IMG/VR virus record: IMGVR_UViG_3300017971_007886
Coordinates: 1-64,000 of that record
Source of the DNA: a virus
Length of the DNA stretch: 64,000 nt
Direction: 5' to 3' (one strand)
Shown: piece after piece, positions 1-64,000 of the stretch
Layout: each line of letters opens with the position of its first letter
Numbering within the stretch: position 1 is the stretch's first letter
Translations under genes and position numbers: made by a program
The notes under the pieces: model-generated
Seen by the model: only the letters and a program-made list of their open reading frames with translations
Database searches by the model: none
What the model was told of the DNA's origin: nothing

Positions 1-246
1 AAGTACGGTCGTGATGCCGTGGACCCCGAGGAGCTGATGAAGAGGTTCCCCAAGTCCGTGCGGAAGTTGCCTCCTGGCCTCATTGTTCAGGCAATGGAGG
101 TGGACATGCCCCTCTTTCACAAGTACGTCGAGGAAGGGAAGCTGCCTGAGAAGGCCCTGACCTTGGTACAACGCGGAGACATGAAGACCACGCAGGTCAC
201 GATCCAGGATCGGTCCAAGACCGAGACCTCATACACGGAGGAGTGA
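1..246 (+). CDS. Hypothetical protein, 5' end outside window
   Basis: The frame is open from base 1, so the gene probably starts before the window; a GTG at 19 is an alternative start giving 75 residues. The visible part is rich in charged residues and has no motif I recognise. It ends one base before the next ATG, so it is probably cotranscribed with the following gene and the preceding, unseen ones. Confidence 0.6.
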   Translation, partial: KYGRDAVDPEELMKRFPKSVRKLPPGLIVQAMEVDMPLFHKYVEEGKLPEKALTLVQRGDMKTTQVTIQDRSKTETSYTEE

Positions 247-247
247 C

Positions 248-679
248 ATGCCGCTTCAACCCAAGGTGAAGTTTCAACCAAGCAGAAAGAAGAAGGTGAA
301 GAGCCGGATCGGTAGAAAGATACAGACTGGCAGCCACGATACCGAGGTAACCATCACCGACAACCCTACAAAGGAGGTGCGGTCGAAGACCCACAAGCGG
401 GGCAAGATCACCGACCTCCTGTCGAAGTACCAAGCCCTGGCTGACAAGGCCGGTGTGGACGTTGGTACCATGATGAAGACCCTACCGAGGGGTAGCATCT
501 CCCTGGAATCGGTCTTCTCTGAGGACTACAAGAGTGTGAAGGTGCGAGTTGGCTTGGAGATGACCTTCCCCGCGTTTGATCCCAAGACGGCCCAACAGAT
601 GTACGACGACATGGCAGAGAAGGTCGAGTACATCGTTGCCCAGAACCTCCGCGAAGCGCGTGAGGCCGCTGGAATCTGA
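248..679 (+). CDS. Hypothetical basic protein
   Basis: 143 residues. The first 60 are strongly basic (Lys/Arg runs such as SRKKKVKSRIGRK) and the C-terminal half is mixed and helical-looking (MYDDMAEKVEYIVAQNLREA). No family recognised. The start ATG follows the stop of the upstream gene by one base with GGAGGAG just before it. A nucleic-acid-binding N-terminus is inference from charge only. It is the last gene before the promoter at 691. Confidence 0.7.
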   Translation: MPLQPKVKFQPSRKKKVKSRIGRKIQTGSHDTEVTITDNPTKEVRSKTHKRGKITDLLSKYQALADKAGVDVGTMMKTLPRGSISLESVFSEDYKSVKVRVGLEMTFPAFDPKTAQQMYDDMAEKVEYIVAQNLREAREAAGI

Positions 680-690
680 AATGGACCGAT

Positions 691-716
691 TTGACTTTTT
701 GGATCGGTTCTATAAT
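691..716 (+). promoter_or_regulatory. Sigma70-like promoter of the replication operon
   Basis: TTGACT (691-696) and a perfect TATAAT (711-716) are 14 bases apart, which is shorter than the usual 17. It lies in the gap after the gene ending at 679 and upstream of the initiator-like gene. The 14 bases GGACCGATTTGACT (683-696) recur exactly at 24259-24272, in front of another promoter-like site. Confidence 0.6.
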
Positions 717-762
717 GTATGAGTCCGGTTGTTGGATGGGGGGCGCTCCCCGCCGATGACCA

Positions 763-840
763 GGGGGCGTCTCAACTCAGGCATGGTAATCCCTCCCCCC
801 ACTGTGAATGGTTGGGACGCCCCCGCTTCTTTGCGCGGGG
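763..840 (+). promoter_or_regulatory. Structured leader with alternative hairpins
   Basis: GGGGGCGTCTCAAC (763-776) pairs with GTTGGGACGCCCCC (811-824): 14 pairs with one G-U, and a 34-base loop. The 3' arm overlaps a second hairpin, CCCCGC (821-826) with GCGGGG (835-840). That second hairpin contains the purine-rich ribosome binding site before the ATG at 847. The two folds cannot form together, so the leader could switch ribosome access or transcription. No known riboswitch class was recognised. Confidence 0.5.
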
Positions 841-846
841 AACACA

Positions 847-1668
847 ATGAACATTCAAGACCTACTGCTGCTCACTGAAATCAGTGATGCGGCAAAGTTG
901 ACCTATTTGTTGATGGTAGACAGGAAGGCGAAGGGTCAGGCCCTTCGACGTGACGAGATAGAGAAACAACGTGGCATCAAACGTACCGCGTACTTCGATC
1001 ACATTCGAGAACTTCGTCGAGCTGGTCTGGTGAAGCCAGGATCGCTCGCGTTGGAGCTTGAAGATAGTTCGGAAAAGCGGACTCAAAACACTACCTATGA
1101 TCCTAGATCAGATCATTCTAATAAGAAGAGAGTAATAGGTAGTGTTTCAGTTCGGAAAACCGGACTCGCATCAAAACTCGAAACTCTGGAAGCAGAGGCG
1201 ATGGATAGAGCTACGAATCGCACACGCGCCGATGGTGGTCGAGGCATCGGTATTTCAGTCAAGAAGATGGAGGCGGCGTGGGAGGCTGCCCTCGAAGAGA
1301 AGACCAAGCCGAAGGATCTTGGACCTCTGGCCCTACTCGGAATGATGCGGGCCAAGTACAAGGGGCACTTTGGTCGGAGGTTCCTTCAAGACGGTAGCCA
1401 CGAGACCGGCCTGAAGCTCTACCAACAGATGATATTCTATCTGAACGAGTACGGTGCCAAGGAAGTGCATGATGCCATCCTGGTGTTCTACTCACACGAG
1501 CGGGGGTTGAAGTGGTTGCAGACCCGTCCTCCCGCCTGGTTCCTGAATCAGTACAATTTGGAGAGGCACGTCCTCCCTGTTCTGTCTGCCGTTCGCCACG
1601 AGAAGGAACGGACCAGGTACAAGGGGGATGGCTACAAACGAATCATCAAGAAGAAGAAGAAGGGGTGA
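847..1668 (+). CDS. Winged-helix replication initiator-like protein
   Basis: 273 residues from the ATG at 847, preferred over an earlier in-frame ATG at 808 because GGGGAA lies just upstream of 847. Residues 10-70 read as a helix-turn-helix or winged helix (RRDEIEKQRGIKRTAYFDHI, then RELRRAGLV). The middle is polar, and the tail is Lys-rich (RIIKKKKKG). It sits three bases before a helicase loader and helicase, the usual place of a phage replisome organiser (lambda O, DnaD-like). The role is inferred from this context plus the HTH; the origin could lie within or near the gene. Confidence 0.6.
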   Translation: MNIQDLLLLTEISDAAKLTYLLMVDRKAKGQALRRDEIEKQRGIKRTAYFDHIRELRRAGLVKPGSLALELEDSSEKRTQNTTYDPRSDHSNKKRVIGSVSVRKTGLASKLETLEAEAMDRATNRTRADGGRGIGISVKKMEAAWEAALEEKTKPKDLGPLALLGMMRAKYKGHFGRRFLQDGSHETGLKLYQQMIFYLNEYGAKEVHDAILVFYSHERGLKWLQTRPPAWFLNQYNLERHVLPVLSAVRHEKERTRYKGDGYKRIIKKKKKG

Positions 1669-1671
1669 GCG

Positions 1672-2301
1672 ATGCAGTCGATACTAGAAGAGAGTGAACT
1701 CAAAATCCCGTTACTGTACCGAAAGGCTGAGAACGCCCTCAAGTGCAAGAAGGTGTTTCGGGATTTGGTGACGGAGTACCTGGCCGATCCGGTGACGCGA
1801 CGAATCGAGAACCAAGGCATCCTTCTGTCAGGGTCTCCTGGTACAGGGAAGACTTGGACAGTATGCGCTTTGGCGAGGACGATGAACAAGGTTGCCGACC
1901 GTCGCTTCAACATCGTGTTTCAGGATTCGTGCGAGTTGGTCGAGCGCATCTATGGTCGAGGCCCGCCTTTGTATGTGGCCTCCCGTGGTGAGAACTACGA
2001 CACCGTGATCGAGACCTGCTCTCTTCTCATCTTGGATAACCTAGGCCATGAGGTGCGTGTGGGCGAGGGCGAGAAGCTGGTTGTGTCCAAGATTCATCGT
2101 CTACTTCGGAAACGTCTTGGTCAGAAGAAGCTCACCTTCGTCACTACCAACCTCACGATACGAGACCCGGAGGACGATGAGCCTTCACAGCTTGAGGGGG
2201 CGTTCTCTGCTTCGATTGTCAGCGTTCTCGATCAGTTGTGCCCCTATCAGACTGCCCAGCAAGCCGGTGATGAGCGGTCGGACAAGGTGGTGCGCCTATG
2301 A
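1672..2301 (+). CDS. DnaC/IstB-like helicase loader ATPase
   Basis: 209 residues with an AAA+ core. The Walker A is GSPGTGKTW at about residues 54-62 and the Walker B is LLILDNLGHE at about 118-127. A sensor-1-like FVTTNL follows. This matches DnaC-type loaders, which put the replicative helicase on DNA. It overlaps the next gene by four bases (ATGA at 2298), and that gene is the helicase, which supports the role. Confidence 0.85.
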   Translation: MQSILEESELKIPLLYRKAENALKCKKVFRDLVTEYLADPVTRRIENQGILLSGSPGTGKTWTVCALARTMNKVADRRFNIVFQDSCELVERIYGRGPPLYVASRGENYDTVIETCSLLILDNLGHEVRVGEGEKLVVSKIHRLLRKRLGQKKLTFVTTNLTIRDPEDDEPSQLEGAFSASIVSVLDQLCPYQTAQQAGDERSDKVVRL

Positions 2302-3509
2302 ACTTTGAACTCGCACTCCTATCCAAGGTGATAGAGACGGGAGACATTCGGCCTCTGATACGTGCAGGTGTCACTGCCGACTACTTCTATGACCTGTCGT
2401 ATCGTGAGCTGTACCTCGCGTTGATCGAACACAACTCCAAGTACGGAGAGCTACCGTCAGAGGAGTACCTGACGGAGATGTTCCCAGACCTGGAGCTGGA
2501 AGAGGTTGGGGACTCTACCGAGTCCGTTATCGAGCGTGTGCAGGAGAAACGGATCTACAACGAGTTGGCCTACATCTTGGAGAAGGCCACCGAGGATGTG
2601 AGGATCGATCCCTTCGAGGCGCTTTCCACCATCCAGAAGAGAATCACCAGTGTCTCCTCTTTGATTGGCAAGGAGGAGGACTTCGACATCACCAAATGTT
2701 CGGAGGAGGTGAGGGCAGAGTACCTTCGGATGAAGAGGAAGCGAGGGCACGTTGGTATTCCTTGGCCTTGGCCGATACTGAACGACGCCACACAGGGGAT
2801 GCACCCAGGGAACTTGATCTTCATCTATGGCCGCCCGAAGTCGATGAAGACGTTCACGCTTCAGTACATCGCGAACCATGTTCACGCGAAGATGCAGAAG
2901 AAGATCGTGTTCTCGTCTCAGGAGATGGGCGTACCCGACATTCGACGACGTGGCGTGTGCTTCTTCTGTGAGTTGCCGTACAAGGACTACCGGGCAGGTA
3001 CCTTGACGACACGGGAGGAGCGAGAGTTCTTCGACAATCTGGCTGCGTGGGAGGAGAATCCTCCGTACATCGTCACCCGGTTGAAGGGTCGGGGCGAGGA
3101 TGCAGTCAATGAGTTCGAGGCCAAGTTGCGTGACCACGAAGCCGAGGTCGGCTTCTTCGACGGTGTGTACCTATCGGGTGAAGCAAAGTGGGAGTCGATG
3201 GTTGAGATCACTCGCGGTCTCAAGCGTGTAGCTCAGAACTTGAAGATCCCGATCCTGGGTACCGTACAAGAGAACCGTCAGGGGCAGACCGCCTACTCGG
3301 ATTCGTTTCTACAGGATTGTGATGTATTGCTGAGAACCGTAAGAGGGAAGGAGGAAGAAGAGAACGACGAGATCATTATCCAGACACCGGCATTGCGTGA
3401 AGCGAAGTTGAACGGGTTCGCCATCACGGCGTTGCCCTGCACATCATTCGTCCAGAAGTACAGTGTTGAGGACGAAGAAAAGCGAGCTGATGAACAGTTC
3501 GTTGACTGA
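2298..3509 (+). CDS. DnaB-like replicative DNA helicase (SF4)
   Basis: 403 residues, a little shorter than cellular DnaB. The N-terminal ~110 residues resemble a DnaB N-terminal helical domain, followed by a RecA-like motor. The P-loop is GRPKSMKT at 178-185; the glycine normally before the Lys is Met. A Walker B-like VGFFDG follows near residue 280. It would unwind the fork together with the primase at 6043 and the polymerase at 8173. The start is set by the ATGA overlap with the loader gene. Confidence 0.85.
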   Translation: MNFELALLSKVIETGDIRPLIRAGVTADYFYDLSYRELYLALIEHNSKYGELPSEEYLTEMFPDLELEEVGDSTESVIERVQEKRIYNELAYILEKATEDVRIDPFEALSTIQKRITSVSSLIGKEEDFDITKCSEEVRAEYLRMKRKRGHVGIPWPWPILNDATQGMHPGNLIFIYGRPKSMKTFTLQYIANHVHAKMQKKIVFSSQEMGVPDIRRRGVCFFCELPYKDYRAGTLTTREEREFFDNLAAWEENPPYIVTRLKGRGEDAVNEFEAKLRDHEAEVGFFDGVYLSGEAKWESMVEITRGLKRVAQNLKIPILGTVQENRQGQTAYSDSFLQDCDVLLRTVRGKEEEENDEIIIQTPALREAKLNGFAITALPCTSFVQKYSVEDEEKRADEQFVD

Positions 3510-3529
3510 CCTATTCAAAGGAGAGAGCA

Positions 3530-4651
3530 ATGGTTACTACCCAAGTCACAACGACGATGAACAAGACAATGGGGTCTCGTGCAATGGAGATCCTACAGGA
3601 CAAGATTCACAAGGGGAGGGAGACGGCTGCGGCCCTCATTGAGAAGATCGAGTACGAGTCCCCAGAGGACGCTTTGGTTCGCGGGGCGAAGTTGTCATTC
3701 GGTACCAAACAGCTTGACGATAGGTATGTCGTCGAGGCCCACTTCGGGAAGAAGAATGGGCATGGGAAGACCCTTCACAGGAACGCCATCGCACAGTTGG
3801 CCGAGCGGGGCGGTATCCATGCCGGGTACCTCCGTGGTCTCATCGAGGACAAGCTGTTGTGGAAACAACAACTCGCCGCCGAGATTCTGAACGAGCACTA
3901 CCACCACGACCTGGCCGCCGAGAAGCGGTACCTTGCCAGGTCGGTGCATGGTCAGTTGCGGGGGTGGTTGAGTGACAAGTACCGCCGCCTCGACAGCCGC
4001 CCGCTGGTGGACACGTTTGCCAGAGAGTGCCAGTCGGTTGGGGCAATCCCTTACGAGGGGTCATGGTCGGATACGCGAGTATCCCTCAAGGCTGTCCTCG
4101 ACCAAGTGTTCGAGCCCGTCCCTGGTGAGGCCATCGCACTCGGTATCGAGTGGTCCAACAGCGACTTTGGGCGGGGTATCCACGCCCTGCGGGCCTTCAT
4201 TCTCCGGGTGTGGTGCTTGAATGGTGCCACGATGGAGAACGCCCTCGGTCAGGTACACCTTGGCCGACAGCTCACCGATGACATCGAGTTGAGTCAGCGG
4301 ACGTATGAGCTGGACACCAAGGCGAGTATCAGTGCCTTGAGTGATGTGGTCCGAGGAGTCCTGGCCCCACCGAAGGTTGATCGCATCCTCGACAACATCC
4401 GTCGAGCCGAGGAACAGGAGATCAACTGGAAGCAGGCCAGTGCCGGGTGGTCAAAGAAACTCCTCAAGAGTGAGATGGAGCTGGCCAAGGAGAAGTGGGA
4501 GGACGATGGCGTGACGGACCTGCCTCCTCGCAAGACCAAGTGGAAGAAGTCCAATGTCCTCTCTTGGCTCGCCAATCGGGCCGATGACGAGGACCGGAAG
4601 ATGGAGCTTCAACGGATGGCCGGGGAGGCGTTGACCGGGGTGAGAGACTGA
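3530..4651 (+). CDS. DUF932-like phage protein
   Basis: 373 residues. The central segment (LARSVHGQLRGWLSDKYRRL followed by DSRPLVDTF) resembles the DUF932 phage/plasmid family, and the ~370 residue length fits. That family lies near replication and recombination genes, but its biochemical role is not established. The start has a good site (CAAAGGAGAGAG). The stop overlaps the next start by one base. Confidence 0.65.
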   Translation: MVTTQVTTTMNKTMGSRAMEILQDKIHKGRETAAALIEKIEYESPEDALVRGAKLSFGTKQLDDRYVVEAHFGKKNGHGKTLHRNAIAQLAERGGIHAGYLRGLIEDKLLWKQQLAAEILNEHYHHDLAAEKRYLARSVHGQLRGWLSDKYRRLDSRPLVDTFARECQSVGAIPYEGSWSDTRVSLKAVLDQVFEPVPGEAIALGIEWSNSDFGRGIHALRAFILRVWCLNGATMENALGQVHLGRQLTDDIELSQRTYELDTKASISALSDVVRGVLAPPKVDRILDNIRRAEEQEINWKQASAGWSKKLLKSEMELAKEKWEDDGVTDLPPRKTKWKKSNVLSWLANRADDEDRKMELQRMAGEALTGVRD

Positions 4652-4890
4652 TGGGCATCTCTGACCTCCGTTCCTTTGATGAGAGGATGCAGGCCCTCGG
4701 CCTCGCCATCCTCACACAGATGAAACAGCAAAACGTGAACGAGTGGCGGATACCGTTGACGAGGGAGAACATGGACCTCATTCGGCTTCGGTCGGATGGG
4801 TCTCAGTCTGCGGTCGAGATGTTCATCGACGACAGGCAGGATTGCCTCGTGGTACGTGCCATCGTTCGGAAAGGGAAAGACAATGGGTGA
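4651..4890 (+). CDS. Hypothetical protein
   Basis: 79 residues, translationally coupled to the previous gene (TGATG). It has a helical N-terminus (ERMQALGLAILTQMKQ) and a C-terminus of beta-like alternation ending CLVVRAIVRKGKDNG. No motif recognised. It overlaps the next gene by 8 bases. Confidence 0.65.
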   Translation: MGISDLRSFDERMQALGLAILTQMKQQNVNEWRIPLTRENMDLIRLRSDGSQSAVEMFIDDRQDCLVVRAIVRKGKDNG

Positions 4891-5377
4891 GATGGCTGAA
4901 ATGGCTTTAGACGGTACCCTGTGCCAAGTGTGTGGACAACTCTTGCTTGGTGAGGACGAGAGCCCTCCTGGGTACCCTCAAACGTGTGGAGGGTGTCGGG
5001 CAGAAGGGGAGGGCGATGACTACGATGAGGAGTATGCTCCTGACAGGTTGGAGCTTGGTGAGGTTGTAATTCGTGACGGAAGGTTGGAGTGCCCAATTTG
5101 CCACAGGTTGGATTGTCTTGGAGACCTTTGTTGCGTGGAGTCCACAATGCCTGCGGCAGAAGGACGCACTTGGGAGAGCCTGGGTGTAACAGTGGTGCAT
5201 GAATGTGGGGGTGAAACAACCATGCCCCCTTTGAAGGTGCTTCCTGTCACAGCCGGGAATGGTCGTGTGAAGCAAGACCTTAGACTCACTTTCGTACCTT
5301 GTTGCCTGATTCAAGGCGAGAGAACTTTGGAGCTAGTTGTTGCTCCAGGCCCTACTCTTCGTTGGTACGAGGTATAG
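4883..5377 (+). CDS. Zinc-ribbon hypothetical protein
   Basis: 164 residues from the ATG at 4883, chosen over an upstream in-frame start because AAAGGGA precedes it. Two Cys pairs near the N-terminus (CQVC and CGGC) and a later CPIC plus CC motif suggest metal binding. The rest is Gly and charged rich. No family assigned. It lies in the cotranscribed run between the DUF932-like gene and the primase. Confidence 0.65.
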   Translation: MGEMAEMALDGTLCQVCGQLLLGEDESPPGYPQTCGGCRAEGEGDDYDEEYAPDRLELGEVVIRDGRLECPICHRLDCLGDLCCVESTMPAAEGRTWESLGVTVVHECGGETTMPPLKVLPVTAGNGRVKQDLRLTFVPCCLIQGERTLELVVAPGPTLRWYEV

Positions 5378-5388
5378 AAGGAGAACCA

Positions 5389-5595
5389 ATGGGCAGTGAT
5401 ATTGGTCCCAACAGGGACATCTTGACCGAAGAGGGTGATGGCATCTGCCGTTCAGGGTGGATTGCGGACGTAGCCGCGAGGTATGTCGTCACCCACGGGA
5501 AGCTAACCAAGGAAGTTCTCGAAGAGAGGATTCAACCCTCCTGGATCGTGCTACGCGATTTCTTGGAGTGGAAGACAGGAGAAGAAGATGGATGA
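5389..5595 (+). CDS. Hypothetical small protein
   Basis: 68 residues starting at the ATG at 5389 after AGAAGGAGAACC. The sequence (MGSDIGPNRDILTEEGDG and on) is soluble and mixed-charge with one predicted helix at the end. It overlaps the next gene by eight bases. Function unknown. Confidence 0.65.
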   Translation: MGSDIGPNRDILTEEGDGICRSGWIADVAARYVVTHGKLTKEVLEERIQPSWIVLRDFLEWKTGEEDG

Positions 5596-6034
5596 GTTGC
5601 AAATCAGGGAGCCCGAGTTCGTAGAGATCAAGGCACTCGATCTCGACAACCCGATGAGAGGATTGTCTCGGCTGCGATTGGGGTCACTCCTCATGGAGTA
5701 CAACAAAGCAGTGGTCGCGTACTACGACAACGTTCGTGAGGTAGGTGATTGTCGCAGGATCGATCCTACCGAGGACGACGGTACCGGTACCGATCAACAG
5801 AGAGCCCTTCGGGAACATGCCCCGTTGCAGAAACTCCTTTGGGCCAAGGTGTCCTTGTTCAATGGGGAGATTCTTCGCAGGGTGTACGCCGGGAAGGATG
5901 TGGCCATTCGACTGCTCGAACAGATGCGAGCCTATGTCGAGGACCAGGTTGCGCTGGACGCCTCGGTACCCCCGACCGAGGAGGAGTTGAAGGCCGAAGC
6001 GGAGGCAGCGGAGAAGCCCCCGTTCAACCAATGA
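5588..6034 (+). CDS. Hypothetical protein
   Basis: 148 residues, mostly helical, with an acidic Ala/Glu-rich C-terminus (EEELKAEAEAAEKPPFNQ). No recognised domain. The start ATG is inside the end of the previous gene with GGAGAAGAAG upstream. It precedes the primase gene by eight bases. Confidence 0.7.
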   Translation: MDELQIREPEFVEIKALDLDNPMRGLSRLRLGSLLMEYNKAVVAYYDNVREVGDCRRIDPTEDDGTGTDQQRALREHAPLQKLLWAKVSLFNGEILRRVYAGKDVAIRLLEQMRAYVEDQVALDASVPPTEEELKAEAEAAEKPPFNQ

Positions 6035-6042
6035 GGTGAGAG

Positions 6043-6996
6043 ATGAGTTATCGTGATCTGATAGAGCAAGTCCTTCACAAGGCCGGTGCCAAAAAGGTGA
6101 AGGCCACACATGAGGGGTTCGTATGCTGTTGTCCGTTCCACGATGACTCATCGCCCTCGTTTGCCGTCAGTGAGGAGGGGGCATACATCTGTTACTCCTC
6201 CCACTGCGGCGAAACGGGGAACCTCTACAACCTGCTCACCAAACTTGGTGGGTACTCTCACTCTGAAGCGTTTGAGCTGGTACGTTCCCTTCCAAGGTCT
6301 GGGGATCTCAGTAAGGCCGGGTTGCTTCCTGCCTATGAGGACCGCCGAAGGAGGCCCGCAGCCACAGTTCTGGATGAGTCCTTGGTCAGTATCTACCGGG
6401 CCGCCACGCCCAAGTACATGCTTGACCGTGGGTTCTCCGAACTTACGTTGCGGGCATTCGATGTTGGGTACGACCGGGAGAACCGCCAGGTTGTGATTCC
6501 TGTACGTTCACCGCAGGGGAAGTTGGCCGGGTTCATTCGACGTAGTATCGACAAGGACGCACACCTCCGGTACTACGTTGATGTACCCAAGGAAGGTCGC
6601 AGGGGTATCCTCTTCAACCTCCACAAGGTCGAGTCGAGAGAGGGCATACTGGTTGAGGCGACGTTGGACTGTATGTGGTTGTGGCAGAAAGGTCTCAAGA
6701 ACGGTGTTGCACTACTTGGTGCCTCCCTCTCGAAAGAGCAGGAGAAACTGATCAAGGACCGATTTGACACGATCACCCTAATGATGGATAACGACCGAGA
6801 CGGGTTGGCCGCCACGGAGAAGATCATTCCCCGACTTCGCCGCTGGGTGGATGTTTATGTCTCGGCCCCGTTCCCCACCGGAAAAGATGCACAAGACAAC
6901 ACGGGGTTGTCCCTGTGGCAGTGTTACGAAAACCGTGTGCCCGCGTTGCGGTGGTTGGTTGACCGTAGGGTACATAGCAAAGGAGAGATTCAATGA
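6043..6996 (+). CDS. DnaG-type DNA primase
   Basis: 317 residues. The N-terminal CHC2-type zinc finger is visible as C30-PFH33 with C50 and C55. A Toprim domain follows, with Glu in GILVEATLD and the DxD-type motif MMDNDRDG. It makes RNA primers at the fork. It is shorter than bacterial DnaG because the helicase-binding C-terminal domain seems absent. It overlaps the next gene by four bases (ATGA). Confidence 0.85.
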   Translation: MSYRDLIEQVLHKAGAKKVKATHEGFVCCCPFHDDSSPSFAVSEEGAYICYSSHCGETGNLYNLLTKLGGYSHSEAFELVRSLPRSGDLSKAGLLPAYEDRRRRPAATVLDESLVSIYRAATPKYMLDRGFSELTLRAFDVGYDRENRQVVIPVRSPQGKLAGFIRRSIDKDAHLRYYVDVPKEGRRGILFNLHKVESREGILVEATLDCMWLWQKGLKNGVALLGASLSKEQEKLIKDRFDTITLMMDNDRDGLAATEKIIPRLRRWVDVYVSAPFPTGKDAQDNTGLSLWQCYENRVPALRWLVDRRVHSKGEIQ

Positions 6997-7961
6997 GACG
7001 AGGCGGATTTGCGAGAGTTCGTCAGTTGGCGAAGGAGCAGAAGGAGCGTCTTGGCGACGGCGAGTTCGCCCGGAAGCTCATCTTGAAAGACGGAGAGACT
7101 GCCGTTGTGTGGTTCACTGGAACCGCCGACGAGCCCCACATCTTCAGACGGCACTACCACCCGACGTTCGGGTATTTCTATTGTGCAGAGAAGAAGTGCG
7201 TGGCCTGTAACGAGGCGGCGAAGGGTAGCAAGGCGTTCAAGAAGGGTACTTCGATGGCCGCCTTCAACATCGTGGACACTCGCTGGTTCCACAAGATACC
7301 CAGGAAGAACGAGGACGACCGATACGACTACGTGCTCTGCGATGAGGACGCCAGTTGTAAGTATTGCCGCAAGAAGGTCGAGAGGATTCGTGCCGGGAAG
7401 CGGTTGGCAGAGTTCGCCCTCACTTGGGGTGACGCCCTCGGTGCCCAGGAGGAGAAGATCAACAAGAAGTGCGCTTCCTGCCACACGGGGAAGATTCGCG
7501 TTGTCGAGTACAACTGCCCTGAGTGTGGAGAACTTCTGGACTGGGCACCCGACCCGGATATGGAGGAGAGTGAGCAGATCATCAAGTGCGGTGAGTGCAA
7601 GAAGCGTGTTCGCCCGATGGAGGTGATCGAGTGTACCAAGTGTGACGACCCGGTACGCGGTAGCATCTTTGAGTACGGGTGCCCTGTCGAGATCACTCGG
7701 TCGGGCGAACGGAAGAACACCAGCTACAACTTCAATCCGGTGTGGCCGCCCGAGGAGCCCGAGGATTGGGTCATGGCTGATGACATGAAGCCGTTCGACT
7801 TGGAGAAGAAGTACAAGCAGATGGTGATGTCGCCCTCTGCGATGGCTGAGAAGATCGGTGTCGTCAATCCGTTCGACGAGGACGAGAAGGCCAAGGTCGA
7901 GGAGTATGAGCAGGCCAACCCGTTCGACGACGACGACGATGACGACGACGAAGTATTCTGA
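6993..7961 (+). CDS. Candidate ssDNA-binding protein with zinc motifs and acidic tail
   Basis: 322 residues. There are at least five CxxC or CxxxC pairs (CVAC, CKYC, CASC, CPEC, CGEC, CTKC). The tail is almost pure Asp followed by EVF, the acidic C-terminus typical of phage SSBs such as T4 gp32 and T7 gp2.5. The position between primase and polymerase fits. The role is inferred from tail and context, not from a clear OB-fold match. Good site AAAGGAGAGATTC before the ATG. Confidence 0.6.
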   Translation: MRRGGFARVRQLAKEQKERLGDGEFARKLILKDGETAVVWFTGTADEPHIFRRHYHPTFGYFYCAEKKCVACNEAAKGSKAFKKGTSMAAFNIVDTRWFHKIPRKNEDDRYDYVLCDEDASCKYCRKKVERIRAGKRLAEFALTWGDALGAQEEKINKKCASCHTGKIRVVEYNCPECGELLDWAPDPDMEESEQIIKCGECKKRVRPMEVIECTKCDDPVRGSIFEYGCPVEITRSGERKNTSYNFNPVWPPEEPEDWVMADDMKPFDLEKKYKQMVMSPSAMAEKIGVVNPFDEDEKAKVEEYEQANPFDDDDDDDDEVF

Positions 7962-8172
7962 GCACTACCAAGTTTGGTCCACAACTGCGGGGCGAAACCA
8001 CTTGCCCTGTCGAGCGTGGGAATCAACCCAAGTCTATGGAGCACAGGCGAGCCGGGGCGGTAGCTGCCGGTCATAATCCCTTCGATGGAACAGCCGATGG
8101 CAATGAAGTAGGCGAGGACGTGCGGTGCCGGGAGTGGAGACCCGGCGTGGACCAATTCAACGGAGAGAGCAC
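7962..8172 (+). other. 211-base gap before polA
   Basis: No convincing gene. It contains a GC-rich hairpin, GCCGGG (8127-8132) with CCCGGC (8141-8146), 26 bases before the polymerase start. A stretch near 8050-8100 looks faintly like a tRNA D-arm and anticodon loop but does not close into a tRNA. It may be a structured leader for the polymerase. Confidence 0.4.
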
Positions 8173-10146
8173 ATGCCACTACAATCACGTTCGCAATTCA
8201 ATCAGGTGGATGTGCCGATACGGTACATTACCGAGGCCGGTCCAGCCGAGCAGTTGTGTCAGGAGTTGATGCGACAACCTCTGGCCGCTTGGGATACTGA
8301 GACCGTAGGCCACAATGTCAAGAAAGAGTCACCCGTAGGGAAGGCCCGTTGCGTCTTGTTCTCTGTGTGCTTCAACGAGGATGAGGCGTTCGCCGTCAAG
8401 AACTATGGCAACCAGGAGGGGATGATCAAAATCTTCAAGCCCTGGTTCGAGAGCGAGCGGTGTCAGAAGCTCACTCACAATGGGAAGTACGACAACCATG
8501 TCATGGAGAATCATGGCATCAAGGTCCGTGGGAACGTGTTCGATTCCGTTATCGGTACATGGCTCCTCGACGAGAACCTTCCGAAGGCCCTGGAAGAGCA
8601 GGTTCTTCACCACTTCAGCGAGAAGTACCCGACGTTCTCTCAGACCTTTCGCTATAGGCCATTGGTCAAGAGCGGGAAGCGTCGGATGAAGGCGTACAAG
8701 ACAGCAGACCTCACTGAGGTTCTGTTGGACCCATCGAGTCCGTTGCATCAGCCTGTGAAGGCGGCGAAGTACGCCGGGAAGGATGCGTGGTTGCAGTACC
8801 GTCTCGGGTTGTACGTGCGGGACTCTCTCACGCAGGTCCAGTGGTACCGGGACTATTCGATGTTGGACTACTACAACAAGGTCGAGCATCCCTATCAGGA
8901 CGCCCTCTATGACATGGAGCGGGTTGGTACCCGAATCGACATTGGCTACCTCGGAGAGTTGTCCGAGATGTGGGTCAAGGAGATGGAGGAGTGTCGCATC
9001 GAGTTCATGGAGCGTGCGGTAGAGATGGGTGCGCCGCAGTCCGTTCTTCGTGAACTCAACATGGGTAGTAGTCAGCAGTTGGCCGAGTTGTTCTACGGAA
9101 TGTTGGAGATGCCCGCAGGTCGTCAGACCAAGAAAGGGTTCTCTGTTGATGATGCGGAGCTGGAGCGATTGGAGAACGCCGGGTTCGACATCGTGACATC
9201 GCTTCGTCGGATCAACTCATTGGAGAAACTGAGAGGGACGTACTCGGACACCCTACCGCTTCAGGCCGACAAGGATGGGCGGGTTCATACGTCGTTCAAT
9301 CAGACGGGTACCGTCACTGGCCGGTTGAGTTCTAGCAACCCCAACCTTCAGAACATTCCTATTCGTAGTGCCGATGGCGCTCTCATTCGTGAGGCGTTCA
9401 TTCCTACGGACGGGTACAAGATGATCGACTCCGACCTTTCGCAGATCGAGTTGCGTCTCATGGCCCACATGAGCCAGGACGGTCGGATGATTGAGGGCTT
9501 CAACTCAGGCGAGGACTTCCACGCCCTCACGGCCAAGGGCATGTATCCTCAGTTGGCCGACAAGTCGGTGAAGGAGATCAAGAAGCATCACAGCGAGGAG
9601 CGTGGTCGAGGTAAGACACTCAACTTTGGCATCCAGTACGGTATGGGTCCAGGGAAGTTGTCGAAGGATTGGGGCGTGTCCATGGACGAGGCCCGCAAGA
9701 TTCTTCAGTCGTACCACCGGACCTACCCCAACATTGGTACCTTCAAACGGCACTCGTTGATGTTCGCGAGGACGAACGGATTTGTCAGAACGCTTCTGAG
9801 GCGGTATAGACATCTTCACAACATCAATTCGAGTGACAAGATCGCACGGTCGTATGCCGAGCGAGAGGCGATCAGTTCCATCATTCAGGGGTCCGCAGCG
9901 GACATCTTGAAGATGGCCATGATCCTCGTCCACCGGGACGAACGCCTCAAGAAGATGGGCTACCGAATGTTGATTCAGGTTCACGACGAAATCCTTGGTG
10001 AGGCACCGATGCGACAGGCGGTCAAGGCCCAGAAGATTGTTGAAGGCTACATGGAGAATCCGTACAAACACTTTGGTATGAAGCCACTTTGCATCCCCAC
10101 TCCTGCCGAGGGTAGTGCGGCGATGTGTTGGGCCGAGGCACACTGA
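8173..10146 (+). CDS. Family A DNA polymerase with 3'-5' exonuclease
   Basis: 657 residues from the ATG at 8173 (site GGAGAGAGC), preferred to an in-frame start 48 bases upstream. The DnaQ-like exonuclease motifs are WDTE (D41, E43), HNGKYDN and YAGKDA. The polymerase motif A is DSDLSQIELR at about 419, motif B KTLNFGIQYG at about 480 and motif C QVHDE at about 601. It is the replicative polymerase of the phage. No 5'-3' exonuclease domain is present. Confidence 0.95.
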   Translation: MPLQSRSQFNQVDVPIRYITEAGPAEQLCQELMRQPLAAWDTETVGHNVKKESPVGKARCVLFSVCFNEDEAFAVKNYGNQEGMIKIFKPWFESERCQKLTHNGKYDNHVMENHGIKVRGNVFDSVIGTWLLDENLPKALEEQVLHHFSEKYPTFSQTFRYRPLVKSGKRRMKAYKTADLTEVLLDPSSPLHQPVKAAKYAGKDAWLQYRLGLYVRDSLTQVQWYRDYSMLDYYNKVEHPYQDALYDMERVGTRIDIGYLGELSEMWVKEMEECRIEFMERAVEMGAPQSVLRELNMGSSQQLAELFYGMLEMPAGRQTKKGFSVDDAELERLENAGFDIVTSLRRINSLEKLRGTYSDTLPLQADKDGRVHTSFNQTGTVTGRLSSSNPNLQNIPIRSADGALIREAFIPTDGYKMIDSDLSQIELRLMAHMSQDGRMIEGFNSGEDFHALTAKGMYPQLADKSVKEIKKHHSEERGRGKTLNFGIQYGMGPGKLSKDWGVSMDEARKILQSYHRTYPNIGTFKRHSLMFARTNGFVRTLLRRYRHLHNINSSDKIARSYAEREAISSIIQGSAADILKMAMILVHRDERLKKMGYRMLIQVHDEILGEAPMRQAVKAQKIVEGYMENPYKHFGMKPLCIPTPAEGSAAMCWAEAH

Positions 10147-10147
10147 C

Positions 10148-11050
10148 ATGCCAAAGATCGAGTACGTCAGCAAGAAGTTCAACACCAACACGTATCAGCT
10201 CATTCTTCAGGCGAACGAGATCATCGAGGAGTATCAATCGCAGGGATACTCGTTGACTCTTCGTCAGTTGTACTACCAGTTTGTGGCGAGGGATATCATC
10301 CCCAACAAGCAGACGGAGTACAAACGCCTTGGGTCGGTCATCAACGATGCACGACTCGCGGGGATGATCGACTGGTACGCCATCGAGGACAGGACTCGAA
10401 ATCTTGCATCACTCCCCCACTGGGACGGGCCACAGGACATCGTGGAATCGTGCTCTACTCAGTTTCGATACGATATGTGGGAGGATCAGCGGTGCAGGGT
10501 CGAGGTTTGGGTGGAGAAAGAGGCGTTGGCCGGGGTGTTCTCCCGCGTCTGTACCGAGCTGGACATTCCGTACTTCAGTTGTCGTGGGTACGTGTCGCAG
10601 TCTGAGATGTGGGTCGCGGCCCAGCGACTTCAGAAGTACATCGAAGATGGGCAGTGGGCCTTGATTCTCCACTTTGGAGACCATGACCCGAGCGGAATCG
10701 ACATGACCCGCGACATTCGAGATAGGCTGTCCACGTTCTGGGCCGACTCGGTTGAGGTTCGTCGCATCGCGTTGAACATGGATCAGATCGATGAGCACAG
10801 TCCTCCACCAAATCCGGCCAAGGTGACAGACTCCCGGTTTCGGGGGTATTGTGCCCGATACGGTGATGATTCGTGGGAGCTGGATGCGTTGGAGCCTGCC
10901 GTTCTGGCCGGTCTAGTCCGACAGGAAGTGTCAGAGCTTGTCGATGAGGAGAAGTGGGACGCCAGAGCGAAGTTGCAGGAAGAGGGTAGGAAGGATTTGA
11001 AACTCGTTGCGAAGAAGTGGCCCAAGGTACTTGAGGCTATTCGCCACTAG
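10148..11050 (+). CDS. Toprim-domain protein, topoisomerase VI A-like
   Basis: 300 residues from the ATG at 10148. Residues near VEVWVEKEAL (acidic) and the later LHFGDHDPSGIDM match the Glu and DxD signatures of a Toprim fold like that of Spo11/TopoVI-A. The N-terminus (LTLRQLYYQFVARD) is typical of a conserved phage family of unknown function. It could cut or nick DNA during replication or recombination; this is inference. It lies between polA and the methyltransferase. Confidence 0.6.
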   Translation: MPKIEYVSKKFNTNTYQLILQANEIIEEYQSQGYSLTLRQLYYQFVARDIIPNKQTEYKRLGSVINDARLAGMIDWYAIEDRTRNLASLPHWDGPQDIVESCSTQFRYDMWEDQRCRVEVWVEKEALAGVFSRVCTELDIPYFSCRGYVSQSEMWVAAQRLQKYIEDGQWALILHFGDHDPSGIDMTRDIRDRLSTFWADSVEVRRIALNMDQIDEHSPPPNPAKVTDSRFRGYCARYGDDSWELDALEPAVLAGLVRQEVSELVDEEKWDARAKLQEEGRKDLKLVAKKWPKVLEAIRH

Positions 11051-11059
11051 GAGGAGACA

Positions 11060-11443
11060 ATGGCAAACGTAAATCTGAAAGAAGTGATCGAGCACCTGGG
11101 CCAGGTCCGCGTACCAGAGCGGCCCACGTCGGAAGTGCTGATTGGTCGTGTAGAGGATGTGGGAATCCTTCGGGAGGTCCACAAGACGGAGGAGATGGGT
11201 AGGGCAGTCGAAGCGGCGGCCCGCGAGGCCCACCAGGCGATGATCAAACTGGTCGCTGCCCGTGAGTCCTTCGAGGTTCAACAGCAGGGTATGTGGTCTG
11301 AGATCCAGAAGGAGATCCCGGTGGTTCAACAGCAGGGCCACTACTCCGTCAACCCGATCACTGGCGACGTGTTCGAGCTGACGTTCAAGGGGTGTACTGG
11401 TTGTCAGGAAGAGGAACATTGTGTCCCGAAGCATCTCAACTAG
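11060..11443 (+). CDS. Hypothetical protein
   Basis: 127 residues with a strong site (AGGAGGAGAC). A long helical centre (MGRAVEAAAREAHQAMIKLV) is followed by a C-terminal CTGCxxxEHC cluster that may bind metal. No family recognised. It is cotranscribed with the methyltransferase gene nine bases downstream. Confidence 0.7.
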   Translation: MANVNLKEVIEHLGQVRVPERPTSEVLIGRVEDVGILREVHKTEEMGRAVEAAAREAHQAMIKLVAARESFEVQQQGMWSEIQKEIPVVQQQGHYSVNPITGDVFELTFKGCTGCQEEEHCVPKHLN

Positions 11444-11452
11444 GAGGGCCGA

Positions 11453-12205
11453 ATGTCTTCCACACGGAGAGGTAGCAAGAGGAGACACGCCAACGATGAC
11501 TACCAGACTCCGTGGCCGTTTGCTGCTCAGATTGCCGAGAGATTGGTCAAGGACGGATTGCTCCAACCGGGGATGCGGGTACTCGAACCGGCAGCCGGGG
11601 AGGGGCGACTTCTACGATGTGTCCAGCATTACTGCCCGGAGGTAGGACGACTGCGGGCCGTAGAGTTGAATCCCAGGTACATGGAGGGCTTGATGGAGTA
11701 TCGCCCAGCGATGGGCGACTTCACCTCCTGGGTGACGCTTGAGAAGTTCGATCTGATACTCACCAATCCGCCGTTCTCTCTGACGGAGCAGTTCATCCGT
11801 CGCGGGGTGTCATTGTTGGCCCCTGGCGGTAGGCTCATCCTCCTTCAACGTCTCGCGTTGATGGCCGGGAAGGACCGCCAGGATTATCTGTGGCGCGTGC
11901 AGGAGTACGACAGGTTGTACGTCTGTTCGAGCCGCCCAAATTTCATTGTGGGTGTGAAGGGCAAGAGCGGAGACTCAGCCGACTACGGTTGGTATGGCTT
12001 CGTCTCTCCTATGGAAGCCCCAGCCCTTGGGCGTCGGTCAGACCGACCTCGGACTGTGACGATCACTCACCTACGCAAACCAAAGGAGGTTGACCCGTGC
12101 CTATTAGCACCAAAAAGAAGAAGGTTCCAGCCAAAGGGCTTACTGCCAAAAAGAAGACCACCAAAAAGAAGACACGGACTGTCAGCCGCAAGAAGGACGC
12201 GATAG
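11453..12205 (+). CDS. Class I SAM-dependent DNA methyltransferase
   Basis: 250 residues. SAM-binding motif I is LEPAAGEGR near residue 44 and the catalytic motif IV is TNPPF near residue 105, the form found in N6-adenine and N4-cytosine enzymes. The target is unknown. The last 36 codons overlap the start of recA by 109 bases in another frame and encode an Arg/Lys-rich tail, so the functional protein may effectively end near residue 215. It would add a second layer of DNA modification beside the 7-deazaguanine genes. Confidence 0.8.
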   Translation: MSSTRRGSKRRHANDDYQTPWPFAAQIAERLVKDGLLQPGMRVLEPAAGEGRLLRCVQHYCPEVGRLRAVELNPRYMEGLMEYRPAMGDFTSWVTLEKFDLILTNPPFSLTEQFIRRGVSLLAPGGRLILLQRLALMAGKDRQDYLWRVQEYDRLYVCSSRPNFIVGVKGKSGDSADYGWYGFVSPMEAPALGRRSDRPRTVTITHLRKPKEVDPCLLAPKRRRFQPKGLLPKRRPPKRRHGLSAARRTR

Positions 12206-13377
12206 ACCTTCTCCTGGCCTCGATCAACAAAGAGCTGAAGGACGGTGGGTCCGTTCAACGTGGGGAGGAGATCACCTACCTCAACTTCGAGCGCATCCCG
12301 TCAGGGTCACTTGGTCTCGACATCATCATGGGTGGAGGGATACCCCGGTCAGCCATCACGCAGTACAAGGGGATCGAGTCTGCGGCGAAGACCACGATGG
12401 CCATGCACGCCTTCTCCATTCGTCAACGAGAAGGGGAAGACGTGGCCTGGGCAGCCTCGGAGGGGTTCGATAAGAAGTGGGCCAGGAAGAACGGGTGCTT
12501 CATCCCCTACAATGAGAAGGAGCTGGAACTACTTGTGAGGAACGGGAAGTTGCGGTCGGCTTCTCATGCCCAGGAGTTCGCGGAGAGGTACTTGGCCAAG
12601 CATGACGGTTGGGGAACGTTCAGTTTGGTACAAACCAGGTCTAGCCCCAAGCTGTTGGAGGTGGCCTCTCAGTTGGTGCGTGCGGGCCTCTATGGCCTGG
12701 TTGCCCTCGACAGTGCGGGCGCTCTCATCTCTGACGAGGATGATGAGAAGGAGGTAGGGGATGCTACCCGCGTGGGTGGTAACGCTAAGATCATCACGCA
12801 CTTCGTCAACAAGGTGCGGAAGTCTTTCAACGCGGGCGTGCCCTCGACCAAGGATGTGAATGGCAAAACGATCAAGTGTACTACGCCCAACCAAACGGCT
12901 GTCATCGTCATCAACCAGGTGCGTGACAGGATCGGGGCGTGGTCTCCGCGTGGTACTCCCGAACCGGAGGCAGGCGGCGGGTATGGTCTCAAACACGGGA
13001 AGGACATCGACATTCGCTTCTCGAAGGGAGACCTCCTGACTGTCAGCGTGCGAGGGCAGAAGATCGTGTACGGTAGGCAGGTCAAGGCGAAGTGCGAGAA
13101 GAACAAGACCGCCGCCCCGTACCGTCAGGCGTCCTGGTACCTCTACTTCAAGAGCTATAAGGATGAGGGGATCAAGTCGGGTACGATTGACCTGGCAGAC
13201 GAGGTTCTACAGTACGGTCGGTACTACGGTCTCATCGAGCAGTCGGGCCACTTCTACAACATCGAAGGTGAGAAACTGAATGGGGCCGAGGCGGCAGTGA
13301 TGTTCCTACGAGAACAGCCCGAAATCCTGACCGCGTACCGCCAGACCATACTCGAACTCGCAGGCCAGGGAGAGTGA
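12097..13377 (+). CDS. recA: RecA-like recombinase
   Basis: 426 residues starting at a GTG with the site AAAGGAGG. The first 30 residues are a Lys-rich extension. The core RecA domain has the P-loop region KGIESAAKTT (RecA has GPESSGKTT), so the glycine before the catalytic Lys is Ala. The Walker B is GLVALDSAGAL. Strand-exchange recombination and repair of phage DNA is the expected role. The next gene starts immediately after the stop. Confidence 0.85.
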   Translation: MPISTKKKKVPAKGLTAKKKTTKKKTRTVSRKKDAIDLLLASINKELKDGGSVQRGEEITYLNFERIPSGSLGLDIIMGGGIPRSAITQYKGIESAAKTTMAMHAFSIRQREGEDVAWAASEGFDKKWARKNGCFIPYNEKELELLVRNGKLRSASHAQEFAERYLAKHDGWGTFSLVQTRSSPKLLEVASQLVRAGLYGLVALDSAGALISDEDDEKEVGDATRVGGNAKIITHFVNKVRKSFNAGVPSTKDVNGKTIKCTTPNQTAVIVINQVRDRIGAWSPRGTPEPEAGGGYGLKHGKDIDIRFSKGDLLTVSVRGQKIVYGRQVKAKCEKNKTAAPYRQASWYLYFKSYKDEGIKSGTIDLADEVLQYGRYYGLIEQSGHFYNIEGEKLNGAEAAVMFLREQPEILTAYRQTILELAGQGE

Positions 13378-13638
13378 GTGCGAGGAAAGAAACGTATATC
13401 CACCGAGGCAATCTCTCGGTGGAGAGAGTTGCGTGCGGCCAAGGTGCCAGCGGGCAGCGCCAATCGAGAGATGGCCGCGCTCAGAAGATTCCTACTCGAC
13501 ATAGGACAGTGGCGAGTAGTTTACGAGGAGCAATCCAATGTCTCAGAAGTCAACAAAGAAGGTAGTGCTGGAAGTGGTGGAGCGGGCGACGGGGAACGTG
13601 GTTCACACCCTGGAGACGACCAAGCTGAAGGTGGATAA
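13378..13638 (+). CDS. Hypothetical basic protein
   Basis: 86 residues from a GTG directly after the recA stop. The first ~52 residues (STEAISRWRELRAAKVPAG and on) look like real protein. The last 30 are Gly/Ser rich and overlap the next small gene in another frame, as if the reading frame had simply run on. Function unknown. Confidence 0.5.
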   Translation: MRGKKRISTEAISRWRELRAAKVPAGSANREMAALRRFLLDIGQWRVVYEEQSNVSEVNKEGSAGSGGAGDGERGSHPGDDQAEGG

Positions 13639-13702
13639 GGTCGTCAGGGGTATGCTTCACCAGATGGACGTGGAACGGTACTACGTGAGGGAGCAACCAT
13701 GA
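13538..13702 (+). CDS. Small hypothetical protein
   Basis: 54 residues, start ATG after ACGAGGAGCAATCC. The sequence (MSQKSTKKVVLEVVERATG and on, ending VERYYVREQP) has beta-like alternation and looks coding. It overlaps the previous frame by 101 bases and the ligase start by four (ATGA). Confidence 0.65.
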   Translation: MSQKSTKKVVLEVVERATGNVVHTLETTKLKVDKVVRGMLHQMDVERYYVREQP

Positions 13703-14598
13703 CGATTACGAAACCGATGTTAGCCGCCTCACTGGATACGCTGGAGTCAATCGTGTACCCGGTGTTGGCGAGTCCGAAGATCGACGGTATCCGTTGCCTC
13801 AAGGTAGGCGGCAAGGCCGTCAGTAGGAAGTTCAAGGACATCCAGAACCACTACATTCGGAAGATGCTGTCCAAGATCCTGCCCGAGGGATCGGACGGTG
13901 AGATCGTTGTGGGCGACACGTTCCAAGAGACATCCTCGGCAGTGATGAGTCACGATGGCGAGCCCAACTTCACGTTCTGCATGTTCGACCTCGTTCAAGG
14001 GAACCTGGAGGAGCCTTTTCAGAGTCGCATCTACCACGCGGGACAGTGGATACAGTCGAATGATTGTGAGCTTGACGTACTGAGTCACGTCAACTTGGTG
14101 CCACACGTCGAGATCCGAAACGAAGAGGAACTGCTTGCCTACGAGGCCGACATCTTGGAGTTGGGGTATGAGGGAGTGATGCTGCGATCTCCTCATGGGC
14201 CGTACAAGTGTGGGCGGTCTACCTTGAAACAGGGGTACCTCGTGAAGCTCAAGCGATTCGTGGATGGCGAGGCCGAGATTCTTAGCATCACCGAGATGAT
14301 GGAGAACAAGAACACCGCCGAGACTGACGAGCTGGGGTACACGAAGCGGTCTGGACACCAAGCCAACTTCGTAGGCAAGAACACTCTCGGTTCGTTTCAG
14401 GTGATGGACTTGGAGACCGGGATCGAGTTTGATATTGGTACCGGGGAAGGATTGACCCAGGAACTTCGGAAGGAGCTGTGGGAGATGGGAGACGAGTTGG
14501 TAGGCAAGATCATCAAGTACAAGTCTCAGCCTACTGGTGTGAAGACCGCTCCCCGGTTCCCCGTGTTCCTTGGGTTCAGAGACCCGGGCGATATGTGA
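13699..14598 (+). CDS. ATP-dependent DNA ligase
   Basis: 299 residues. The nucleotidyltransferase motif I is SPKIDGIR, with Lys27 as the AMP-accepting residue. Later motifs are FCMFDL, YEGVMLR and YLVKLKRF (motif V Lys). The length is like T7-type minimal ligases. It seals Okazaki fragments and nicks. It is coupled to the upstream small gene by ATGA, and the next gene's site overlaps its stop. Confidence 0.9.
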   Translation: MTITKPMLAASLDTLESIVYPVLASPKIDGIRCLKVGGKAVSRKFKDIQNHYIRKMLSKILPEGSDGEIVVGDTFQETSSAVMSHDGEPNFTFCMFDLVQGNLEEPFQSRIYHAGQWIQSNDCELDVLSHVNLVPHVEIRNEEELLAYEADILELGYEGVMLRSPHGPYKCGRSTLKQGYLVKLKRFVDGEAEILSITEMMENKNTAETDELGYTKRSGHQANFVGKNTLGSFQVMDLETGIEFDIGTGEGLTQELRKELWEMGDELVGKIIKYKSQPTGVKTAPRFPVFLGFRDPGDM

Positions 14599-14609
14599 TG
14601 GAGGAGAGA

Positions 14610-14990
14610 ATGTACGCAGTCTATATCGCCGGGCCGTTCCGTGCGAAGAATGGGTGGGAGCTGACAAAGAACGTGAGGAAGGCCGAGGACGCGATTGGCG
14701 ATTTGATGATCATCCCCGATGTGCTCCCTGTTTGCCCTCATACCATGTTCAAGAACTTCGACCGCACCAAGAACGACAAGTTCTGGATCGATGCCACGCT
14801 GGAGTTGATGCGTCGGTGCGACTCGGTTCTGGTACTCGAAGGGCATGAACATTCTGAAGGTACTAAGGGGGAGATTGCCGAAGCCAAGCGTTTGGGCATC
14901 CCCGTTTTCTATCGTACCACCGAGGTATTCAACTGGGTGGGCGAGAGGCTGGCCAATGAGACTTCGGACAATTCCAACTCTGGCTGCTAG
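14610..14990 (+). CDS. DUF4406 / nucleoside deoxyribosyltransferase-like protein
   Basis: 126 residues from the ATG at 14610 behind GATGGAGGAGAG. It begins MYAVYIAGPFR, the Tyr-Ile-Ala-Gly-Pro start typical of DUF4406 and nucleoside 2-deoxyribosyltransferase-like folds. It has VLVLEGHEHSEGTKGEIAEA, matching the conserved substrate-binding helix. It probably acts on nucleosides or nucleotides, which could matter for modified-base supply. The exact reaction is unknown. Confidence 0.75.
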   Translation: MYAVYIAGPFRAKNGWELTKNVRKAEDAIGDLMIIPDVLPVCPHTMFKNFDRTKNDKFWIDATLELMRRCDSVLVLEGHEHSEGTKGEIAEAKRLGIPVFYRTTEVFNWVGERLANETSDNSNSGC

Positions 14991-15042
14991 GAGGACGTAC
15001 CTGCGGGCCGCCAGTAAGTTGGGCATCAAGAATGGAGACACC

Positions 15043-15507
15043 ATGAGTGAGCAAGTCAAGAGGATGGGACGTAGAGCCCTGGACCTGGCGGGTATTGCCG
15101 CCCTGGTCACTGCCCTCACTTCGGCCTATGGCAACTTCAAGGGTGAGGACAAGAACAAACGGATGCAGAAGAGCATCTACAACATTCACAGCGAGCGTTT
15201 GGCAGTCATCGAGTACCGTCTCGACAGGATTGACCAAGCCTTGCAGATACCCCCAGCCACCGAGCGGGCGGCGGTACCCGTGCCCGCCAGCGACGAGGAT
15301 TTGGCTGTCGTGAAGTCGGCCAAACCTGTGCCCGTCTATGATCATCCACTCGCTGACGTGGAGGTAGAGGCCGATGCCGATGATATTGCGGAGGTCGGGG
15401 AAGTCGCACCCCTAGTTGCGTCACCGAAGCCTATGCGTGCCCCGTCCTTTGACGCAGTTCAGCGAGTCGTCGAGGGCGGGGGCGTGTTTGAACCAGCAAA
15501 GGAGTAA
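15043..15507 (+). CDS. Hypothetical protein with one hydrophobic segment
   Basis: 154 residues from the ATG at 15043. Residues ~13-30 (LDLAGIAALVTALTSAYG) form a possible membrane helix or amphipathic segment. A helical region and a long Ala/Pro/Val/Glu-rich linker follow. No family recognised. Membrane attachment is only a possibility. Confidence 0.6.
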   Translation: MSEQVKRMGRRALDLAGIAALVTALTSAYGNFKGEDKNKRMQKSIYNIHSERLAVIEYRLDRIDQALQIPPATERAAVPVPASDEDLAVVKSAKPVPVYDHPLADVEVEADADDIAEVGEVAPLVASPKPMRAPSFDAVQRVVEGGGVFEPAKE

Positions 15508-15510
15508 TTG

Positions 15511-15822
15511 ATGCCAGTACCAAGAAAAGGAAAGCCCCAGAAGTTGACCCGAGTACAGCAGTTGATCGTCGATGAGTGTCGATCCGTTGCCGACCTACTC
15601 CTGGCCAAGAACCGAGAGTATGGCAACTCCGCGATGGAGCCTATCGGTGTGTTCTCTGGTCTCACTGCCGAGGAGCAGATTGCGGTGCGTATCGACGACA
15701 AGTTGAAGCGCATCCAGACCACTCGTGAGATGGACGACACGGAGATCCATGAGGACACCGAGCTGGACCTCATTGGGTACCTCGTACTGATGCGGGTAGC
15801 CCGCATTGTGGAGAACGACTAA
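15511..15822 (+). CDS. DUF1599-like (nucleotide-modification-associated, MazG-like) protein
   Basis: 103 residues, site AAAGGAG. The pattern LLLAKNREYGNSAMEP, then RIDDKLKRIQTTRE and ELDLIGYLVLMR resembles DUF1599 (Nmad1), a helical family linked to modified-nucleotide gene sets and distantly like MazG pyrophosphatases. A TTG three bases upstream is an alternative start. In a phage with a 7-deazaguanine pathway it could act on nucleotides. That link is inference. Confidence 0.6.
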   Translation: MPVPRKGKPQKLTRVQQLIVDECRSVADLLLAKNREYGNSAMEPIGVFSGLTAEEQIAVRIDDKLKRIQTTREMDDTEIHEDTELDLIGYLVLMRVARIVEND

Positions 15823-16028
15823 TGGGCAAGATCGTGACGAGACCCTATACGAAAGCCTACGGGGACGGATGGGACCGTATTTGGGGGAAAGGAAAAGAGG
15901 CATGTCCCGACGAGACCTCCCAATCAAACGAGCCGAGCGCCAAGAGCGAGGACTCGTCAAGCAGTTCGGAGGAAGGCGACAGCCCGGAAGCGGAAACCAA
16001 TGGCACTCCCAAGGAGACGCCAAACTGA
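15822..16028 (+). CDS. Hypothetical small protein
   Basis: 68 residues, start overlapping the previous stop (TAATG). The N-terminus (MGKIVTRPYTKAYGDGWDRI) looks coding. From residue ~27 on it is Ser/Glu low complexity and overlaps the nuclease gene at 15902 by 127 bases in another frame. Probably a short real protein with a run-on tail. Confidence 0.45.
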   Translation: MGKIVTRPYTKAYGDGWDRIWGKGKEACPDETSQSNEPSAKSEDSSSSSEEGDSPEAETNGTPKETPN

Positions 16029-16222
16029 GCCGGTTCCTGGTTGAGGCCAAGTACACCGACAAGCAGCAGTACCCCCTCAAGAGACGTGAGATAGAAGCCC
16101 TCCGAAAGAAGGCCCTGTTCGAGCAACGTGAGTGGGCCTTACAGGTCGATCTGGGAGACCTCAGACTGGTGGTACTCCCGCTCTCGGCACTCGAAGAGTT
16201 AGAAGACCGAATTGACGAGTAG
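15902..16222 (+). CDS. PD-(D/E)XK nuclease, Hjc/resolvase-like
   Basis: 106 residues from the ATG at 15902 (site AAAAGAGG). The pattern RRQPGSGN, then GDAK (Asp39) and VEAK (Glu48, Lys50) matches the PD-(D/E)XK active site of Holliday junction resolvase-like phage nucleases, and the size fits. It probably resolves recombination or replication branches before packaging. An in-frame upstream extension to 15806 is unlikely. Confidence 0.7.
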   Translation: MSRRDLPIKRAERQERGLVKQFGGRRQPGSGNQWHSQGDAKLSRFLVEAKYTDKQQYPLKRREIEALRKKALFEQREWALQVDLGDLRLVVLPLSALEELEDRIDE

Positions 16223-16231
16223 GCGCGGTGA

Positions 16232-16246
16232 GCGGTATAGTACCGC
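16232..16246 (+). promoter_or_regulatory. Short perfect hairpin before the Cas4-like gene
   Basis: GCGGTA (16232-16237), a three-base loop TAG, then TACCGC (16241-16246). There is no U-run, so it is not an intrinsic terminator. It lies in the 60-base gap between the two nuclease genes and may mark RNA processing. Confidence 0.4.
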
Positions 16247-16282
16247 CAAGTCCGAAACGTAGTCCTAGTGAAGGAGCATGAG

Positions 16283-17041
16283 ATGTCACCATTACGGGGC
16301 GGCCTGTCATTGGCTATGAGGCCAAAGAAGACAGTCGCAAAGAAGCCCCTTTCCGAATCCGACGAGCCGCCCTCAGTGGTGGCCGAAGTTTTCAAAAGCA
16401 TCGACGATGATCAGAAGATGCGGGAGACCAGGTTCTTCCGCCCCTCTGGCATTGGTGGGTGCCTTCGGGAAGGATACTACCACTACCTCAAAACAGTGAA
16501 GAAACCAGAGAGGTTGCCTGCTCGAATCCAGTTGGTGTTCGACCAAGGCTCCTCGATTCACGAGATCGTTCAGAAGTGGTTGGGTAAGTCCCAACGATTC
16601 TTCTCGGCACACGAGGTCAACGTTTGGGTGCCCACCCTCGAAGTCTTTGGGCACGTTGACACTGTGATGATCGAGATGGCCTCGATGTACGCATTCATGG
16701 TGGAGGTCAAGTCCATCAACAGCGACGGGTTCAACCGTATCGCACGACCGAAAAGTGAACACAGGGCGCAAGCCAATTTGTACCTAGGGTTGTTGCGACG
16801 GTTGGCCCCGTGGTTGCAGCCTTGGTTCGTGGTCCTGTACTACAACAAGGACAACCAATCGCTGCGCGAGTTCAAGTGCCGGTTCAACCAAAAGCTGTTC
16901 GAGAAGTCGATGGCATGGTGTGCGGAGATCAAAGAGTACATCGACAACAACGACATCCCGCCCTACGATCCTCGCCGCTGTGATGAACAGATTTGCCGGT
17001 ACGTGGACATCTGCAAGAAGAACATGAAAGGGAGGAAGTGA
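16283..17041 (+). CDS. Cas4/RecB-like PD-(D/E)XK exonuclease
   Basis: 252 residues from the ATG at 16283 behind AAGGAG. The active-site residues are His93, Asp126 (FGHVDT) and Glu141-Lys143 (VEVKS). One Cys near the N-terminus (C60) and three near the C-terminus (C233, C238, C244) match the four-Cys iron-sulfur pattern of Cas4 and AddB-type nucleases. There are no cas1 or cas2 genes, so a recombination role is likelier than CRISPR adaptation. Confidence 0.75.
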   Translation: MSPLRGGLSLAMRPKKTVAKKPLSESDEPPSVVAEVFKSIDDDQKMRETRFFRPSGIGGCLREGYYHYLKTVKKPERLPARIQLVFDQGSSIHEIVQKWLGKSQRFFSAHEVNVWVPTLEVFGHVDTVMIEMASMYAFMVEVKSINSDGFNRIARPKSEHRAQANLYLGLLRRLAPWLQPWFVVLYYNKDNQSLREFKCRFNQKLFEKSMAWCAEIKEYIDNNDIPPYDPRRCDEQICRYVDICKKNMKGRK

Positions 17042-17571
17042 TGCCCCTGGGTCGCGCTACAAAGAAAGCGATGGCCAAGGTCCGTGAGGAGATGGCCGAA
17101 ATCGACAGCAGCGTGAGTGATCAGTCGTTGCGTCGGTTGGCCAAGGCACAACTGGCCCTACCAGATCGTCCTGTGGATGGTAACGGGGTGGCGATTTCGC
17201 CGCAGTTGCCTCCTGACCTCACGATCTTGTCCAATCAGGAGTTGGGTGCTCTCTACACTGAGTTCTGTGCGATGGTCGCCTACGCCTATGGTCAGGCAGC
17301 CCTGACAGACGTGGAGTACACCATCAAGAGAGAGGCACACAGCCTCGCCAAGACCAAGGCCATGTTGGCGAGTAACGAGGCGAAGCTGTACCTCAAGAAG
17401 GCCGAGACGAAGGTAGGGAAGCAGTTTCAGAAGTTGGCCCGTGATGAGTTGGTGGCAGAGTCCACTGCGAAACTCACCCAGGCGGTTCTGGAGGGGTTCA
17501 TCACAGGGAAAGAGAGCACATCGCGTGAGATCACGCGACGACAGGGCCTCGTTGATCGAGAGCCCCGATAG
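17041..17571 (+). CDS. Hypothetical helical protein
   Basis: 176 residues, start overlapping the previous stop (TGATG) with GGGAGGAAG upstream. Largely helical and Lys/Ala rich, with a polar middle (PPDLTILSNQELGALYTEF). No domain recognised. Its coupling to the Cas4-like nuclease suggests joint expression. Confidence 0.65.
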   Translation: MPLGRATKKAMAKVREEMAEIDSSVSDQSLRRLAKAQLALPDRPVDGNGVAISPQLPPDLTILSNQELGALYTEFCAMVAYAYGQAALTDVEYTIKREAHSLAKTKAMLASNEAKLYLKKAETKVGKQFQKLARDELVAESTAKLTQAVLEGFITGKESTSREITRRQGLVDREPR

Positions 17572-17582
17572 AAAGGTGGCTA

Positions 17583-17930
17583 GTGAAGGGAAAAGGTAAC
17601 ACGGGAGTTCCCGCAGCCGATGGCCTGGTACGGGCAGAGTACCCTATTGAAGAGGTACGTGTATCAGGGAGAACGAACGTACAAGATTTGGCTTGGGCGA
17701 TCTGTAAGACGCACGAGGATGGAAAGCGCGTGTGTCTGGTGGGGATTGGTACTCAGGCGATCAGCCAGGCGGTGAAGGCTGTAGCGATTGCCAACAGTCG
17801 TGGCGCGTCTCATGGCGTGGTGATGTCGGCGCTACCCTCTATGGTAGATGTCCAGATTGCCGACGAGTCCACGGGCCAGAGCGTTGAGCGTACTGTGGTG
17901 AAGCTCACCCTGATCCCCTACTCATGGTGA
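17583..17930 (+). CDS. SpoVS-like protein
   Basis: 115 residues from a GTG. The core (VSGRTNVQDLAWAICKTHED, then IGTQAISQAVKAVAIANSRG and VVKLTLIP at the end) matches the Alba-like fold family of stage V sporulation protein S. SpoVS is a small protein known from spore-formers and several other bacteria, where it affects development. Its phage role is unknown; a nucleic-acid-binding Alba-type function is possible. Confidence 0.7.
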   Translation: MKGKGNTGVPAADGLVRAEYPIEEVRVSGRTNVQDLAWAICKTHEDGKRVCLVGIGTQAISQAVKAVAIANSRGASHGVVMSALPSMVDVQIADESTGQSVERTVVKLTLIPYSW

Positions 17931-17934
17931 CGCC

Positions 17935-18063
17935 GTGAGTTGCCTTGGCTGGTTTGTGTTCGGGGCCTTTGGTTGGGCGGTTTTCGTGTTGCTCTTTCTC
18001 CTCCTTTGGAACAGTCGAACAAGACACCACGACAGGGATGGTACTTGGCTCGACGATATGTGA
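17935..18063 (+). CDS. Candidate small membrane protein
   Basis: 42 residues from a GTG four bases after the SpoVS-like stop. Residues ~4-25 are hydrophobic and Phe/Leu/Trp rich (FVFGAFGWAVFVLLFLLLW), ideal for one membrane helix. A short basic, then acidic, tail follows. The ribosome binding site is weak (GGTGA). It could be a small inner-membrane phage protein. No family known. Confidence 0.45.
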   Translation: MSCLGWFVFGAFGWAVFVLLFLLLWNSRTRHHDRDGTWLDDM

Positions 18064-18070
18064 GGACACA

Positions 18071-18379
18071 ATGGTAGAGACAGACGAGAGCCGTAGGCTC
18101 GAAGAAGAGGATAGGACCAAGGCCCTCAAGAACTTCGCACGTCACGAACACCAAGAGTGTAACCCTGAGACCGGCGAGCGGGCGTTTCTGCACCGTGTGG
18201 AGGCGTACTTCCATCAACGTCGTGGTCAGCACTTCTGTAGTGACGGCGAGCGGGCGGCGAACGGTTGTATCCTTCGGTGTGGGCATCCCAAGTCTGTACT
18301 TCAACAACTCGACAACAGCGCGGCGTGGTGGTGCTCCTATTGTGGTGCCATCGTGCCCGATGCAGAGGTGAGACGATGA
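18071..18379 (+). CDS. Zinc-binding hypothetical protein
   Basis: 102 residues from the ATG at 18071. The C-terminal half has Cys pairs (C..GC..RCGHP and WWCSYCGA) like a zinc ribbon. The N-terminus is acidic. It overlaps the next gene by four bases (ATGA). Function unknown. Confidence 0.65.
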   Translation: MVETDESRRLEEEDRTKALKNFARHEHQECNPETGERAFLHRVEAYFHQRRGQHFCSDGERAANGCILRCGHPKSVLQQLDNSAAWWCSYCGAIVPDAEVRR

Positions 18380-18705
18380 GTGATGACAGGTACAGGCCCA
18401 CGTTTGATGTTCGCTTCCTGTTCTCTGAGAACGACTACGGGAGGCACCTCGACTTCGCCTTGGTGACGATGGACGAACACCGTCATATCGACGCAGCCGC
18501 CGTCAACATCGTTAGCGAGAAATTGCCAGAGGGGGAGCGTATCCCTACGTGTATGAGCATCACCAGGGAGAGCGCCCAGTCCATCGTCGATGAGCTACAC
18601 CGTCTTGGGTTCCGGCCCACTACCAAGGAGCCGCCTCAAGGCGAACTCGCTGCAACGAAGTACCACCTCGAAGACATGCGAAGGCTGGTATTCAAGGAGG
18701 AATGA
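18376..18705 (+). CDS. Conserved phage hypothetical protein
   Basis: 109 residues. The end (GELAATKYHLEDMRRLVF) follows a pattern I associate with small phage proteins of unknown function. The middle reads as a beta-rich domain. The start overlaps the previous stop. Confidence 0.65.
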   Translation: MSDDRYRPTFDVRFLFSENDYGRHLDFALVTMDEHRHIDAAAVNIVSEKLPEGERIPTCMSITRESAQSIVDELHRLGFRPTTKEPPQGELAATKYHLEDMRRLVFKEE

Positions 18706-18706
18706 G

Positions 18707-19033
18707 ATGTTTGTACTCGTGCTGAATGACATGAGGATGCCTCAGATTGAAATGGTAGAGCCCGTCGCACGGGCCGAGACGAAGGAGGCCCTGGTCGCTT
18801 TCGTTGGTCGGGAAGCGGTCGAGCCCTACCAGGAGCCGGGTGAGAACACCTATGGCAAGGTGACATGGACCAAGAACTTTCGGAAGGGTGGGCCGCTTGA
18901 GTGGTACAACCCTCCGACACAAACACTGGACCCTCCGAATGGTATCGCTGACGTTGGTACCGAGGACAGTTGGGCTGATGCCGGTCGTCGGGAGTTCCAG
19001 AACAGGTTTGGTTCGCTGCCCGAGGTTGGATGA
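18707..19033 (+). CDS. Hypothetical protein
   Basis: 108 residues behind a strong AAGGAGG site. The first 60 residues look like a small alpha/beta domain (FVLVLNDMRMPQIEMVEPVA). The second half is Trp, Pro and Asp rich. No family assigned. The stop overlaps the next start region (ATGATG). Confidence 0.65.
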   Translation: MFVLVLNDMRMPQIEMVEPVARAETKEALVAFVGREAVEPYQEPGENTYGKVTWTKNFRKGGPLEWYNPPTQTLDPPNGIADVGTEDSWADAGRREFQNRFGSLPEVG

Positions 19034-19416
19034 TGCCCGTGCCCGTGAAGAAAAAGAAGAAGTCCGCGAAGAGAGTGCGTGCTGGTCGCCGGTCCCAGCG
19101 CAAGGGGAAACAGTACCAAAAGGTGATTGCCGACATCGTATCAGAGCACCTGGGTATTCCCCCCGAAGAGTTCTACTCCGCACTAGCGGGCCTGACCGGC
19201 CCAGACGTTGCCGCCTCGCGTGTTGCAAGGCGGTTGTTTCCCTTCGCCGTCGAGACGAAGGATTGCAAGTCAGTGTCCATGCCTCAGTGGTTGGCCGAAG
19301 CGGAAGCCAATGCTGACGGTGCGGAACTGCCGTTCGCCCTCATCTTCAAGCTCCACGGGCGTCGGCGGAACTACATCACATTGGAGCTTGAGGAGTTTCT
19401 GAAGTGGGTCAAGTGA
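19033..19416 (+). CDS. PD-(D/E)XK nuclease-like protein
   Basis: 127 residues with a Lys/Arg-rich N-terminus. GPDV (Asp58) and VETK (Glu74, Lys76) give the PD-(D/E)XK signature. The KDCKSVSMPQW and LIFKLHGR pattern is shared by phage resolvase-like endonucleases. It is a second nuclease of this fold within 3.5 kb. The ATG at 19030 is an equally valid start. Confidence 0.65.
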   Translation: MPVPVKKKKKSAKRVRAGRRSQRKGKQYQKVIADIVSEHLGIPPEEFYSALAGLTGPDVAASRVARRLFPFAVETKDCKSVSMPQWLAEAEANADGAELPFALIFKLHGRRRNYITLELEEFLKWVK

Positions 19417-19664
19417 AGCGGTATCAGATTGTGCAGAACGACCATACCCAGGTGGCGATGTTCGTTGAGAAACTGGCCGAGGACGAGGCGGAAGCCCTTG
19501 AGGCTTTAGGGTACAGAGTGGTGGAGGAGTTCACGGCCAAGAACGACGCAGCCGCCAAGAAGCGGTTCGTGTCCTGGGTACACACGTTCGCCCCTGATGC
19601 CTCGGAGCAAGAGGTCCGTCGTGAGCGGCTGGAACTCATGGCCCTCAAGGAGTTGTCAGCATGA
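19413..19664 (+). CDS. Hypothetical small protein
   Basis: 83 residues from a GTG overlapping the previous stop (GTGA); a GTG nine bases earlier is an alternative. Helical and charged (FVEKLAEDEAEALEALGYRV). Coupled by ATGA to the next gene. Confidence 0.6.
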   Translation: MKRYQIVQNDHTQVAMFVEKLAEDEAEALEALGYRVVEEFTAKNDAAAKKRFVSWVHTFAPDASEQEVRRERLELMALKELSA

Positions 19665-19894
19665 AGAAGTACGCCCTCCATCCTGGGTATGTGCGATCAA
19701 AGTTCGATGGTGATGAGCACTTCATTACTGCGGGCCAACTCGCCCACCTTCACGGTGTACCTATGCAGGAGTGCGTTGTTGTGCCATGGGACGACCCTCG
19801 TGAGAACTCGCTCAAAGGGTTCAAGCGGGATGATCTGGTTCACTTGTATCCTTCGTACCATGGCAACTACAGGAGGCTGGGTGATGGTTCGTAA
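19661..19894 (+). CDS. Conserved phage hypothetical protein
   Basis: 77 residues (MKKYALHPGYVRSKFDGDEH and FITAGQLAHLHGV). This pattern resembles a small family I have seen in other phages, of unknown function. It overlaps both neighbours by a few bases. Confidence 0.65.
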   Translation: MKKYALHPGYVRSKFDGDEHFITAGQLAHLHGVPMQECVVVPWDDPRENSLKGFKRDDLVHLYPSYHGNYRRLGDGS

Positions 19895-20099
19895 AGTGTA
19901 CGGTGGAGAGAATGAGGTTTGGTGCGATCTCGACGAGATACTGCACGAGACTGACGGGGCGGTGCGTGTTCAACTGAAGAACGAGGACGAGCCCCGCTGG
20001 ATTCCGAAGAGTGAGAAAGTGCTGATCGACATCAACGATGAGGTGGTTGGTGTCCACAAATGGTTTGCCGACAAGGAAGGCATCCAAGGAGACTGGTAA
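19884..20099 (+). CDS. Hypothetical small protein
   Basis: 71 residues, ATG behind AGGAGGCTGGG. Beta-like alternation (VRVQLKNEDEPRWIPKSEK) and an acidic end suggest a small soluble domain. It overlaps the next gene by one base. Confidence 0.65.
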   Translation: MVRKVYGGENEVWCDLDEILHETDGAVRVQLKNEDEPRWIPKSEKVLIDINDEVVGVHKWFADKEGIQGDW

Positions 20100-20482
20100 T
20101 GGACGAGCAAAGAACAGAAGAAGCGGCGATGGAAGTGATCGAGCTGGCGGCGGCAACAGCACACGAGGTCAACCGGGCGTATTGTCAGGGACTTGGCGAC
20201 GACAGCCAGCCCCCGTGGGCCGAGGCCCCTGAGTGGCAGCGAAAGTCGGCCATCGAGGGTGCGAAGATGATCGCAATGTTCCCCGACACACCTCCGAGTG
20301 CCAGCCACGACAACTGGCTCAAGGAGAAGGAGCGGGACGGGTGGAAGTTCGGCCCGGTCAAAGACCCGGAGAAGAAGGAGCACCCGTGTTTCGTGCCCTA
20401 CGACGAGTTGCCCGCAGCCCAGAAGGCGAAGGACGCCCTCTTCGGTGCCGCTGTCCGTGGAATCCTTGGCCTGGAGGTGTGA
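20099..20482 (+). CDS. RyR-domain protein
   Basis: 127 residues. The C-terminal two thirds (SHDNWLKEKERDGWKFGPVK, then FVPYDELPAAQKAKDALF) is a clear RyR domain (PF02026), a small module found widely in phages and in ryanodine receptors. In phages its role is unsettled; it may bind ligands or nucleotides. Start chosen at the ATG overlapping the previous TAA. Confidence 0.85.
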   Translation: MDEQRTEEAAMEVIELAAATAHEVNRAYCQGLGDDSQPPWAEAPEWQRKSAIEGAKMIAMFPDTPPSASHDNWLKEKERDGWKFGPVKDPEKKEHPCFVPYDELPAAQKAKDALFGAAVRGILGLEV

Positions 20483-20483
20483 G

Positions 20484-20828
20484 ATGTCGATGAGCTTTGA
20501 TGACTACCAAGACGAGGTGATGCGTACCTGTGGCGTGGCTCCCGGTGAGTTCAAAGAGGGACTGCTGATGACCTCGATGGGTGTGGGGAGCGAGGCCGGG
20601 GAGATTCTGGAGCACGTCAAACACCACTTTTACCACGCCCATCGTTTCGACGAGGAGCACATGAAGAAGGAGATCGGGGACTGCCTGTGGTACCTCGCGG
20701 CCCTCGCATCCTTCTGTGGTCTGTCCTTGGAGGATGTGATTGAAGGGAATGTGGCCAAGCTCCAGAAGAGGTACCCTGATGGGTTCTCTACGGAGCGTTC
20801 GATCAATAGGGCTCCCGATGACGATTAA
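20484..20828 (+). CDS. MazG-like nucleotide pyrophosphohydrolase
   Basis: 114 residues. Metal-binding residues fit the MazG pattern: SEAGE (E37, E40) and EIGDCLWYL (E63, D66). Such enzymes hydrolyse NTPs or dNTPs and in phages may cleanse the nucleotide pool or alter host (p)ppGpp. It follows the RyR gene closely, a common phage pairing. It overlaps the next gene by 11 bases. Confidence 0.85.
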   Translation: MSMSFDDYQDEVMRTCGVAPGEFKEGLLMTSMGVGSEAGEILEHVKHHFYHAHRFDEEHMKKEIGDCLWYLAALASFCGLSLEDVIEGNVAKLQKRYPDGFSTERSINRAPDDD

Positions 20829-21069
20829 ACCGGTAGCTCCCCTTGTTCCTGAGAACAAGGCCGAGATGTTGGAGCTGTTGGATGTTCTGCGTGACCGCGT
20901 GGAAGCCAACAATGTCCGAGCCATTGTCGCTGTAGAGGTTCGGGTCGGTACAGACAACCCGACGATTCTCCACAACGCAGGTCACATCGCGTATGCGGAG
21001 ATCGCCGGGTATCTGTCCTTCACACAACACGACCTCTGGGCGAAGGCATCGGGGGTCTTCGAGGAATGA
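20818..21069 (+). CDS. Hypothetical small protein
   Basis: 83 residues. A Val/Ile alternation (VRAIVAVEVRVGTDNPTIL) points to a beta-sheet domain. No family. The start lies inside the MazG-like gene. Confidence 0.6.
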   Translation: MTIKPVAPLVPENKAEMLELLDVLRDRVEANNVRAIVAVEVRVGTDNPTILHNAGHIAYAEIAGYLSFTQHDLWAKASGVFEE

Positions 21070-21078
21070 GAGGCCCCT

Positions 21079-21465
21079 ATGAAGTTCAAGAAGCTGACCA
21101 GCGAAGAGTACCCACGCGGGTACTGTTGTGCTGCTGGTTGTACGAACGAGTCGGCGGTAGTTGACGCCACTCGCAAACGAAAGGACGTTGACCTGCCCCT
21201 GTGTGATTATCACTGGGAGAAGCAATGCGACGAAGAGGAGAAAGACCATGAGCGAGCCCGAATACTTCAGAGACCCAAACGACGGGAAGCTGTACTATCT
21301 GGACCCAATGACTCGACAGAAGATCGAGGTACGCGACCGGCAAGTACACCAAGACCAAAGAAAAGAGGACTCGCACAAAGGGTTCTTCGACCAGAAGGGC
21401 GACCGTCAAAAGGTACGACGTTCAGAGTCAGTGCAGAAACGATTCGAGCAGCTCGTACTCGATAG
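21079..21465 (+). CDS. Zinc-finger-like protein with run-on C-terminus
   Basis: 128 residues. The first ~55 contain CC, C and C..H..C residues (GYCCAAGC, PLCDYHWEKQC) suggesting metal binding. Codons after ~57 overlap the gene at 21248 by 218 bases in another frame and are Arg/Pro low complexity. The real functional part is likely the N-terminus. Confidence 0.5.
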   Translation: MKFKKLTSEEYPRGYCCAAGCTNESAVVDATRKRKDVDLPLCDYHWEKQCDEEEKDHERARILQRPKRREAVLSGPNDSTEDRGTRPASTPRPKKRGLAQRVLRPEGRPSKGTTFRVSAETIRAARTR

Positions 21466-21721
21466 GGCCGATCCTGGGTACCATCCCGACGTGAAGCGCG
21501 TGAGTGACGACACGTTCTTGCAGATGCGTCACGACCCTCAGTTTCAGCCCCTCAACACCTACATCAACAAGCTCCAACTCGCCAACGGGAAGTGGGTTCG
21601 CCCGATTTTGCAGGGCGAGGTCGGGATGATTGGGGCCACAATCTACGTGCTGGAGTCTGGAAAGACGATCCAGAGCGTGGTACCCGAACAGCTAGAAAGG
21701 AGTGACACCGATGCCAAGTAA
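21248..21721 (+). CDS. Hypothetical protein
   Basis: 157 residues from the ATG at 21248 behind GAGGAGAAAG. It begins with an FRDPNDGKLYYLDPMTRQK segment and has a C-terminal beta-like region (VRPILQGEVGMIGATIYVLE). No family recognised. Confidence 0.7.
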   Translation: MSEPEYFRDPNDGKLYYLDPMTRQKIEVRDRQVHQDQRKEDSHKGFFDQKGDRQKVRRSESVQKRFEQLVLDRADPGYHPDVKRVSDDTFLQMRHDPQFQPLNTYINKLQLANGKWVRPILQGEVGMIGATIYVLESGKTIQSVVPEQLERSDTDAK

Positions 21722-22106
21722 ACGGTACCCACTGCGGAACAGCAGTTTCAGGGGGCGTCGTACCCCTCAACAGATTGCCGATGAGGCCGCCAGGAAGGCC
21801 GAAGCGAGGAAGATCGCGGAGGGCCAACGCATCACTGAGCGTGACGACCTGGCCATGACTCTTATCGCAATCGCGGAGTCCATGCGGAAGGACGAGAACA
21901 TTGACGCTCGCCGTGTCCACAGGGTCGAGATCGACCTGGATGATCAACTCGGGGCAGTAGTGGTCATCCACAGTAAGGTGTTCCCGACTCAGAAGCACAT
22001 GGTCTCCCCCTCCCGTTTGAGCGAGGTGTCGCAGGAAGTCTTTGGGGCTGACGAGCCCGAAGATCCTGATCCGCCACCACCGGAGGACACTGATGGGCAA
22101 TCGTAG
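21711..22106 (+). CDS. Hypothetical protein
   Basis: 131 residues, ATG behind GAAAGGAGTGAC. A basic N-terminus and helix, then a beta-like segment (LGAVVVIHSKVFPTQ), and an acidic Pro-rich tail. It overlaps queD by 14 bases. Confidence 0.65.
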   Translation: MPSKRYPLRNSSFRGRRTPQQIADEAARKAEARKIAEGQRITERDDLAMTLIAIAESMRKDENIDARRVHRVEIDLDDQLGAVVVIHSKVFPTQKHMVSPSRLSEVSQEVFGADEPEDPDPPPPEDTDGQS

Positions 22107-22497
22107 GTACATCATCACGAAGACGTTTCGGTTCGACTCTGCGCATCAGTTGTTCAAGATGCCAGCGGACCATCCGTGTCACCAGCTCCACGGTCACACG
22201 TACACGGTGGATGTCACGTTGTCCTCGTTGGGTTTGGACGACCGGGACATGGTGCTCGATCTCAACGTGTTCAGGGAACTCAAGAGCGTTCTCGACCACG
22301 CAAACCTGAATGATGTGATCCCGTCCGAGTATGGACAGCCTACCTCCGAGGTCTTGTGCAAGTACATCTGGGACTGGATCGACCGTCAGATTTGGGAACG
22401 GCTAGGCCCCGAGGGTCGGAAGGAGGTAGCCATTGGCAGAGTCGGAGTCCAAGAGACTCCCAACAACCGTACCGAGCTGGTACTGGAGGTAGAATGA
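22093..22497 (+). CDS. queD: QueD, 6-carboxy-5,6,7,8-tetrahydropterin synthase
   Basis: 134 residues. The PTPS/QueD fold is shown by zinc ligands His18, His33 and His35 (LHGH), catalytic Cys29, the LDHANLND segment and a VQETPNN motif near the end. It turns dihydroneopterin triphosphate into CPH4, the second step from GTP to preQ0. It lies upstream of queE and folE in the same run of genes. Confidence 0.9.
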   Translation: MGNRRYIITKTFRFDSAHQLFKMPADHPCHQLHGHTYTVDVTLSSLGLDDRDMVLDLNVFRELKSVLDHANLNDVIPSEYGQPTSEVLCKYIWDWIDRQIWERLGPEGRKEVAIGRVGVQETPNNRTELVLEVE

Positions 22498-22739
22498 TGC
22501 GGAAGCTAGAAAGACCTGAACTCGCCATCGGCCAGATTTGGCGTGACGAAGATCCTCGACGGCCTCCGAGGCATTTCGAGGTGATCGAAATCAACGATGG
22601 TGGGAGTAAGGTGAAGTGCAAAATCAGAGGACTGAACGGGTACACGCCCAAATCCGATGTCGCGATTCTCTCGGCAGAGCGTTTTGTGCGTAGGTTCCTG
22701 TTGGTCTCATCGGCCCAGAGTGGTAGTCTGGCCGGGTAA
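22494..22739 (+). CDS. Hypothetical small protein
   Basis: 81 residues. Starts at tandem ATGs overlapping the queD stop. It reads as a small beta domain (IGQIWRDEDPRRPPRHFEVI). Its place inside the preQ0 gene group may be incidental. Confidence 0.6.
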   Translation: MMRKLERPELAIGQIWRDEDPRRPPRHFEVIEINDGGSKVKCKIRGLNGYTPKSDVAILSAERFVRRFLLVSSAQSGSLAG

Positions 22740-22778
22740 CCCGCGCCCTATTGGACGCAAGAAAGAGAGAAAGCCCTA

Positions 22779-22976
22779 ATGAAGAAGTTGACCAAATCGC
22801 AGACCGGAATCCTACACCGTCTCAATTCAGACGGACGTACTCCAATCACAGAGATGCACACCGGTAGTGCCCGTGCCCTGGAAGGCCAGGGGTTTGTGAA
22901 GATTCGCGAAGGCAAGGCCGGTACCGGGGTTGTCATCACTGCTGCCGGGAAGCGGGCCTTGGAGGCGAGTGCGTGA
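22779..22976 (+). CDS. Winged-helix-like small protein
   Basis: 65 residues. LTKSQTGILHRLNSDGRTPI, then LEGQGFVKIREGKAGTG and ITAAGKRAL, resembles a minimal winged-helix DNA-binding domain (MarR-like wing). It might regulate the neighbouring queD-queE-folE genes, but that is conjecture. It overlaps queE by four bases. Confidence 0.6.
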   Translation: MKKLTKSQTGILHRLNSDGRTPITEMHTGSARALEGQGFVKIREGKAGTGVVITAAGKRALEASA

Positions 22977-23656
22977 CACTACGCCTTGCAGAGGTGTTTC
23001 CTACCGTACAGGGGGAGGGAGTGCTGATCGGTACCCCCTCCCTCTTTGTACGGACTCATGGGTGCAACCTGCGGTGTGAGTGGTGCGATACCCCGAACAC
23101 TAGCAGGTTGTCTCACCTACCTGAGAACAAGCCACAGAAGGTCGAAGTTGAAAAGCTCCTCAACTTCATAGTCAACGAGCAACCACTCGACCATATCGTG
23201 GTGACAGGCGGCGAGCCTATGTTACAGGCCGCCGATCTCTTTGAACTCGCACGAGCGTTGTACGAGGTGTACCACGTCACGCTCGAATCGAATGGGTCTC
23301 TGTACCCCAAGGTTCCGTTGCACACCTTGGTCCATCTGTTGAGCCTGAGTCCGAAGCTCTCGGAGGATGATTGGTCTGTTTCCAAACAGCTCATTGACGA
23401 GTGTGCCGAAACTCCGGGCACCTCCGTTCAGTTGAAGGTGGTCGTCACTGACCGTGCTGAATTGGAACTAGCCCTAGTTCGACTGGCCGCCCTGTGGAGG
23501 GCAACCAATGGCCGGTTCACTCCAATCATCCAACCCGAATCAAGCAGAGGGACAGAATGGGTACGAAGCGTGATGAACCATCTGGCATCAAAGTCAGACT
23601 GTCAGATACCCGTGAGGGTGATACCGCAGATACACGTCCTGGTTGGCGTCCGGTAG
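22973..23656 (+). CDS. queE: QueE, 7-carboxy-7-deazaguanine synthase (radical SAM)
   Basis: 227 residues from a GTG. The radical SAM cluster motif C31-x3-C35-x2-C38 (CNLRCEWC) follows the QueE-type start EVFPTVQGEG. It converts CPH4 to CDG, the third preQ0 step. Its last 100 bases overlap folE in another frame, so the two are translationally linked. Confidence 0.9.
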   Translation: MTLRLAEVFPTVQGEGVLIGTPSLFVRTHGCNLRCEWCDTPNTSRLSHLPENKPQKVEVEKLLNFIVNEQPLDHIVVTGGEPMLQAADLFELARALYEVYHVTLESNGSLYPKVPLHTLVHLLSLSPKLSEDDWSVSKQLIDECAETPGTSVQLKVVVTDRAELELALVRLAALWRATNGRFTPIIQPESSRGTEWVRSVMNHLASKSDCQIPVRVIPQIHVLVGVR

Positions 23657-24258
23657 CGGTACCGAAACAGATTCAGTCGGCAGTGAAGTCACTGTTGAAC
23701 TGGTGTGGCACCTACCAAGCAGAGGAGCAATACTTCCAAGACCTGGATCTGGAGGAAACTCCTGCGAGAATGGCCCGGATGTGGAAGCACGAATTGTTGT
23801 CGTCCTACAGGCCGGGAGCGTTTGAGGAGCTGGTAGATCGATTCACCACGTTCGAGTTGAAGGAGCTGGCCCCGAGGGAGATGATCGTTCAGGGTGACAT
23901 CCAGTTCTACTCGCAGTGTTGTCACCACATGGTCCCGTTCTTTGGGAGTGTCGCTGTTGGGTACATTCCAAAGGACAAGATCGTCGGTCTGTCGAAGATC
24001 GCACGAGTGGTTGACCACTTTGCGAAGCAACTACAACTCCAAGAGAGATTGACATCCCAGGTAGCGGACTTTCTCATGGAGCATCTGACACCAGCGGGGG
24101 TGATCGTGGTTGTGAAGGCCGAGCACCTTTGTATGACCATGCGTGGGGTACAGAAGCCCGGTACCATCACAGTTACTTCGGCATTGAGAGGGAACACCGT
24201 TGACAACCCCACCGTTCAACAGGAGTTCTACCGGCTCATTGGCATGGTACACTCCTAG
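23557..24258 (+). CDS. folE: FolE, GTP cyclohydrolase I
   Basis: 233 residues from the ATG at 23557. Zinc ligands C121 and H124 (QCCHHMVPF) and C192 (EHLCMTMRG) match GTP cyclohydrolase I. It makes dihydroneopterin triphosphate from GTP, the first step to preQ0. The first 30 residues are polar and not conserved-looking. It is the last gene before a new promoter. Confidence 0.9.
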   Translation: MGTKRDEPSGIKVRLSDTREGDTADTRPGWRPVAVPKQIQSAVKSLLNWCGTYQAEEQYFQDLDLEETPARMARMWKHELLSSYRPGAFEELVDRFTTFELKELAPREMIVQGDIQFYSQCCHHMVPFFGSVAVGYIPKDKIVGLSKIARVVDHFAKQLQLQERLTSQVADFLMEHLTPAGVIVVVKAEHLCMTMRGVQKPGTITVTSALRGNTVDNPTVQQEFYRLIGMVHS

Positions 24259-24266
24259 GGACCGAT

Positions 24267-24294
24267 TTGACTCCTTCGGTGGGTGTGGTAGATT
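24267..24294 (+). promoter_or_regulatory. Sigma70-like promoter
   Basis: TTGACT (24267-24272), 16 bases, then TAGATT (24289-24294). It is preceded by the same 14 bases (GGACCGATTTGACT) that lead the promoter at 691. It lies in the gap after folE. Confidence 0.6.
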
Positions 24295-24335
24295 CACATC
24301 ACGGGAAACACGCCAAGTGCTCTCTCCCGTACCCT

Positions 24336-24389
24336 GCCCACCACACCTTGCAGAAGCCATTGCCAACCGCCAAAGCGGGTGTGGTGGGC
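24336..24389 (+). promoter_or_regulatory. Long perfect leader hairpin
   Basis: GCCCACCACACC (24336-24347) and GGTGTGGTGGGC (24378-24389) form 12 perfect pairs with a 30-base loop. A further copy of GGGTGTGGT overlaps the promoter at 24281-24289. The geometry from promoter to stem to start codon is close to that of the leader at 763-840. Confidence 0.55.
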
Positions 24390-24410
24390 TCTATCAACCC
24401 GGAGGAACAG

Positions 24411-24776
24411 ATGCCACTGAGCGCCCAGTATGCGTGCTGTCCTCGTTATGGTCGAGGACGGGAGTTCACGATAAGCAGGATTGTGTGTTTCTGGAGTCAC
24501 TTCATCATGGATGATCCAGACGCACACCCAATGATGAAAGAGTTAGCCCTTAACTGTTGGAGGTGCCCGAATCGCAGGTACCTTCGTTTAACCGTACCGA
24601 AAGAGCGGTACAACAAGGAGAGAGTCAATGGCAGAAGTAGAGAAGACGGTCAAACGTCTGGAGAAGATGGCAGAAGCCCTGTTGGAGATCGCGGAGGCTC
24701 TACCCGGCTTGGTGGGCACCAAGTCTTCAAAGTCAAAGTCCAAGGCCAAGCCCGCCCCAGAGCCCGAGCCCGATGA
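24411..24776 (+). CDS. Cys-rich hypothetical protein
   Basis: 121 residues, ATG behind CGGAGGAAC. The first ~70 (CCPRYGRGREF, HFIMDDPDAH, CWRCPNRRYLRL) look coding, with Cys pairs. The last third is Gly/Arg low complexity and overlaps the next gene by 149 bases in another frame. First gene of its transcript. Confidence 0.5.
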   Translation: MPLSAQYACCPRYGRGREFTISRIVCFWSHFIMDDPDAHPMMKELALNCWRCPNRRYLRLTVPKERYNKERVNGRSREDGQTSGEDGRSPVGDRGGSTRLGGHQVFKVKVQGQARPRARAR

Positions 24777-25362
24777 GGACGAGGAGCTGGAAGAGGAAGA
24801 GGTCGAGGAGGAAGTCGAAGAGGAAGAGGAGGCAGAAGAGGAAGAAAGCCCTTCCGACGACGGCGACCTGGATTCGATGAACCGCATCCAGTTGTTGCCG
24901 CTCGCCAAGGAACTCGGAATCGACAGCCGTGGCAAGAAGGGGGACGAGCTGCGGGAACTCATCCGAGAAGCCCAGGGCGACGGGGGTACACGCAAGAAGA
25001 CTACCAAAAAGAAGGGTACCACCAAGAAGGCCGCCGCTTCCAAAGGCGCGTCCAAGAAGTCCCGGCCAGCCAAGTCCGGGCTCTCCTCGAAGAAGCCCGC
25101 AAAAGGTGGGCTAGGAGGCGCGAAGAAGAAAGGTACCGGGAAGCCGAAGCTCTCGGTGAGACTGGAGACATTCATCAGCAACAACTACGCCGACTTCGCT
25201 GAAATCCTCGATGGGGAGCGCGACGAGGAGACGGGCGTGTTGGGCTGCCAGGGTGTCTGCACCAAATGTCCGAACCCCGAAGAGTACGACACCGCCGCAG
25301 AGCAGGTCAAAGCCTGCTACGCCACGGTCAAGGACAGAATCGAGGCAGAGGAAGACGAGTAG
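24628..25362 (+). CDS. SAP-like protein with acidic and basic tracts
   Basis: 244 residues, site AAGGAGAGAG. An N-terminal helix is followed by a ~35-residue Glu tract, then a SAP/Rho-N-like helical motif (MNRIQLLPLAKELGIDSRG), a Lys/Ser/Thr/Ala histone-like stretch, and a C-terminal domain with CQGVCTKC. The layout suggests DNA binding and compaction or masking. Similar layouts occur at 34382 and 36137. Confidence 0.7.
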   Translation: MAEVEKTVKRLEKMAEALLEIAEALPGLVGTKSSKSKSKAKPAPEPEPDEDEELEEEEVEEEVEEEEEAEEEESPSDDGDLDSMNRIQLLPLAKELGIDSRGKKGDELRELIREAQGDGGTRKKTTKKKGTTKKAAASKGASKKSRPAKSGLSSKKPAKGGLGGAKKKGTGKPKLSVRLETFISNNYADFAEILDGERDEETGVLGCQGVCTKCPNPEEYDTAAEQVKACYATVKDRIEAEEDE

Positions 25363-25398
25363 CGCACCTTCCCGCAAGCGACATCTTCAGAACGCGAG

Positions 25399-25431
25399 GG
25401 CACTCCGGGCGGCTGGCCTGGGGTGCCTTTT
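25399..25431 (+). terminator. Intrinsic terminator
   Basis: GGCACTCC (25399-25406) pairs with GGGGTGCC (25420-25427, one G-U), followed by TTTT. It lies 37 bases after the stop of the SAP-like gene. Confidence 0.75.
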
Positions 25432-25435
25432 CGCG

Positions 25436-25930
25436 TCTCAGGGAGGCTGCGCCGATCCTACCGGCCCCCGATTCTACCGGCCCCCAAGGGTACCCCGGCC
25501 CCCGGTCCTACCCCGGCCCCCGGCCCCCGGCCCGGTACCTTGCCAGGGGTACCCCTGGCCCCCTTGCCATACGTTGCCCTACAATCGGTTGCCCTAGGTA
25601 CCCTTGCCACCGATTGCCATACGTTGCCAGGGGTACCCTTGCCCTACATTGCCCTAGGTACCCTTGCCACCGATTGCCATACGTTGCCCTAGGTGTATTG
25701 TACCCCGGCCCGGTACCCCGGCCCGGTACCCTTACAATACGTTGCCATACATTGCCACCGATTGCCCTAGGTACCCCGGCCCGGTAGGGTACCGGTACCC
25801 TACCCTAGGTTGCCATACGTTGCCCTAGGTGTATGGTGAAAAGAAAAGTAACCAAGGGGCCGGGGTACTGTGTAGGTACCTCAGAGGTACCCAAAACGAT
25901 CGTTAGGGGTACCGATTGATCCGATTAGGG
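25436..25930 (+). repeat. GC-rich repeat block A (non-coding)
   Basis: About 500 bases without a credible gene, made of the words TTGCCATACGTTGCC, CACCGATTGCC, CCCTAGGTACCC and CCCCGGCCCGGTACC. A 40-base unit is repeated exactly at 25589-25628 and 25649-25688 (period 60). A 25-base unit recurs at 25674-25698 and 25810-25834. GGTACC and CCTAGG palindromes are everywhere. It could be an origin, a recombination site or a packaging site. Confidence 0.85.
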
Positions 25931-25931
25931 A

Positions 25932-25960
25932 TTGACAATCGAAGATCGTTGATCTCACAA
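25932..25960 (+). promoter_or_regulatory. Promoter-like site before the histone-like gene
   Basis: A perfect TTGACA (25932-25937), 17 bases, then TCACAA (25955-25960), a weak -10. It sits among repeated GATTG and GATC words. Downstream are a 14-base perfect palindrome GGCCCCTAGGGGCC (25980-25993) and the hairpin GGGGCCAAGCCCC (26002-26014), just before the start codon. Confidence 0.45.
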
Positions 25961-26030
25961 TGGGATTGAACCATTAACAGGCCCCTAGGGGCCAAAGAAC
26001 AGGGGCCAAGCCCCGAGGAGAACTAGAACC

Positions 26031-26585
26031 ATGGCGAGACAAGCGAAAACCACAACCAAGGCCACAACCAAGAAAGCCCCCAAGGCCCCCAAGGGTACCC
26101 CGAAAAAACCGGCCCCCAAGGCCCCCAAGGGTACCGCCAAGGCCAAGAAAGCCCCCAAGGGTACCGCCAAGGCCAAGAAAGCCCCCAAGGGTACCGCCAA
26201 GGCCAAGGCCAGCGACAAGGCCAGCGACAAGGCCCCCAAGGCGGTATCTACCCCGCGATTGAATCAAACCGCGATCAAAATGGGGGGCCGGTATCACATG
26301 ACGCGATCCTACCATTTTGAAGATCCCAAGGCCCGATCCGAGTTTATCGCGAGACTCGAAGCGGGAGACTTTGATCTCGCGATCCAGTATCTTGAGGTAG
26401 GCCCCTTTGTGGTCCTAGTCAACGTGGAAGCCGAGCCCTTGCCGATCAACGTGTCCGACGATCCCAAGGTGAAGGAAGCGCGGGAAGCGTATAAGGCGGA
26501 AATGGCCAAGGCCAGGGAAGCCCTGAAGGCCAAGGTTGCCGAAATCAAGGCCACCTATCGCGCCAAGGCCAAGGCCAGCGAATAG
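26031..26585 (+). CDS. Histone H1-like DNA-binding protein
   Basis: 184 residues, site GAGGAG. Residues 1-80 are Lys/Ala/Pro rich with a repeated KAPKGT unit (APKGTAKAKKAPKGTAKAK), like eukaryotic H1 tails and bacterial histone-like proteins. Residues ~85-135 form a compact domain (YHFEDPKARSEFIARLEAG, LEVGPFVVLVNVEAE), and the end is a long Lys/Ala helix. The DNA coding APKGT (GCCCCCAAGGGTACC) is the same word as in the flanking non-coding repeats. Likely a DNA-condensing protein. Confidence 0.75.
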   Translation: MARQAKTTTKATTKKAPKAPKGTPKKPAPKAPKGTAKAKKAPKGTAKAKKAPKGTAKAKASDKASDKAPKAVSTPRLNQTAIKMGGRYHMTRSYHFEDPKARSEFIARLEAGDFDLAIQYLEVGPFVVLVNVEAEPLPINVSDDPKVKEAREAYKAEMAKAREALKAKVAEIKATYRAKAKASE

Positions 26586-26975
26586 CCAAGGCCCCCCGGC
26601 CCCCAAGGGTACCCCGGCCCGGTCCTACCCCGGCCCGAGGTACCCCGGCCCGGTCCTACCATGCCCGATCAACGTCCTACCCCTTATCCCTACCGGCCCG
26701 AGGTACCCCGGCCCCCCAAGGGTACCCCGGCCCCCGGTAGGGGTATCCCTACCCCGGCCCGGTACCTTGGCCCCTTGGCCTTGTGTCTGGCCTTGGTAGG
26801 GATACCCCTACCCCTACCGGCCCCCGGCCCGGTCCTACCCCGGCCCGAGGTACCCCGGCCCGGTCCTACCTTGGCCCCTTGCCAAGGGTACCCCGGCCCC
26901 CGGCCCGGTCCTAGTCTACTGGCCCCCGGCCCCCGGCCCGGTACCCCGGCCCGAGGTACAAGGCCCCCGGCCCGA
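26586..26975 (+). repeat. GC-rich repeat block B (non-coding)
   Basis: About 390 bases of CCCCGGCCC, GGTCCTACC, GAGGTACC and CCAAGGGTACC words, with a strong C bias on this strand. A 49-base unit is exact at 26612-26660 and 26822-26870. No credible gene: the open frame across it encodes only Pro/Gly/Arg repeats. It mirrors block A on the other side of the histone-like gene. Confidence 0.85.
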
Positions 26976-26976
26976 T

Positions 26977-27005
26977 TTGTTGATCGTGCCGATCTATTAT
27001 ATAGG
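26977..27005 (+). promoter_or_regulatory. Promoter-like site after repeat block B
   Basis: TTGTTG (26977-26982), 17 bases, then TATAGG (27000-27005), inside the AT-rich stretch TATTATATAGG. It follows the GC-rich block directly and would serve the small zinc-protein genes that begin at 27081. Confidence 0.45.
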
Positions 27006-27030
27006 TGTGATCCCTACTTTTGCCCACATT

Positions 27031-27056
27031 GCCAGGGTACCGGGCCGGTACCTGGC
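27031..27056 (+). promoter_or_regulatory. Leader hairpin with GGTACC arms
   Basis: GCCAGGGTACC (27031-27041) faces GGTACCTGGC (27047-27056), paired except for one bulged G. It lies between the promoter-like site and the site AAAAAGGAGAG of the next gene. Could be an operator or RNA control element. Confidence 0.45.
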
Positions 27057-27080
27057 ACTAACCAAAAAGGAGAGCTGGAA

Positions 27081-27257
27081 ATGAAGTGTAGCAAGTGTGG
27101 ATATGCGGACCCCGAAGGGAGGGCAGTTGACTGCCCGAACTGCGGAGCCCCAGCAGAGGTTGACGAGTGCCCAGAGTGTGGATCTCTTGGCAGTCAGGTG
27201 TGTTCCCCGGACTGTTCTATTCAGCGCAACCCAGACAAGGAGAGCGACGATGAGTAG
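27081..27257 (+). CDS. Double zinc-ribbon small protein
   Basis: 58 residues with four CxxC-type pairs (CSKC, CPNC, CPEC, plus C..DC), ending in an acidic tail. The site AAAAAGGAGAG precedes the ATG. First of a series of small Cys-pair proteins; may bind nucleic acid or protein. It overlaps the next gene by eight bases. Confidence 0.7.
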   Translation: MKCSKCGYADPEGRAVDCPNCGAPAEVDECPECGSLGSQVCSPDCSIQRNPDKESDDE

Positions 27258-27432
27258 GCCACGCTGTAAGGTGCTCCAGGTGTTCGATCCAGAGTCAGGC
27301 CGTCACTACCGGTGCAGGGTCAACGGTGTGAAGTTGGATCGCAACAAGGTACTGACCGTCCCGTTCAAGAGCGGGCTGGCCAAGGTGTTTTGGAATCACG
27401 ATTGCTCCCGGTGGGAGCGGAAAGGAGCGTAG
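27250..27432 (+). CDS. Hypothetical small basic protein
   Basis: 60 residues (MSRPRCKVLQVFDPESGRHY and on), basic, with beta-like alternation and two Cys. The start lies inside the previous gene. Confidence 0.6.
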   Translation: MSRPRCKVLQVFDPESGRHYRCRVNGVKLDRNKVLTVPFKSGLAKVFWNHDCSRWERKGA

Positions 27433-27433
27433 C

Positions 27434-27904
27434 TTGAGAACTATTCGCCAATACAGATACCCACGCAAACTGGAGTTGGTTGCGCGGAGTATCACTATGA
27501 CAGCAGAGGAGCGAGCGGTGTACGCCACAAAGGCTGACATGCCCGACAAGTTGGCGGCCATCCTTCTCCCGATGCTGCGACACACCGAGCAGGAGCGGTT
27601 CTTGGTAACCCTCTTGGATACGCCGCTACTGGTCAACGGTGTGATCGAGATTGCGCGTGGATCAGTGAACGTGTGCGCTGTCCAGCCAAGGGAGGTGTTT
27701 CGCCCAGCGGTGCTGGCGAACTGTGCGGCGATCATCCTCGCACACAATCACCCATCAGGTAGCCTGAAGCCTTCGCAGGATGACCTGAAACTCACTCGGA
27801 GGTTAGTGAAGGCAGGAGAGGTACTGGGTATCCAGGTGCTCGATCACCTGATACTCGGTCGAGGGGACTTTCTCTCGTTGAAGGCTGCGAGGAAGATGAA
27901 CTGA
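27434..27904 (+). CDS. RadC-like JAB-domain protein
   Basis: 156 residues. The JAMM metal motif HNHPSG (H104, H106) with D117 ten residues on (SQDD) and the downstream LGIQVLDHLIL match the RadC family. The in-vivo role of RadC is unclear; phage and plasmid copies are common. I chose the TTG at 27434 because AAAGGAG is ideally placed before it; the ATG at 27497 would give a shorter protein. Confidence 0.8.
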   Translation: MRTIRQYRYPRKLELVARSITMTAEERAVYATKADMPDKLAAILLPMLRHTEQERFLVTLLDTPLLVNGVIEIARGSVNVCAVQPREVFRPAVLANCAAIILAHNHPSGSLKPSQDDLKLTRRLVKAGEVLGIQVLDHLILGRGDFLSLKAARKMN

Positions 27905-27924
27905 ACCAGAACAAGGAGAACAAG

Positions 27925-28437
27925 ATGTTGCACAAGAAACCAGAACGTGAACGAACAGCACTTGAGATCGCCAGAGAGATTGACGGGTTCATGCAGGATG
28001 CGGCGGGCGATGCCGTGGACTACTTGGCCGGGCAGTTGTGTCGGTTGCCCTACAACCCGACCCAGAAGCAGGTCTTCGAGGTGTTCGAGTTCGACGGGTT
28101 CAAGCTCACCCAGAAGAGGATGCGCCAGGTGTGGTCGAATCTCCAGGGCACCATCCACCGTGACAAGTGGGACATGAGGGGGTGGCTCGCGGACGAGTGG
28201 TACTCCAGTCCTTGGAGTTGGACCGACTACGCAGGAGATCGACTCTGTGACGAGACGTACAAACAGGGTGATGCACTCCGCGATGCCGTGGTAGACCACT
28301 TGGCTGAGATGAACAGACACATGGCCCCGTGGGTGTGGCGCTATCTGAAGGGTGACGACAGTGCGCTGCCCAAGGAGCGGAAGCGAAAGAAGGACGAGGG
28401 CAGTGTGGTCCTCGTCCGCGACGAGGACTTCCGATGA
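27925..28437 (+). CDS. Hypothetical protein
   Basis: 170 residues behind ACAAGGAGAACAAG. Helical N-terminus, a Trp-rich middle (DKWDMRGWLADEWYSSPWSW) and a Lys/Arg end. No family recognised. ATGA overlap with the next gene. Confidence 0.7.
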   Translation: MLHKKPERERTALEIAREIDGFMQDAAGDAVDYLAGQLCRLPYNPTQKQVFEVFEFDGFKLTQKRMRQVWSNLQGTIHRDKWDMRGWLADEWYSSPWSWTDYAGDRLCDETYKQGDALRDAVVDHLAEMNRHMAPWVWRYLKGDDSALPKERKRKKDEGSVVLVRDEDFR

Positions 28438-28634
28438 GCAATCTGTCTATCCCACCGGACGTTTGGTTGTCCGAGCTATTCGAGAGCGAGTATTGCCCCG
28501 AGTGCGGTGGGGACGCCGAGCACCACGAGGCGATACCCGTTCTTGGGAATTGGTTTGCCAGGTGCAAGTACCCGTGCGACGACGAGGGTGTTCCGCACCC
28601 TGTCATTTTGAAGTTCAGAAAGGAGAACGAGTGA
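28434..28634 (+). CDS. Zinc-ribbon small protein
   Basis: 66 residues. CPECGGDAEHHE and CKYPCD suggest a zinc ribbon. Coupled on both sides (ATGA, TGATG). Unknown role. Confidence 0.65.
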   Translation: MSNLSIPPDVWLSELFESEYCPECGGDAEHHEAIPVLGNWFARCKYPCDDEGVPHPVILKFRKENE

Positions 28635-28891
28635 TGAGCAGGTTCTACGACGATGGCGATTACTACGACGAGGAATACTACGGCTACGATGAGGATGGAG
28701 ACCTCATCGACGGAGTAGGCTTTGCCGACCCTGGTGGACGGTCTGCCCTTCGGGCGGCTACCCCTGACAACCCCCGAGACCAGGAGTGCCCAACGTGCGG
28801 GGCACAGAACGTCCTGACTCGGATCGACAGACAGCGCGGCTACCAGTGTGACCGGTGCGCCGACAGAGCTGAGATGGGGATGGACTACTGA
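28634..28891 (+). CDS. Acidic zinc-ribbon protein
   Basis: 85 residues. A Tyr/Asp/Glu-rich N-terminus (FYDDGDYYDEEYYGYDEDGD) is followed by a zinc ribbon CPTC...CDRC. The last base is shared with the next ATG. Confidence 0.65.
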   Translation: MSRFYDDGDYYDEEYYGYDEDGDLIDGVGFADPGGRSALRAATPDNPRDQECPTCGAQNVLTRIDRQRGYQCDRCADRAEMGMDY

Positions 28892-29163
28892 TGGGGCACT
28901 GGGTCAACGGAGTTTGTGACGTGTGCGGGAAGACTCGCAGCGTCGAGGTGATGTCATACACCGAGCCTGATGGCACGTCAGATCAGGTCGCCGTGTGTTT
29001 CATCTGCCAGAAGGAGACGGAGCGCAAGTCGCGAAAGGACGAAGCGGAGTACATGGCTCAGTACAAGGAAGAGCCCGACCCTGGCTACGACCCGGATGAG
29101 GTCGAGGATGCTTGGGACGATGCGGCCCGGAGGTATGGAAATGAAAACGGGAACGCAGAGTAG
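28891..29163 (+). CDS. Zinc-ribbon hypothetical protein
   Basis: 90 residues. An N-terminal CDVCGKT and CFICQ pair, then a charged helical tail. Coupled to the gene before (TGATG). Confidence 0.65.
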   Translation: MGHWVNGVCDVCGKTRSVEVMSYTEPDGTSDQVAVCFICQKETERKSRKDEAEYMAQYKEEPDPGYDPDEVEDAWDDAARRYGNENGNAE

Positions 29164-29389
29164 TAGCCGTCTCCAGAAGGACATGCGTGCCAAGACGCAT
29201 TTGGACCGGTGCCGTCATTGCGGGGCACAACAGAACAAGCGGACCAACTTGGTAGGGGTCACGCAACACGACAAGGAAGGGAGGTGTTTCAGACTGAGAG
29301 TTGAGAGGCAGTACCTAGGAACGAACTTTGAACCAGAAACGGAGATGAACGATGGCAATAACGAACAAGGCCCTGGCCAGGCAGTATGA
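29141..29389 (+). CDS. Hypothetical small protein with Cys pair
   Basis: 82 residues from the ATG at 29141 behind CGGAGG (an ATG six bases earlier is possible). CRHCGAQQNKRTNL and a later C hint at a metal site. It overlaps both neighbours. Confidence 0.55.
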   Translation: MKTGTQSSSRLQKDMRAKTHLDRCRHCGAQQNKRTNLVGVTQHDKEGRCFRLRVERQYLGTNFEPETEMNDGNNEQGPGQAV

Positions 29390-29582
29390 GAAACGTGCCC
29401 AAGCCGAACGAGACGCAGGTGGATTCTGCGTGGTCACGGCGAACATGCCCTGTATCGAGCTGAAGTTGTCCGATGGGTCGGAATACTTCTTCCAGGGTGA
29501 GGAGGCAGAGAACCTTTTGAGCGAGGTACCGGATTGGATCTATCCAGACGACTACCTCTTGGCCATGGCACAGAACTGGTAA
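29352..29582 (+). CDS. Hypothetical small protein
   Basis: 76 residues. A helix then a beta-hairpin-like stretch (CIELKLSDGSEYFFQGEEAE). The stop TAA begins the ten-base word AACCATTAAC that recurs elsewhere in the window. Confidence 0.65.
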   Translation: MAITNKALARQYEKRAQAERDAGGFCVVTANMPCIELKLSDGSEYFFQGEEAENLLSEVPDWIYPDDYLLAMAQNW

Positions 29583-29602
29583 CCATTAACAAGGAGAGAA
29601 CG

Positions 29603-30082
29603 ATGCTACAGATCGAAGACAAAGAGTACCATGGGCAAGTGTTGGCGAAGGCCAAGGAGATGGGCGGCGATTGGCTGGAGCGCCTTTCGGAACGTCTCAA
29701 CTACCTTGGCAACTACTCGTGCCATGATGGTGACACGGAGCGAACACGGTGTAGGCTGTTCAGTGACTTCGCCCCACTGTCGTACTACTTCATCATGGAG
29801 CTACGGGTGGAGGTACGCGACCGTGAGTGTCTGTCGTGCGGTCACAAGTTCACGGCAAAGGTGGTACGTGAGAAGCCCACGCCGAACATCAGCGGGGAGG
29901 CAACCGTGTGGTGCGAGCGGTGTGGTGCCAAGACGTGTGGCGAGCCCATTCGGCAGGAGTACCAGGAGTGGTTCAACGGTGGGCTCATCTTCCACGGGCC
30001 ACATGACAACGGAGGCGATGGAGGGGCACCGACGTTCTCGGTCAACCTCATGCCCAGCCATGGCTGGAACATTCACACTTGA
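29603..30082 (+). CDS. Zinc-binding hypothetical protein
   Basis: 159 residues behind AACAAGGAGAGAACG. Two pairs (CLSCGHKF and CERCGAKTC) in the middle suggest a zinc ribbon, followed by a Gly/His-rich end. No family. Confidence 0.7.
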   Translation: MLQIEDKEYHGQVLAKAKEMGGDWLERLSERLNYLGNYSCHDGDTERTRCRLFSDFAPLSYYFIMELRVEVRDRECLSCGHKFTAKVVREKPTPNISGEATVWCERCGAKTCGEPIRQEYQEWFNGGLIFHGPHDNGGDGGAPTFSVNLMPSHGWNIHT

Positions 30083-30108
30083 GAACAACTAACAAGGAGC
30101 AAAGAACA

Positions 30109-30564
30109 ATGAGTTTCAAACACACATGCACCATCGAGAACGCCCCGCGATTCGCAGAGTGGATCAAGACCCGAGGCGGTGTCGCAGTCTGGCGTTCGGT
30201 CAACCTTTCCAATCCAGGCGCGTCGTGGAGTACCCCCGCACTCACTGTCGAGGGTGAGCCGACGCCCAAGCCCACCTGGCAGGCCGACTCTCAGCCGGAG
30301 TCGGTATTCACTGACCCCGCAGACATCGGGGTATCCATCGACAAAGAGGTCAAACGCTTTCACGTCGCGGTACGCCCTGGGAGTAATGGGCTCTCCCTCA
30401 AGGTGAGCGACGGCGGATCGCGGAGGATTCGCAAAGAGGTTGAGAAGGCGGGCGAGGGGGCATACCACGTCTTCGACTACTACGACTACGACAACGCAGT
30501 CATCATGGCCCCTGCGGGCGAGTCCGTCTCCCTCAAGCAATGGATGGAGGACAACAATGTGTGA
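30109..30564 (+). CDS. Hypothetical protein
   Basis: 151 residues behind AACAAGGAGCAAAG. Mixed alpha/beta with no clear motif (FAEWIKTRGGVAVWRSVNLS). It overlaps the next gene by eight bases. Confidence 0.7.
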   Translation: MSFKHTCTIENAPRFAEWIKTRGGVAVWRSVNLSNPGASWSTPALTVEGEPTPKPTWQADSQPESVFTDPADIGVSIDKEVKRFHVAVRPGSNGLSLKVSDGGSRRIRKEVEKAGEGAYHVFDYYDYDNAVIMAPAGESVSLKQWMEDNNV

Positions 30565-31150
30565 GGCAACATTGAAGATCGTCCACGACGATGATGCCGA
30601 GGCGCACAATCCTCGCCAGTGGGACAACCTTGGAACGATGGTGTGTTGGCACGATAGGTACAAGTTGGGGGATGAGCAACCATCATGTACTCCAGAGGAA
30701 TGGATGCTGGAGGAGGTGCCACGAGGCGCGGTTTGTCTGCCGCTGTTCTTGTACGACCATAGCGGGATCACAATGAGGTGTTCTCCCTTCGAGTGCAAGT
30801 GGGACAGCGGACAAGTGGGGTACATCTACACCACGCCAGAGAGAATCAAAGAGGCGTTTGCACTCAAAGATAGTGGCGTGGTGAAGACTGGTAGCAAACT
30901 CCACAAACGGGTCACGTCCTGTTTGGTCTCGGAGGTGGCTGTCTACGACCAGTTCCTTCGAGGAGCCATCTGGGGGTACATGGCAGAGCGGCCAAAGGAG
31001 AAGTGCCCAACGTGTGGGCACGTCAAGGAGTACGAGGAGGATTCCTGCTGGGGATTCTTCGGTGACTCTTTGGAGGAGACTGGCATCCGAGACCATGTGC
31101 CCAAGTGGGCCGAGCCCCTTCTCGAACAGGCATGGGAGGACAGACAATGA
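30557..31150 (+). CDS. Conserved phage hypothetical protein
   Basis: 197 residues. The stretch LGTMVCWHDRYKLGDEQP and the VCLPLFLYDHSGITMRC pattern belong to a family I recognise from other phages, function unknown. A C-terminal CPTCGH may bind zinc. ATGA overlap with the next gene. Confidence 0.7.
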   Translation: MCEATLKIVHDDDAEAHNPRQWDNLGTMVCWHDRYKLGDEQPSCTPEEWMLEEVPRGAVCLPLFLYDHSGITMRCSPFECKWDSGQVGYIYTTPERIKEAFALKDSGVVKTGSKLHKRVTSCLVSEVAVYDQFLRGAIWGYMAERPKEKCPTCGHVKEYEEDSCWGFFGDSLEETGIRDHVPKWAEPLLEQAWEDRQ

Positions 31151-31338
31151 AGACGCACATGCGAGATATACGATTGAGGAACAATGCGGGCATCGACTTT
31201 CCCGTGTGTTGCCGGAACGCACCCGCGTTGGACCTAGACAAGTCGAGGTACCCCACCACTGGCAACATCAAAGAGGTGGATTGTAAACGGTGCCTCAAGT
31301 CATTCCCACGGCTATACCCGTGGGCGAGCGGGAGGTGA
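31147..31338 (+). CDS. Small Cys-containing protein
   Basis: 63 residues with CC and CKRC pairs (FPVCCRNAPAL, VDCKRCLKSF), likely metal binding. It ends one base before the next ATG. Confidence 0.65.
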   Translation: MKTHMRDIRLRNNAGIDFPVCCRNAPALDLDKSRYPTTGNIKEVDCKRCLKSFPRLYPWASGR

Positions 31339-31339
31339 C

Positions 31340-31528
31340 ATGGACTTCATGCTCAACGTCCAGGGCCGGTACGTCTGTTGGGATAGCTACCGTGCCGTGT
31401 GGTACCTCGGACCCAAGCGGTTGTCGGAGTGGTTCGCTGCCGACTTTCGGAATGGGAGAGTAGGTGCCAGAGCGGAGAAGGCTTTGGAGTGGTTCCCCAC
31501 TGCCAAGGCGGTGTGGAGGAGAAGCTGA
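31340..31528 (+). CDS. Hypothetical small protein
   Basis: 62 residues, aromatic rich (VCWDSYRAVWYLGPKRLSEW). Site GGGAGGTGAC. Coupled to the next frame by TGATG. Confidence 0.65.
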   Translation: MDFMLNVQGRYVCWDSYRAVWYLGPKRLSEWFAADFRNGRVGARAEKALEWFPTAKAVWRRS

Positions 31529-31740
31529 TGTTCTACCTCCCACAAACAAACAGAGAGTGGCTCCAGTTCTTCTGGGGCATGTTCAAGTGGAAGTACCTAG
31601 GAACTACTAACAAGGAGAACAGCAATGAAGAAGTTCAGAGTGATCGGAAAAGAGTGGTGCGAGATGGAGGCAAAGTTGACCTACACCGATGGGAAGACTC
31701 GACTCAGCATTACCGGAACAGCGGGGACTGTGATCCCTAA
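31528..31740 (+). CDS. Small protein, doubtful extent
   Basis: 70 residues. The start is coupled to the previous stop and the first ~25 residues (MFYLPQTNREWLQFFWGMFK) are aromatic. The rest overlaps the next gene by 116 bases in another frame and looks like run-on sequence. Confidence 0.4.
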   Translation: MFYLPQTNREWLQFFWGMFKWKYLGTTNKENSNEEVQSDRKRVVRDGGKVDLHRWEDSTQHYRNSGDCDP

Positions 31741-32521
31741 GAGAAGTGGCAAGAAGATGGCCCGCGAGTATTGGGAGGGCTTCTTCGAGGAGTGCCCCGA
31801 AGAGCTGGGCCGTATGGCGGTCGAGTATGGGAAACGGACACCGAGGTCGGCTGCCAACTACGTCCTCCAGGTGGATGGAGACTTCCATGGGCTCGATGTC
31901 CACAAGGACGAGGACGGGAAGCTGTACTTGGTACAGTGTTGTGGTCAGATTCGGGAGGAGTTGATTCGCTTCTTCCCTGACTGCGAGGAGTATCTGCCCT
32001 GGCACCTCAACGACATGAAGGCCGGGTGTGAGCACCAGGAGGCCCTTGGTTGGGGACACGGGTACACGGTGGCGCTGTCGCCCCAGGAGTTGACCCCTGC
32101 CCAGCGGGCGACCATCGAGGGCAGGGCCATGAGGGAGTGCGAGCGAATCCGTGAAAAGGAGTTCAAGGAGGATTGGGCTATCCTGATGAAGGACAAGCGG
32201 CGACGTACCAACTGGCTCCTCGAACTCAAGGGAGAAGGGAAGGTCACGTTGCACGATGTCGAGACCTTCGACACGCCCTGGCCCACGGCTGACAAGCGGA
32301 AGTTGGAGGCCGCGCTCCTCAGTCAGATCGAGGAGCGGATCAAGCCCGTCGAGTTCAAGGGCAAGGTGTACGAGAACAGTCTCGGTGCCCCGTGCCCAGA
32401 GTGTGGCTACGAATACGGTACCGCCTGGTTGTACCGAGAACTCCCTCCGCATGTGATTGCGTGGGCCAAGGGCGAGCCTCTTCCTCCGCACGTCGAGGTG
32501 GTTCGGAAAGGAGGCAAGTGA
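31625..32521 (+). CDS. Hypothetical protein
   Basis: 298 residues behind CTAACAAGGAGAACAG. Mixed-charge, mostly helical, with a C-terminal CPECGYEYGTAWLY half zinc ribbon. No family recognised. It is one of the larger unassigned genes in this block. Confidence 0.7.
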   Translation: MKKFRVIGKEWCEMEAKLTYTDGKTRLSITGTAGTVIPKRSGKKMAREYWEGFFEECPEELGRMAVEYGKRTPRSAANYVLQVDGDFHGLDVHKDEDGKLYLVQCCGQIREELIRFFPDCEEYLPWHLNDMKAGCEHQEALGWGHGYTVALSPQELTPAQRATIEGRAMRECERIREKEFKEDWAILMKDKRRRTNWLLELKGEGKVTLHDVETFDTPWPTADKRKLEAALLSQIEERIKPVEFKGKVYENSLGAPCPECGYEYGTAWLYRELPPHVIAWAKGEPLPPHVEVVRKGGK

Positions 32522-32718
32522 TGTTGGTAGTCAAAGTCGAAACAGACAACGCAGCGTTTGGTGAGACCGATGATGAGCTGCGGTACGAGGCGTCATACGT
32601 TCTCAGGAATATCGCTGACTGGATCGATGAGGGTTGTGACCTGCCTATGGGCAAGAAGGTCATGGACCACAACGGGAACACTATTGGCAAGGTCACTCTG
32701 AAGAAAGGAGATGTGTGA
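32521..32718 (+). CDS. Hypothetical small protein
   Basis: 65 residues starting on the last base of the previous stop. A regular alpha/beta pattern (LVVKVETDNAAFGETDDELR) suggests a small folded domain. Confidence 0.65.
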   Translation: MLVVKVETDNAAFGETDDELRYEASYVLRNIADWIDEGCDLPMGKKVMDHNGNTIGKVTLKKGDV

Positions 32719-33512
32719 TGGCTCGATTCTTCAGACTCGGTGGCGATGTCAACTGGTCAGACTATGGTGGCACATGGTACAGGCGAGTCGGTCCTGGTCG
32801 GTACCACATCATGGAGCTGATCAACTGGATTGAAGCGTGTGGGGAGCGTGAGGCAAAAGAGATTGGCGCGACCTACAACGTCTCGCTCTCCGAGGTAGAT
32901 GTGGCCGCCGCCTCGGACAAGGTGAAAGAGGAGGCAAAGCGTTCCTGCGGTTGGGAAGGAATGGAGGAGCAAGTCAACAACGTGGAACTGATGTGGGCCG
33001 AGGTGCTATTCCAGTACGGGTACAAGGCCCCGCTCTGGGACAAGAACGGAAACAACTACAGCCTTCTGATGAAGGAGGCAAGAGAGGAGTCAGCCTCTTT
33101 GGATGATCCCGAAGCCCATGAGGCTGCTATGAATCGACCGGTCAACAAGATTGGATCGACAGCCAGAGAGTTCATGCAGGGTGACTTCGCCTCTGCGATG
33201 GACCGTGGTGTTCGAGAAGGGCGCACTGACGCGAAGATCATGGCCAAGATGCACGGTGTACCCGACGATGTGATTGAGAAGGTCGAGGGTCAGCCGCTCT
33301 GTGTGGGCGTGTCGTTCAGCGTGAAGATGCGCGGGACGGATGCTGTACCAAGCGATGACCCTCTCGCGTTCACGATGGGGTACATGCACGCCCGCGCCGG
33401 TCAGGGTCTCGACCACGACAGAAAGGACTTGGCTTCCGAGTACGTTCGGGGGTATCAGCTCGGTGTAGACGTGAAAGCGGGACGTGCCCCTAAACCTGAA
33501 TGGCACAAGTGA
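32718..33512 (+). CDS. Hypothetical protein
   Basis: 264 residues, site AAAGGAG. Helical middle and a C-terminal half with repeated DRG/RGR-type turns (YMHARAGQGLDHDRKDLASE, YVRGYQLGVDVKAGR). Function unknown. Confidence 0.7.
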   Translation: MARFFRLGGDVNWSDYGGTWYRRVGPGRYHIMELINWIEACGEREAKEIGATYNVSLSEVDVAAASDKVKEEAKRSCGWEGMEEQVNNVELMWAEVLFQYGYKAPLWDKNGNNYSLLMKEAREESASLDDPEAHEAAMNRPVNKIGSTAREFMQGDFASAMDRGVREGRTDAKIMAKMHGVPDDVIEKVEGQPLCVGVSFSVKMRGTDAVPSDDPLAFTMGYMHARAGQGLDHDRKDLASEYVRGYQLGVDVKAGRAPKPEWHK

Positions 33513-33525
33513 GAAGGAGTACGTT

Positions 33526-33744
33526 ATGGATTACAAAGTCATGGCACCTGTCACCCTGGAGAATGGTTCGACAGCGTGGGTAGAGATAGGCAAAGGAGTC
33601 AAGGGACATCCTGGTCGCAACAAGTACGCCGCCAGGATGACGATCACTTCACTCCCGGTACACGCATCTGCGGGGAAGCCGTTCGACGTGTACCTCTTTG
33701 ACCGAGATGCAGAAGGAGATGATGATGACCAATTCAATCGTTGA
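33526..33744 (+). CDS. Hypothetical small protein
   Basis: 72 residues behind GAGAAGGAG. A beta-rich pattern (YKVMAPVTLENGSTAWVEIG) and an acidic tail. It overlaps the next gene by about 20 bases. Confidence 0.6.
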   Translation: MDYKVMAPVTLENGSTAWVEIGKGVKGHPGRNKYAARMTITSLPVHASAGKPFDVYLFDRDAEGDDDDQFNR

Positions 33745-34207
33745 TTCGATGGCACGTACACTGTGGGTGAGTACCTACGCAGATTGGTGGGACGAGGCCC
33801 CTGATGATGTTCAAGCAAAGTACCCAGGAGCGGGTGCGGGTGAGGACTGGATGGACGTAGCTCCAGGTGGTATTCCGTGCGATGTGGAAGACCAGGCGTG
33901 GAGACTCTGTGGCATGATCGAACAGGCCAACGGAATGGCCCTCGTCTGTTTGGCGGCGGCAGCCCACAGAGCGGAGAACGAAGGAGATGGCTGCGAACGT
34001 AGTTGGCACTTCGACAACGACTTCGGCCACTGCCTCGCCATGATGGCGATGGGCACTGGAGTCAGTTGGTACGACAACCACGCAAGGTTCTACCTGGACT
34101 CGTGGAGCGATGAGCAGAAGCGAGAGATGGTGGTACCGGCCATTGACATCGCGGGTGAGCTTGATATGGACGAGTGTGTCGATGAGGTTTGCCCGGAGGT
34201 ACCGTAG
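33725..34207 (+). CDS. Hypothetical protein
   Basis: 160 residues. Three tandem ATGs at 33719-33727; the third is best spaced from AGAAGGAG. Trp, Asp and Cys rich (YADWWDEAPDDVQAKYPGAG). No family. Last gene before the promoter region at 34208. Confidence 0.65.
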   Translation: MTNSIVDSMARTLWVSTYADWWDEAPDDVQAKYPGAGAGEDWMDVAPGGIPCDVEDQAWRLCGMIEQANGMALVCLAAAAHRAENEGDGCERSWHFDNDFGHCLAMMAMGTGVSWYDNHARFYLDSWSDEQKREMVVPAIDIAGELDMDECVDEVCPEVP

Positions 34208-34217
34208 CAGTACATGA

Positions 34218-34280
34218 GGGGTACTGACGGGGTACTTTTCTATTGACTGCCCCTAGGTGGTTTGATAGGTGTACCCCGTC
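34218..34280 (+). promoter_or_regulatory. Promoter flanked by GGGGTAC repeats
   Basis: TTGACT (34243-34248), 14 bases, then TGATAG (34263-34268). Two direct GGGGTACT copies (34218-34225, 34229-34236) are 11 bases apart. The inverted repeat GACGGGGTAC (34226-34235) and GTACCCCGTC (34271-34280) brackets the promoter. This is the arrangement of an operator with two or three sites. Confidence 0.55.
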
Positions 34281-34381
34281 AATCCCGAATCAAGATCGTA
34301 AACCAAATGGACATGCCAGCACTTGTAATGGTACTCGTGTTGGCAGACCGAACCAAGGCCCAAGTGGTCAAGGAGAGAGCA

Positions 34382-35206
34382 ATGAACAAGAAGGACATCG
34401 AAGAAGCTGTTGCGAACGGTATCTCGGAAGGAATGGCCGAGGTCGTCTCTACGCTGGTAGAGATTCGTGACGCCATTGGTACAGCGGGGTGGGGCGGAGA
34501 CAAACCTGCCGCGCCCGCTGACGAAGAGGAGCCCGAGGAACCGGAAGAGGTCGAAGAGGAGGCAGAGGAGCCCGAAGAGGAAGAGGCGGCAAGCGGGGAG
34601 TTCAACCTCGGTGACGAGGTGGTCGCGTACTTGGCTGACGAAGAGGGGAACGCTGACTGGTACGAGTCCGAGATTGTCGCTATGAACAGCGAAGGCGAGT
34701 TCACCATCAAGACGCAGGATGGTGACGAGATTCCTGGCGTGGGGCCAGGGTACTTGGCTGCCCCCGAGGATGAGGATCGTATCCTCGCAATCGAGGGCGG
34801 TGAGTTGGATGAGGAAGAGGCTCCAGAGGAGGAGCCCGAAGAAGAGGAACCCGAAGAAGAGGAACCCGAAGAGGAGGAAGAGGAAGTGGCTACCAAGAAG
34901 ACCAAGAAGAAGACCTCGAAGAAGGCCACCAGCAAGAAGGAGACCGCCTCCAAGAAGGACAAGGCCGCCGAGGAGGCCGCAAAGGAGAAAGCGCGGAAGG
35001 CCAAGCGAACTCGGCTCGCGAAGGGTGTTCCCTACACCAAGGAACAGTTGCAGAGCGACAAGTTCAAGCGACAAGACCTGGTGATGTTGGCCTCGTACAT
35101 CAACGAGGTCGCAGGGAAGAAGGTCATCAAGAACCCACTGGCGAAACAGGCGTTGCTGATCAACTCGATCATCAAGTACCAGAAGGTACTGAAGAAGGGC
35201 AAGTAG
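34382..35206 (+). CDS. Acidic/basic protein with Tudor/SH3-like domain
   Basis: 274 residues from the ATG at 34382 (AAGGAGAGAG). Order: short helix, Glu/Pro tract, an SH3/Tudor-like domain around residues 78-140 (FNLGDEVVAYLADEEGNADW), a second long Glu/Pro tract, a Lys/Thr/Ser histone-like stretch, and a C-terminal helical part. Probably binds DNA or masks it. Related in design to 24628 and 36137. Confidence 0.7.
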   Translation: MNKKDIEEAVANGISEGMAEVVSTLVEIRDAIGTAGWGGDKPAAPADEEEPEEPEEVEEEAEEPEEEEAASGEFNLGDEVVAYLADEEGNADWYESEIVAMNSEGEFTIKTQDGDEIPGVGPGYLAAPEDEDRILAIEGGELDEEEAPEEEPEEEEPEEEEPEEEEEEVATKKTKKKTSKKATSKKETASKKDKAAEEAAKEKARKAKRTRLAKGVPYTKEQLQSDKFKRQDLVMLASYINEVAGKKVIKNPLAKQALLINSIIKYQKVLKKGK

Positions 35207-35209
35207 CCT

Positions 35210-35482
35210 GTGAGCCCCTTCACTGATTGGCTCAAGCCTGACAAGGTAGAGTCCTTCAAAGCCGACTACGAGGGCATCGTGTGTGAGGCGCGGTGCCCTT
35301 GTGGTGCGGTTACCCCGATCCTCTTTCAACAGGGTACCGAGGAATTGGATACGCTACTGAGTCATGGTCTCGTGATCGACGTTGAAGTGCAATGTTACTC
35401 GTGTGACCAAACTCTGTCCTACCGCACCAGTGAGACTGCGCCAGTGGTGTGGGATTCGAGGAAGCACGAACTGAACCAGTAA
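35210..35482 (+). CDS. Zinc-ribbon hypothetical protein
   Basis: 90 residues from a GTG three bases after the previous stop. CEARCPCG and CYSCDQ give a four-Cys zinc site. The stop TAA starts another AACCATTAAC word. Confidence 0.65.
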   Translation: MSPFTDWLKPDKVESFKADYEGIVCEARCPCGAVTPILFQQGTEELDTLLSHGLVIDVEVQCYSCDQTLSYRTSETAPVVWDSRKHELNQ

Positions 35483-35534
35483 CCATTAACCCTTGGGTAC
35501 TCAGCGCACGGGTACTCAGGATCGGAGGGAGGAC

Positions 35535-36083
35535 ATGAGGAAGCTCAGTCCCAGGGAGTACCGCGAGGTACTTTATGAAAGGGAGGTGTACCGTTCCCGA
35601 ATTTATGCCCCGCCCACACGGAAGCAACTGAATCTGTACCGGAAGCCCGGTTGTGGCTTCAACCAACAACTCTACCGACAACCAGAGAACACCAAGCGGT
35701 TGGCTCCGAGGAAGTACAAGCCGAAGATCAAGCCGCGACAGGGGTACCTGGCAGACTACGTGACTCGAACCACGGTCGCCTTCGCAAACGACAATGGCGG
35801 TGAGTGGTACGTGTCCTACGCTGGATACCAGGTGGCGATCCTCGAACGTCTGTTCTACGAGGAGAAGGCCCCCAGCATGTTGTACGAGGTCGTCGGCGGG
35901 ATCTTCGCCCATCCGTTGCTGGAGGACGAAGGTATCGTTTTCATCCAGTTGTCGAGACTGGACGCACTGGTGGAGGTGTGCCTCGAAGACCTGCGCGTGT
36001 CCCTGCAAGGCCAGGTGTCATTGGCCGATGTCCTGGCCGCAGGCGGCGAATCGGTGTTCCAATTCAGGCCACAGGCATCGTGA
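35535..36083 (+). CDS. Hypothetical protein
   Basis: 182 residues from the ATG at 35535 behind GGAGGGAGG. The first 60 are very basic and Tyr rich (YREVLYEREVYRSRIYAPPT). The second half is a folded-looking domain (IAHPLLEDEG-like; IFAHPLLEDEGIVFIQLSRL). Two copies of GGGTACTCAG (35495-35504, 35510-35519) lie in its leader. Confidence 0.7.
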   Translation: MRKLSPREYREVLYEREVYRSRIYAPPTRKQLNLYRKPGCGFNQQLYRQPENTKRLAPRKYKPKIKPRQGYLADYVTRTTVAFANDNGGEWYVSYAGYQVAILERLFYEEKAPSMLYEVVGGIFAHPLLEDEGIVFIQLSRLDALVEVCLEDLRVSLQGQVSLADVLAAGGESVFQFRPQAS

Positions 36084-36096
36084 CCCATTTTGGGTA

Positions 36097-36102
36097 TTGA
36101 CA
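36097..36102 (+). promoter_or_regulatory. Isolated TTGACA, possible -35
   Basis: A consensus TTGACA in the 53-base gap before the next gene, but no good -10 at normal spacing (TATCTG is only 11 bases away). Weak candidate. Confidence 0.3.
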
Positions 36103-36136
36103 CTCGAAACAATTATCTGATGAAAGGTAAAGCACA

Positions 36137-37111
36137 ATGAAGACATTCACGCAACAAGAACTTGAGAAGATGAGCCTTTTGGAGATCCGAAAGGTTGCCC
36201 GCAAATTGGGAATCACTGACATCGCTGGTAAGCGACAGAACGAAATCGTCAGGAAGATTCTAACCAAGCAAAAGCCCGGTGGCGTGGACCCACGGGTGAA
36301 GCCGAAGGAGGCTGCGGCGGCCAAGAAGAAGACCAAGGCCGAGCCCAAGCCCAAGGCTGCGAAGAAGACCAAGGCCAAGACCAAGGCTGCTCCAAAAGAG
36401 GACATCGAAGAGCCAACGTTCTCTGGTACACTGGAGCAGAGGGTGGCGCGAATCGAGATGGCCTTGGTGGGGGCAGGGATCATGGATGCGAAGATGGACA
36501 AGAAGAAGCCAGCAACGAAGACGCCGCCCAGCGTGGAGCAAGCGGTATTGCCGAGTGAGTGGTTCGACGAGGATGGGAATCTCTCGCTCACGCCAGAGGA
36601 CATCGAGTCGATGAACTTCGATTCCATCCTGGCAGTCAACAACCTCTTGGGTGACTACGCCGCCGACATCCCTGAGTCGCAAAGGAAGACGCCACGACTC
36701 GCGAGGATGCGGTTGGTTCAGGCACTCAGGAAGATCGGTGATGTCGAACAAGGGGAGGGTGACGACGAGCCAGAAGAGGAAGGTGAGCTGGTGGAAATCG
36801 AGCCCAACGAAGAAAGCCCGTTCCCGCCCGAGGAGGTCGGAGACCAGTGCTACATCAAGGACGAGAAAGGCCGGTGGTTTGCGGGGCTCGTCGTTGACAT
36901 CTCCGAGAAGGATGGAGAGCCCTGGTACCTCATTCGCTACACCGTTGGCGATGCGGTGATCGAGGAAGAGGTCGATGTCGAGGAGCTGAAGCCTTGGGAG
37001 CCCGACGAGGAGGAAGAGGCAGAGGACGAGGAAGGCGAAGAGGAAGAGTACGAAGAAGAGGACGAGGCTGAAGAGGAAGAAGAAGAGTACGAAGAAGACG
37101 AAGACGAGTAG
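36137..37111 (+). CDS. SAP + basic + Tudor-like + acidic protein
   Basis: 324 residues. Order: N-terminal SAP/Rho-N-like helices (LEKMSLLEIRKVARKLGITD), a Lys/Ala/Pro histone-like tract, a helical middle, a Tudor/SH3-like domain (VGDQCYIKDEKGRWFAGLVV), and a 40-residue almost pure Glu/Asp/Tyr tail. It combines the modules of the proteins at 24628 and 34382. Likely a phage nucleoid or chromatin-like factor; role inferred. Confidence 0.7.
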   Translation: MKTFTQQELEKMSLLEIRKVARKLGITDIAGKRQNEIVRKILTKQKPGGVDPRVKPKEAAAAKKKTKAEPKPKAAKKTKAKTKAAPKEDIEEPTFSGTLEQRVARIEMALVGAGIMDAKMDKKKPATKTPPSVEQAVLPSEWFDEDGNLSLTPEDIESMNFDSILAVNNLLGDYAADIPESQRKTPRLARMRLVQALRKIGDVEQGEGDDEPEEEGELVEIEPNEESPFPPEEVGDQCYIKDEKGRWFAGLVVDISEKDGEPWYLIRYTVGDAVIEEEVDVEELKPWEPDEEEEAEDEEGEEEEYEEEDEAEEEEEEYEEDEDE

Positions 37112-37122
37112 CTGACGCGAGG

Positions 37123-37154
37123 GGCGGGTGCCTGTCATGGGTACCCGCCTCTTT
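37123..37154 (+). terminator. Intrinsic terminator
   Basis: GGCGGGTGCC (37123-37132) with GGTACCCGCC (37140-37149): ten pairs, one G-U, seven-base loop, followed by TCTTT. It ends the transcript of the acidic protein. Confidence 0.7.
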
Positions 37155-37191
37155 GTGTGCTTGGAGGTTGAGATGCGATGGAGACCGAACG

Positions 37192-37419
37192 ATGGGTAGC
37201 CTAGCACCACGGAGCCGGAAGGGTTTCATGGTGCTGATGAATGTGCCGATGCCCAAGAGCGGGCGTTGCATGTTCTGTAAACGTACTGTCCCAATTAAGG
37301 CCAAAGTCATAAGCTGTGATCATGCCCCACCTACTGGATTCGCCTGTGCTGAGTGTACTCGCCAGCGATTCCTTCCTACCGATGGCTCGCCCGAGCCCGA
37401 CTTCTTCCGAAAGAGCTAA
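37192..37419 (+). CDS. Zinc-binding small protein
   Basis: 75 residues from the ATG at 37192. CMFCKR, then C and CAEC give a four-Cys site. It ends two bases before the dpdA ATG, so it is coexpressed with it and could assist it. That is inference only. Confidence 0.6.
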   Translation: MGSLAPRSRKGFMVLMNVPMPKSGRCMFCKRTVPIKAKVISCDHAPPTGFACAECTRQRFLPTDGSPEPDFFRKS

Positions 37420-37421
37420 CG

Positions 37422-39497
37422 ATGACGCGAATCTACCTTGCCGGTGCGGAGAGTGGTCCGCTCTCAGATGAGCTAGAAGAGAACAACGTCAAGCACATCC
37501 TCTACTCCTATTTCTGGTTGTCGAAGAAGGATCGGGAGAGGGTGATGGTCGAACGCATAAAACGAGGTCGGGAGAATGGTATCAAATACCTGCTCGACTC
37601 GGGTGCGTTCACCTACCTCGATGCCCAACAGGCGGGCTCGCGACTCCCCTTCAACGTCTACAAGAAGAGGTACTTTGACTTCATTGCCAAGCACGGTGAG
37701 TTGTTCGAGGCGTGCGCGGAACTCGATGTCGAAGGTGCTGAGATAGACGGGATGGGTACAATCTCCCTCGACCAGGTGTGGCACTGGCGACAACAGATGT
37801 TCGAGGCTAACCCGAAAGCCACCATCATGCCCGTCTGGCACTTCGGTACTCGTACCCAAGAAGAGTGGAACACGCTTTGTGAAGATCCTCTCGTCACCTA
37901 CCTTGGAATCGGAAGTACCCACAGCGGCGCAGTCTTCAATCAAGAAGGAGTATTCCACAGGCTCATTGCGAAGGCCCATGCCCACGGCAAGCGGGTACAC
38001 GGAATGGCCGCGACCAAGGTGAAGACGCAGTTGAAGAAACTCAAGTTCGACAGCGTAGACAGCGCCTCCTGGCTATCTGCCCAGAAGTTCGGTACGACGT
38101 TCATCTTCAAAAACGGGCAATGGATAGTTCTGGACAAGTACAAGAAGAACCAACGCAGAATCCATCGACGCCACTTCACCAAGATCGGCGTGGACTACCA
38201 AAAACTCGAAGCAGACAAGAGTAGCGAATTACGCCATGCAGCGATATTGGCGTGGAGAGACCTGGGAGAGTGGCTGATGAAGAAACGGGCCAAGATGCAC
38301 CAAGACCTGGAAGACCAAATTGCGGCTACACCTCAAGTAGACCCAGAAGTGCCACAGGAGAAGAAAGTGCCAGCTACGAAGAAGGCCAAGAAGTCCAAAA
38401 ACAAGGTACCAATCAAGGTACCCGCAAAGGTACTTTCAGGGGTACCGGCACCCCAAAAACCACCTCGCGGGAAGGCAAAATCGAGTGGTGAAGTCTTCAA
38501 AATACCGTGTCCCAGTTTTGGACAAAAAGCAGACGACGGTGCGGTAAAAAGGGGCCGAAGGGGTCGAAAACGCACATTTGCGCGGACCCCAATTACGACC
38601 AGCTCGCGGGATGGAAAACAGACTCCCAAGGTCAACGATAAAGCCACTTCTATGGATAAGGGAGACCCTACAGAAAAGGCCCCTGATAAAGGTACCCCGT
38701 ATCTCGAAGAGGTACCCCAACCTACGCTACCCCAGGAGCCAGTGTCTCAGGACGCACTTGCTACGGTAGAGCAGCCAGATAGCACACTTCCTACCTGGAA
38801 ACGCCCTGATTATCTACACAAGACCGAGAAGCAGAGGTCGCTACTCCATGATCTACCACAACTGAAGTGTGGGCTGTGCTCCATAGGTACTGATTGCCCG
38901 TCCTATGATGAGTCACTACAACAGTGTGCCTTTGCTGAAAGGCTCAATGCGTTTCCAGTACGTGATGCGGACAATCTACTGGGTGCTATGGAGTACATTG
39001 TAGATGTCAACAAGTCGCGGCTATGGAAACTACTTCTCATGGAGAACATGATCGAAGGCGGTATGCCAAGCGAACGTGCTACGCAACTTTCTGAGATTGT
39101 ACTGAACCAGCTCGAACGGCTCAGAGAACAAAGAACCATGATGGAAGGCGCTGCTGTGAAAGTCAATTCTGGACCCGGTATTCTAAGCTCCATATTTGGG
39201 GTCTCTGGAAGGGGGTCTGTGGGGGGTACGGCAGTACAGGTAAATATACAGAACGCCCCAGCTCGCGGCGCAGATGTACGTGATGATAATCCTGCCAATA
39301 GTGGGATTGTAGTGGAAGCACAGACAGTACCCCATAATGTACCTACAGAAGAGGGTACCCCTACTGCGGCTACTGATGCGCAAGTAGTAGAAGCTGAAAC
39401 AGAGAATGAAGTACCTAGTTCTGGCGAATCAGGTAGCAAAGCTGACACAGGTACCACAGGAGAGGACGCCCCCTCGGGCAAGGGGGTGGGGGGTTAA
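37422..39497 (+). CDS. dpdA: DpdA-like DNA guanine transglycosylase with long C-terminal extension
   Basis: 691 residues from the ATG at 37422. Residues 1-250 resemble DpdA, the tRNA-guanine-transglycosylase relative that inserts preQ0 into DNA: LLDSGAF (D59) matches the TGT DSGGF motif, and HGMAATK then FDSVDSASW (D210, D213) matches the nucleophile region. Residues ~300-480 are a basic Pro/Lys/Thr linker. Residues 483-575 hold a four-Cys motif (C483, C486, C492, C502) and helices. The rest is disordered. The 3' half is clearly more AT-rich than its surroundings, hinting at a separate origin. It may be a fusion. Confidence 0.8.
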   Translation: MTRIYLAGAESGPLSDELEENNVKHILYSYFWLSKKDRERVMVERIKRGRENGIKYLLDSGAFTYLDAQQAGSRLPFNVYKKRYFDFIAKHGELFEACAELDVEGAEIDGMGTISLDQVWHWRQQMFEANPKATIMPVWHFGTRTQEEWNTLCEDPLVTYLGIGSTHSGAVFNQEGVFHRLIAKAHAHGKRVHGMAATKVKTQLKKLKFDSVDSASWLSAQKFGTTFIFKNGQWIVLDKYKKNQRRIHRRHFTKIGVDYQKLEADKSSELRHAAILAWRDLGEWLMKKRAKMHQDLEDQIAATPQVDPEVPQEKKVPATKKAKKSKNKVPIKVPAKVLSGVPAPQKPPRGKAKSSGEVFKIPCPSFGQKADDGAVKRGRRGRKRTFARTPITTSSRDGKQTPKVNDKATSMDKGDPTEKAPDKGTPYLEEVPQPTLPQEPVSQDALATVEQPDSTLPTWKRPDYLHKTEKQRSLLHDLPQLKCGLCSIGTDCPSYDESLQQCAFAERLNAFPVRDADNLLGAMEYIVDVNKSRLWKLLLMENMIEGGMPSERATQLSEIVLNQLERLREQRTMMEGAAVKVNSGPGILSSIFGVSGRGSVGGTAVQVNIQNAPARGADVRDDNPANSGIVVEAQTVPHNVPTEEGTPTAATDAQVVEAETENEVPSSGESGSKADTGTTGEDAPSGKGVGG

Positions 39498-39561
39498 GCA
39501 CTCGCACCTTAGAAGTAGGGGCTCAGTGATCTACAGAATAAGCAAAAAGCTAGGAGGGCAC

Positions 39562-39981
39562 ATGCCGAAATCGGGCGGGACATCGAGGGAGAGTGAGCGG
39601 GGAGACCTCAGCTCACTTTCGACGACGGGTCAGGTACTCAAAAATGAATCGCTACGCGAAGCGTTGGCCTCCTGGGAGCATCATCGGTGGGCGTCCTGGC
39701 AGGGGTACTTCCATGGAAAATGTGAGCGACAGCCTGACGGCTCCCTGGTGATCCCAGCGGAGTACGTGCGGGCCTTGGGCAGGTTGATGTACCTGGCCTA
39801 TTCGGAGTTGACCGAGGAGGAGAAGGGGCTGGACCGCAAGGAAGCAGACCGGATCATCGCGATTGTGGAGACGTACCTGGGTGGGCAAGTGACCGAGGGT
39901 CGCGGGAGGGTCGAAAGTGGGTCGGATCAGGGTCAAATGAGCCCCTGGCGAGGTACCGTCCCCAAAAGTACCCCAAAATGA
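39562..39981 (+). CDS. Conserved phage protein with WEHxRW motif
   Basis: 139 residues behind TAGGAGGG. The core (LASWEHHRWASWQGYFHGKC and LVIPAEYVRALGRLMYLAYS) matches a conserved small phage domain often seen near RyR proteins; function unknown. The ends are polar and low complexity. Confidence 0.65.
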   Translation: MPKSGGTSRESERGDLSSLSTTGQVLKNESLREALASWEHHRWASWQGYFHGKCERQPDGSLVIPAEYVRALGRLMYLAYSELTEEEKGLDRKEADRIIAIVETYLGGQVTEGRGRVESGSDQGQMSPWRGTVPKSTPK

Positions 39982-39997
39982 CCGCTAGGAGAGCAAA

Positions 39998-40252
39998 ATG
40001 AGCAGACATCCGATTGGTGAGTACCTACTCGTTGAGAAGTTGCAGAGGGAAGCAAACCGCAAAACGGACCAGTGGAAGGTCTACGGACTGCACGACAACC
40101 TACTGGGCTTGATCAAGTGGTTTGGCCGGTGGCGTCAGTACACGTTCTTTCCGGCTGCGGGTACCGTTTTCAATAGTACCTGCCTACTGGACCTCAAAAT
40201 GCACCTCGATTGGGTGAACAAGGAGTGGCGGGAGGCGAAACGCAATGGGTGA
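39998..40252 (+). CDS. Hypothetical small protein
   Basis: 84 residues behind AGGAGAGC. Basic and aromatic (LLGLIKWFGRWRQYTFFPAA). It overlaps the next gene by eight bases. Confidence 0.65.
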   Translation: MSRHPIGEYLLVEKLQREANRKTDQWKVYGLHDNLLGLIKWFGRWRQYTFFPAAGTVFNSTCLLDLKMHLDWVNKEWREAKRNG

Positions 40253-40484
40253 CATCACGTACTTGGGTACCTGCAAGGGGAACAACCTGCGGGAAGCGGC
40301 GGATATGGCGGATCAAGGTGACATCACCCACGCAGTAGTCGCGTACCGGACAGAAGGGGGAGAACTCAAGTACCGGCTGATCGGGGAAGAAGACCTGACG
40401 TACCTGATCGGCCTGTTGGAACGCACGAAGGTACACATGCACTGTTCGGCGGCCTACGTGATACCCGGCGGGGAAGGAGAATAG
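40245..40484 (+). CDS. Hypothetical small protein
   Basis: 79 residues, a regular alpha/beta pattern (HAVVAYRTEGGELKYRLIGE). It ends directly before the next ATG. Confidence 0.65.
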   Translation: MGDITYLGTCKGNNLREAADMADQGDITHAVVAYRTEGGELKYRLIGEEDLTYLIGLLERTKVHMHCSAAYVIPGGEGE

Positions 40485-40994
40485 ATGGCAAAGAGAGCGA
40501 AACAGGATGTGACACTACGATCACACCAGTACGACGGCAGCGGGTGGGGTACAGGTACCACCTTGGCGGATCTACAAGACGAGCGGCCCGCAAAGAAGTA
40601 CCGCCCGCAAGGAGACAAAGCCACCTTGCCGGTCGCGAAAAACCCAGGACGCATTGAGAATCGTACCCCACTCCCAGATCGTACCGCCGAATACTGTTGT
40701 CAAGGGTGCAAGAACCCACTAGCGGCGCGGGAGGTCAATATACTCCTGGCTATCGAGAATCAGCCGCGAAGATTTTGTTGCTGGCCCTGTTTCGTCGCAT
40801 GGGTGAATGACCCCGATAGCGCCCTCAACCAAAATTTGGACCAAAAGCCCGCTCTGTACCAAGTGCCCATGTACCCCTCTCACTCAAAAAACTGCCCCAT
40901 TTGTCCAGATGAGCAAATTGACCATCAAACAGTCCCGAGTGTGAAGATGATCAAAAAGACCAAGCAGCCCAAAAGTAGGAGAAAGACCAAATGA
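40485..40994 (+). CDS. Zinc-binding hypothetical protein
   Basis: 169 residues. Basic N-terminus; CCQGC, FCCWPC and CPIC form a likely treble-clef or zinc-ribbon core; the end is Lys/Arg rich. Could bind nucleic acid. ATGA overlap with the next gene. Confidence 0.65.
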   Translation: MAKRAKQDVTLRSHQYDGSGWGTGTTLADLQDERPAKKYRPQGDKATLPVAKNPGRIENRTPLPDRTAEYCCQGCKNPLAAREVNILLAIENQPRRFCCWPCFVAWVNDPDSALNQNLDQKPALYQVPMYPSHSKNCPICPDEQIDHQTVPSVKMIKKTKQPKSRRKTK

Positions 40995-41368
40995 GCCCGA
41001 AACTACTCGCAGACGCGCTAGTTGCCGCTGACGTAGTACAGCCAGAGAACCACCCCGATTCGGTTGAGCGACGGCAACTCGTCAAAGGGTGGATCAAGGC
41101 CATACGGTGGGTGTGGAAGCAACCGAAGAGTTGGGTGTACCAGACGTGGGAGCCCAACAAAGACCGCAGACCACCATATCCGCCTCCGAAGTTCCTCGAC
41201 GAGCATCGCGTCCGAATGGTCTCCTTCGCGTTTTACCGTGGGAAGGACGGTGCGCCCTACTTGGGCGATATTCGCATGGCCCTCGAATCGATCAACATCG
41301 CTGATCAACAGTACATCTGCGATGCGGTCGCATCTCACTATGAGACGTGGGAGACCAAGAATGGATAG
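40991..41368 (+). CDS. Hypothetical protein
   Basis: 125 residues, Trp and Lys rich in the first half (KGWIKAIRWVWKQPKSWVYQ). No family. It overlaps the next gene by eight bases. Confidence 0.65.
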   Translation: MSPKLLADALVAADVVQPENHPDSVERRQLVKGWIKAIRWVWKQPKSWVYQTWEPNKDRRPPYPPPKFLDEHRVRMVSFAFYRGKDGAPYLGDIRMALESINIADQQYICDAVASHYETWETKNG

Positions 41369-41654
41369 GCGGTATCATCTCGCTCCCTGCGCCATCAAGC
41401 CGAATGGCGAGATTTGGGAGCATCCCACTTTTCGGTATGTGGTGCCCGAAGCGGAGCTGGCCTTCAAGTACCCTCATCGGAACTTTCGGTATGCGAAGGC
41501 TGGGGACTACATCGGCCTAGTTCTGTCCAGTACCGGCACGAAAGTAGATTTCCAGATCACCACCAACCACCCAAACATGACCGACCCGGCTTGGTTGAAG
41601 CGGGTCACTTTCATAACCAGAGTGATTGCAGTCCAAGACAAAGGAGAGTTCTGA
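41361..41654 (+). CDS. Hypothetical small protein
   Basis: 97 residues with a beta-rich pattern (FRYAKAGDYIGLVLSSTGTK, VTFITRVIAV). No family recognised. The stop shares its last base with the next start. Confidence 0.65.
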   Translation: MDRRYHLAPCAIKPNGEIWEHPTFRYVVPEAELAFKYPHRNFRYAKAGDYIGLVLSSTGTKVDFQITTNHPNMTDPAWLKRVTFITRVIAVQDKGEF

Positions 41655-41884
41655 TGCCACGCAAGATTGACAATGACCACCAGTTGAGGCGAGCCCCGCA
41701 CAGTACCAAGAAGGTCAAGAGGGGAAGACAGGTCGAACTCAAGTCGGCTGTGAAGGTGAGCGACCCGGTGATGTTGTCCGAGATGCTTGCCTCCATCGCC
41801 AACGACGAGCGCCTTGAGGCCGACATCCAGTTGCTTCCCGGTACCTACGTCATCACGGCCATCGTGGACGTGAAGAGTTTGTGA
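41654..41884 (+). CDS. Hypothetical small protein
   Basis: 76 residues. Basic N-terminus, then a helix and strands (LEADIQLLPGTYVITAIVDV). Coupled by overlap to both neighbours. Confidence 0.65.
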   Translation: MPRKIDNDHQLRRAPHSTKKVKRGRQVELKSAVKVSDPVMLSEMLASIANDERLEADIQLLPGTYVITAIVDVKSL

Positions 41885-42390
41885 TGCCTGGCATCTGGGA
41901 CCAAGTAGAGGCCCTTGTGGCAGAAGGGAAGGGTGCGACGATCACGTTGACCGAGGCGCACGAGGTCAAGATCCCGTACCAGCGAAAGAAGCTCCCGAAG
42001 AAGTACGTCCACAAGGACCGTCCATGGGAAACCTACGACGGTTGCACGCGAGGGACAGGCCGCCCTCGGTGCCAATGGAAAGGGTGCAACACCTACCTGA
42101 AGAAAGATCAACCGGTGGCGTGCTGCATCGAACACGAACAGAAGATTGCCGACTACTGCATACGGATGTTGGCCGTGATACGGTACCGTATAGTGGATCG
42201 GTTGGACGACTACGACGAGTTGCTTCACGGTGACTCGGTGGTAGCCAAGTTCTTGGAGGAATTGAAAGATGGCACACTACTTAACGTCAATGGAAACTCT
42301 CAACCTCCTTCAGCAGGAGACGAAGGAGGACCAGAAGAGGAACCAACGGAGACAGCAAGCGATAGCCCTGGTGTCGAGGACGACGGGTAG
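41884..42390 (+). CDS. Cys-containing hypothetical protein
   Basis: 168 residues (a GTG three bases earlier is possible). The CQWKGCNTYL and CCIEHEQK segment resembles a zinc-binding module. The last 40 codons are Pro/Glu/Ser rich and overlap the next gene. Confidence 0.6.
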   Translation: MPGIWDQVEALVAEGKGATITLTEAHEVKIPYQRKKLPKKYVHKDRPWETYDGCTRGTGRPRCQWKGCNTYLKKDQPVACCIEHEQKIADYCIRMLAVIRYRIVDRLDDYDELLHGDSVVAKFLEELKDGTLLNVNGNSQPPSAGDEGGPEEEPTETASDSPGVEDDG

Positions 42391-42523
42391 GCCCCAGCAC
42401 GACTTCGGTGCGCGTGATTGGGCCTTGGTCCAAGCGCATGAACAACGAATGGAGAAGGCCGACAAACCACCGGCCCCTCGCAGGGCCACGTTCTCCATCG
42501 ACCCGAGCGGGAGAGCCGTATGA
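42269..42523 (+). CDS. Hypothetical small protein
   Basis: 84 residues from an ATG behind GGAGGAATTG. Helical, Gln/Arg rich (LLQQETKEDQKRNQRRQQAI). It overlaps the previous gene by 122 bases; the good ribosome binding site favours it as a real start. Confidence 0.5.
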   Translation: MAHYLTSMETLNLLQQETKEDQKRNQRRQQAIALVSRTTGRPQHDFGARDWALVQAHEQRMEKADKPPAPRRATFSIDPSGRAV

Positions 42524-43098
42524 AGATCGAAGCTGACAGACCTGAACGAGTCCTAGCCAACTTGCGTGGGATTGAGATTGACCCAGAAACAGATGCAGCC
42601 AAGATCAAGTGGTCTCACTACGAAGGCACTCCGGGTGGTGGAGTGATCGAGGTGGTCGAGGAGCACACCTACACGTTCGATGACCCCGTACTTCGCGGGA
42701 TCACGAAAGAGCTTCACGACTACCTGGTCGAGTGTATCGAGAGGGACGAGCAACAGCCTCACGAGGAGAACTCGTGTGAGACGTGTACGACTCAGAACTG
42801 CTGTTCGAGCGACTTCTCAGAACCACTGTGGTTGACCCAGAGCGACATCGAAATGTTGGAGCTGGATGACGACCAGGTGTGTTTCCTCGGTGAAGGCCAC
42901 TGGGCCGGAAAGGGAGGTGGCAGTTGGGATGGGAATGACGATCCAGCGTGCAGCGACATCATTGGGTACATGGTCCGTGATCCGTGGTGCCCTCTTCTCG
43001 AAAATGGGAAGTGCTCGAAGTATGGTGTTCGCCCGCTTTCGTGCCGACTTGGCCCAGAGCGGAATTGCGGAATCAAAGACCTAGATAAGGAGACCTGA
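42520..43098 (+). CDS. YkgJ-like Cys-cluster protein
   Basis: 192 residues. CETCTTQNCC, then WLTQSDIEML and CPLLENGKCSKYGVRPLSCR match the YkgJ/UPF0153 family, Cys-cluster proteins thought to chelate zinc or an iron cluster. The first 70 residues are a separate small domain. It ends two bases before the divergent QueC, so the two products may act together. Confidence 0.7.
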   Translation: MKIEADRPERVLANLRGIEIDPETDAAKIKWSHYEGTPGGGVIEVVEEHTYTFDDPVLRGITKELHDYLVECIERDEQQPHEENSCETCTTQNCCSSDFSEPLWLTQSDIEMLELDDDQVCFLGEGHWAGKGGGSWDGNDDPACSDIIGYMVRDPWCPLLENGKCSKYGVRPLSCRLGPERNCGIKDLDKET

Positions 43099-43100
43099 TC

Positions 43101-43799
43101 ATGGCAACAGTCGCGTACAGCGGTGGGATCGACAGCACCGTCCTCATGTACGAGTTGGCCTCTCAAGGCCGCCTCAACCTGGCGGTACTCTGCAACTTCG
43201 GACAGCCATCGTTTGATCGACAGCTTCGTTGTGCGGAGTATCAGATCGCCAAACTCGAAGAGCATGGCGTGGATGTCCACTTCCGGGTGGTGGAGTTCAA
43301 GACGCCCGAGGAGTTCCAGGTCAAGGAGGCTTCTCCGTTCTTCTCGATGCGGCCTCTGAACCCACTGGCCAAGGCACCAAAGAAAATGAAGGACGCCATC
43401 GCGTATCGACTCGATAACTTCGCCATCACCCCAGGACGGAACGCTTTCATGGTCTTGATGGTTGGGATGGTCGCGGCGGCCTTGGAGACGAACCCGGCAG
43501 TGGTCACGGCGTACCAGTACGAACAGGACATCTGGGATACGCAGGACACCATCTCAGGGGACGAGTCGCCCTCGTTCTGGTTGAAGATGGGCATGGTTTT
43601 GGAGACGGCCTTCGAGGTACCTGTGGCGCTTGAGAACCCGTTCTTGGATCGTCATTGGGACAAGGAGCGCATCATCCGTGAGGGTATCGAGTACGGAATC
43701 GACTTCGCACACACGATGTCCTGCGAATTTGAGGAGCCCTGCGGCGAGTGCGCCCAGTGCCAACTGGTCAAGAAGACGGTTGCCAAAACCAGGGGCTAG
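43101..43799 (+). CDS. Divergent QueC-like ATP-PPi enzyme
   Basis: 232 residues. The PP-loop SGGIDS (7-12), PGRN near residue 113 and a C-terminal zinc site (C...CGECAQC) place it in the QueC family. It lacks the GDC-x-PPF segment found in the QueC at 46393. A changed substrate is therefore likely: perhaps it modifies preQ0 or the DNA base rather than making preQ0. The YkgJ-like gene lies two bases upstream; a promoter sits inside its 3' end. Confidence 0.75.
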   Translation: MATVAYSGGIDSTVLMYELASQGRLNLAVLCNFGQPSFDRQLRCAEYQIAKLEEHGVDVHFRVVEFKTPEEFQVKEASPFFSMRPLNPLAKAPKKMKDAIAYRLDNFAITPGRNAFMVLMVGMVAAALETNPAVVTAYQYEQDIWDTQDTISGDESPSFWLKMGMVLETAFEVPVALENPFLDRHWDKERIIREGIEYGIDFAHTMSCEFEEPCGECAQCQLVKKTVAKTRG

Positions 43800-43809
43800 A
43801 ACGTAATAT
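43780..43809 (+). promoter_or_regulatory. Sigma70-like promoter before the small basic genes and terminase
   Basis: TTGCCA (43780-43785), 18 bases, then TAATAT (43804-43809). It overlaps the end of the QueC-like gene and heads a 115-base leader. Confidence 0.6.
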
Positions 43810-43837
43810 GGAGTCTGAACATGGCGTGCGGGCTCTT

Positions 43838-43902
43838 GGAGCGAAAACGTAGACCTCCAATCCCAGGCCAAAACTGAGCTGGAGTCAAAACAACAACCTC
43901 CA
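43838..43902 (+). repeat. Two related 22-base leader repeats
   Basis: 43838-43859 and 43881-43902 share the pattern GGAG-NN-AAAAC-NNNN-ACCTCCA. Each can fold with TGGAG pairing to CTCCA. They lie between the promoter at 43780 and the first small basic gene. Confidence 0.55.
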
Positions 43903-43924
43903 CTCAAACAGAAGGAGATGCCAA

Positions 43925-44038
43925 ATGGCACGAGGAAAGAAGAGAGCCTACAAAATGACCACCAAGGGCAAGCGAACCAAGGCGTTCAAGCCCCTCTTCG
44001 GAAAGAAGAAGGTCAAGGGCGGCAAGGGCGGCAAGTAG
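43925..44038 (+). CDS. Tiny basic protein, copy 1
   Basis: 37 residues, about half Lys, Arg or Gly (starts MARGKKRAYK, ends LFGKKKVKGGKGGK). Site GAAGGAG, although the spacing is short. Near-paralogue of the next gene, so a tandem duplication. It resembles a protamine-like DNA-binding peptide. Its place just before the terminase suggests a packaging or DNA-condensing role. Confidence 0.7.
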   Translation: MARGKKRAYKMTTKGKRTKAFKPLFGKKKVKGGKGGK

Positions 44039-44041
44039 GTC

Positions 44042-44152
44042 ATGGCCCGTGGGAAGAAGACGCTGGTGAAGCGTCTCAAGACCAAGGCCGGGGCCGTACT
44101 GCGCCGACTCTTCGGCAAGAAGAAGGTCACGGGAGGTAAAGGCGGCAAGTAG
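44042..44152 (+). CDS. Tiny basic protein, copy 2
   Basis: 36 residues (starts MARGKKTLVK, ends LFGKKKVTGGKGGK), sharing both ends with copy 1 and differing in the middle. It begins three bases after the copy 1 stop. Same proposed role; the two may bind DNA or the capsid interior. Confidence 0.7.
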   Translation: MARGKKTLVKRLKTKAGAVLRRLFGKKKVTGGKGGK

Positions 44153-44179
44153 CGCCTGAACCAAACGTGGGCTGCTCTT

Positions 44180-44211
44180 GGTAGTTCTGACGCCGAGACT
44201 TGAGAACTGCC
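44180..44211 (+). terminator. Hairpin before terminase, weak terminator or attenuator
   Basis: GGTAGTTCT (44180-44188) pairs over nine bases, one G-U, with AGAACTGCC (44203-44211). Only a short pyrimidine run (GCTTTCCC) follows, so termination may be partial and let the terminase be made at a lower level than the small basic proteins. Confidence 0.5.
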
Positions 44212-44234
44212 GCTTTCCCGATTAAGAAGATGCC

Positions 44235-45971
44235 ATGTTCAATGACCAAGTTGCTGCCCAAGATACCCAACCCGAGTTACTGAGAACCTGCCCCCTCACA
44301 GACAAAGAGCTGATCGACAAGGTTCTGATCTTCGTCGAGGAGTTCACGCGACCAAAGCGCGTCGGTAAGGCAGACCTCTACACCTACCAGAAGGTGTTCG
44401 CCCGCCGCATCATCGAATCGGTGGTACTGGCCGAAGGCGACACCATCACTGCTCTCTTCTCTCGACAGGCCGGAAAGACTCAGACCGTTGCCGACGTTGC
44501 GGTCTCGCTTTGCGTCATCCTCCCTGTCTTGGCCCGAGAGTTCCCCGACGACACCCGGCTCAAGTCGTTCTCTGCCGGGTTCTGGGTCGGTATCTTCGCA
44601 CCAGTCATGGACCAGGCAGGTATCTCGTTCAGTCGCATGAGAGCCCTGGCCTCCTCACCAGAGGGTGAGGCTGTGTTCCGTGACCCAGAGATCAACATCG
44701 AGTTGACCACTGACCGTGGCGATGAGCTTGGGTGGAGTACCGGTAGCGTGGTGCGATCCAAGTCTGCGAGCCCTGACACACAGATCGAGGGCAAGACCTA
44801 CCACCTCATCCTCTGCGACGAGGCCCAGAAGCTCCTTCGGTCCAAGGTCGAAAAAGAGATCATGCCGATGTTGGCCGCGACCGCAGGTACGATGGTCAAG
44901 ATCGGTACTGCCTGGGAGAGTCGCGGCGGCTTCCATACAGACATCCAGTACAACGTTCAAGCGTACAGCGACGGTGGCAGACGGAACCATTTCGAGTTCG
45001 ACTACAAGATGGTGCTCGCGGAGAAGCGGGCGGCCTACGACCGGGATGGTAACCCGTTCCACCTGAACTACGAGAAGTACATCGAGAAGCAGATCAAGCG
45101 ACTCGGCGGCACTGAGAATGAAGAGTTCAAGATGAACTTCATGCTCAAGTGGTTGGAGAGTCGTATCATCGCCATCAAGGCATCGACCCTCATGGCCGGT
45201 CGAGAGAAGCGCCACATTGGCGAGCTGCCCATGCCGAGGAATGGTCATGTCCTGGTTGCGGGGCTCGACGTTGCGAAGTCGAACGACAGTACCGTCCTTA
45301 CGCTCACCGACATAGACTTGGACAATCCCATCGTGGACATCTCCAAATACGGCACACCTCACGACAAGATCGGTACCATCCAGGGAGAGAGCGAGCAGAA
45401 CTACTTCTACATGAAGCGAGTGGTCGCGTGGTTGGAGTTGCAAGGGACGTTCGAGGGTGACACTGGCCAGTACCAACGTGTGCTCGACTTCCTGATGAGG
45501 TTCCCTCCTTTGTCCATGTTCCTTTGCGACGCGACTGGCATGGGCGATCCCGTGTACGAGCGGTTCACGGTGTTGCTACCTGACATCGACGTTCAGCCGT
45601 TCAAGTACAGCGCCCCCTCGAAGTCCGACCTCTACAAATACTACCTGCAAGAGTGGTCCTCTCGTCGGTTCAAGTATCCTGCCGATGCCGCTGCTCAAGA
45701 AACGCCTGAGTTCCAGAAGTTCGAGACACAGCATTTGGACCTAGACAAAATCTCCTCTGGCAACTACATCTCGTGCGTAGCCCCCGAAGATGAGCATGAC
45801 GACTACCCGGACTCGGCGGCCCTGGCGTGTTGGGCCGAGAAGATTCTCAAGAAAGACGCTATGCCATTTATCGAAGTGAGTGGTGTACCTGATGGTGGAG
45901 CGCGTGATAGGAGTCAGCAATCCTCCGGTTATAGTAACCGGCAGATGCGGTACATGAGAGGACGAAGATGA
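44235..45971 (+). CDS. terL: Terminase large subunit
   Basis: 578 residues. ATPase Walker A SRQAGKT (76-82) and Walker B LILCDEAQ (D195, E196), coupling motif GTAWE, and a nuclease domain with AGLDVAKSND (D345), CDATGMGD and DDYPDSAALACW. It packages the genome into proheads. No small terminase was recognised nearby, which is unusual. ATGA overlap with the next gene. Confidence 0.95.
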   Translation: MFNDQVAAQDTQPELLRTCPLTDKELIDKVLIFVEEFTRPKRVGKADLYTYQKVFARRIIESVVLAEGDTITALFSRQAGKTQTVADVAVSLCVILPVLAREFPDDTRLKSFSAGFWVGIFAPVMDQAGISFSRMRALASSPEGEAVFRDPEINIELTTDRGDELGWSTGSVVRSKSASPDTQIEGKTYHLILCDEAQKLLRSKVEKEIMPMLAATAGTMVKIGTAWESRGGFHTDIQYNVQAYSDGGRRNHFEFDYKMVLAEKRAAYDRDGNPFHLNYEKYIEKQIKRLGGTENEEFKMNFMLKWLESRIIAIKASTLMAGREKRHIGELPMPRNGHVLVAGLDVAKSNDSTVLTLTDIDLDNPIVDISKYGTPHDKIGTIQGESEQNYFYMKRVVAWLELQGTFEGDTGQYQRVLDFLMRFPPLSMFLCDATGMGDPVYERFTVLLPDIDVQPFKYSAPSKSDLYKYYLQEWSSRRFKYPADAAAQETPEFQKFETQHLDLDKISSGNYISCVAPEDEHDDYPDSAALACWAEKILKKDAMPFIEVSGVPDGGARDRSQQSSGYSNRQMRYMRGRR

Positions 45972-46396
45972 AGCCAGCAGACGTATTGAACCTACTCCCC
46001 AGGTACCTGGTTCGAGCGGCCCGCATCAACAACATCATCCCGTCTGATCGCCCCAAGCAGTACAACGAGACAGCCCAATACGAGCACATCACTCGGAACA
46101 TTTACGTTGTACCCAACCTTCCGGCAGAGGTCATGCGCCGGTCGATGATTCACGAGATCGCCCACGCCCTTGACGACAACTTCGGTGTCGGGCACTACTT
46201 TGGAGAATCACCAGCCTGGGCAGAGTTGTCGAGGCGAATGTATGGCGACGTGTCTGTGGTCGAAACCTTCGCTGAGAACATGGCGACCCACTTGTTGGAC
46301 CCCACGTTCTCTCGCATGGTGAATCCATCCGTTGCCAAGTTCATGGATGAAGCGTTGACCTATTTGCAGATCATGTTCAAAGGAAAGACCCAATGA
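45968..46396 (+). CDS. Zinc metallopeptidase-like protein
   Basis: 142 residues with HEIAH (62-66), the HExxH zinc motif, in a helix followed by ALDDNFG. The fold may be minigluzincin/SprT-like. It could be a virion or maturation protease, but no substrate is evident. It overlaps both terL and queC by four bases. Confidence 0.65.
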   Translation: MKPADVLNLLPRYLVRAARINNIIPSDRPKQYNETAQYEHITRNIYVVPNLPAEVMRRSMIHEIAHALDDNFGVGHYFGESPAWAELSRRMYGDVSVVETFAENMATHLLDPTFSRMVNPSVAKFMDEALTYLQIMFKGKTQ

Positions 46397-47061
46397 CCAA
46401 AGAAGAGAGCAAGTTGGTATTCTGTTCGTGTAGTGGTGGCCTCGATTCGAGCGTGATGGTCCAAAAGCTCGAAAATGAAGGGTACTACCCGATCCCCATC
46501 TTCATCGACTACGGCCAGAAGACGGCAATCGTCGAGTTCGACCGCCTTCGCCAGGTGTGGCCGAAGTGCAAACTCATTCGATTCGACCTCATGGGTGGCA
46601 TCCGGTGTTGGGCCACCAATCCGGGGGACCAGTTCATCCCCACCCCGAAGCGTGAACGCGATTTGATGTTCATCCCTGGCAGGAACATCTTCTTCCTGAC
46701 GAGGCTGGCCGTCGAGGCGTACTACTTCCACGCCCATTACCTCGCACTCGGGAACAACACCGATGACCTCACATGCGGAGACTGCAAGCCTCCGTTCTTG
46801 GAGTCGATGGCCAAGTCCCTCACTCTCGGCATGTCCACCCGTGATGCGGGCGAGTACGAGTACGAGATCCTTCAACCCTTTGGTGACATGAGCAAAGCCG
46901 ACATCGTTCGGTACGGCCATGACCACGGGGTAGCCATCGAGAAAACATGGAGTTGTTACGATTTCCAAGAGAAGCATTGTGGGGTATGCTGGAACTGTGT
47001 GGAAAGGAAGCACGCCTTTGAGAAGGCGGGCGTTGAAGACAAGACAGGCTACATAGAGTAG
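46393..47061 (+). CDS. queC: QueC, preQ0 synthase
   Basis: 222 residues. The PP-loop is SGGLDSS (14-20), with FIPGRNIFFL, ALGNNTDD and CGDCKPPFLESM in the QueC order, and a C-terminal zinc site (SC...CGVCWNC). It converts CDG to preQ0, completing the pathway begun by folE, queD and queE 22 kb upstream. It is the more typical of the two QueC paralogues. Confidence 0.85.
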   Translation: MTKEESKLVFCSCSGGLDSSVMVQKLENEGYYPIPIFIDYGQKTAIVEFDRLRQVWPKCKLIRFDLMGGIRCWATNPGDQFIPTPKRERDLMFIPGRNIFFLTRLAVEAYYFHAHYLALGNNTDDLTCGDCKPPFLESMAKSLTLGMSTRDAGEYEYEILQPFGDMSKADIVRYGHDHGVAIEKTWSCYDFQEKHCGVCWNCVERKHAFEKAGVEDKTGYIE

Positions 47062-47083
47062 CCGACCAAAAGGAGATGAAGCG

Positions 47084-47350
47084 ATGGCGAATCTACTGGA
47101 TGATCCTCGCGGCTTTCACCGTCCGATGTCGAGAGCTGTCATCGACAAGTTGGTCTCAGCCCTAACGGGCTCGACTCCTACTGTTGTGGCAAAGGACTTT
47201 CGGTTCCCGTTGAATCGGGAGTCAGCGGACAAGATTGCCGCAGCAATCAACAGCGTGGACACCTCGGGTGAACCCGCGATCACTCGGAAGCAGCTCCATG
47301 ACCCGTGGTCACGGAAGAACATCGAGCGGCTGAAGAAGGTAGTCATCTAA
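47084..47350 (+). CDS. Hypothetical small protein
   Basis: 88 residues behind AAAGGAGATG. Helical (VIDKLVSALTGSTPTVVAKD, ADKIAAAINSV) with a basic end. First gene of the head region; function unknown. Confidence 0.65.
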   Translation: MANLLDDPRGFHRPMSRAVIDKLVSALTGSTPTVVAKDFRFPLNRESADKIAAAINSVDTSGEPAITRKQLHDPWSRKNIERLKKVVI

Positions 47351-47361
47351 GGAGGTGCCCG

Positions 47362-48030
47362 ATGAACCAAACACCCAAGGGCTTGACCCATCTTGGAATC
47401 AAGCGTGACTCGTTGGGCGGTATCACTCGGGACACCTCTGCTCAAGTTCTGAGCCCACTGAAGCCCCTCGGAACTCCAGCTCGTGTTCGGGACAGTGACC
47501 CCACCCCGCCGCCGCCAGCGGTCTTGGCTACGATTGCCGAGGCCACTCGCACTGGGGGTGGAGAGGTGCCGACACCAAAGCCCGACACGTCCAAACTCAC
47601 CAAGGCAGACCTGGCCGTCAAACCCATCGCCTCTCACAAAGACACGAAGGCTCCGGTCTCGGCCAAGGAGATGCCAAAGGTGGAGGGCAAGAAGGTTTGG
47701 CGGAACCAGTACGGTGTTGGGTACTCCGACACCAACTCTTCGCACGGTAGACGTGCGGAGGGATGTGTTCCAGGTGGTCGTCACGATGGCAAAGGACCAG
47801 AGCGTGGTGGCGAGGGAATGGGCGGCCCGTCTCACGGGCGTACACCGGGAATCCGGCGAGCGTTGAAGGCCCTGGCCAAGAAGAAGCGTGCGAACAAGAA
47901 GCGCATCGCCAAAGGTCAGAAGCCGATAATCGCCGGTAAGAAGGTGACGGCCAAACAGTTCGCAGCCAAGACGAGTACCACTGTCGCGGCTGTGAAGAAG
48001 ACCATCAAACGTCAACGAAAGAAGAGGTAG
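47362..48030 (+). CDS. Basic virion-associated-like protein
   Basis: 222 residues behind AAGGAGG. Polar Pro-rich N-terminal half, a Gly/His/Arg-rich middle, and a strongly basic helical end (RRALKALAKKKRANKKRIAK). The end looks like a DNA-binding tail. Placed between the packaging genes and the portal, so an internal head protein is possible. Confidence 0.6.
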   Translation: MNQTPKGLTHLGIKRDSLGGITRDTSAQVLSPLKPLGTPARVRDSDPTPPPPAVLATIAEATRTGGGEVPTPKPDTSKLTKADLAVKPIASHKDTKAPVSAKEMPKVEGKKVWRNQYGVGYSDTNSSHGRRAEGCVPGGRHDGKGPERGGEGMGGPSHGRTPGIRRALKALAKKKRANKKRIAKGQKPIIAGKKVTAKQFAAKTSTTVAAVKKTIKRQRKKR

Positions 48031-48033
48031 AAC

Positions 48034-48333
48034 ATGGCATGGGCACCAGGCGGTTCCATCCCCTCGGGAGCGCGGGGCGGATTCAGAACCACAGTCAAGA
48101 CGATCAGCACCATGATCGACAGAGGCCGGAAGCGGATCTCTGCGAGCATGGAAGCCCTCAACATGGGGAAGGCGTCGGCGTGTACCACTCGGATCACGCC
48201 TGCCGAGAAGGATGCACCACCCGCGTTGCCGGGTAGTGGCGAGTACCAACCTCAACAGATGCAGACCCTACCGGGTACTGACATCAGGAACTTCGACCGC
48301 AGTTCTCGTGCGAAGACTGGAAAGGTGGGATGA
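48034..48333 (+). CDS. Hypothetical small protein
   Basis: 99 residues. Gly/Ser-rich start, a helix (VKTISTMIDRGRKRISASME) and a polar tail. No family. Confidence 0.6.
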   Translation: MAWAPGGSIPSGARGGFRTTVKTISTMIDRGRKRISASMEALNMGKASACTTRITPAEKDAPPALPGSGEYQPQQMQTLPGTDIRNFDRSSRAKTGKVG

Positions 48334-48334
48334 T

Positions 48335-48553
48335 ATGGCCATCTCAAATGACCAGCTCGACAACTGGTTCACGTACCACAAGCCAGGCCCAGGCGACGAA
48401 GCGAAGTACGAAACGATGCGGGCAGCGGGACGTGCCCTCGCCCAGGCCATCGTGGACAACACGCCTGAGTCAGCCGATCAAACCGCAGCCGTCCGAAAAG
48501 TGAGGGAAGCGGTGATGACCGCGAACTCAGCTCTGGCGTGTAGCGGGAGGTAG
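48335..48553 (+). CDS. Acb2/Tad1 hairpin-like small protein (candidate anti-CBASS/anti-Thoeris)
   Basis: 72 residues. FTYHKPGPGDEAKYETMR followed by AAGRALAQAIVDNTPESADQ and REAVMTANSALA fits the small helical-hairpin family named after Acb2 and Tad1, phage proteins that trap cyclic-nucleotide alarm signals. Many family members are untested, so the function here is a prediction. It lies in the head gene region, not in a defence-counter-defence cluster. Confidence 0.65.
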   Translation: MAISNDQLDNWFTYHKPGPGDEAKYETMRAAGRALAQAIVDNTPESADQTAAVRKVREAVMTANSALACSGR

Positions 48554-48555
48554 CC

Positions 48556-48858
48556 ATGTCGATCCAATCGGAGGTGGCAGACTTCGCCACTGGAAAGACG
48601 GACTCTTACCACTTCAATGCAGTGGCGGATTACGTTCGTCTCACGATCCCAGACGCGGAGGACAAGGACATCCGAAGTGCGTGCATCGTGGAACTCAGAC
48701 CTCTGGGGAATGATTGGTTCTGTACCGGCAAGCAGTTGCCGTCACCGACCCTTTACCAGATGAAGTCGGCAATGGGAGACTTCATCGACGACCCCAGCGA
48801 GGCAAACGAGGCGGCCCTTGTTGCCTTGATTGCCCAATACCAAACGGAGAACCCGTAG
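48556..48858 (+). CDS. Hypothetical small protein
   Basis: 100 residues, two bases after the Acb2-like gene. Mixed alpha/beta (VADYVRLTIPDAEDKDIRSA). No family. Its stop overlaps the next GTG. Confidence 0.65.
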   Translation: MSIQSEVADFATGKTDSYHFNAVADYVRLTIPDAEDKDIRSACIVELRPLGNDWFCTGKQLPSPTLYQMKSAMGDFIDDPSEANEAALVALIAQYQTENP

Positions 48859-49343
48859 TGCATCGAGTACGATACTACAACCAACTGATCGAGCCCTCGT
48901 ACTTCCGGGGGCTTCGTGGTTTTTGGATTCGTGTACTCAACCGAATACGAATGATGATCGAGTTTCGCGTTGCGAAGCATGTTCTAAAGTACCTCGCGAA
49001 GGAGGACGGTCACAGTCGGCCAAGACTCAACACGCTTCTGAAAGAGTTCAGACAAGACGTGAAAGAAGAGAAGGAGTTGTTGAGGCAAGAGCCCTCTGCG
49101 ACAGTCTCCTCCTTCGACGGGGAACAACCCGCATCATCAGCCGCCGAGAAGATCGGTTCTCGTCGCGGTACGGAAGCAGCCTTGGCTCGTCTCATGGCGG
49201 GTCCACGGTCAAAGCGGTACACGAAGCAACGTGACCGCCATACCTTTTTGGACCTTGAAGGTGACTTCGAGGCTGTGGATGATGTAGAAGTCCCAACTAT
49301 GGAGGTGAGCTATGCCCGAGACGAATCCCCAAGACAACATTGA
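48858..49343 (+). CDS. Hypothetical protein
   Basis: 161 residues from a GTG behind GGAGAACC. The first 60 are basic and helical (FRGLRGFWIRVLNRIRMMIE); the rest is polar with a Ser/Glu linker. It overlaps the next gene by 32 bases. Confidence 0.55.
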   Translation: MHRVRYYNQLIEPSYFRGLRGFWIRVLNRIRMMIEFRVAKHVLKYLAKEDGHSRPRLNTLLKEFRQDVKEEKELLRQEPSATVSSFDGEQPASSAAEKIGSRRGTEAALARLMAGPRSKRYTKQRDRHTFLDLEGDFEAVDDVEVPTMEVSYARDESPRQH

Positions 49344-49641
49344 TCTGGAAATCCCAAACGACGAGCAGGCGGTAGAAGAGGCCCCTGCCCAAGAAGAGCC
49401 CGTGGAGGCCCCCGCAGAGGAGGCCCCTGCCGAAGACGCGCCCCCGCCCGAGCAAGCGCCTGAAGAGGCCCCACCGGAGCCCCAGGACGCCTTGCCAGAG
49501 CCCCCGCCAGGACTGCCGAGGCCGATGTCTGGTCATGCCCAGCCCGCAGCAGGCAACGCGGGGTTCGTTGGCGGTACAATGGGCGTCATGTCCGTACCGG
49601 CAGACGCGATGATGAACCAAAACCCACGGTTCAAAAGGTAG
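49312..49641 (+). CDS. Pro/Glu-rich protein
   Basis: 109 residues behind ATGGAGGTGAG. Residues 15-70 alternate Glu, Pro and Ala and are surely disordered. The end has a Met/Gly stretch (GFVGGTMGVMSVPADAMMNQ). It ends six bases before the portal start; perhaps a minor head component. Confidence 0.55.
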   Translation: MPETNPQDNIDLEIPNDEQAVEEAPAQEEPVEAPAEEAPAEDAPPPEQAPEEAPPEPQDALPEPPPGLPRPMSGHAQPAAGNAGFVGGTMGVMSVPADAMMNQNPRFKR

Positions 49642-49647
49642 TCGATC

Positions 49648-51750
49648 ATGGCAATGACGTTCTTCGCGGACTCCTCCGGTGCGACAGGAGGAGCAGTACC
49701 CTTTCAGAGGGTGATCGACCCCTCGAAGTTGGGGATGTACCTCAACCTTGAGCAGGCCGAACTCCTTCGACTCCAGAGATACCGTCAACACTGGCGGTTC
49801 TACTACAACAAGCACTGGGACTTCGCCCGCGAGGACGGTGACCCGCTCGTCACGTTCAACTACTTCAAGAAGATCATCGACAAAGGTGCTGCTTTCCTCA
49901 TCTCGCGAGGGTTCAACATCAAGGTACCGGAGCCCTTAGCCGGGTACACGGCACCTTTCCTTCGCGAGGTGTGGAAGAAGAACAACGGTGGCAGGTTCAT
50001 TTGGGACATGGCCCTCATGGGCGGTGTCACAGGTGATTGCTTCATCTTGGTCACGTACCAACAGCCCACACCGTTGGAGAAGCGCATCTTCCCGTTCGCC
50101 CAAGGTAGGATCGTTCTGAACCTACTCGGTAGCGAACAGGTCTTCCCCGACTTCAACCCGCTCAACAAAGAAGAGATGCGGTCGGTGCGGATTGAGACTC
50201 TGTACTATGACGCACGAGCGGTGTCCGAGGTCGGGAAAGAGGACCGCAGTTCCGAAGGCCGCCAGTTGAACATTCGGCGGTACACCCAGATCATCACACC
50301 GACCACCATCACCGAGCACCTTCAAGGTGAGGAGCCTCGGATTCGTGAGAACGTGCTGGGTGAGATTCCTCTCGTCCACATCAAGAACCTTCCGGCACCC
50401 AACGAGCCCTACGGTCTCCCCGATTGTCTCGAAGTGATTGACGTACAGCGAGAGCTGAACGAGAAGGCGACCGACGTGTCCGACGTTGTGAACTACAACG
50501 CGGCTCCCATCACCGTCATCACAGGTGCCAAGGCCAAACAGCTCGAACGTGGTCCTCGACAGATTTGGTCGGGCCTTCCCGAGCGTGCGAGCGTGTTCAA
50601 CCTCAAGCTGGAGGGAGACCTCGGAGCGGCCAAAGAGTACATCGACATGGTGAAGGAAGTGATGCTGGAGTTGTCGGACACTCCCGAGGGTTCGCTTGGG
50701 AAGATGATGCCGATCTCCAACACAGCCGGTGTAGCCCTTCACATGCAGTTCGGTCCTCTCATGGAGAAGACCATCAAGAAGCGGGCACAGTACCAGCCCG
50801 GTCTTGAGAGGGTGAACTACTTCATCCTTCGCATCGGCCACGTACTCGGTATGATCGATCTCCCGTTCGACATCGACAAGCTGACAGGCGGGAAGATCGC
50901 CTTGGTGAAGACCAAGGATGGGGAAGCGTCATTGCCTCGTGCATACCAGATGAACCCAGCCAACTTCGACTTCCTGGCCCCGATGGACATGCGGCTCAAG
51001 TTCCTTCGCGAGTACAGCTTCGGGAAGGAGATTCGAGAGGAGCCGTATTGGAAGATCGTGGCCGAGCATCGCGGCGTGTCCAGGTCGTTCTGGGATGTCG
51101 AGCCCGAGTCCACGATTGAGAAGAAGGCAGAGAAGAAGCGGTCGGAAGAGAACGCCCAGGCAGCCGAGAACAACAAGGCCGTCGCCCCATCCAAGGAGGG
51201 GGTCAAGCCCGGAGTCGCCAAGCAGCTCCCCAAAGAGGTGGAGCCTGGAAAGATTCCGACCTCTCAGATCGACATTCCGCCCGAGCCAGAACGTGCTACC
51301 ATTGTAGTGCGGAAGTACGATTCCAAGACAGGGCACCTTGTTGACGAGGAGGAAGTGACGAGAGACCTGGTTCCATGCAGTACGTCACTCGAACGAGTGG
51401 AGTACCTGAATCCATACGACAGCGAGATCGCCTTCAATGATCCGCTGCCGAAGGATGTCCACCTCCAAGCCCAACTCTACAAGCAGTACAAAGAGATGGG
51501 GATCGTATCGAAGCAGTGGATTCAAGAACACATCCCAGAGATTGCCCCCTACATTGCCGAGATCGAGAAGCAACTCGAACGGGAAGCCTCGATCAGTCCT
51601 GCCCCAGACATCGCCAGCCCTGCGGAGACCGAGTTGCAGGGTGACGAGGACGCCCGTGGTGCGAAGGCAGCAAGCCACCCGCCCTCTGGGAAAGAGACCC
51701 AAGGGGACATGGGCATGAAAGAGCGCGGGTTGAACACCGGGCGTTCATAG
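49648..51750 (+). CDS. Portal protein
   Basis: 700 residues. The N-terminal stretch (LRLQRYRQHWRFYYNKHWDF, then VTFNYFKKIIDKGAAFLISR) is typical of phage portals, as are the later beta-rich wing and a long helical crown (DTPEGSLGKMMP, then HMQFGPLMEKTIKKRAQYQP). The last 200 residues are a charged linker and helices. Forms the dodecameric DNA entry ring with the terminase. The position before scaffold and capsid genes fits. Confidence 0.85.
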   Translation: MAMTFFADSSGATGGAVPFQRVIDPSKLGMYLNLEQAELLRLQRYRQHWRFYYNKHWDFAREDGDPLVTFNYFKKIIDKGAAFLISRGFNIKVPEPLAGYTAPFLREVWKKNNGGRFIWDMALMGGVTGDCFILVTYQQPTPLEKRIFPFAQGRIVLNLLGSEQVFPDFNPLNKEEMRSVRIETLYYDARAVSEVGKEDRSSEGRQLNIRRYTQIITPTTITEHLQGEEPRIRENVLGEIPLVHIKNLPAPNEPYGLPDCLEVIDVQRELNEKATDVSDVVNYNAAPITVITGAKAKQLERGPRQIWSGLPERASVFNLKLEGDLGAAKEYIDMVKEVMLELSDTPEGSLGKMMPISNTAGVALHMQFGPLMEKTIKKRAQYQPGLERVNYFILRIGHVLGMIDLPFDIDKLTGGKIALVKTKDGEASLPRAYQMNPANFDFLAPMDMRLKFLREYSFGKEIREEPYWKIVAEHRGVSRSFWDVEPESTIEKKAEKKRSEENAQAAENNKAVAPSKEGVKPGVAKQLPKEVEPGKIPTSQIDIPPEPERATIVVRKYDSKTGHLVDEEEVTRDLVPCSTSLERVEYLNPYDSEIAFNDPLPKDVHLQAQLYKQYKEMGIVSKQWIQEHIPEIAPYIAEIEKQLEREASISPAPDIASPAETELQGDEDARGAKAASHPPSGKETQGDMGMKERGLNTGRS

Positions 51751-51759
51751 GAGTAGGCA

Positions 51760-51924
51760 ATGAAGAAGACAAAGAACACGGAGTCAGTCGGAAAGAAGGG
51801 TATGGCAATGGGCCATGCCTGTGGGATGACCCACGGGTCGTGCGGTACAACTCCGCACGGATGCGGTCTGACCAAGCCCATGTCTCATGGATGTTCTGGC
51901 GGTAAGAAGAAGCCCAAGAAGTGA
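51760..51924 (+). CDS. His/Cys-rich mini-protein
   Basis: 54 residues behind ATAGGAGTAGGC. Basic ends surround four H-x-C or H-x-x-C units (GHACGMTHGSC, PHGCG, SHGCSG), which would bind metal well. It sits between the portal and the next head gene. No family known; a structural zinc or copper role is speculation. Confidence 0.6.
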   Translation: MKKTKNTESVGKKGMAMGHACGMTHGSCGTTPHGCGLTKPMSHGCSGGKKKPKK

Positions 51925-51927
51925 AGC

Positions 51928-52266
51928 ATGGCCACGAAGCGCGAGTCTACTCTTAGCCCCTGGATTACTGGCACACGAGTTCACCATAAACAGGTGGACG
52001 GGATCGCCGGTAGGGGAGAGCGACGACGCAACCGTGACGTGATCTATCGGGGTGGTACCGCCGAGCGTGTGGACATTCCTGAACTGCAAGATCATCTTCT
52101 ACTCAACAAGGGGTACCTGCCGAAGTACAGCGGGATACCTCTTGCGGAGTTGCTTCGATCCCAGATGAAGGCGAAAGGTGTTCCGAAGAAGGAGCAACAA
52201 CGGATCATCAAGAACGCCAAAGCCCGTCAGAGGTATTGGGACAAGAAGCGGGAGGGCAACGAATGA
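51928..52266 (+). CDS. Hypothetical basic protein
   Basis: 112 residues. Polar N-terminus (LSPWITGTRVHHKQVDGIAG) and a basic helical end. Head region, function unknown. ATGA overlap with the next gene. Confidence 0.6.
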   Translation: MATKRESTLSPWITGTRVHHKQVDGIAGRGERRRNRDVIYRGGTAERVDIPELQDHLLLNKGYLPKYSGIPLAELLRSQMKAKGVPKKEQQRIIKNAKARQRYWDKKREGNE

Positions 52267-52691
52267 GGGGACTCACTCACGAGATGCTGTCCGTCTTCGG
52301 TTCCGGTCGAGGTCACGCAACACCTCAACCGTCTCAGCCGAAAACAAACAACGGACCACCATCTCCTGTTCATGGCCGTGCAGCTCCAACGCCTGCGAAG
52401 AAGAAGCCCCGATCATCTTGGTACGTCACCAAGGGTGGCAGACGGAAGTTTGGGAATCCAGGTCGTGGGAGCAAGAAGTTGAAGATTCAATCCGAGGCCC
52501 AACACAGGTTCTTCGCAGTCGCCCGACAGGGTGGTGTTCCGGGGTTCGACCCGGAGAAGGCCAAGGCCGCGATGCGACAGCGGAAGGGTCTCAAGCTACC
52601 TCAGTATGTGAAGTTGGGGTACAAGGCGTCAAAGAAGAGAGTCGCTGCCCACAAAGCGAAGCAGCGAAAAAAGTACCCCCACCTGTCGTAG
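52263..52691 (+). CDS. Basic hypothetical protein
   Basis: 142 residues. Pro/Ser-rich first third and a Lys/Arg-rich end (GYKASKKRVAAHKAKQRKKY), with IQSEAQHRFFAVARQGGVPG between. This resembles phage head-region proteins of unknown role that may contact DNA. Confidence 0.6.
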   Translation: MRGLTHEMLSVFGSGRGHATPQPSQPKTNNGPPSPVHGRAAPTPAKKKPRSSWYVTKGGRRKFGNPGRGSKKLKIQSEAQHRFFAVARQGGVPGFDPEKAKAAMRQRKGLKLPQYVKLGYKASKKRVAAHKAKQRKKYPHLS

Positions 52692-52740
52692 GGAGGGGGT
52701 TGAGGAGTATAATGTAGGTTGTCCTACCTGATGGTCAGGT
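52684..52740 (+). promoter_or_regulatory. TATAAT promoter and hairpins before the capsid block
   Basis: Perfect TATAAT at 52708-52713 (shared context TATAATGTA with the promoter at 711), with a poor -35 (TGTCGT, 52684-52689). Directly after it are overlapping hairpins GTAGG/CCTAC (52714-52727) and ACCTGA/TCAGGT (52726-52740). Probably drives scaffold and capsid genes. Confidence 0.5.
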
Positions 52741-52789
52741 GGTACAACCTTCTTGCTTACCGGGCGATTGTCGCTCAAAGGAGAAAACC

Positions 52790-53098
52790 ATGAAGGACAC
52801 AACGAAGTTTGCCGGTTCGGCAGGCGGCGGTCGCTATCAGGATGCCGGGGTCGGTAATTCTGAGAGCACCAACGTCGATGCCACCATTCCGGGGAAGTTC
52901 CCGAGTGGCAACACTGGGGAAGGCCGAAGCCAGGGTGAGACCTCTGGTGCCGGTTCGATCTACGCAGCGGGACTCACCGAGCGCCCGAACGTGTCGAACA
53001 CCCGCAACCTCGGACCTGACAGAGCCCCAAGTCGTTCGGGCTCGACGGCCATTCCGGTCGCCAATGTCGGTTCTCGAAAGACAGGAAAGTTGGGCTAA
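52790..53098 (+). CDS. Gly/Ser-rich head-region protein
   Basis: 102 residues behind AAAGGAGAAAACC. Low complexity Gly/Ser/Thr/Asn throughout (FAGSAGGGRYQDAGVGNSES). First gene of the scaffold-capsid transcript. Function unknown. Confidence 0.6.
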   Translation: MKDTTKFAGSAGGGRYQDAGVGNSESTNVDATIPGKFPSGNTGEGRSQGETSGAGSIYAAGLTERPNVSNTRNLGPDRAPSRSGSTAIPVANVGSRKTGKLG

Positions 53099-53125
53099 CA
53101 CCCAACCCTGAAAGGAGAGACCGAC

Positions 53126-54331
53126 ATGCCAGCGACCGCAAACCCAAATAATGCCCAAGCCACAGTTACGCCGGTAGTGACCCCTCAACCAGGTCAACCA
53201 ACAACCCCGGCACCAGCACAGACCCAAACACCTGCCCAAGATCCGGCCCAAGCCCCCTCGAACAATCCCCCACAGGATGCGGCGTTGACCGCGCCTGACA
53301 ACGTGGTGGCGATGATCGAGAAGGCACGTCAGGACGAAAAGGCGAAGCTCTATGGTACCCTCGAAAAGGTGAAGGCCGACGCGAAAGCGAACGCCGAAGC
53401 CCTCGAAGCGGCCAACACGAAGCTGAAGGAGATGGAGGTCATTGCGAACAAAGACCTCACAGCCGATCAGCGAGTTGAGGCAAGGATAACTGCCCTACAG
53501 GAGCAAATCGCCTCAGAGAAGAAGGCACGAGAGGAAGACGCGAAGAGACACACGGAGGAGAACCGTCGTATCGAACTGGACTCGTACAAGCATCGCCGCC
53601 TCGCAGAGGTTGGTGTTGCCAATCTGATTCCAGAGTTCGTTGGCGGGGATTCGCCAGAGGCCATCGACGCATCCATTCTCGTGGCGCAAGCGGAGTACCA
53701 ACGTTTGCGACAGAAGATGTTCCAAGAGTTCGCGGCTGAACACGGGACACAAGGTACTGGCGATGTACCCTCTTCGGTGGGTGGATCTCCTGTTACTCCA
53801 AGCCCGCATTTCACCCCGAATGAGGCGGTAGGATTTCCATCGCAGGTTAATCCGATGCCTGTCGCGGAACAGTCGATTGACATGAACACGCTCGCCAACA
53901 TGACCAGTGAAGAGGCAGTAAGGTCTGGGGCCTATGAGCAGGTTCGAGGACAACTTCTCAGCAATCTCAAACAAGCCGCTGGTTCAATGGGTGGTACACC
54001 TCTTGGCTCTGCCCCGAGACACATGGCGGTTCCCTCAAACGTTCCTCACGTCGAAGGTCCGAATGGCGTCATGCAGCCTACCGGTTACCCAACGGGTCCG
54101 GTACACCCTGCTTCCGTCCAACCTGGCCGAGCCGCGCCGAACGTTGGAGGACAACCGACAGACCCTCGGGCGGCTGCTATTGAGGCGGTCAACCGAACCA
54201 ATGCGGGACAGAATCCGCTGATGAACCAACAACCAGGTGGTGCCCCAACGGGACCAACACCACAGGGCGATGCGGGTGCAGCAGCGGCGGCGTTCCAGCA
54301 GAGGTTCACCCCGACACCACCGCTTCGGTAG
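53126..54331 (+). CDS. Scaffold-like protein
   Basis: 401 residues. A Pro/Gln/Thr-rich start, a long coiled coil around residues 60-155 (LEKVKADAKANAEALEAANT and on), and a disordered Gly/Pro/Asn end. It lies just before the major capsid gene, the standard scaffold position. No protease active site is seen. Confidence 0.65.
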   Translation: MPATANPNNAQATVTPVVTPQPGQPTTPAPAQTQTPAQDPAQAPSNNPPQDAALTAPDNVVAMIEKARQDEKAKLYGTLEKVKADAKANAEALEAANTKLKEMEVIANKDLTADQRVEARITALQEQIASEKKAREEDAKRHTEENRRIELDSYKHRRLAEVGVANLIPEFVGGDSPEAIDASILVAQAEYQRLRQKMFQEFAAEHGTQGTGDVPSSVGGSPVTPSPHFTPNEAVGFPSQVNPMPVAEQSIDMNTLANMTSEEAVRSGAYEQVRGQLLSNLKQAAGSMGGTPLGSAPRHMAVPSNVPHVEGPNGVMQPTGYPTGPVHPASVQPGRAAPNVGGQPTDPRAAAIEAVNRTNAGQNPLMNQQPGGAPTGPTPQGDAGAAAAAFQQRFTPTPPLR

Positions 54332-54406
54332 ATAGGGAGAGCTGGGAAACACAACCTGCGTTTTGGAAAGAGAAACCTTTTGCAACTCATCTAGGAGGAA
54401 TTTGAA

Positions 54407-55387
54407 ATGCCATCAGTTCTCAACACAGCCGTACAGTCGGGTGCGGGCTTCAATCAGATCGTCCAAGCGACGCGGGACGTGTTCTCAGCGGAAATCTGGT
54501 TCGCAGCTCTCCCCATCCTGAAGTTCGACCAATTCTCCACCAAGAAGACCGAGCTGGGTGTCCAACCTGGTCGAGTCATCCAACTGCCCCGCTATGGAAA
54601 CATCAAGCGTGGTGGTCGGTTGACCGAAGGAAAGCGCCTGGAGACTCGCGGCATGTCCATGAGCCTTCAGTCGATCTCCGTGGCCGAGGAAGGCAACGCC
54701 ATCGGTTTCTCGGAGTTCTTGCTCCAGACCTCGTTCTACGATCAGATGAGCGCCGCGTCGCTCCTCCTAGGTCGTGACATGGCCCTGGTTCTGGACTCCG
54801 AGCTTCGTGACACGGTGAAACTCGGTACCAACGTGGTGTACGGTGGTGGGCAGACCGCCCGTGCCAACGTCACCTCTGCGGACGTGTTTGACACCCGCGC
54901 CATCAAGGATGCAGTCGAGGTACTGGAAACCAACAACGCTCCCAAGTGGGCGGGCGACCACTACATCTGCTTCATCCACCCCCATCAGGCCCGTGGTCTG
55001 CGTGACGACAATGACTGGATCAACGCCAGTCTGTATGCCGGTGCCACGCAAATCTACACTGGTGAGATCGGGCGGTACGAGGACGTTCGTTTCGTCAGCA
55101 CCACCGTCATGCCGAATGGTGCGAACAGCGCCATCGACCCCGAGACCGGGGACTACGTGGACGTTGGCTATGACGCCAACCTCGACGGAGCCGGTTCGGG
55201 CGGCATCGACATCTACCAAGCCGTGTTCTTCGGTGAGTATGCGTTCGGTCATGCGACCGCGCTGCCCGTCGAGTTGCGCGACAATGGCGTCGAGGACTAC
55301 GGACGTGAGCACGGTCTCGCGTGGTACTCCATCTGGGGCCAGTCGGTGCTGGAGAACTCGAACATCGTGGTGGCCGAGACTGCGTAA
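54407..55387 (+). CDS. Major capsid protein, N4-gp56-like
   Basis: 326 residues behind a very strong AGGAGGAATTTG site. The pattern (AEIWFAALPILKFDQF, RVIQLPRYGNIKRGGRLTEG, SISVAEEGNAIGFSEF, YICFIHPHQARGLR and EYAFGHATALPVEL) matches the N4-gp56 branch of HK97-fold capsid proteins. Forms the head shell. Confidence 0.9.
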   Translation: MPSVLNTAVQSGAGFNQIVQATRDVFSAEIWFAALPILKFDQFSTKKTELGVQPGRVIQLPRYGNIKRGGRLTEGKRLETRGMSMSLQSISVAEEGNAIGFSEFLLQTSFYDQMSAASLLLGRDMALVLDSELRDTVKLGTNVVYGGGQTARANVTSADVFDTRAIKDAVEVLETNNAPKWAGDHYICFIHPHQARGLRDDNDWINASLYAGATQIYTGEIGRYEDVRFVSTTVMPNGANSAIDPETGDYVDVGYDANLDGAGSGGIDIYQAVFFGEYAFGHATALPVELRDNGVEDYGREHGLAWYSIWGQSVLENSNIVVAETA

Positions 55388-55423
55388 GCAGTACGCGGAG
55401 ACCGAGAAACGTAACCGTTCATT

Positions 55424-55440
55424 GAGGGCCTAGAGCCCTC
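55424..55440 (+). promoter_or_regulatory. Hairpin ahead of the decoration gene
   Basis: GAGGGC (55424-55429), loop CTAGA, GCCCTC (55435-55440), directly followed by the site GGAGGA at 55441-55446. It may stabilise the 5' end of a processed mRNA. Confidence 0.4.
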
Positions 55441-55454
55441 GGAGGATTTGAACC

Positions 55455-55808
55455 ATGACAGCAAGTTTCGTACCCCACGGCTTGAACGAGGAAAACCTCG
55501 TTGTCGTCGAGGAAACCATCGCAGGACCGATTGCCGATGCGGCCAACGCGGTCCTCACTCTCCCAGAAGATCAACTCGGCAAGGGTCTCATCCCTGTCGG
55601 TTGGAACGCCGCCGTCGAGAGCGGTGGACCGGCTGCGGTCGGTGCCCGTACCTGGACGTTGTACCCCAGCGAAGCCGCTGCCGGTACCGGGTTCCAACCG
55701 GTGTCGTACAACGAGGCCACTGGTGAGCTGACCCTCGCCAACCAGACAGGCGGCCCGTTGTCCAACATCAAGATCACCGCTTTGTTCGTGCCTGCGGGCG
55801 CGATCTAA
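55455..55808 (+). CDS. Head decoration-like protein
   Basis: 117 residues, beta-rich (ADAANAVLTLPEDQLGKGLI, ALFVPAGAI) with a strong site. Its size and place after the capsid gene suggest a decoration or head-stabilising protein. No clear family match. Confidence 0.55.
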   Translation: MTASFVPHGLNEENLVVVEETIAGPIADAANAVLTLPEDQLGKGLIPVGWNAAVESGGPAAVGARTWTLYPSEAAAGTGFQPVSYNEATGELTLANQTGGPLSNIKITALFVPAGAI

Positions 55809-55852
55809 GCCTCAACCCGAGTCTTTGACAGACCCGATGAAAGGAGGCATTG

Positions 55853-56221
55853 ATGCCATCCAACGCGGATAAGAAGAAGGCAGAGGAAGAGGCCAAGGCC
55901 AAAGCGGAGGCAGAAGCGAAGGCCAAGGCAGAAGCGGAGGCGAAAGCCAAAGCGGAAGCCGAAGCGAAAGCTGCCGAGGAAGCGAAGGCCAAGGCCGATG
56001 CCGAAGCCAAGGAGAAGGCCGACGCAGCCAGCGTGGCCGCCGTCAGTGAGGCCCCTGCGGTTCCCACGGGCGGCATGGCCAAGATGGTCAAGGTCAGGCC
56101 GAACAAAACCATGATGAGCTGTTCCATCGGCGGGAAACGGTACTCGTTCACAGCAGGAAAAGAGGACAAGGTACCGGAGAACGTCGCCCAGTTCTTGAAA
56201 GAACGGGGCATGTTGGACTAG
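55853..56221 (+). CDS. Ala/Lys/Glu repeat protein
   Basis: 122 residues behind GAAAGGAGGC. Residues 8-60 repeat KAEAEA and would form one long charged helix. The C-terminal ~45 (SCSIGGKRYSFTAGKEDKVP and on) is a small compact domain found at the end of some phage head proteins. Possibly a head fibre or spacer. Confidence 0.6.
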   Translation: MPSNADKKKAEEEAKAKAEAEAKAKAEAEAKAKAEAEAKAAEEAKAKADAEAKEKADAASVAAVSEAPAVPTGGMAKMVKVRPNKTMMSCSIGGKRYSFTAGKEDKVPENVAQFLKERGMLD

Positions 56222-56247
56222 CCCTTTGCTTGTGAGGTCGATGAGAG

Positions 56248-57699
56248 ATGAGCCGAACACTTGTTAGCAAACTGCGAAACCGTATCAAGGATGAGCGGTA
56301 CAAGATTTCGGCCTTCTCCATCGGCATCACGGACACGGGTGTCTCCAGTGCCATCATCGAGGTCAACCGATCTCGCTTCATTCTAACCATCACTGGAGGT
56401 ACCGCACCGAGTATCGACTTCGATCTCTCGGATGACCGGTACGAAACTGTAGGGCAACTGATCGCGGCCCTTCAGGCCATCGACGGGTACAACGTCGAGC
56501 CCAATGAGGACGCAGAGAACGATCACCTCAGTAGCGACCTCATGCCCATCCCCGCCTACGAGCTTGTGAACAAAGTGGCGGCGATGTTTCACCGCCTGTT
56601 CTCGGACGAGGAGTTGACCTCATTTCTGGCAGAGGCGGCGAAACGTCACAACCCAAACTACGATGTGCTGAGTGTCCCTCCTGAAGAGGAGATGTTGGTA
56701 CTCACACTCGCCCAGGCAGCGGTACTTCGCCATCAGGCCATTGACGCTGCCAAAAGGCGTGGACTCAGTGAGGACGTAGCGACGCTACTCAGTGTTGCCG
56801 ACTCACTGGAGACTGTCTACGAGAAGGACAGCGCACGCCTCCAACGTGTCATCCCTTCCCCCGTACTCTCTGCCGCCCAGCAGAACGTCATTCGGGAAGG
56901 TGATCTCGTCATGGGAACGCTGGTCAGGAAGAGCCCGAGGAACGGGTACATGACTCCTATGGCCGCTTCCCTCCCGCCCGATGCGGCGGTACTTCTCGAC
57001 CCCGCCCCCGGAGACATCGAGGACATCAATGCTCGAATCCGGTGGATGCGGAATACCGAACACGACTTCTACTCGTATGAGCTTTGGAGAGACACTAAGC
57101 CCAACGTCGAGCGGTCCCGGCAGTCGGTACTGTTCAATGATAGGAACATCGATCCCTCGGACCTCAGTACCAGCAAGTACGACAGGCCCACTACCTCCAA
57201 GCTCGTCTTTCGATCATTCGGCCCCAACTCCACTCGTGAGAATCGGGCCTTCTCTGCGTTCATCGAGTCCTTTGGACAGCTCGTCAATGCCGTCATTGAC
57301 CGAGACTACAAAGACGATTCGGAGAACGTAGGGCTAGAACCTGAGACGGAGTATTTCTACCGTCTCTATGTCGTCAACGTGAATGGTGATGCTGTTGCCT
57401 CCAATGTTCTGAGAATCAAAACCCTGCCCCTACGAGCCCGCTTTGCGGACACCGATCCGATCACTCCGGTCACTGGACCGGCAGGTACCTCGATCACCAT
57501 CAATGCAACGAACGTCGTAGCGAACTGCCGCGTCACCATTGGTGGGAAAGCTCTCTTGAACCCAGTAGTGACTCCTGGCGCTGTCGGTACCATCGTTGGC
57601 GACGTTCCCTCGTTCAACACCGTAGGCGCAAAGGATGTGGTCCTTGAATCGCCTACGGGATTATTCGATCTCAAGATTCAAGGGTTCACGGTCACTTAA
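56248..57699 (+). CDS. Structural protein with FnIII and IPT-like domains
   Basis: 483 residues. The first ~180 residues are helical. A fibronectin type III-like domain follows around 250-390 (EPETEYFYRLYVVNVNGDAV), then an IPT/TIG-like domain at the C-terminus (ITPVTGPAGTSITINATNVV). Such domains are common in phage surface proteins. The place between capsid and neck genes suggests a head-surface or connector protein. Confidence 0.6.
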   Translation: MSRTLVSKLRNRIKDERYKISAFSIGITDTGVSSAIIEVNRSRFILTITGGTAPSIDFDLSDDRYETVGQLIAALQAIDGYNVEPNEDAENDHLSSDLMPIPAYELVNKVAAMFHRLFSDEELTSFLAEAAKRHNPNYDVLSVPPEEEMLVLTLAQAAVLRHQAIDAAKRRGLSEDVATLLSVADSLETVYEKDSARLQRVIPSPVLSAAQQNVIREGDLVMGTLVRKSPRNGYMTPMAASLPPDAAVLLDPAPGDIEDINARIRWMRNTEHDFYSYELWRDTKPNVERSRQSVLFNDRNIDPSDLSTSKYDRPTTSKLVFRSFGPNSTRENRAFSAFIESFGQLVNAVIDRDYKDDSENVGLEPETEYFYRLYVVNVNGDAVASNVLRIKTLPLRARFADTDPITPVTGPAGTSITINATNVVANCRVTIGGKALLNPVVTPGAVGTIVGDVPSFNTVGAKDVVLESPTGLFDLKIQGFTVT

Positions 57700-58172
57700 T
57701 GGGAAGAACACAGCTCAAGAAGAAGGATTGGGACGCGACCGCCCGCAGACTGACTGCGGCGTGTAACCGCGCCAAGTCCGTTCCCAAGAAAGTGGTTGTG
57801 GAGTTCGCAGAAGAGGTTGCGAAGGAGTGGCAGAAGCGTATCTACGGTCAACAGTTCAGACTGAAGAAGCTCACACGCGAGTACATGGACTGGAAGATCG
57901 CCTTTGGATATGACCGCCGCATCCTCATTCGTACTGGGAAGTATGTCGAGTCAGTCATAGTAAGGAGGACCAAGACCGGAGCGATGGTGGACCTGGACGC
58001 TCGCAAGAGAACGTTCAGTGGCGAGCCCTTGTGGAAACTGGCGCATTGGTTGGAGTACGGTACCAGTAAGATGGACCCAAGGCCCCACTGGCGGCCCTTG
58101 ATTCCCTGGGTACGTGTCGAGTGGCCAAGGCACTTCAAGAAAGAGGTGGACAGTCGTGTACGTGGCACTTGA
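57699..58172 (+). CDS. Head-tail joining / neck protein, HK97 gp10-like
   Basis: 157 residues. WKLAHWLEYGTSKMDPRPHW is the hallmark (Glu-x-Gly-Thr, then Pro-Arg-Pro) of HK97 gp10 / Mu gpG type tail completion proteins. It joins the tail to the head. Start coupled to the previous stop. Confidence 0.75.
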   Translation: MGRTQLKKKDWDATARRLTAACNRAKSVPKKVVVEFAEEVAKEWQKRIYGQQFRLKKLTREYMDWKIAFGYDRRILIRTGKYVESVIVRRTKTGAMVDLDARKRTFSGEPLWKLAHWLEYGTSKMDPRPHWRPLIPWVRVEWPRHFKKEVDSRVRGT

Positions 58173-58983
58173 TAAAGCGATTCGAGATCGTCTCGAAGGG
58201 AACCCCCGCGACCGCATGGATAACCCTGTGGACCCGGTTGGCAACCCTGGCCTGCGGTACCCCATCTACAATCGCCAACAGTCGATCAAGGACAAGCAGT
58301 TCAACCCGTTCGGTGTGGTCCCCAACCAGTGGCGGCAGGTTCCCATCTTCAAGCGGTCCTCTTCTGGCGAAGATTGGGACGGCGTGTTCCCGTGCTGCAC
58401 GTACAAGATCATCGCGTTCAATCAGAACTCGGAAGTCTGGTTGCCTCCGGTCAGCAAGAACAAGATCAAGTGGAACGAGGGTACCCCCATTGAGATCAGA
58501 AACGCCCAGGGTGAGGTCATCAAGGTTGGCTATCCGACCAACGTGACACGACCACTGCCCGAGGGCTTCAATATCTTGGTCCAGATTGAGCTGCGGTCGA
58601 AGATCGAGTACGAGGCGATGTCGATGTTGCACAGCCTCTACAATGTCTTCCCGCAACGAGGATATTTGAAAGTGGCCCAAGCGGACGGCTCCCTCTACAC
58701 CTGTGACATGGAGATGATGGGAGACACCGAGGCCGCCGTGCCAGAAGTACCCGCTGTGGAAGGTGTGGCGTCACAGCAAGGAGACTTCCGAGAGCACGTC
58801 TACATCACAACGTACTTGGTGGAAGGATACCAGGACACGACATGGGCGTACTTGCAGGACCGGAGCGGTGTTCCGATCCAACAGGTTGACCTTGAAATGA
58901 CCTTTCCTGATATGCCTGAAGCTGATAATCTGACCACACTTGAAGGAGTGCTTGAGGTGATCGATCTCAAGAAACTCATGTAG
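58156..58983 (+). CDS. Neck or tail-completion protein
   Basis: 275 residues from a GTG behind AAGAGGTGG. Mostly beta-like with a LRSKIEYEAMSMLHSLYNVF helix. It follows the neck protein and precedes the sheath, the place of tail terminators in contractile phages. No direct family match, so this is by position. Confidence 0.55.
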   Translation: MYVALDKAIRDRLEGNPRDRMDNPVDPVGNPGLRYPIYNRQQSIKDKQFNPFGVVPNQWRQVPIFKRSSSGEDWDGVFPCCTYKIIAFNQNSEVWLPPVSKNKIKWNEGTPIEIRNAQGEVIKVGYPTNVTRPLPEGFNILVQIELRSKIEYEAMSMLHSLYNVFPQRGYLKVAQADGSLYTCDMEMMGDTEAAVPEVPAVEGVASQQGDFREHVYITTYLVEGYQDTTWAYLQDRSGVPIQQVDLEMTFPDMPEADNLTTLEGVLEVIDLKKLM

Positions 58984-58994
58984 AGAGGTGAGCA

Positions 58995-59375
58995 ATGACC
59001 ACTGGAACCATCGTAACAATCGTGAACCAGACCGGACGACCAGCGACCTTCAACCTGGCTCCAGTGTCAGATCAGTCTGTATCACTTCCGCCTCATGGGC
59101 GGATTGGTATTTTAGAAGAAGAGCTGGCGGCCTACGAGGTAGATGGGGCGATCAATTCGACCCCTCCTCGGCTGGCGGTAATCCGCCCGAAGCCGGTAGC
59201 TCAAGAGAGTGTAACCCCTGCCAAGACCATTCCGAAACAAGAGCCCGCATCAGAGACCCAACCAGAGGAACCAGCTCCCGTCGAGGAGCCTGCGACTGAC
59301 GAGCCGCAGGAGGATGCCCCTGAGAAGAAGCCGAAGTCGAGATTCAGTCGGAAATCGAAGCGGGCAAAACGGTAA
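58995..59375 (+). CDS. Hypothetical protein with disordered tail
   Basis: 126 residues. A small beta domain (TIVTIVNQTGRPATFNLAPV and on to residue ~60), then a Pro/Glu linker and a Lys/Arg end. Function unknown, between neck and sheath genes. Confidence 0.55.
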   Translation: MTTGTIVTIVNQTGRPATFNLAPVSDQSVSLPPHGRIGILEEELAAYEVDGAINSTPPRLAVIRPKPVAQESVTPAKTIPKQEPASETQPEEPAPVEEPATDEPQEDAPEKKPKSRFSRKSKRAKR

Positions 59376-59402
59376 ACCTAGGTTTCTTTAAGGAGGATTC
59401 TC

Positions 59403-61775
59403 ATGCCAGAGTTCCTAAGCCCATCCATTCAGGTCGTCGAAGTACGGCAAGGGGTAACGGACGTTCAAGGTGTCTCTACGAGCACTGGCGGGTTTGAGGG
59501 GAAAGCCGAGAAAGGCCCCATCAACACCGCAACCCTTGTCACTTCAATCACTCAATTCCAAGAGGTGTTCGGTGGACCCCTCGCGGACTCGTACCTGTTC
59601 GAGCAGGTCGATGCGTTCTTCAAGAACGGTGGTTCACGTTGCTGGATCACTCGCGTTGCCCACTACACGGACATCACCAACGTCAGTACCCTCACGGCGG
59701 TCGCAGCGTCCAAGACCATCCAGAGTGCTGCCGGTGGAGCCACTGCGGGTGCCCACACGGGTACCGTCATGGCACCGTTCAACCTGGAACCAGGGGACAC
59801 CCTGACGGTTGACGTTGACGGAGGTGGGGCGGCGGCTGCCACTTTCGATGCGACTGCGGCTACCAAGGCCGGTTCGGGCGCGACCTATGCGGCCCTGACT
59901 GGCAAGACCCTCGTTGTTCAGATCGATGATGACGGTGACGACCAGACCATCACGTTCACTGGATCAGCGACCGATGCTGCTACCACTGCCGCCGAGATCA
60001 ATGACCAACTGCGAAAAGGCAAGGCCGAGGTCAACGGAGGTGAGATCGATCTCGTCTCCGACAAACGAGGTACTGGCTCGAAGGTGGACATCAAGAGCGG
60101 TACCGGTCTCGTGGAGATCGGACATACCGTGGGTGCCGCTGCTGGTACCGGCGACGTTGCCGACATCGACGCAGTGACCCACGCCGAGGCGAAGGCGGTC
60201 ATCGAGGGAGACATCCCTGGCTTGACCTATACTCCCGCCTCTGGTGCCGGGTACGCTACTCTCACCTCGGACACCACGGGGGCCAGTTCGTCCATCCAAG
60301 TATCTGCCGGGGCAGGACAGACCGCGTTCGGGTTCGATACCAGTCTTCACTCTGGTAGTGATACTGCATCACCAACGGACACGATCACTGTCACAGCGTC
60401 GAGCGAAGGGGCTTGGGGTAACAACGTCAAGTTCACCATCGTTCGAGACGATACCACGGTGACTTCATTGGCGACCTCGTTGGCTGCCGGGGCGGCCACG
60501 TCATGCCAGGTCAAGTCTGCCAACCAGTTCCGAGTGGGTGACTGGCTACAGATTGCCGATGGTACCAATGAGATCCGGGTGAAGGTCACGAACATCAATG
60601 GCAGTGAAGTTCAGTTCGCGTCCACTACGGTACCTGCGGGAGGTATCTCGGCAGGTACTTCGTATGTGATCCGTGAGCGGTTCTCGATTGCCGTCATTGA
60701 GAATGGCACCATCACCGCCTCGTTCTCGTACTTGGCGATCAGTTCGGATCAGAAGCGGGACTACTTCGTGTCTCGCATCAACAACACCGAGAACACCCCC
60801 ATCTTCGTGACGGACCTCGCGGCGGTAGTCCCCGATCCAAGACCGGCAGCCCAGGAGAACACACTGTTGTCTGGTGGTTCTGAGGGCGATGCCATCGCGG
60901 ACACCGACTATGTTGGTAGTGGGGCTTCCAAGACGGGCCTCTATGCGTTCGATCCCATCGACGCAGTGAACCTGGTCTCGATTCCGGGCGTCACCTCGGT
61001 CGCAGTTCAGAAGGCGATTCTGGACTACACGACCAACAGGATGGACTGCTTCGGTATCCTCACCCTGCCAGCCGGTCTGTCTCCCTCTCAGGCCCACACC
61101 TACGTCACCTCGACGGCGAACCTTGCTTCGTCGTATGCGGCGGCGTACTACCCGTGGGTCAAGCTGCTCAGTACCATCACTGGTACCGATGAGCTGACGC
61201 CTGTGGACGGGTTCGCCCAAGGTGCCTACGCTCGTACCGACCGAGTTCGGAACGTGGCCAAGGCCCCTGCGGGTATCGTCGATGGTCGGCTCAACGGTGT
61301 CACGGGTGTCGAGCGAGAGGTCGCAGAGGGCGAGTACGACATCCTGTACCCGGCCAACATCAACTGCGTCCTCAACATCCCTGGCAGTGGTATCTGCCTC
61401 TTCGGGTCGCGTACCTTGGAGACGGGCGAGTTCCGTCAAATCCCAGTACGTCGCTTGTTCATGTTCATCGAAGAGAGTTTGGCCGAGGCCAGCCGCTTCG
61501 TGTTGTTCGAGAACAACGACCCCGAGACTCGCGCAGCGGTTACCCGACTCTACAAAGGGTTCCTTCGTAACCTCCGGTTGTCGAAGATGCTCTACGGGAA
61601 GTCGGATGCCGAGGCGTTCTTTGTCATCTGCGACGAGCGCAACAACACCCAGACCGTCATCAACTCCGGGTTGATGAAGGCCCGCGTTGGTGTAGCCGTC
61701 AAGAAACCGACCGAGTTCTTGCTCATCGAGGTGATGCAGGATACCCGTGCCCTAGACGCTGAGTTGTCGGCCTAA
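59403..61775 (+). CDS. Tail sheath protein
   Basis: 790 residues behind AAGGAGG. The N-terminal PSIQVVEVRQGVTDVQGVST and the GGSRCWITRV segment, plus the C-terminal domain (RRLFMFIEESLAEASRFVLF, FLRNLRLSKMLYGKSDAEAF), are typical of contractile sheaths. Many sheaths are 400-500 residues; here ~300 residues of Thr/Ala/Gly-rich repeats are inserted after residue 90, probably surface domains. Establishes a myovirus-type tail. Confidence 0.9.
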   Translation: MPEFLSPSIQVVEVRQGVTDVQGVSTSTGGFEGKAEKGPINTATLVTSITQFQEVFGGPLADSYLFEQVDAFFKNGGSRCWITRVAHYTDITNVSTLTAVAASKTIQSAAGGATAGAHTGTVMAPFNLEPGDTLTVDVDGGGAAAATFDATAATKAGSGATYAALTGKTLVVQIDDDGDDQTITFTGSATDAATTAAEINDQLRKGKAEVNGGEIDLVSDKRGTGSKVDIKSGTGLVEIGHTVGAAAGTGDVADIDAVTHAEAKAVIEGDIPGLTYTPASGAGYATLTSDTTGASSSIQVSAGAGQTAFGFDTSLHSGSDTASPTDTITVTASSEGAWGNNVKFTIVRDDTTVTSLATSLAAGAATSCQVKSANQFRVGDWLQIADGTNEIRVKVTNINGSEVQFASTTVPAGGISAGTSYVIRERFSIAVIENGTITASFSYLAISSDQKRDYFVSRINNTENTPIFVTDLAAVVPDPRPAAQENTLLSGGSEGDAIADTDYVGSGASKTGLYAFDPIDAVNLVSIPGVTSVAVQKAILDYTTNRMDCFGILTLPAGLSPSQAHTYVTSTANLASSYAAAYYPWVKLLSTITGTDELTPVDGFAQGAYARTDRVRNVAKAPAGIVDGRLNGVTGVEREVAEGEYDILYPANINCVLNIPGSGICLFGSRTLETGEFRQIPVRRLFMFIEESLAEASRFVLFENNDPETRAAVTRLYKGFLRNLRLSKMLYGKSDAEAFFVICDERNNTQTVINSGLMKARVGVAVKKPTEFLLIEVMQDTRALDAELSA

Positions 61776-61787
61776 AGGAGGAACCCA

Positions 61788-62261
61788 ATGGCAAGAGCGG
61801 TAAATGAAGATCCCTTGAAGGTGTACCGATTCGCAGTTGAAGAGTCGGGATTCAAACGCGCCGGGTTCCAGAAGGTTGCGGGACTCGAAGCTACCACCGA
61901 GGTCGCGGAGTACCGCGAAGGCGGTGACAACGAGACGGTGAAGAAGTCGGGAGGTCTCACCTCCTATGGCAACATCACCCTGTCCCGTGGTCAGATCATC
62001 GGAGGCAGCGAGGGTGGCGATGACGACCTGTACGACTGGATGAAGGACGTGCGGGACGTGACCACCCGAGGTCAGGCAGCCAACTACCGGCGAGACTTGG
62101 ACATCGTGCAGTACGACGCCACCTACGAAGAAGTTCGTCGGTGGTCGGTGTACGAGTGCTGGCCTGTCCGATTCAAGCCGTTCTCAGACCTGGATGCGCA
62201 GGCGAATGACAACTCCATCGAGGAGTTGGAACTTGCGCATGAGGGATTTGAGAAGGCATAG
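61788..62261 (+). CDS. Tail tube protein
   Basis: 157 residues, site AAAGGAGG. The FRVAVEESGFKRAGFQKVAG-like start (FAVEESGFKRAGFQKVAGLE) and the YREGGDNETVKKSGGLTSYG and ITLSRGQIIGG segments match the tail tube / T4 gp19-like family. It makes the inner tube inside the sheath. Confidence 0.9.
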   Translation: MARAVNEDPLKVYRFAVEESGFKRAGFQKVAGLEATTEVAEYREGGDNETVKKSGGLTSYGNITLSRGQIIGGSEGGDDDLYDWMKDVRDVTTRGQAANYRRDLDIVQYDATYEEVRRWSVYECWPVRFKPFSDLDAQANDNSIEELELAHEGFEKA

Positions 62262-62269
62262 TGAACCCC

Positions 62270-62330
62270 CTCTATCGTTTCGACGGTAGAGTAACCCCCT
62301 GGCACTTTCCTTCGTGGTCAGTGCCAGGGG
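62270..62330 (+). promoter_or_regulatory. Two tandem hairpins between tube and chaperone genes
   Basis: CTCTATCG (62270-62277) with CGGTAGAG (62284-62291), one G-U. Then CCCCTGGCACT (62296-62306) with AGTGCCAGGGG (62320-62330), 11 perfect pairs and a 13-base loop. There is no U-run. Probably lowers readthrough or stabilises the upstream sheath-tube mRNA. Confidence 0.55.
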
Positions 62331-62354
62331 TATTGCCCTAATGGAGACCCAGTT

Positions 62355-63107
62355 ATGCAAGAGACCCTTCCGTGTGGCTACTTCGATCCCGATGATGGCG
62401 TAACCGATGTGATCAAGACCGTTGAGATGGTCGAGATGACAGGGTACGAGGAAGACCTTCTCGGGAACAAAAGCAAACAGGCGAGCGGTATGGCTATCAA
62501 CGAGGTGCTGTCGAGGTGCCTCGTCTCGATTGGTGACATCGCCCCGCCCAAGGCCGGTCGTGGCAAGTTCTTCATGCCCCACCTGGACAAGATGTTGGTG
62601 GCAGACCGTACCTTCCTGATGATTCGTCTTCGCCAGTTGTCTCTTGGCGATATGTTCCACTTCGAGGCGGTGTGCCCAAACTGCAAGTACCGCCATCGTC
62701 GGGCCGGTATCGACCTGTCGGAGCTGGAACGAAAAGAGATGGAGGAGCCTACCAAGAGGGAATGGGATGTCGAGCTTCCGTCCAAGAAGATGGCGACGTT
62801 CCGAGCCCTCATTGGAAAGGATGAGCGCAAACTCTTGACGATCAAGAAGCAACGTAAGGAGGATCTGTTCTCCAGTCTTCTCATGCTCCGGTTGACGGAG
62901 TTGGACGGTGAGAAAGTAACGAGTATCGCGCAGATCAAAGGTCTGACTACCAAGGATCGGGACTTCCTGCGGGGGAGGTTCGACGATTCCGAAGGTGGGC
63001 TCGACACTCAGATCGAGATGACCTGTGAGGACTGCGGGTACGAGTGGCAGATGGCCCTGCCGATTGGAGAGTCGTCTTTTTTCTTCCCCTCGGGGATCAA
63101 CGCCTAG
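62355..63107 (+). CDS. Tail assembly chaperone, short form
   Basis: 250 residues. The middle carries a zinc ribbon (CPNCKYRH, then CEDCGYEW near the end), seen in T4 gp26-type and other phage tail assembly proteins. It is the last gene before the tape measure, where two-form tail chaperones sit. The slippery site at 63077 lies in its last ten codons. Confidence 0.75.
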   Translation: MQETLPCGYFDPDDGVTDVIKTVEMVEMTGYEEDLLGNKSKQASGMAINEVLSRCLVSIGDIAPPKAGRGKFFMPHLDKMLVADRTFLMIRLRQLSLGDMFHFEAVCPNCKYRHRRAGIDLSELERKEMEEPTKREWDVELPSKKMATFRALIGKDERKLLTIKKQRKEDLFSSLLMLRLTELDGEKVTSIAQIKGLTTKDRDFLRGRFDDSEGGLDTQIEMTCEDCGYEWQMALPIGESSFFFPSGINA

Positions 63108-63271
63108 TCGAGAATCACCTGGCCTTCTTTGCGGAGCATTGGGGGTGGACGGTGGACTCGATATTGGCGTTGCCCGTATCCCGAAGGCAACGTCTCATTG
63201 AGGTCAAACAGGAGGCATTGCAGAACGAGAGGGCGGAACTTGAAAGAGCGAAACGTCGCTCTGGGAGGTAG
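62355..63271 (+). CDS. Tail assembly chaperone, -1 frameshift long form
   Basis: About 305 residues. After the slip at T-TTT-TTC (63077-63083), reading continues in the -1 frame with LPLGDQRLVENHLAFFAEHW, a helical region and a charged end, to the stop at 63269-63271. The tape measure start follows at 63275. The ratio of the two forms is set by frameshift efficiency, as known for lambda gpG/gpGT. Confidence 0.75.
63077..63083 (+). other. Programmed -1 ribosomal frameshift site
   Basis: T-TTT-TTC is a canonical X-XXY-YYZ heptamer, in phase with the zero-frame codons TTT (63078) and TTC (63081). The -1 frame is open for ~60 codons beyond. A short CCC-CTCG-GGG stem can form three bases downstream. 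The position just before the tape measure gene is the classic one. Confidence 0.8.
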
Positions 63272-63274
63272 TAA

Positions 63275-64000
63275 ATGGCCACTGGTCAAGTCAGCAGATT
63301 CGCCCTCGTGTTCGATGTGGATGGGAATTGGGAGACTGCGCTCGAACAACTCCCCAACCTGTTCAACAACGCCTCCAACGCCTCTGACCAGTTCGCTACA
63401 CGAGTAACTGACGCCTCCCAGCGGGCCTCTACCGCGATGGAGGCGTTCGGTCGTATGCAAGAGATAGGTACCGGGATGATGCGGGCCGGTGCCAGCTACT
63501 TCGGAGCCATGAAGAGTACCATGCTCGATGCGATGGGTACTCTCATGCCGATGGAAGCGACGATGACTCGCATCAAGAGTCTGACCAAGGCCAGTAAGGA
63601 CGCCACCCTAGACATCATCGAGAACGCACTGGTCCTTTCTGAGCGTACTCCGTTCGAGTCGCAGAGCGTTGTGGACCTCACCGCCGCCCTGGCCGTAGCC
63701 AAGGTAGAGCTGGGAGCCGTGAAGGACGCCGCCACAGGAATGGATGCGACCATTGCCTCCATGCAGAAGGCTGGATTCGCGAATGTCGGACAGGAGGCCC
63801 TGAACTTTGCGGGGGATATGAAGGTGACACGGGCATCTCTCTTGGCCGACTTGGCCACGATGTCAGGTGTTGCCCCCGACCGGATGCAGTTCTTCGTTCG
63901 GGGTATGCAGCGAGCCCTGATGACAGGAAACCTGCGTATGCTCGATGAAATCCCTCGCCCGTTCAGGAAGGAGATTTGGGAGACCCTAGGCAACACGGCG
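63275..64000 (+). CDS. Tape measure protein (3' truncated by window)
   Basis: 242 codons are visible and the frame stays open to the window end. Site GGGAGG. Helical, Ala/Met rich (MQEIGTGMMRAGASYFGAMK, ATMTRIKSLTKASKDATLD) with the LSERTPFESQSVVDLTAALA region typical of the N-terminal conserved part of tape measures. It sets tail length and should be long. Confidence 0.85.
   Translation, partial: MATGQVSRFALVFDVDGNWETALEQLPNLFNNASNASDQFATRVTDASQRASTAMEAFGRMQEIGTGMMRAGASYFGAMKSTMLDAMGTLMPMEATMTRIKSLTKASKDATLDIIENALVLSERTPFESQSVVDLTAALAVAKVELGAVKDAATGMDATIASMQKAGFANVGQEALNFAGDMKVTRASLLADLATMSGVAPDRMQFFVRGMQRALMTGNLRMLDEIPRPFRKEIWETLGNTA

Follow-up and report, generated by a model that had tools for sequence, protein, structure and literature searches.

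How does one short DNA word come both to encode the repeats of a protein and to fill the non-coding DNA on either side of its gene? The question is raised by one locus of an uncultured phage, whose record of 92,966 bases encodes a terminase, a tail sheath and a DNA polymerase according to profile matches; the window referred to below is the stretch of its first 64,000 nucleotides. A 9-mer scan places the highest repeat content of the genome in an island of 1.6 kb (approximately 25440-27060), where repeated 9-mers make up 20-53% per 500 nt, compared with a genome median of 0.4%. The GC content of the island reaches 72% and its GC skew is locally reversed. It is neighboured by FolE, a 244-residue protein with acidic and basic character, a zinc-ribbon ORF and RadC. 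An Rfam search gave no match above threshold and a tRNA scan found none. The features of the locus are as follows.

25392-25436, plus strand: terminator-like hairpin with a 4-T tail, ending the upstream unit and bordering the island on its left
25440-25560, plus strand: GC-rich block of the left array with CCGGCCCCC, AAGGGTACC and CCCCGGCCCGGTACC words, 25-26-nt exact matches to the right array and a copy of GCCCCCAAGGGTACC at 25480
25481-26952, minus strand: seven G-quadruplex-type clusters, from a pattern scan
25564-25840, plus strand: TTGCC lattice of the left array with GGTACC and CCTAGG words, from TTGCC counts and autocorrelation
25932-25961, plus strand: candidate sigma-70-like promoter, TTGACA-18-CACAAT, 10/12 in a consensus scan and a consensus match only
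26015-26020, plus strand: ribosome-binding site GAGGAG, read in the sequence 10 nt 5' of the ATG at 26031
26031-26585, plus strand: gene for a 184-residue basic orphan protein
26121-26207, plus strand: 30-nt coding tandem repeat, 2.9 copies, 100% identical DNA
26586-26975, plus strand: right array of CCCCGGCCC, GGTACC and GGTCCTACC words, beginning at the stop codon
26736-26812, plus strand: near-perfect 77-nt hairpin within the right array, -55.7 kcal/mol, z -8.1

The region 25380-25440 folds at -36.9 kcal/mol (z -5.4). The hairpin at 25392-25436 was not picked by a simple terminator scanner, which needs five T in eight, and the hairpin of the right array is without a T tail.

The gene between the arrays looks real, judging from its codon score (0.252 per codon, where phage genes have a median of 0.193), its ribosome-binding site and its promoter-like site. 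Residues 1 to about 72 of the product are basic Lys/Ala/Pro repeats, including four of the form KAPKGT; they are without predicted secondary structure and mostly have a pLDDT of about 50 or lower. Residues 76-130 were modelled as beta-beta-alpha-beta-beta and residues 145-182 as a long basic helix, both at low confidence (mean pLDDT 61-64, modelled with no alignment), and a fold search with this model returned no match at E<=0.001. The full protein matched nothing in Pfam (E<=1) or NCBIfam, including no histone H1, HU or H-NS profile, and its PHROG matches were weak, of unknown function and not credible. Relatives were likewise absent from viral contigs, genome contigs, phages, plasmids and solved structures, in a search that needs exact 8-residue words and that distant kin may therefore escape. 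A match to Klebsiella phage RCIP0023 (41% over 47 residues, E 0.3) was discarded as not credible. The earlier note had called the gene histone-like; the Lys-rich composition agrees with that description, but it draws no support from Pfam, NCBIfam or any credible PHROG match. Judged from its charge, the protein is likely to bind DNA; the earlier note suggests that it may even bind its own locus.

The C-terminal part of the gene uses codons within the range of the phage, with 10 of 120 segments scoring equal or lower. Within 26241-26585, GAA encodes nine of the 12 Glu residues, compared with 24% in the phage (P 0.0003, uncorrected across amino acids), and this bias is a hint of foreign origin.

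To see how far gene and flanks are made of the same DNA, we located the word that encodes the protein repeat. GCCCCCAAGGGTACC has six exact copies in the 92,966-base record and all lie within the island: one in the left array (25480), four in the gene (26085, 26121, 26151 and 26181) and one in the right array (26599). The four coding copies are all in frame and read GCC CCC AAG GGT ACC, for Ala-Pro-Lys-Gly-Thr; the same word written backwards, as a control, does not occur in the record. Near 26720 lies a 14/15 copy, CCCCCAAGGGTACC, in a context that from 26713 has 17 nt in common with the gene, and the copy at 26882, CCAAGGGTACCCCG, has 14 nt in common with it. The statement of the earlier note that the gene word recurs in the non-coding blocks on both sides is thus borne out, exactly at 25480 and 26599 and at 14 of 15 positions near 26720. 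The 11-mer CCAAGGGTACC occurs once in the left array, four times in the gene and three times in the right array, with no copy in the remaining 61.5 kb of the window. The longest word found in the gene and in both flanks is GGCCCCCAAGGGTACCCCG, of 19 nt.

Codon bias does not suffice to explain this sharing. The gene has 24 12-mers that are present in the flanks, whereas permuting its synonymous codons, which keeps both the protein and the codon counts of the gene, gave 5.9 +/- 3.9 and failed to reach 24 in all 500 trials. With codons redrawn from phage usage the value fell to 1.2 +/- 1.9. Since both codon-aware nulls fall short of the observed count, the sharing is real at the DNA level. Codon bias accounts for about one quarter of it and not for the remainder, and coincidence of codon usage was rejected as the whole explanation. 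The sharing between gene and flanks exceeds codon bias, and the array is limited to one locus.

These words are not spread evenly along the gene. All gene words of at least 12 nt that recur in the flanks lie at 26084-26196, and the 115-codon C-terminal part has none. Coding copies 1 and 2 have array context on both sides (GGCCCCCAAGGGTACCCCG and ACCGGCCCCCAAGG), and the later coding copies form the identical 30-nt tandem. A common origin of the coding and non-coding repeats is well supported. The earlier note had offered two readings, that the repeats spread through the gene or that the gene arose from the array; they hold as far as common origin goes, but the array is unlikely to have given rise to the gene in its entirety, as long words in common with the flanks are confined to the N-terminal repeat part.

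Within the arrays the repeats are strongly directional. The left array contains an exact 40-nt duplication (25589/25649) and the right array an exact 49-nt duplication (26612/26822). In the left block TTGCC occurs 17 times forward and never in reverse; every step between TTGCC words within 25564-25684 is 10 or 15 bases, and the autocorrelation of the left array peaks at 10, 15 and 25. Direct matches between the left and right arrays extend up to 26 nt, compared with a single inverted match of at least 15 nt, itself 15 nt long. The forward and reverse counts are 27:2 for CCGGCC, 12:0 for TTGCCA and 15:0 for GCCCCC. This near-single orientation points to direct duplication or slippage rather than to palindromic elements landing either way round, and the multiplication of strand-oriented words by that route is well supported. 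Repeat spacings are divisible by three in 110 of 110 cases in the gene, compared with 51 of 144 and 56 of 163 in the two flanks. In-frame spacing in the gene fits selection for frame; repeated codons alone also yield such spacing, so that the figure is no independent proof of duplication at the DNA level.

These data led us to favour, with about even confidence, a self-contained 1.6-kb gene cassette set between two operons of the phage. Within it, a single strand-oriented family of short words would have been multiplied by direct duplication through coding and non-coding DNA alike.

The direction in which the words travelled can be read in two ways. It is possible, at somewhat less than even probability, that a non-coding array entered or lengthened the 5' portion of a gene for a basic protein that was already present, and was retained where it fell in frame. 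Array sequence surrounds coding copies 1 and 2, which differ from the copies in the flanks by an inserted 9 nt, AAAAAACCG (Lys-Lys-Pro), and array words continue past the stop codon; the word is, however, near-optimal in phage codons, a match that an array would achieve only by luck. The reverse course, in which a Lys/Ala/Pro coding repeat written in favoured phage codons leaked outward and seeded the words of the array, we regard as rather unlikely. Four of the five codons in GCC CCC AAG GGT ACC are the top choice of the phage, and the fifth, CCC, ties with CCG (127 vs 128). AAGGGTACC also encodes Lys-Gly-Thr once in the upstream gene at 24628-25362, which is without an array, and three unrelated viral contigs (L230, L237 and L274) have CCAAGGGTACCCCG in apparent Lys-Gly-Thr-Pro coding DNA, again with no array. 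Yet the gene has few or no copies of most array words (CCCCGG, the TTGCC arrays and CCTAGG), and it is the first coding copies that bear the array context.

Other accounts concern the island as a whole. A moron is an extra phage gene with its own promoter, set between phage operons, and a host-derived cassette of this type could have arrived with its own repeats. The word vocabulary is foreign to the remainder of the phage, the promoter-like site lies between two units, the local GC skew is reversed, and the Glu codons are GAA-rich; against this, Lys, Ala, Thr and Gly codons are as in the phage, and a 20-mer of the array is missing from a genome collection of 84,980 species. In our estimation a host source is doubtful. 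With a promoter-like site (a consensus match only), a place between operons and a terminator-like hairpin upstream, the locus may resemble a moron; it differs from one in that no clean terminator follows the gene and no island-free relative was found. Island DNA had no match in a phage collection, and searches for phage relatives through RadC, sheath and terminase gave no close one and only L007, with a distant sheath. It appears improbable that the island is a replication origin or a packaging site bound by the basic protein. Direct repeats are present, the island contains seven of the genome's nine G-quadruplex-type clusters on the minus strand (and none on the plus strand), GC at about 25600-26199 is below that of the arrays, and comparable lattices precede terminase operons in other viruses. 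An iteron-type origin, however, places direct repeats beside an initiator gene, and family and profile searches recognised no initiator among the flanking genes. The phage's own terminase is 17 kb from the island, so that the lattice is not adjacent to it, and the sign of the GC skew is the same to the left and right of the island.

Least probable of all, and very improbable by our estimate, is the insertion of a mobile palindromic element, akin to Rickettsia palindromic elements, REPs or MITEs, into the gene and its surroundings. GGTACC and CCTAGG are palindromic hexamers and the hairpin is strong. Rickettsia palindromic elements, of 100-150 bp, are found genome-wide, also within protein-coding genes (PMC3767692); as with these elements, members of a single repeat family lie both outside and inside an ORF of the phage, where the frame is kept. 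Unlike them, the phage words are units of 15-30 nt at a single locus in a single orientation and are not dispersed, and no target-site duplication of at least 9 nt was found at the island edges. Palindrome transposition as the main route was rejected on word orientation.

The cassette with words multiplied by direct duplication allows us to propose how the locus might work. The promoter-like site at 25932 would drive the gene, whose basic, H1-like product would coat or condense DNA. The KAPKGT stretch may have lengthened by slippage of the GC-rich word that was also expanded in the flanks, and in-frame gains would have been retained because additional Lys, Ala and Pro were tolerated or useful. 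By analogy with other viruses, the TTGCC lattice, stepped by one helical turn, could present phased sites at which a regulator, encoded by phage or host, binds to control the downstream transcript, and the GC-rich right array could serve as a structured 3' end.

We looked for that lattice in other viruses. We found the 15-mer lattice word TTGCCATACGTTGCC in 97 viral stretches, many of which are probably chance occurrences. A lag-10 lattice signal (z>3) was found in 12 of these 97 stretches and in none of 167 stretches with two control words, an imperfect control in that both words are richer in GC than the lattice word. The 18-mer TTGCCATACGTTGCCCTA occurs three times in the window and also in 11 other viral contigs, several of which have a similar non-coding lattice upstream of a terminase operon. 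In two contig groups (L124, L140, L167, L149, L129, L202 and L121; L150, L178, L174 and L148) the lattice word lies a few hundred nt 5' of the first gene of a large-terminase operon, on the same strand, the terminase being identified by profile in L124 and by look-alike sequence in the other contigs. More broadly, uncultured viral contigs of several groups have TTGCC/ATACG lattices in non-coding DNA, with a periodicity of 5/10 bases and accompanied by palindromic words and C-runs; in many cases these precede the large-terminase operon (L124 at 3420-3600; L140, L167, L149, L129, L202, L121 and L193; L150, L171, L174, L178 and L148; L117; L151). The lattice word was not found in cultured phages or plasmids. 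CCCCGGCCCGGTACC, present in 104 viral contigs, and CCAAGGGTACCCCG, present in 63, are not part of comparable arrays there. A separate intergenic word array (CCTTGGC, GCCGCTAGGC) was observed at 13790-14100 of L024, an unrelated viral contig.

These lattices hint at a cis-acting element common to the viruses concerned. For this phage a shared regulatory role would be an argument by analogy, as its lattice lies away from the terminase. More tentatively, the TTGCCATACG/TTGCCCTA lattices with their 5/10-base steps might constitute, in several lineages of uncultured viruses, a cis-acting element that has so far gone undescribed. A shared protein, probably from the host, would read it before key operons, and here it would also have become joined to a gene whose coding repeats were drawn from the adjoining array. 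A literature search on TTGCCATACG and on phage repeats common to genes and spacers found nothing relevant. The TTGCC lattice in other uncultured viruses nevertheless provides a concrete DNA element to seek in hosts and to assay for protein binding.

Several further features of the phage genome were noted. Genes at 22042-24258, 37425-39497, 43101-43799 and 46393-47061 encode QueD, a QueE-like protein, FolE, two QueC paralogues and a queuine tRNA-ribosyltransferase-like protein (phrog_887, E 1.1e-40), a set that is likely to constitute a 7-deazaguanine DNA modification pathway. Directly before the large terminase gene, at 43925-44152, are two tandem, tiny and highly basic ORFs, each with a GGKGGK end. 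Proteins combining Glu-rich acidic runs with Lys-rich runs are encoded at 24628-25362, 34262-35206 and 36137-37111, the first also containing the AAGGGTACC that encodes Lys-Gly-Thr.

The protein itself may be compared with AlgP (AlgR3), a histone H1-like protein of Pseudomonas with disordered KPAA repeats whose coding repeats are prone to rearrangement (PMC9239181). The phage protein shares a predicted disordered Lys/Ala/Pro repeat domain with such H1-like tail proteins of the AlgP and PhaF type. These have an N-terminal helical domain followed by C-terminal repeats, whereas the order is reversed in the phage protein, where N-terminal repeats precede the beta-rich domain and helix. No homology was detected between AlgP and the phage protein. 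The passages of PMC9239181 used here mention no flanking non-coding array for algP, such as the phage gene has. Palindrome-rich short repeats also fill non-coding DNA in the organelles of Volvox, where they are intergenic and intronic and occur genome-wide (PMC2670323); in the phage the words are in addition found inside a coding gene.

Repeats that occupy both spacers and ORFs, as Rickettsia palindromic elements do (PMC3767692), are of a kind already known, and what is new to us is the form, with local, oriented, short words around and inside one phage gene. The locus offers a compact viral example of repeat words that cross the border between coding and non-coding DNA, in which one could test directly whether repeat DNA gave rise to, or lengthened, a low-complexity protein.

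Follow-up and report, generated by a model that had tools for sequence, protein, structure and literature searches.

The window analyzed in the present study comprises the first 64,000 nucleotides of a 92,966-bp uncultured viral record, in which nearly all genes were called on the + strand throughout. One of these genes, located between the terminase and portal genes (Table 1), has an uninterrupted frame from ATG to TAG and is translated as MAISNDQLDNWFTYHKPGPGDEAKYETMRAAGRALAQAIVDNTPESADQTAAVRKVREAVMTANSALACSGR. An earlier note on this DNA had read 72 residues from position 48335, assigned them to the Acb2/Tad1 hairpin family and placed the gene among head genes; the translation, an HMM search and the positions of the terminase, portal, major head protein, and tail sheath genes agree with this description.

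Table 1. Genes surrounding the hairpin gene (positions within the window)
Feature	Position	Strand	Remarks
Terminase large subunit	44235..45971	+	PHROG 2, E 1.9e-16; upstream, same gene run
142-aa ORF, possible metalloprotease-like HEIAH motif	45968..46396	+	weak PHROG matches only
QueC-like protein	46393..47061	+	PF06508, E 2.2e-32; PHROG 1550
99-aa ORFan directly upstream	48034..48333	+	no Pfam match over the cut-off, no PHROG match
Acb2/Tad1-hairpin protein, putative nucleotide-signal sponge	48335..48553	+	72 aa
100-aa ORFan directly downstream	48556..48858	+	Pfam and PHROG searched; starts two bases past the sponge stop
Portal protein (SPP1 Gp6-like)	49648..51750	+	PF05133, E 1.9e-21; PHROG 64
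Major head protein	54407..55387	+	PHROG 1357, E 2e-55
Tail sheath	59403..61775		followed by tail tube

The 72-aa protein matched Pfam PF24729 (Acb2_Tad1_hairpin) at 34.1 bits (E 3.1e-8), above the curated cut-off of 27 bits, and residues 13–69 aligned with the complete profile (1–58 of 58), which places the protein in this domain family. The best phage family was PHROG 1454 (function unknown; E 8e-15). No other gene in the 92,966-bp record matched PF24729, and no match was obtained in 14 control genomes. Searches of PADLOC and NCBIfam with the protein did not return a match. Median dN/dS among the hairpin homologues was 0.11, with a maximum of 0.29 (50 unsaturated pairs). Since these values are low, a chance ORF is excluded, and 48335–48553 is a genuine gene under purifying selection. 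A start at 48212, giving a longer ORF of 113 aa, was rejected: that ORF runs into the upstream gene, and M1 of the 72-aa form is where the family begins.

The upstream gene ends with TGA (48331–48333), one base short of the sponge ATG. Since the gaps to the two neighbors are one and two bases and a promoter scan gave no site for the sponge gene over shuffled expectation, the sponge and packaging genes most likely share one transcript. The QueC-like gene is a further non-structural gene within the terminase-portal interval. The ORF with the HEIAH motif adjoins the 3' end of the terminase gene and possibly encodes a small metalloprotease. Because tail sheath and tail tube genes are present, the phage is, as judged from its gene content, contractile-tailed.

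The record also carries 7-deazaguanine (preQ0) genes, encoding QueD/PTPS (22114–22476), GTP cyclohydrolase I (23770–24258), and two QueC-like proteins (43101–43799 and 46393–47061). A canonical TGT (PF01702) was not found in the viral record. The preQ0 genes without TGT may indicate guanine-modified DNA produced with an unrecognized transferase. The second QueC-like gene is 1.3 kb from the hairpin gene, and QueC lies 0.5–1.5 kb from the hairpin gene in two of the three relatives' records that carry it (G036, G027; L015, L064), too few records for a judgment.

Predicted fold and ligand-site residues

A single-chain AlphaFold2 prediction with 74 sequences in the alignment gave a model with a pLDDT of 92.3 and a pTM of 0.79. 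The predicted helices span residues 5–11, 22–42, and 47–68, namely, a short N-terminal helix and two long antiparallel helices, the same arrangement as in the published Acb2 protomer (PMC10419184). Among the predicted viral structures of BFVD, the best matches were mainly proteins named Acb2/Tad1 hairpin. Foldseek against the PDB and VIA-align returned chance helical bundles only, with solved Acb2/Tad1 chains absent, and were uninformative for this hairpin. A profile search of the PDB ranked Acb2 homolog 43 (9ptq; E 0.46) and T4 Vs.4 (7uq2; E 0.66) as the top two, both non-significant.

Two ligand-site residues are retained. In HMMER and hhalign alignments, R29 falls on K23 of T4 Acb2 and on K26 of Pseudomonas phage Acb2, and a basic residue is thus kept at this position; K26 of the PaMx33-type Acb2 is presumably a position with a role in Acb2. 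Both programs also placed Y14 on Y8 of T4 Acb2 (the Y8/Y11 tyrosine), and the Y8A change in T4 Acb2 abolishes dinucleotide binding (PMC12657218). R29 is present in 74 of 74 relatives and Y14 in 69. Two other residues are changed: R54 occupies the column of T4 T68, at which T68M weakens ligand binding (PMC12657230), and A68 replaces T4 F82, which stacks on the ligand (PMC12657218). Since the T68 column holds R54, the specificity of the tested members is not transferable, the ligand preference of the 72-aa protein may differ from theirs, and we assign the protein to the hairpin family as Acb2-like rather than as an ortholog of Acb2.

Distribution and gene neighborhoods of the relatives

The first search of IMG/VR identified 16 loci with 48–68% identity to the 72-aa protein, and a profile search identified at least 181 related stretches. 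The first 16 loci had essentially no other gene in common with the record when compared with all its called genes. Such occurrence in phages without other common genes is typical of accessory counter-defense genes, and a spread across otherwise unrelated phages is what a mobile accessory gene would show. A search of IMG/VR for portal relatives, with which hairpin gain or loss in close kin might be traced, found none. Twelve relatives were located on contigs of bacterial genomes. Most of these were metagenome bins named Planctomycetota, Acidobacteria, Pyrinomonadaceae, and Geobacteraceae; one of the 12 was from an isolate, Acidicapsa dinghuensis. These contigs give a hint of the range of hosts of the subfamily without identifying the host of this phage.

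The hairpin gene was within 5 kb of the terminase or portal in 12 of the 27 relatives in which either gene could be placed, whereas random placement would give 5.4 (p about 0.0025, treating the records as unrelated). It is directly 3' of the portal gene in Gordonia phage Chidiebere (gp24), upstream of both terminase genes in mycobacteriophage Nergal (gp2), and near a connector of PHROG 332 in L003. Carriage among head genes was previously considered unusual; this view is contradicted by the unrelated phages in which relatives repeatedly lie beside a terminase, portal, or tail gene. Many relatives are 7–28 kb from the terminase and others are in replication modules, which fits a mobile accessory gene.

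Two annotation matters were noted among the relatives. Cyanophage S-2L has an unannotated 71-aa Acb2/Tad1-hairpin ORF among its tail genes (L018 8001–8213; MW334946.1 35199–35411), which overlaps the start of a tail assembly gene. The hairpin proteins of Paenibacillus/Brevibacillus phages (L094 4998–5213; L096 4989–5195) are labeled "putative phosphomannomutase", evidently a propagated misannotation.

Proposed function and comparison with known systems

The Pfam match, predicted fold, retained Y14 and R29, and mobile-gene distribution support the putative sponge identity proposed in the earlier note. We consider the 72-aa protein to be a compact Acb2-type sponge that would be encoded on the same mRNA as packaging proteins, with a probability of approximately two-thirds. 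Its targets are most likely CBASS-like, possibly Thoeris, signals. Acb2 is a homohexamer that binds three dinucleotides and two trinucleotides and sequesters CBASS signals to the benefit of the phage. By analogy with Acb2, the helical-hairpin protomer would assemble into a hexamer, and this putative hexamer would bind a cyclic-nucleotide-type immune signal. Y14 would stack on the base, and R29 together with R54 and R57 of the subfamily would contact the phosphates. The signal would be soaked up, leaving the host effector inactive. The late expression suggested earlier is plausible from the operon anatomy, and the promoter scan added nothing above chance; a sponge encoded between the terminase and portal is probably on the same mRNA, and its level may rise as late triggers appear. 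A late sponge would be sensible because documented alarms arise at the packaging stage: staphylococcal CBASS is activated by terminase-gene RNA (PMC10686824), and Thoeris senses capsids (PMC12578639).

A sponge with a main target other than a CBASS dinucleotide is possible, but we hold this reading only tentatively. The R54/R57/T62 pocket may have been retuned, for example, to a cyclic trinucleotide or a TIR-derived ADP-ribose species. In nearly all members of the subfamily of the 72-aa protein, positions 54, 57, and 62 are R/R/T, whereas the Scottie-type set has T/E/W; position 54 is that of T4 T68, whose change weakens binding. A tree recovered this split without error (support 0.69); however, each set had been retrieved with a peptide motif of its own, and the split is therefore exaggerated, partly built in, and a lead rather than a result. 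Furthermore, intermediates exist (Jenst, REW; Lactococcus 1706, TRF; L017, RRW), both sets retain Y14 and R29, and the protein does not have the Tad1 beta-domain that helps to build the gcADPR pocket. A broader proposal, which we regard as improbable, treats the RRT hairpins, a subfamily with at least 181 loci in IMG/VR, as an uncharacterized sponge class with its own ligand, located in packaging operons and rising with terminase RNA or capsid triggers. If correct, it would represent counter-defense timed to the alarm.

The operon position near the portal and the excess of relatives near the terminase or portal would also suit a small late structural, assembly, or regulatory protein in which the helical hairpin is no more than a reused fold. 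We consider such a role unlikely because many relatives are distant from the terminase or in replication modules. Moreover, a search of 35 hairpin-carrying records gave no SPP1-type portal, yet the hairpin is 48–68% identical across them, which is unexpected for a partner-specific assembly factor. A sponge packed in the virion and entering the cell together with the DNA is very improbable: its sole point is the position among head genes, whereas the protein is small, soluble-looking, and without a structural-domain fusion, and relatives occur in replication modules. The virion link raised in the earlier note is thus unsupported.

The compact Acb2-type sponge remains our preferred reading. The sponge family and its position among packaging genes are already known; only the variation at the ligand site merits a test. 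Should the R54/R57/T62 variant bind another signal, an immune messenger not yet described would be indicated, and if co-expression with packaging genes matters, the timing of counter-defense would be tied to known CBASS and Thoeris triggers. The present results add to the sponge family a type of sequence that is common among uncultured viruses and has relatives on contigs binned to Planctomycetota, Acidobacteriota, and further phyla that have received little study.

Among known systems, Acb2 (T4 Vs.4; p26 of Pseudomonas phage PaMx33/PaP2) has the same Pfam hairpin and three-helix layout, with Y14 and R29 as the equivalents of Y8/Y11 and K23/K26. However, Acb2 is longer (88–94 aa), T68 and F82 are R54 and A68 here, and sequence similarity to solved chains is non-significant. 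The T4 gene is in the tk-vs-denV region, in contrast to the terminase-portal interval here. Tad1 (Thoeris anti-defense 1) likewise has, at its C-terminus, the helical hairpin by which PF24729 is defined, whereas the all-helical 72-aa model has no counterpart of the N-terminal antiparallel beta-sheet domain of Tad1, a domain that forms part of its gcADPR pocket (PMC12043709). The subfamily profile aligns over the whole hairpin with the 76-aa chain of Acb2 homolog 43, a match that is non-significant alone (E 0.46); like the present protein, this chain carries F12 and H15 and is basic at position 29, but it has Thr at the position of Y14. The FTYHxP-type small hairpins are Paenibacillus Scottie gp55, Gordonia Chidiebere gp24, Mycobacterium Xandras gp101, and the unannotated S-2L ORF. 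Family proteins of mycobacteriophages and microbacteriophages, including the homologous Xandras gp101 (PMC11953737), have already been published as putative CBASS antagonists (PMC11953737; PMC13348362). F12, Y14, H15, P17, R29, A63, and N64 are common to most FTYHxP-type proteins, and those of Scottie, Chidiebere, and S-2L are similar in length to the 72-aa protein. They mostly have T54/E57/W62/R69, whereas the present protein has R54/R57/T62/C69.
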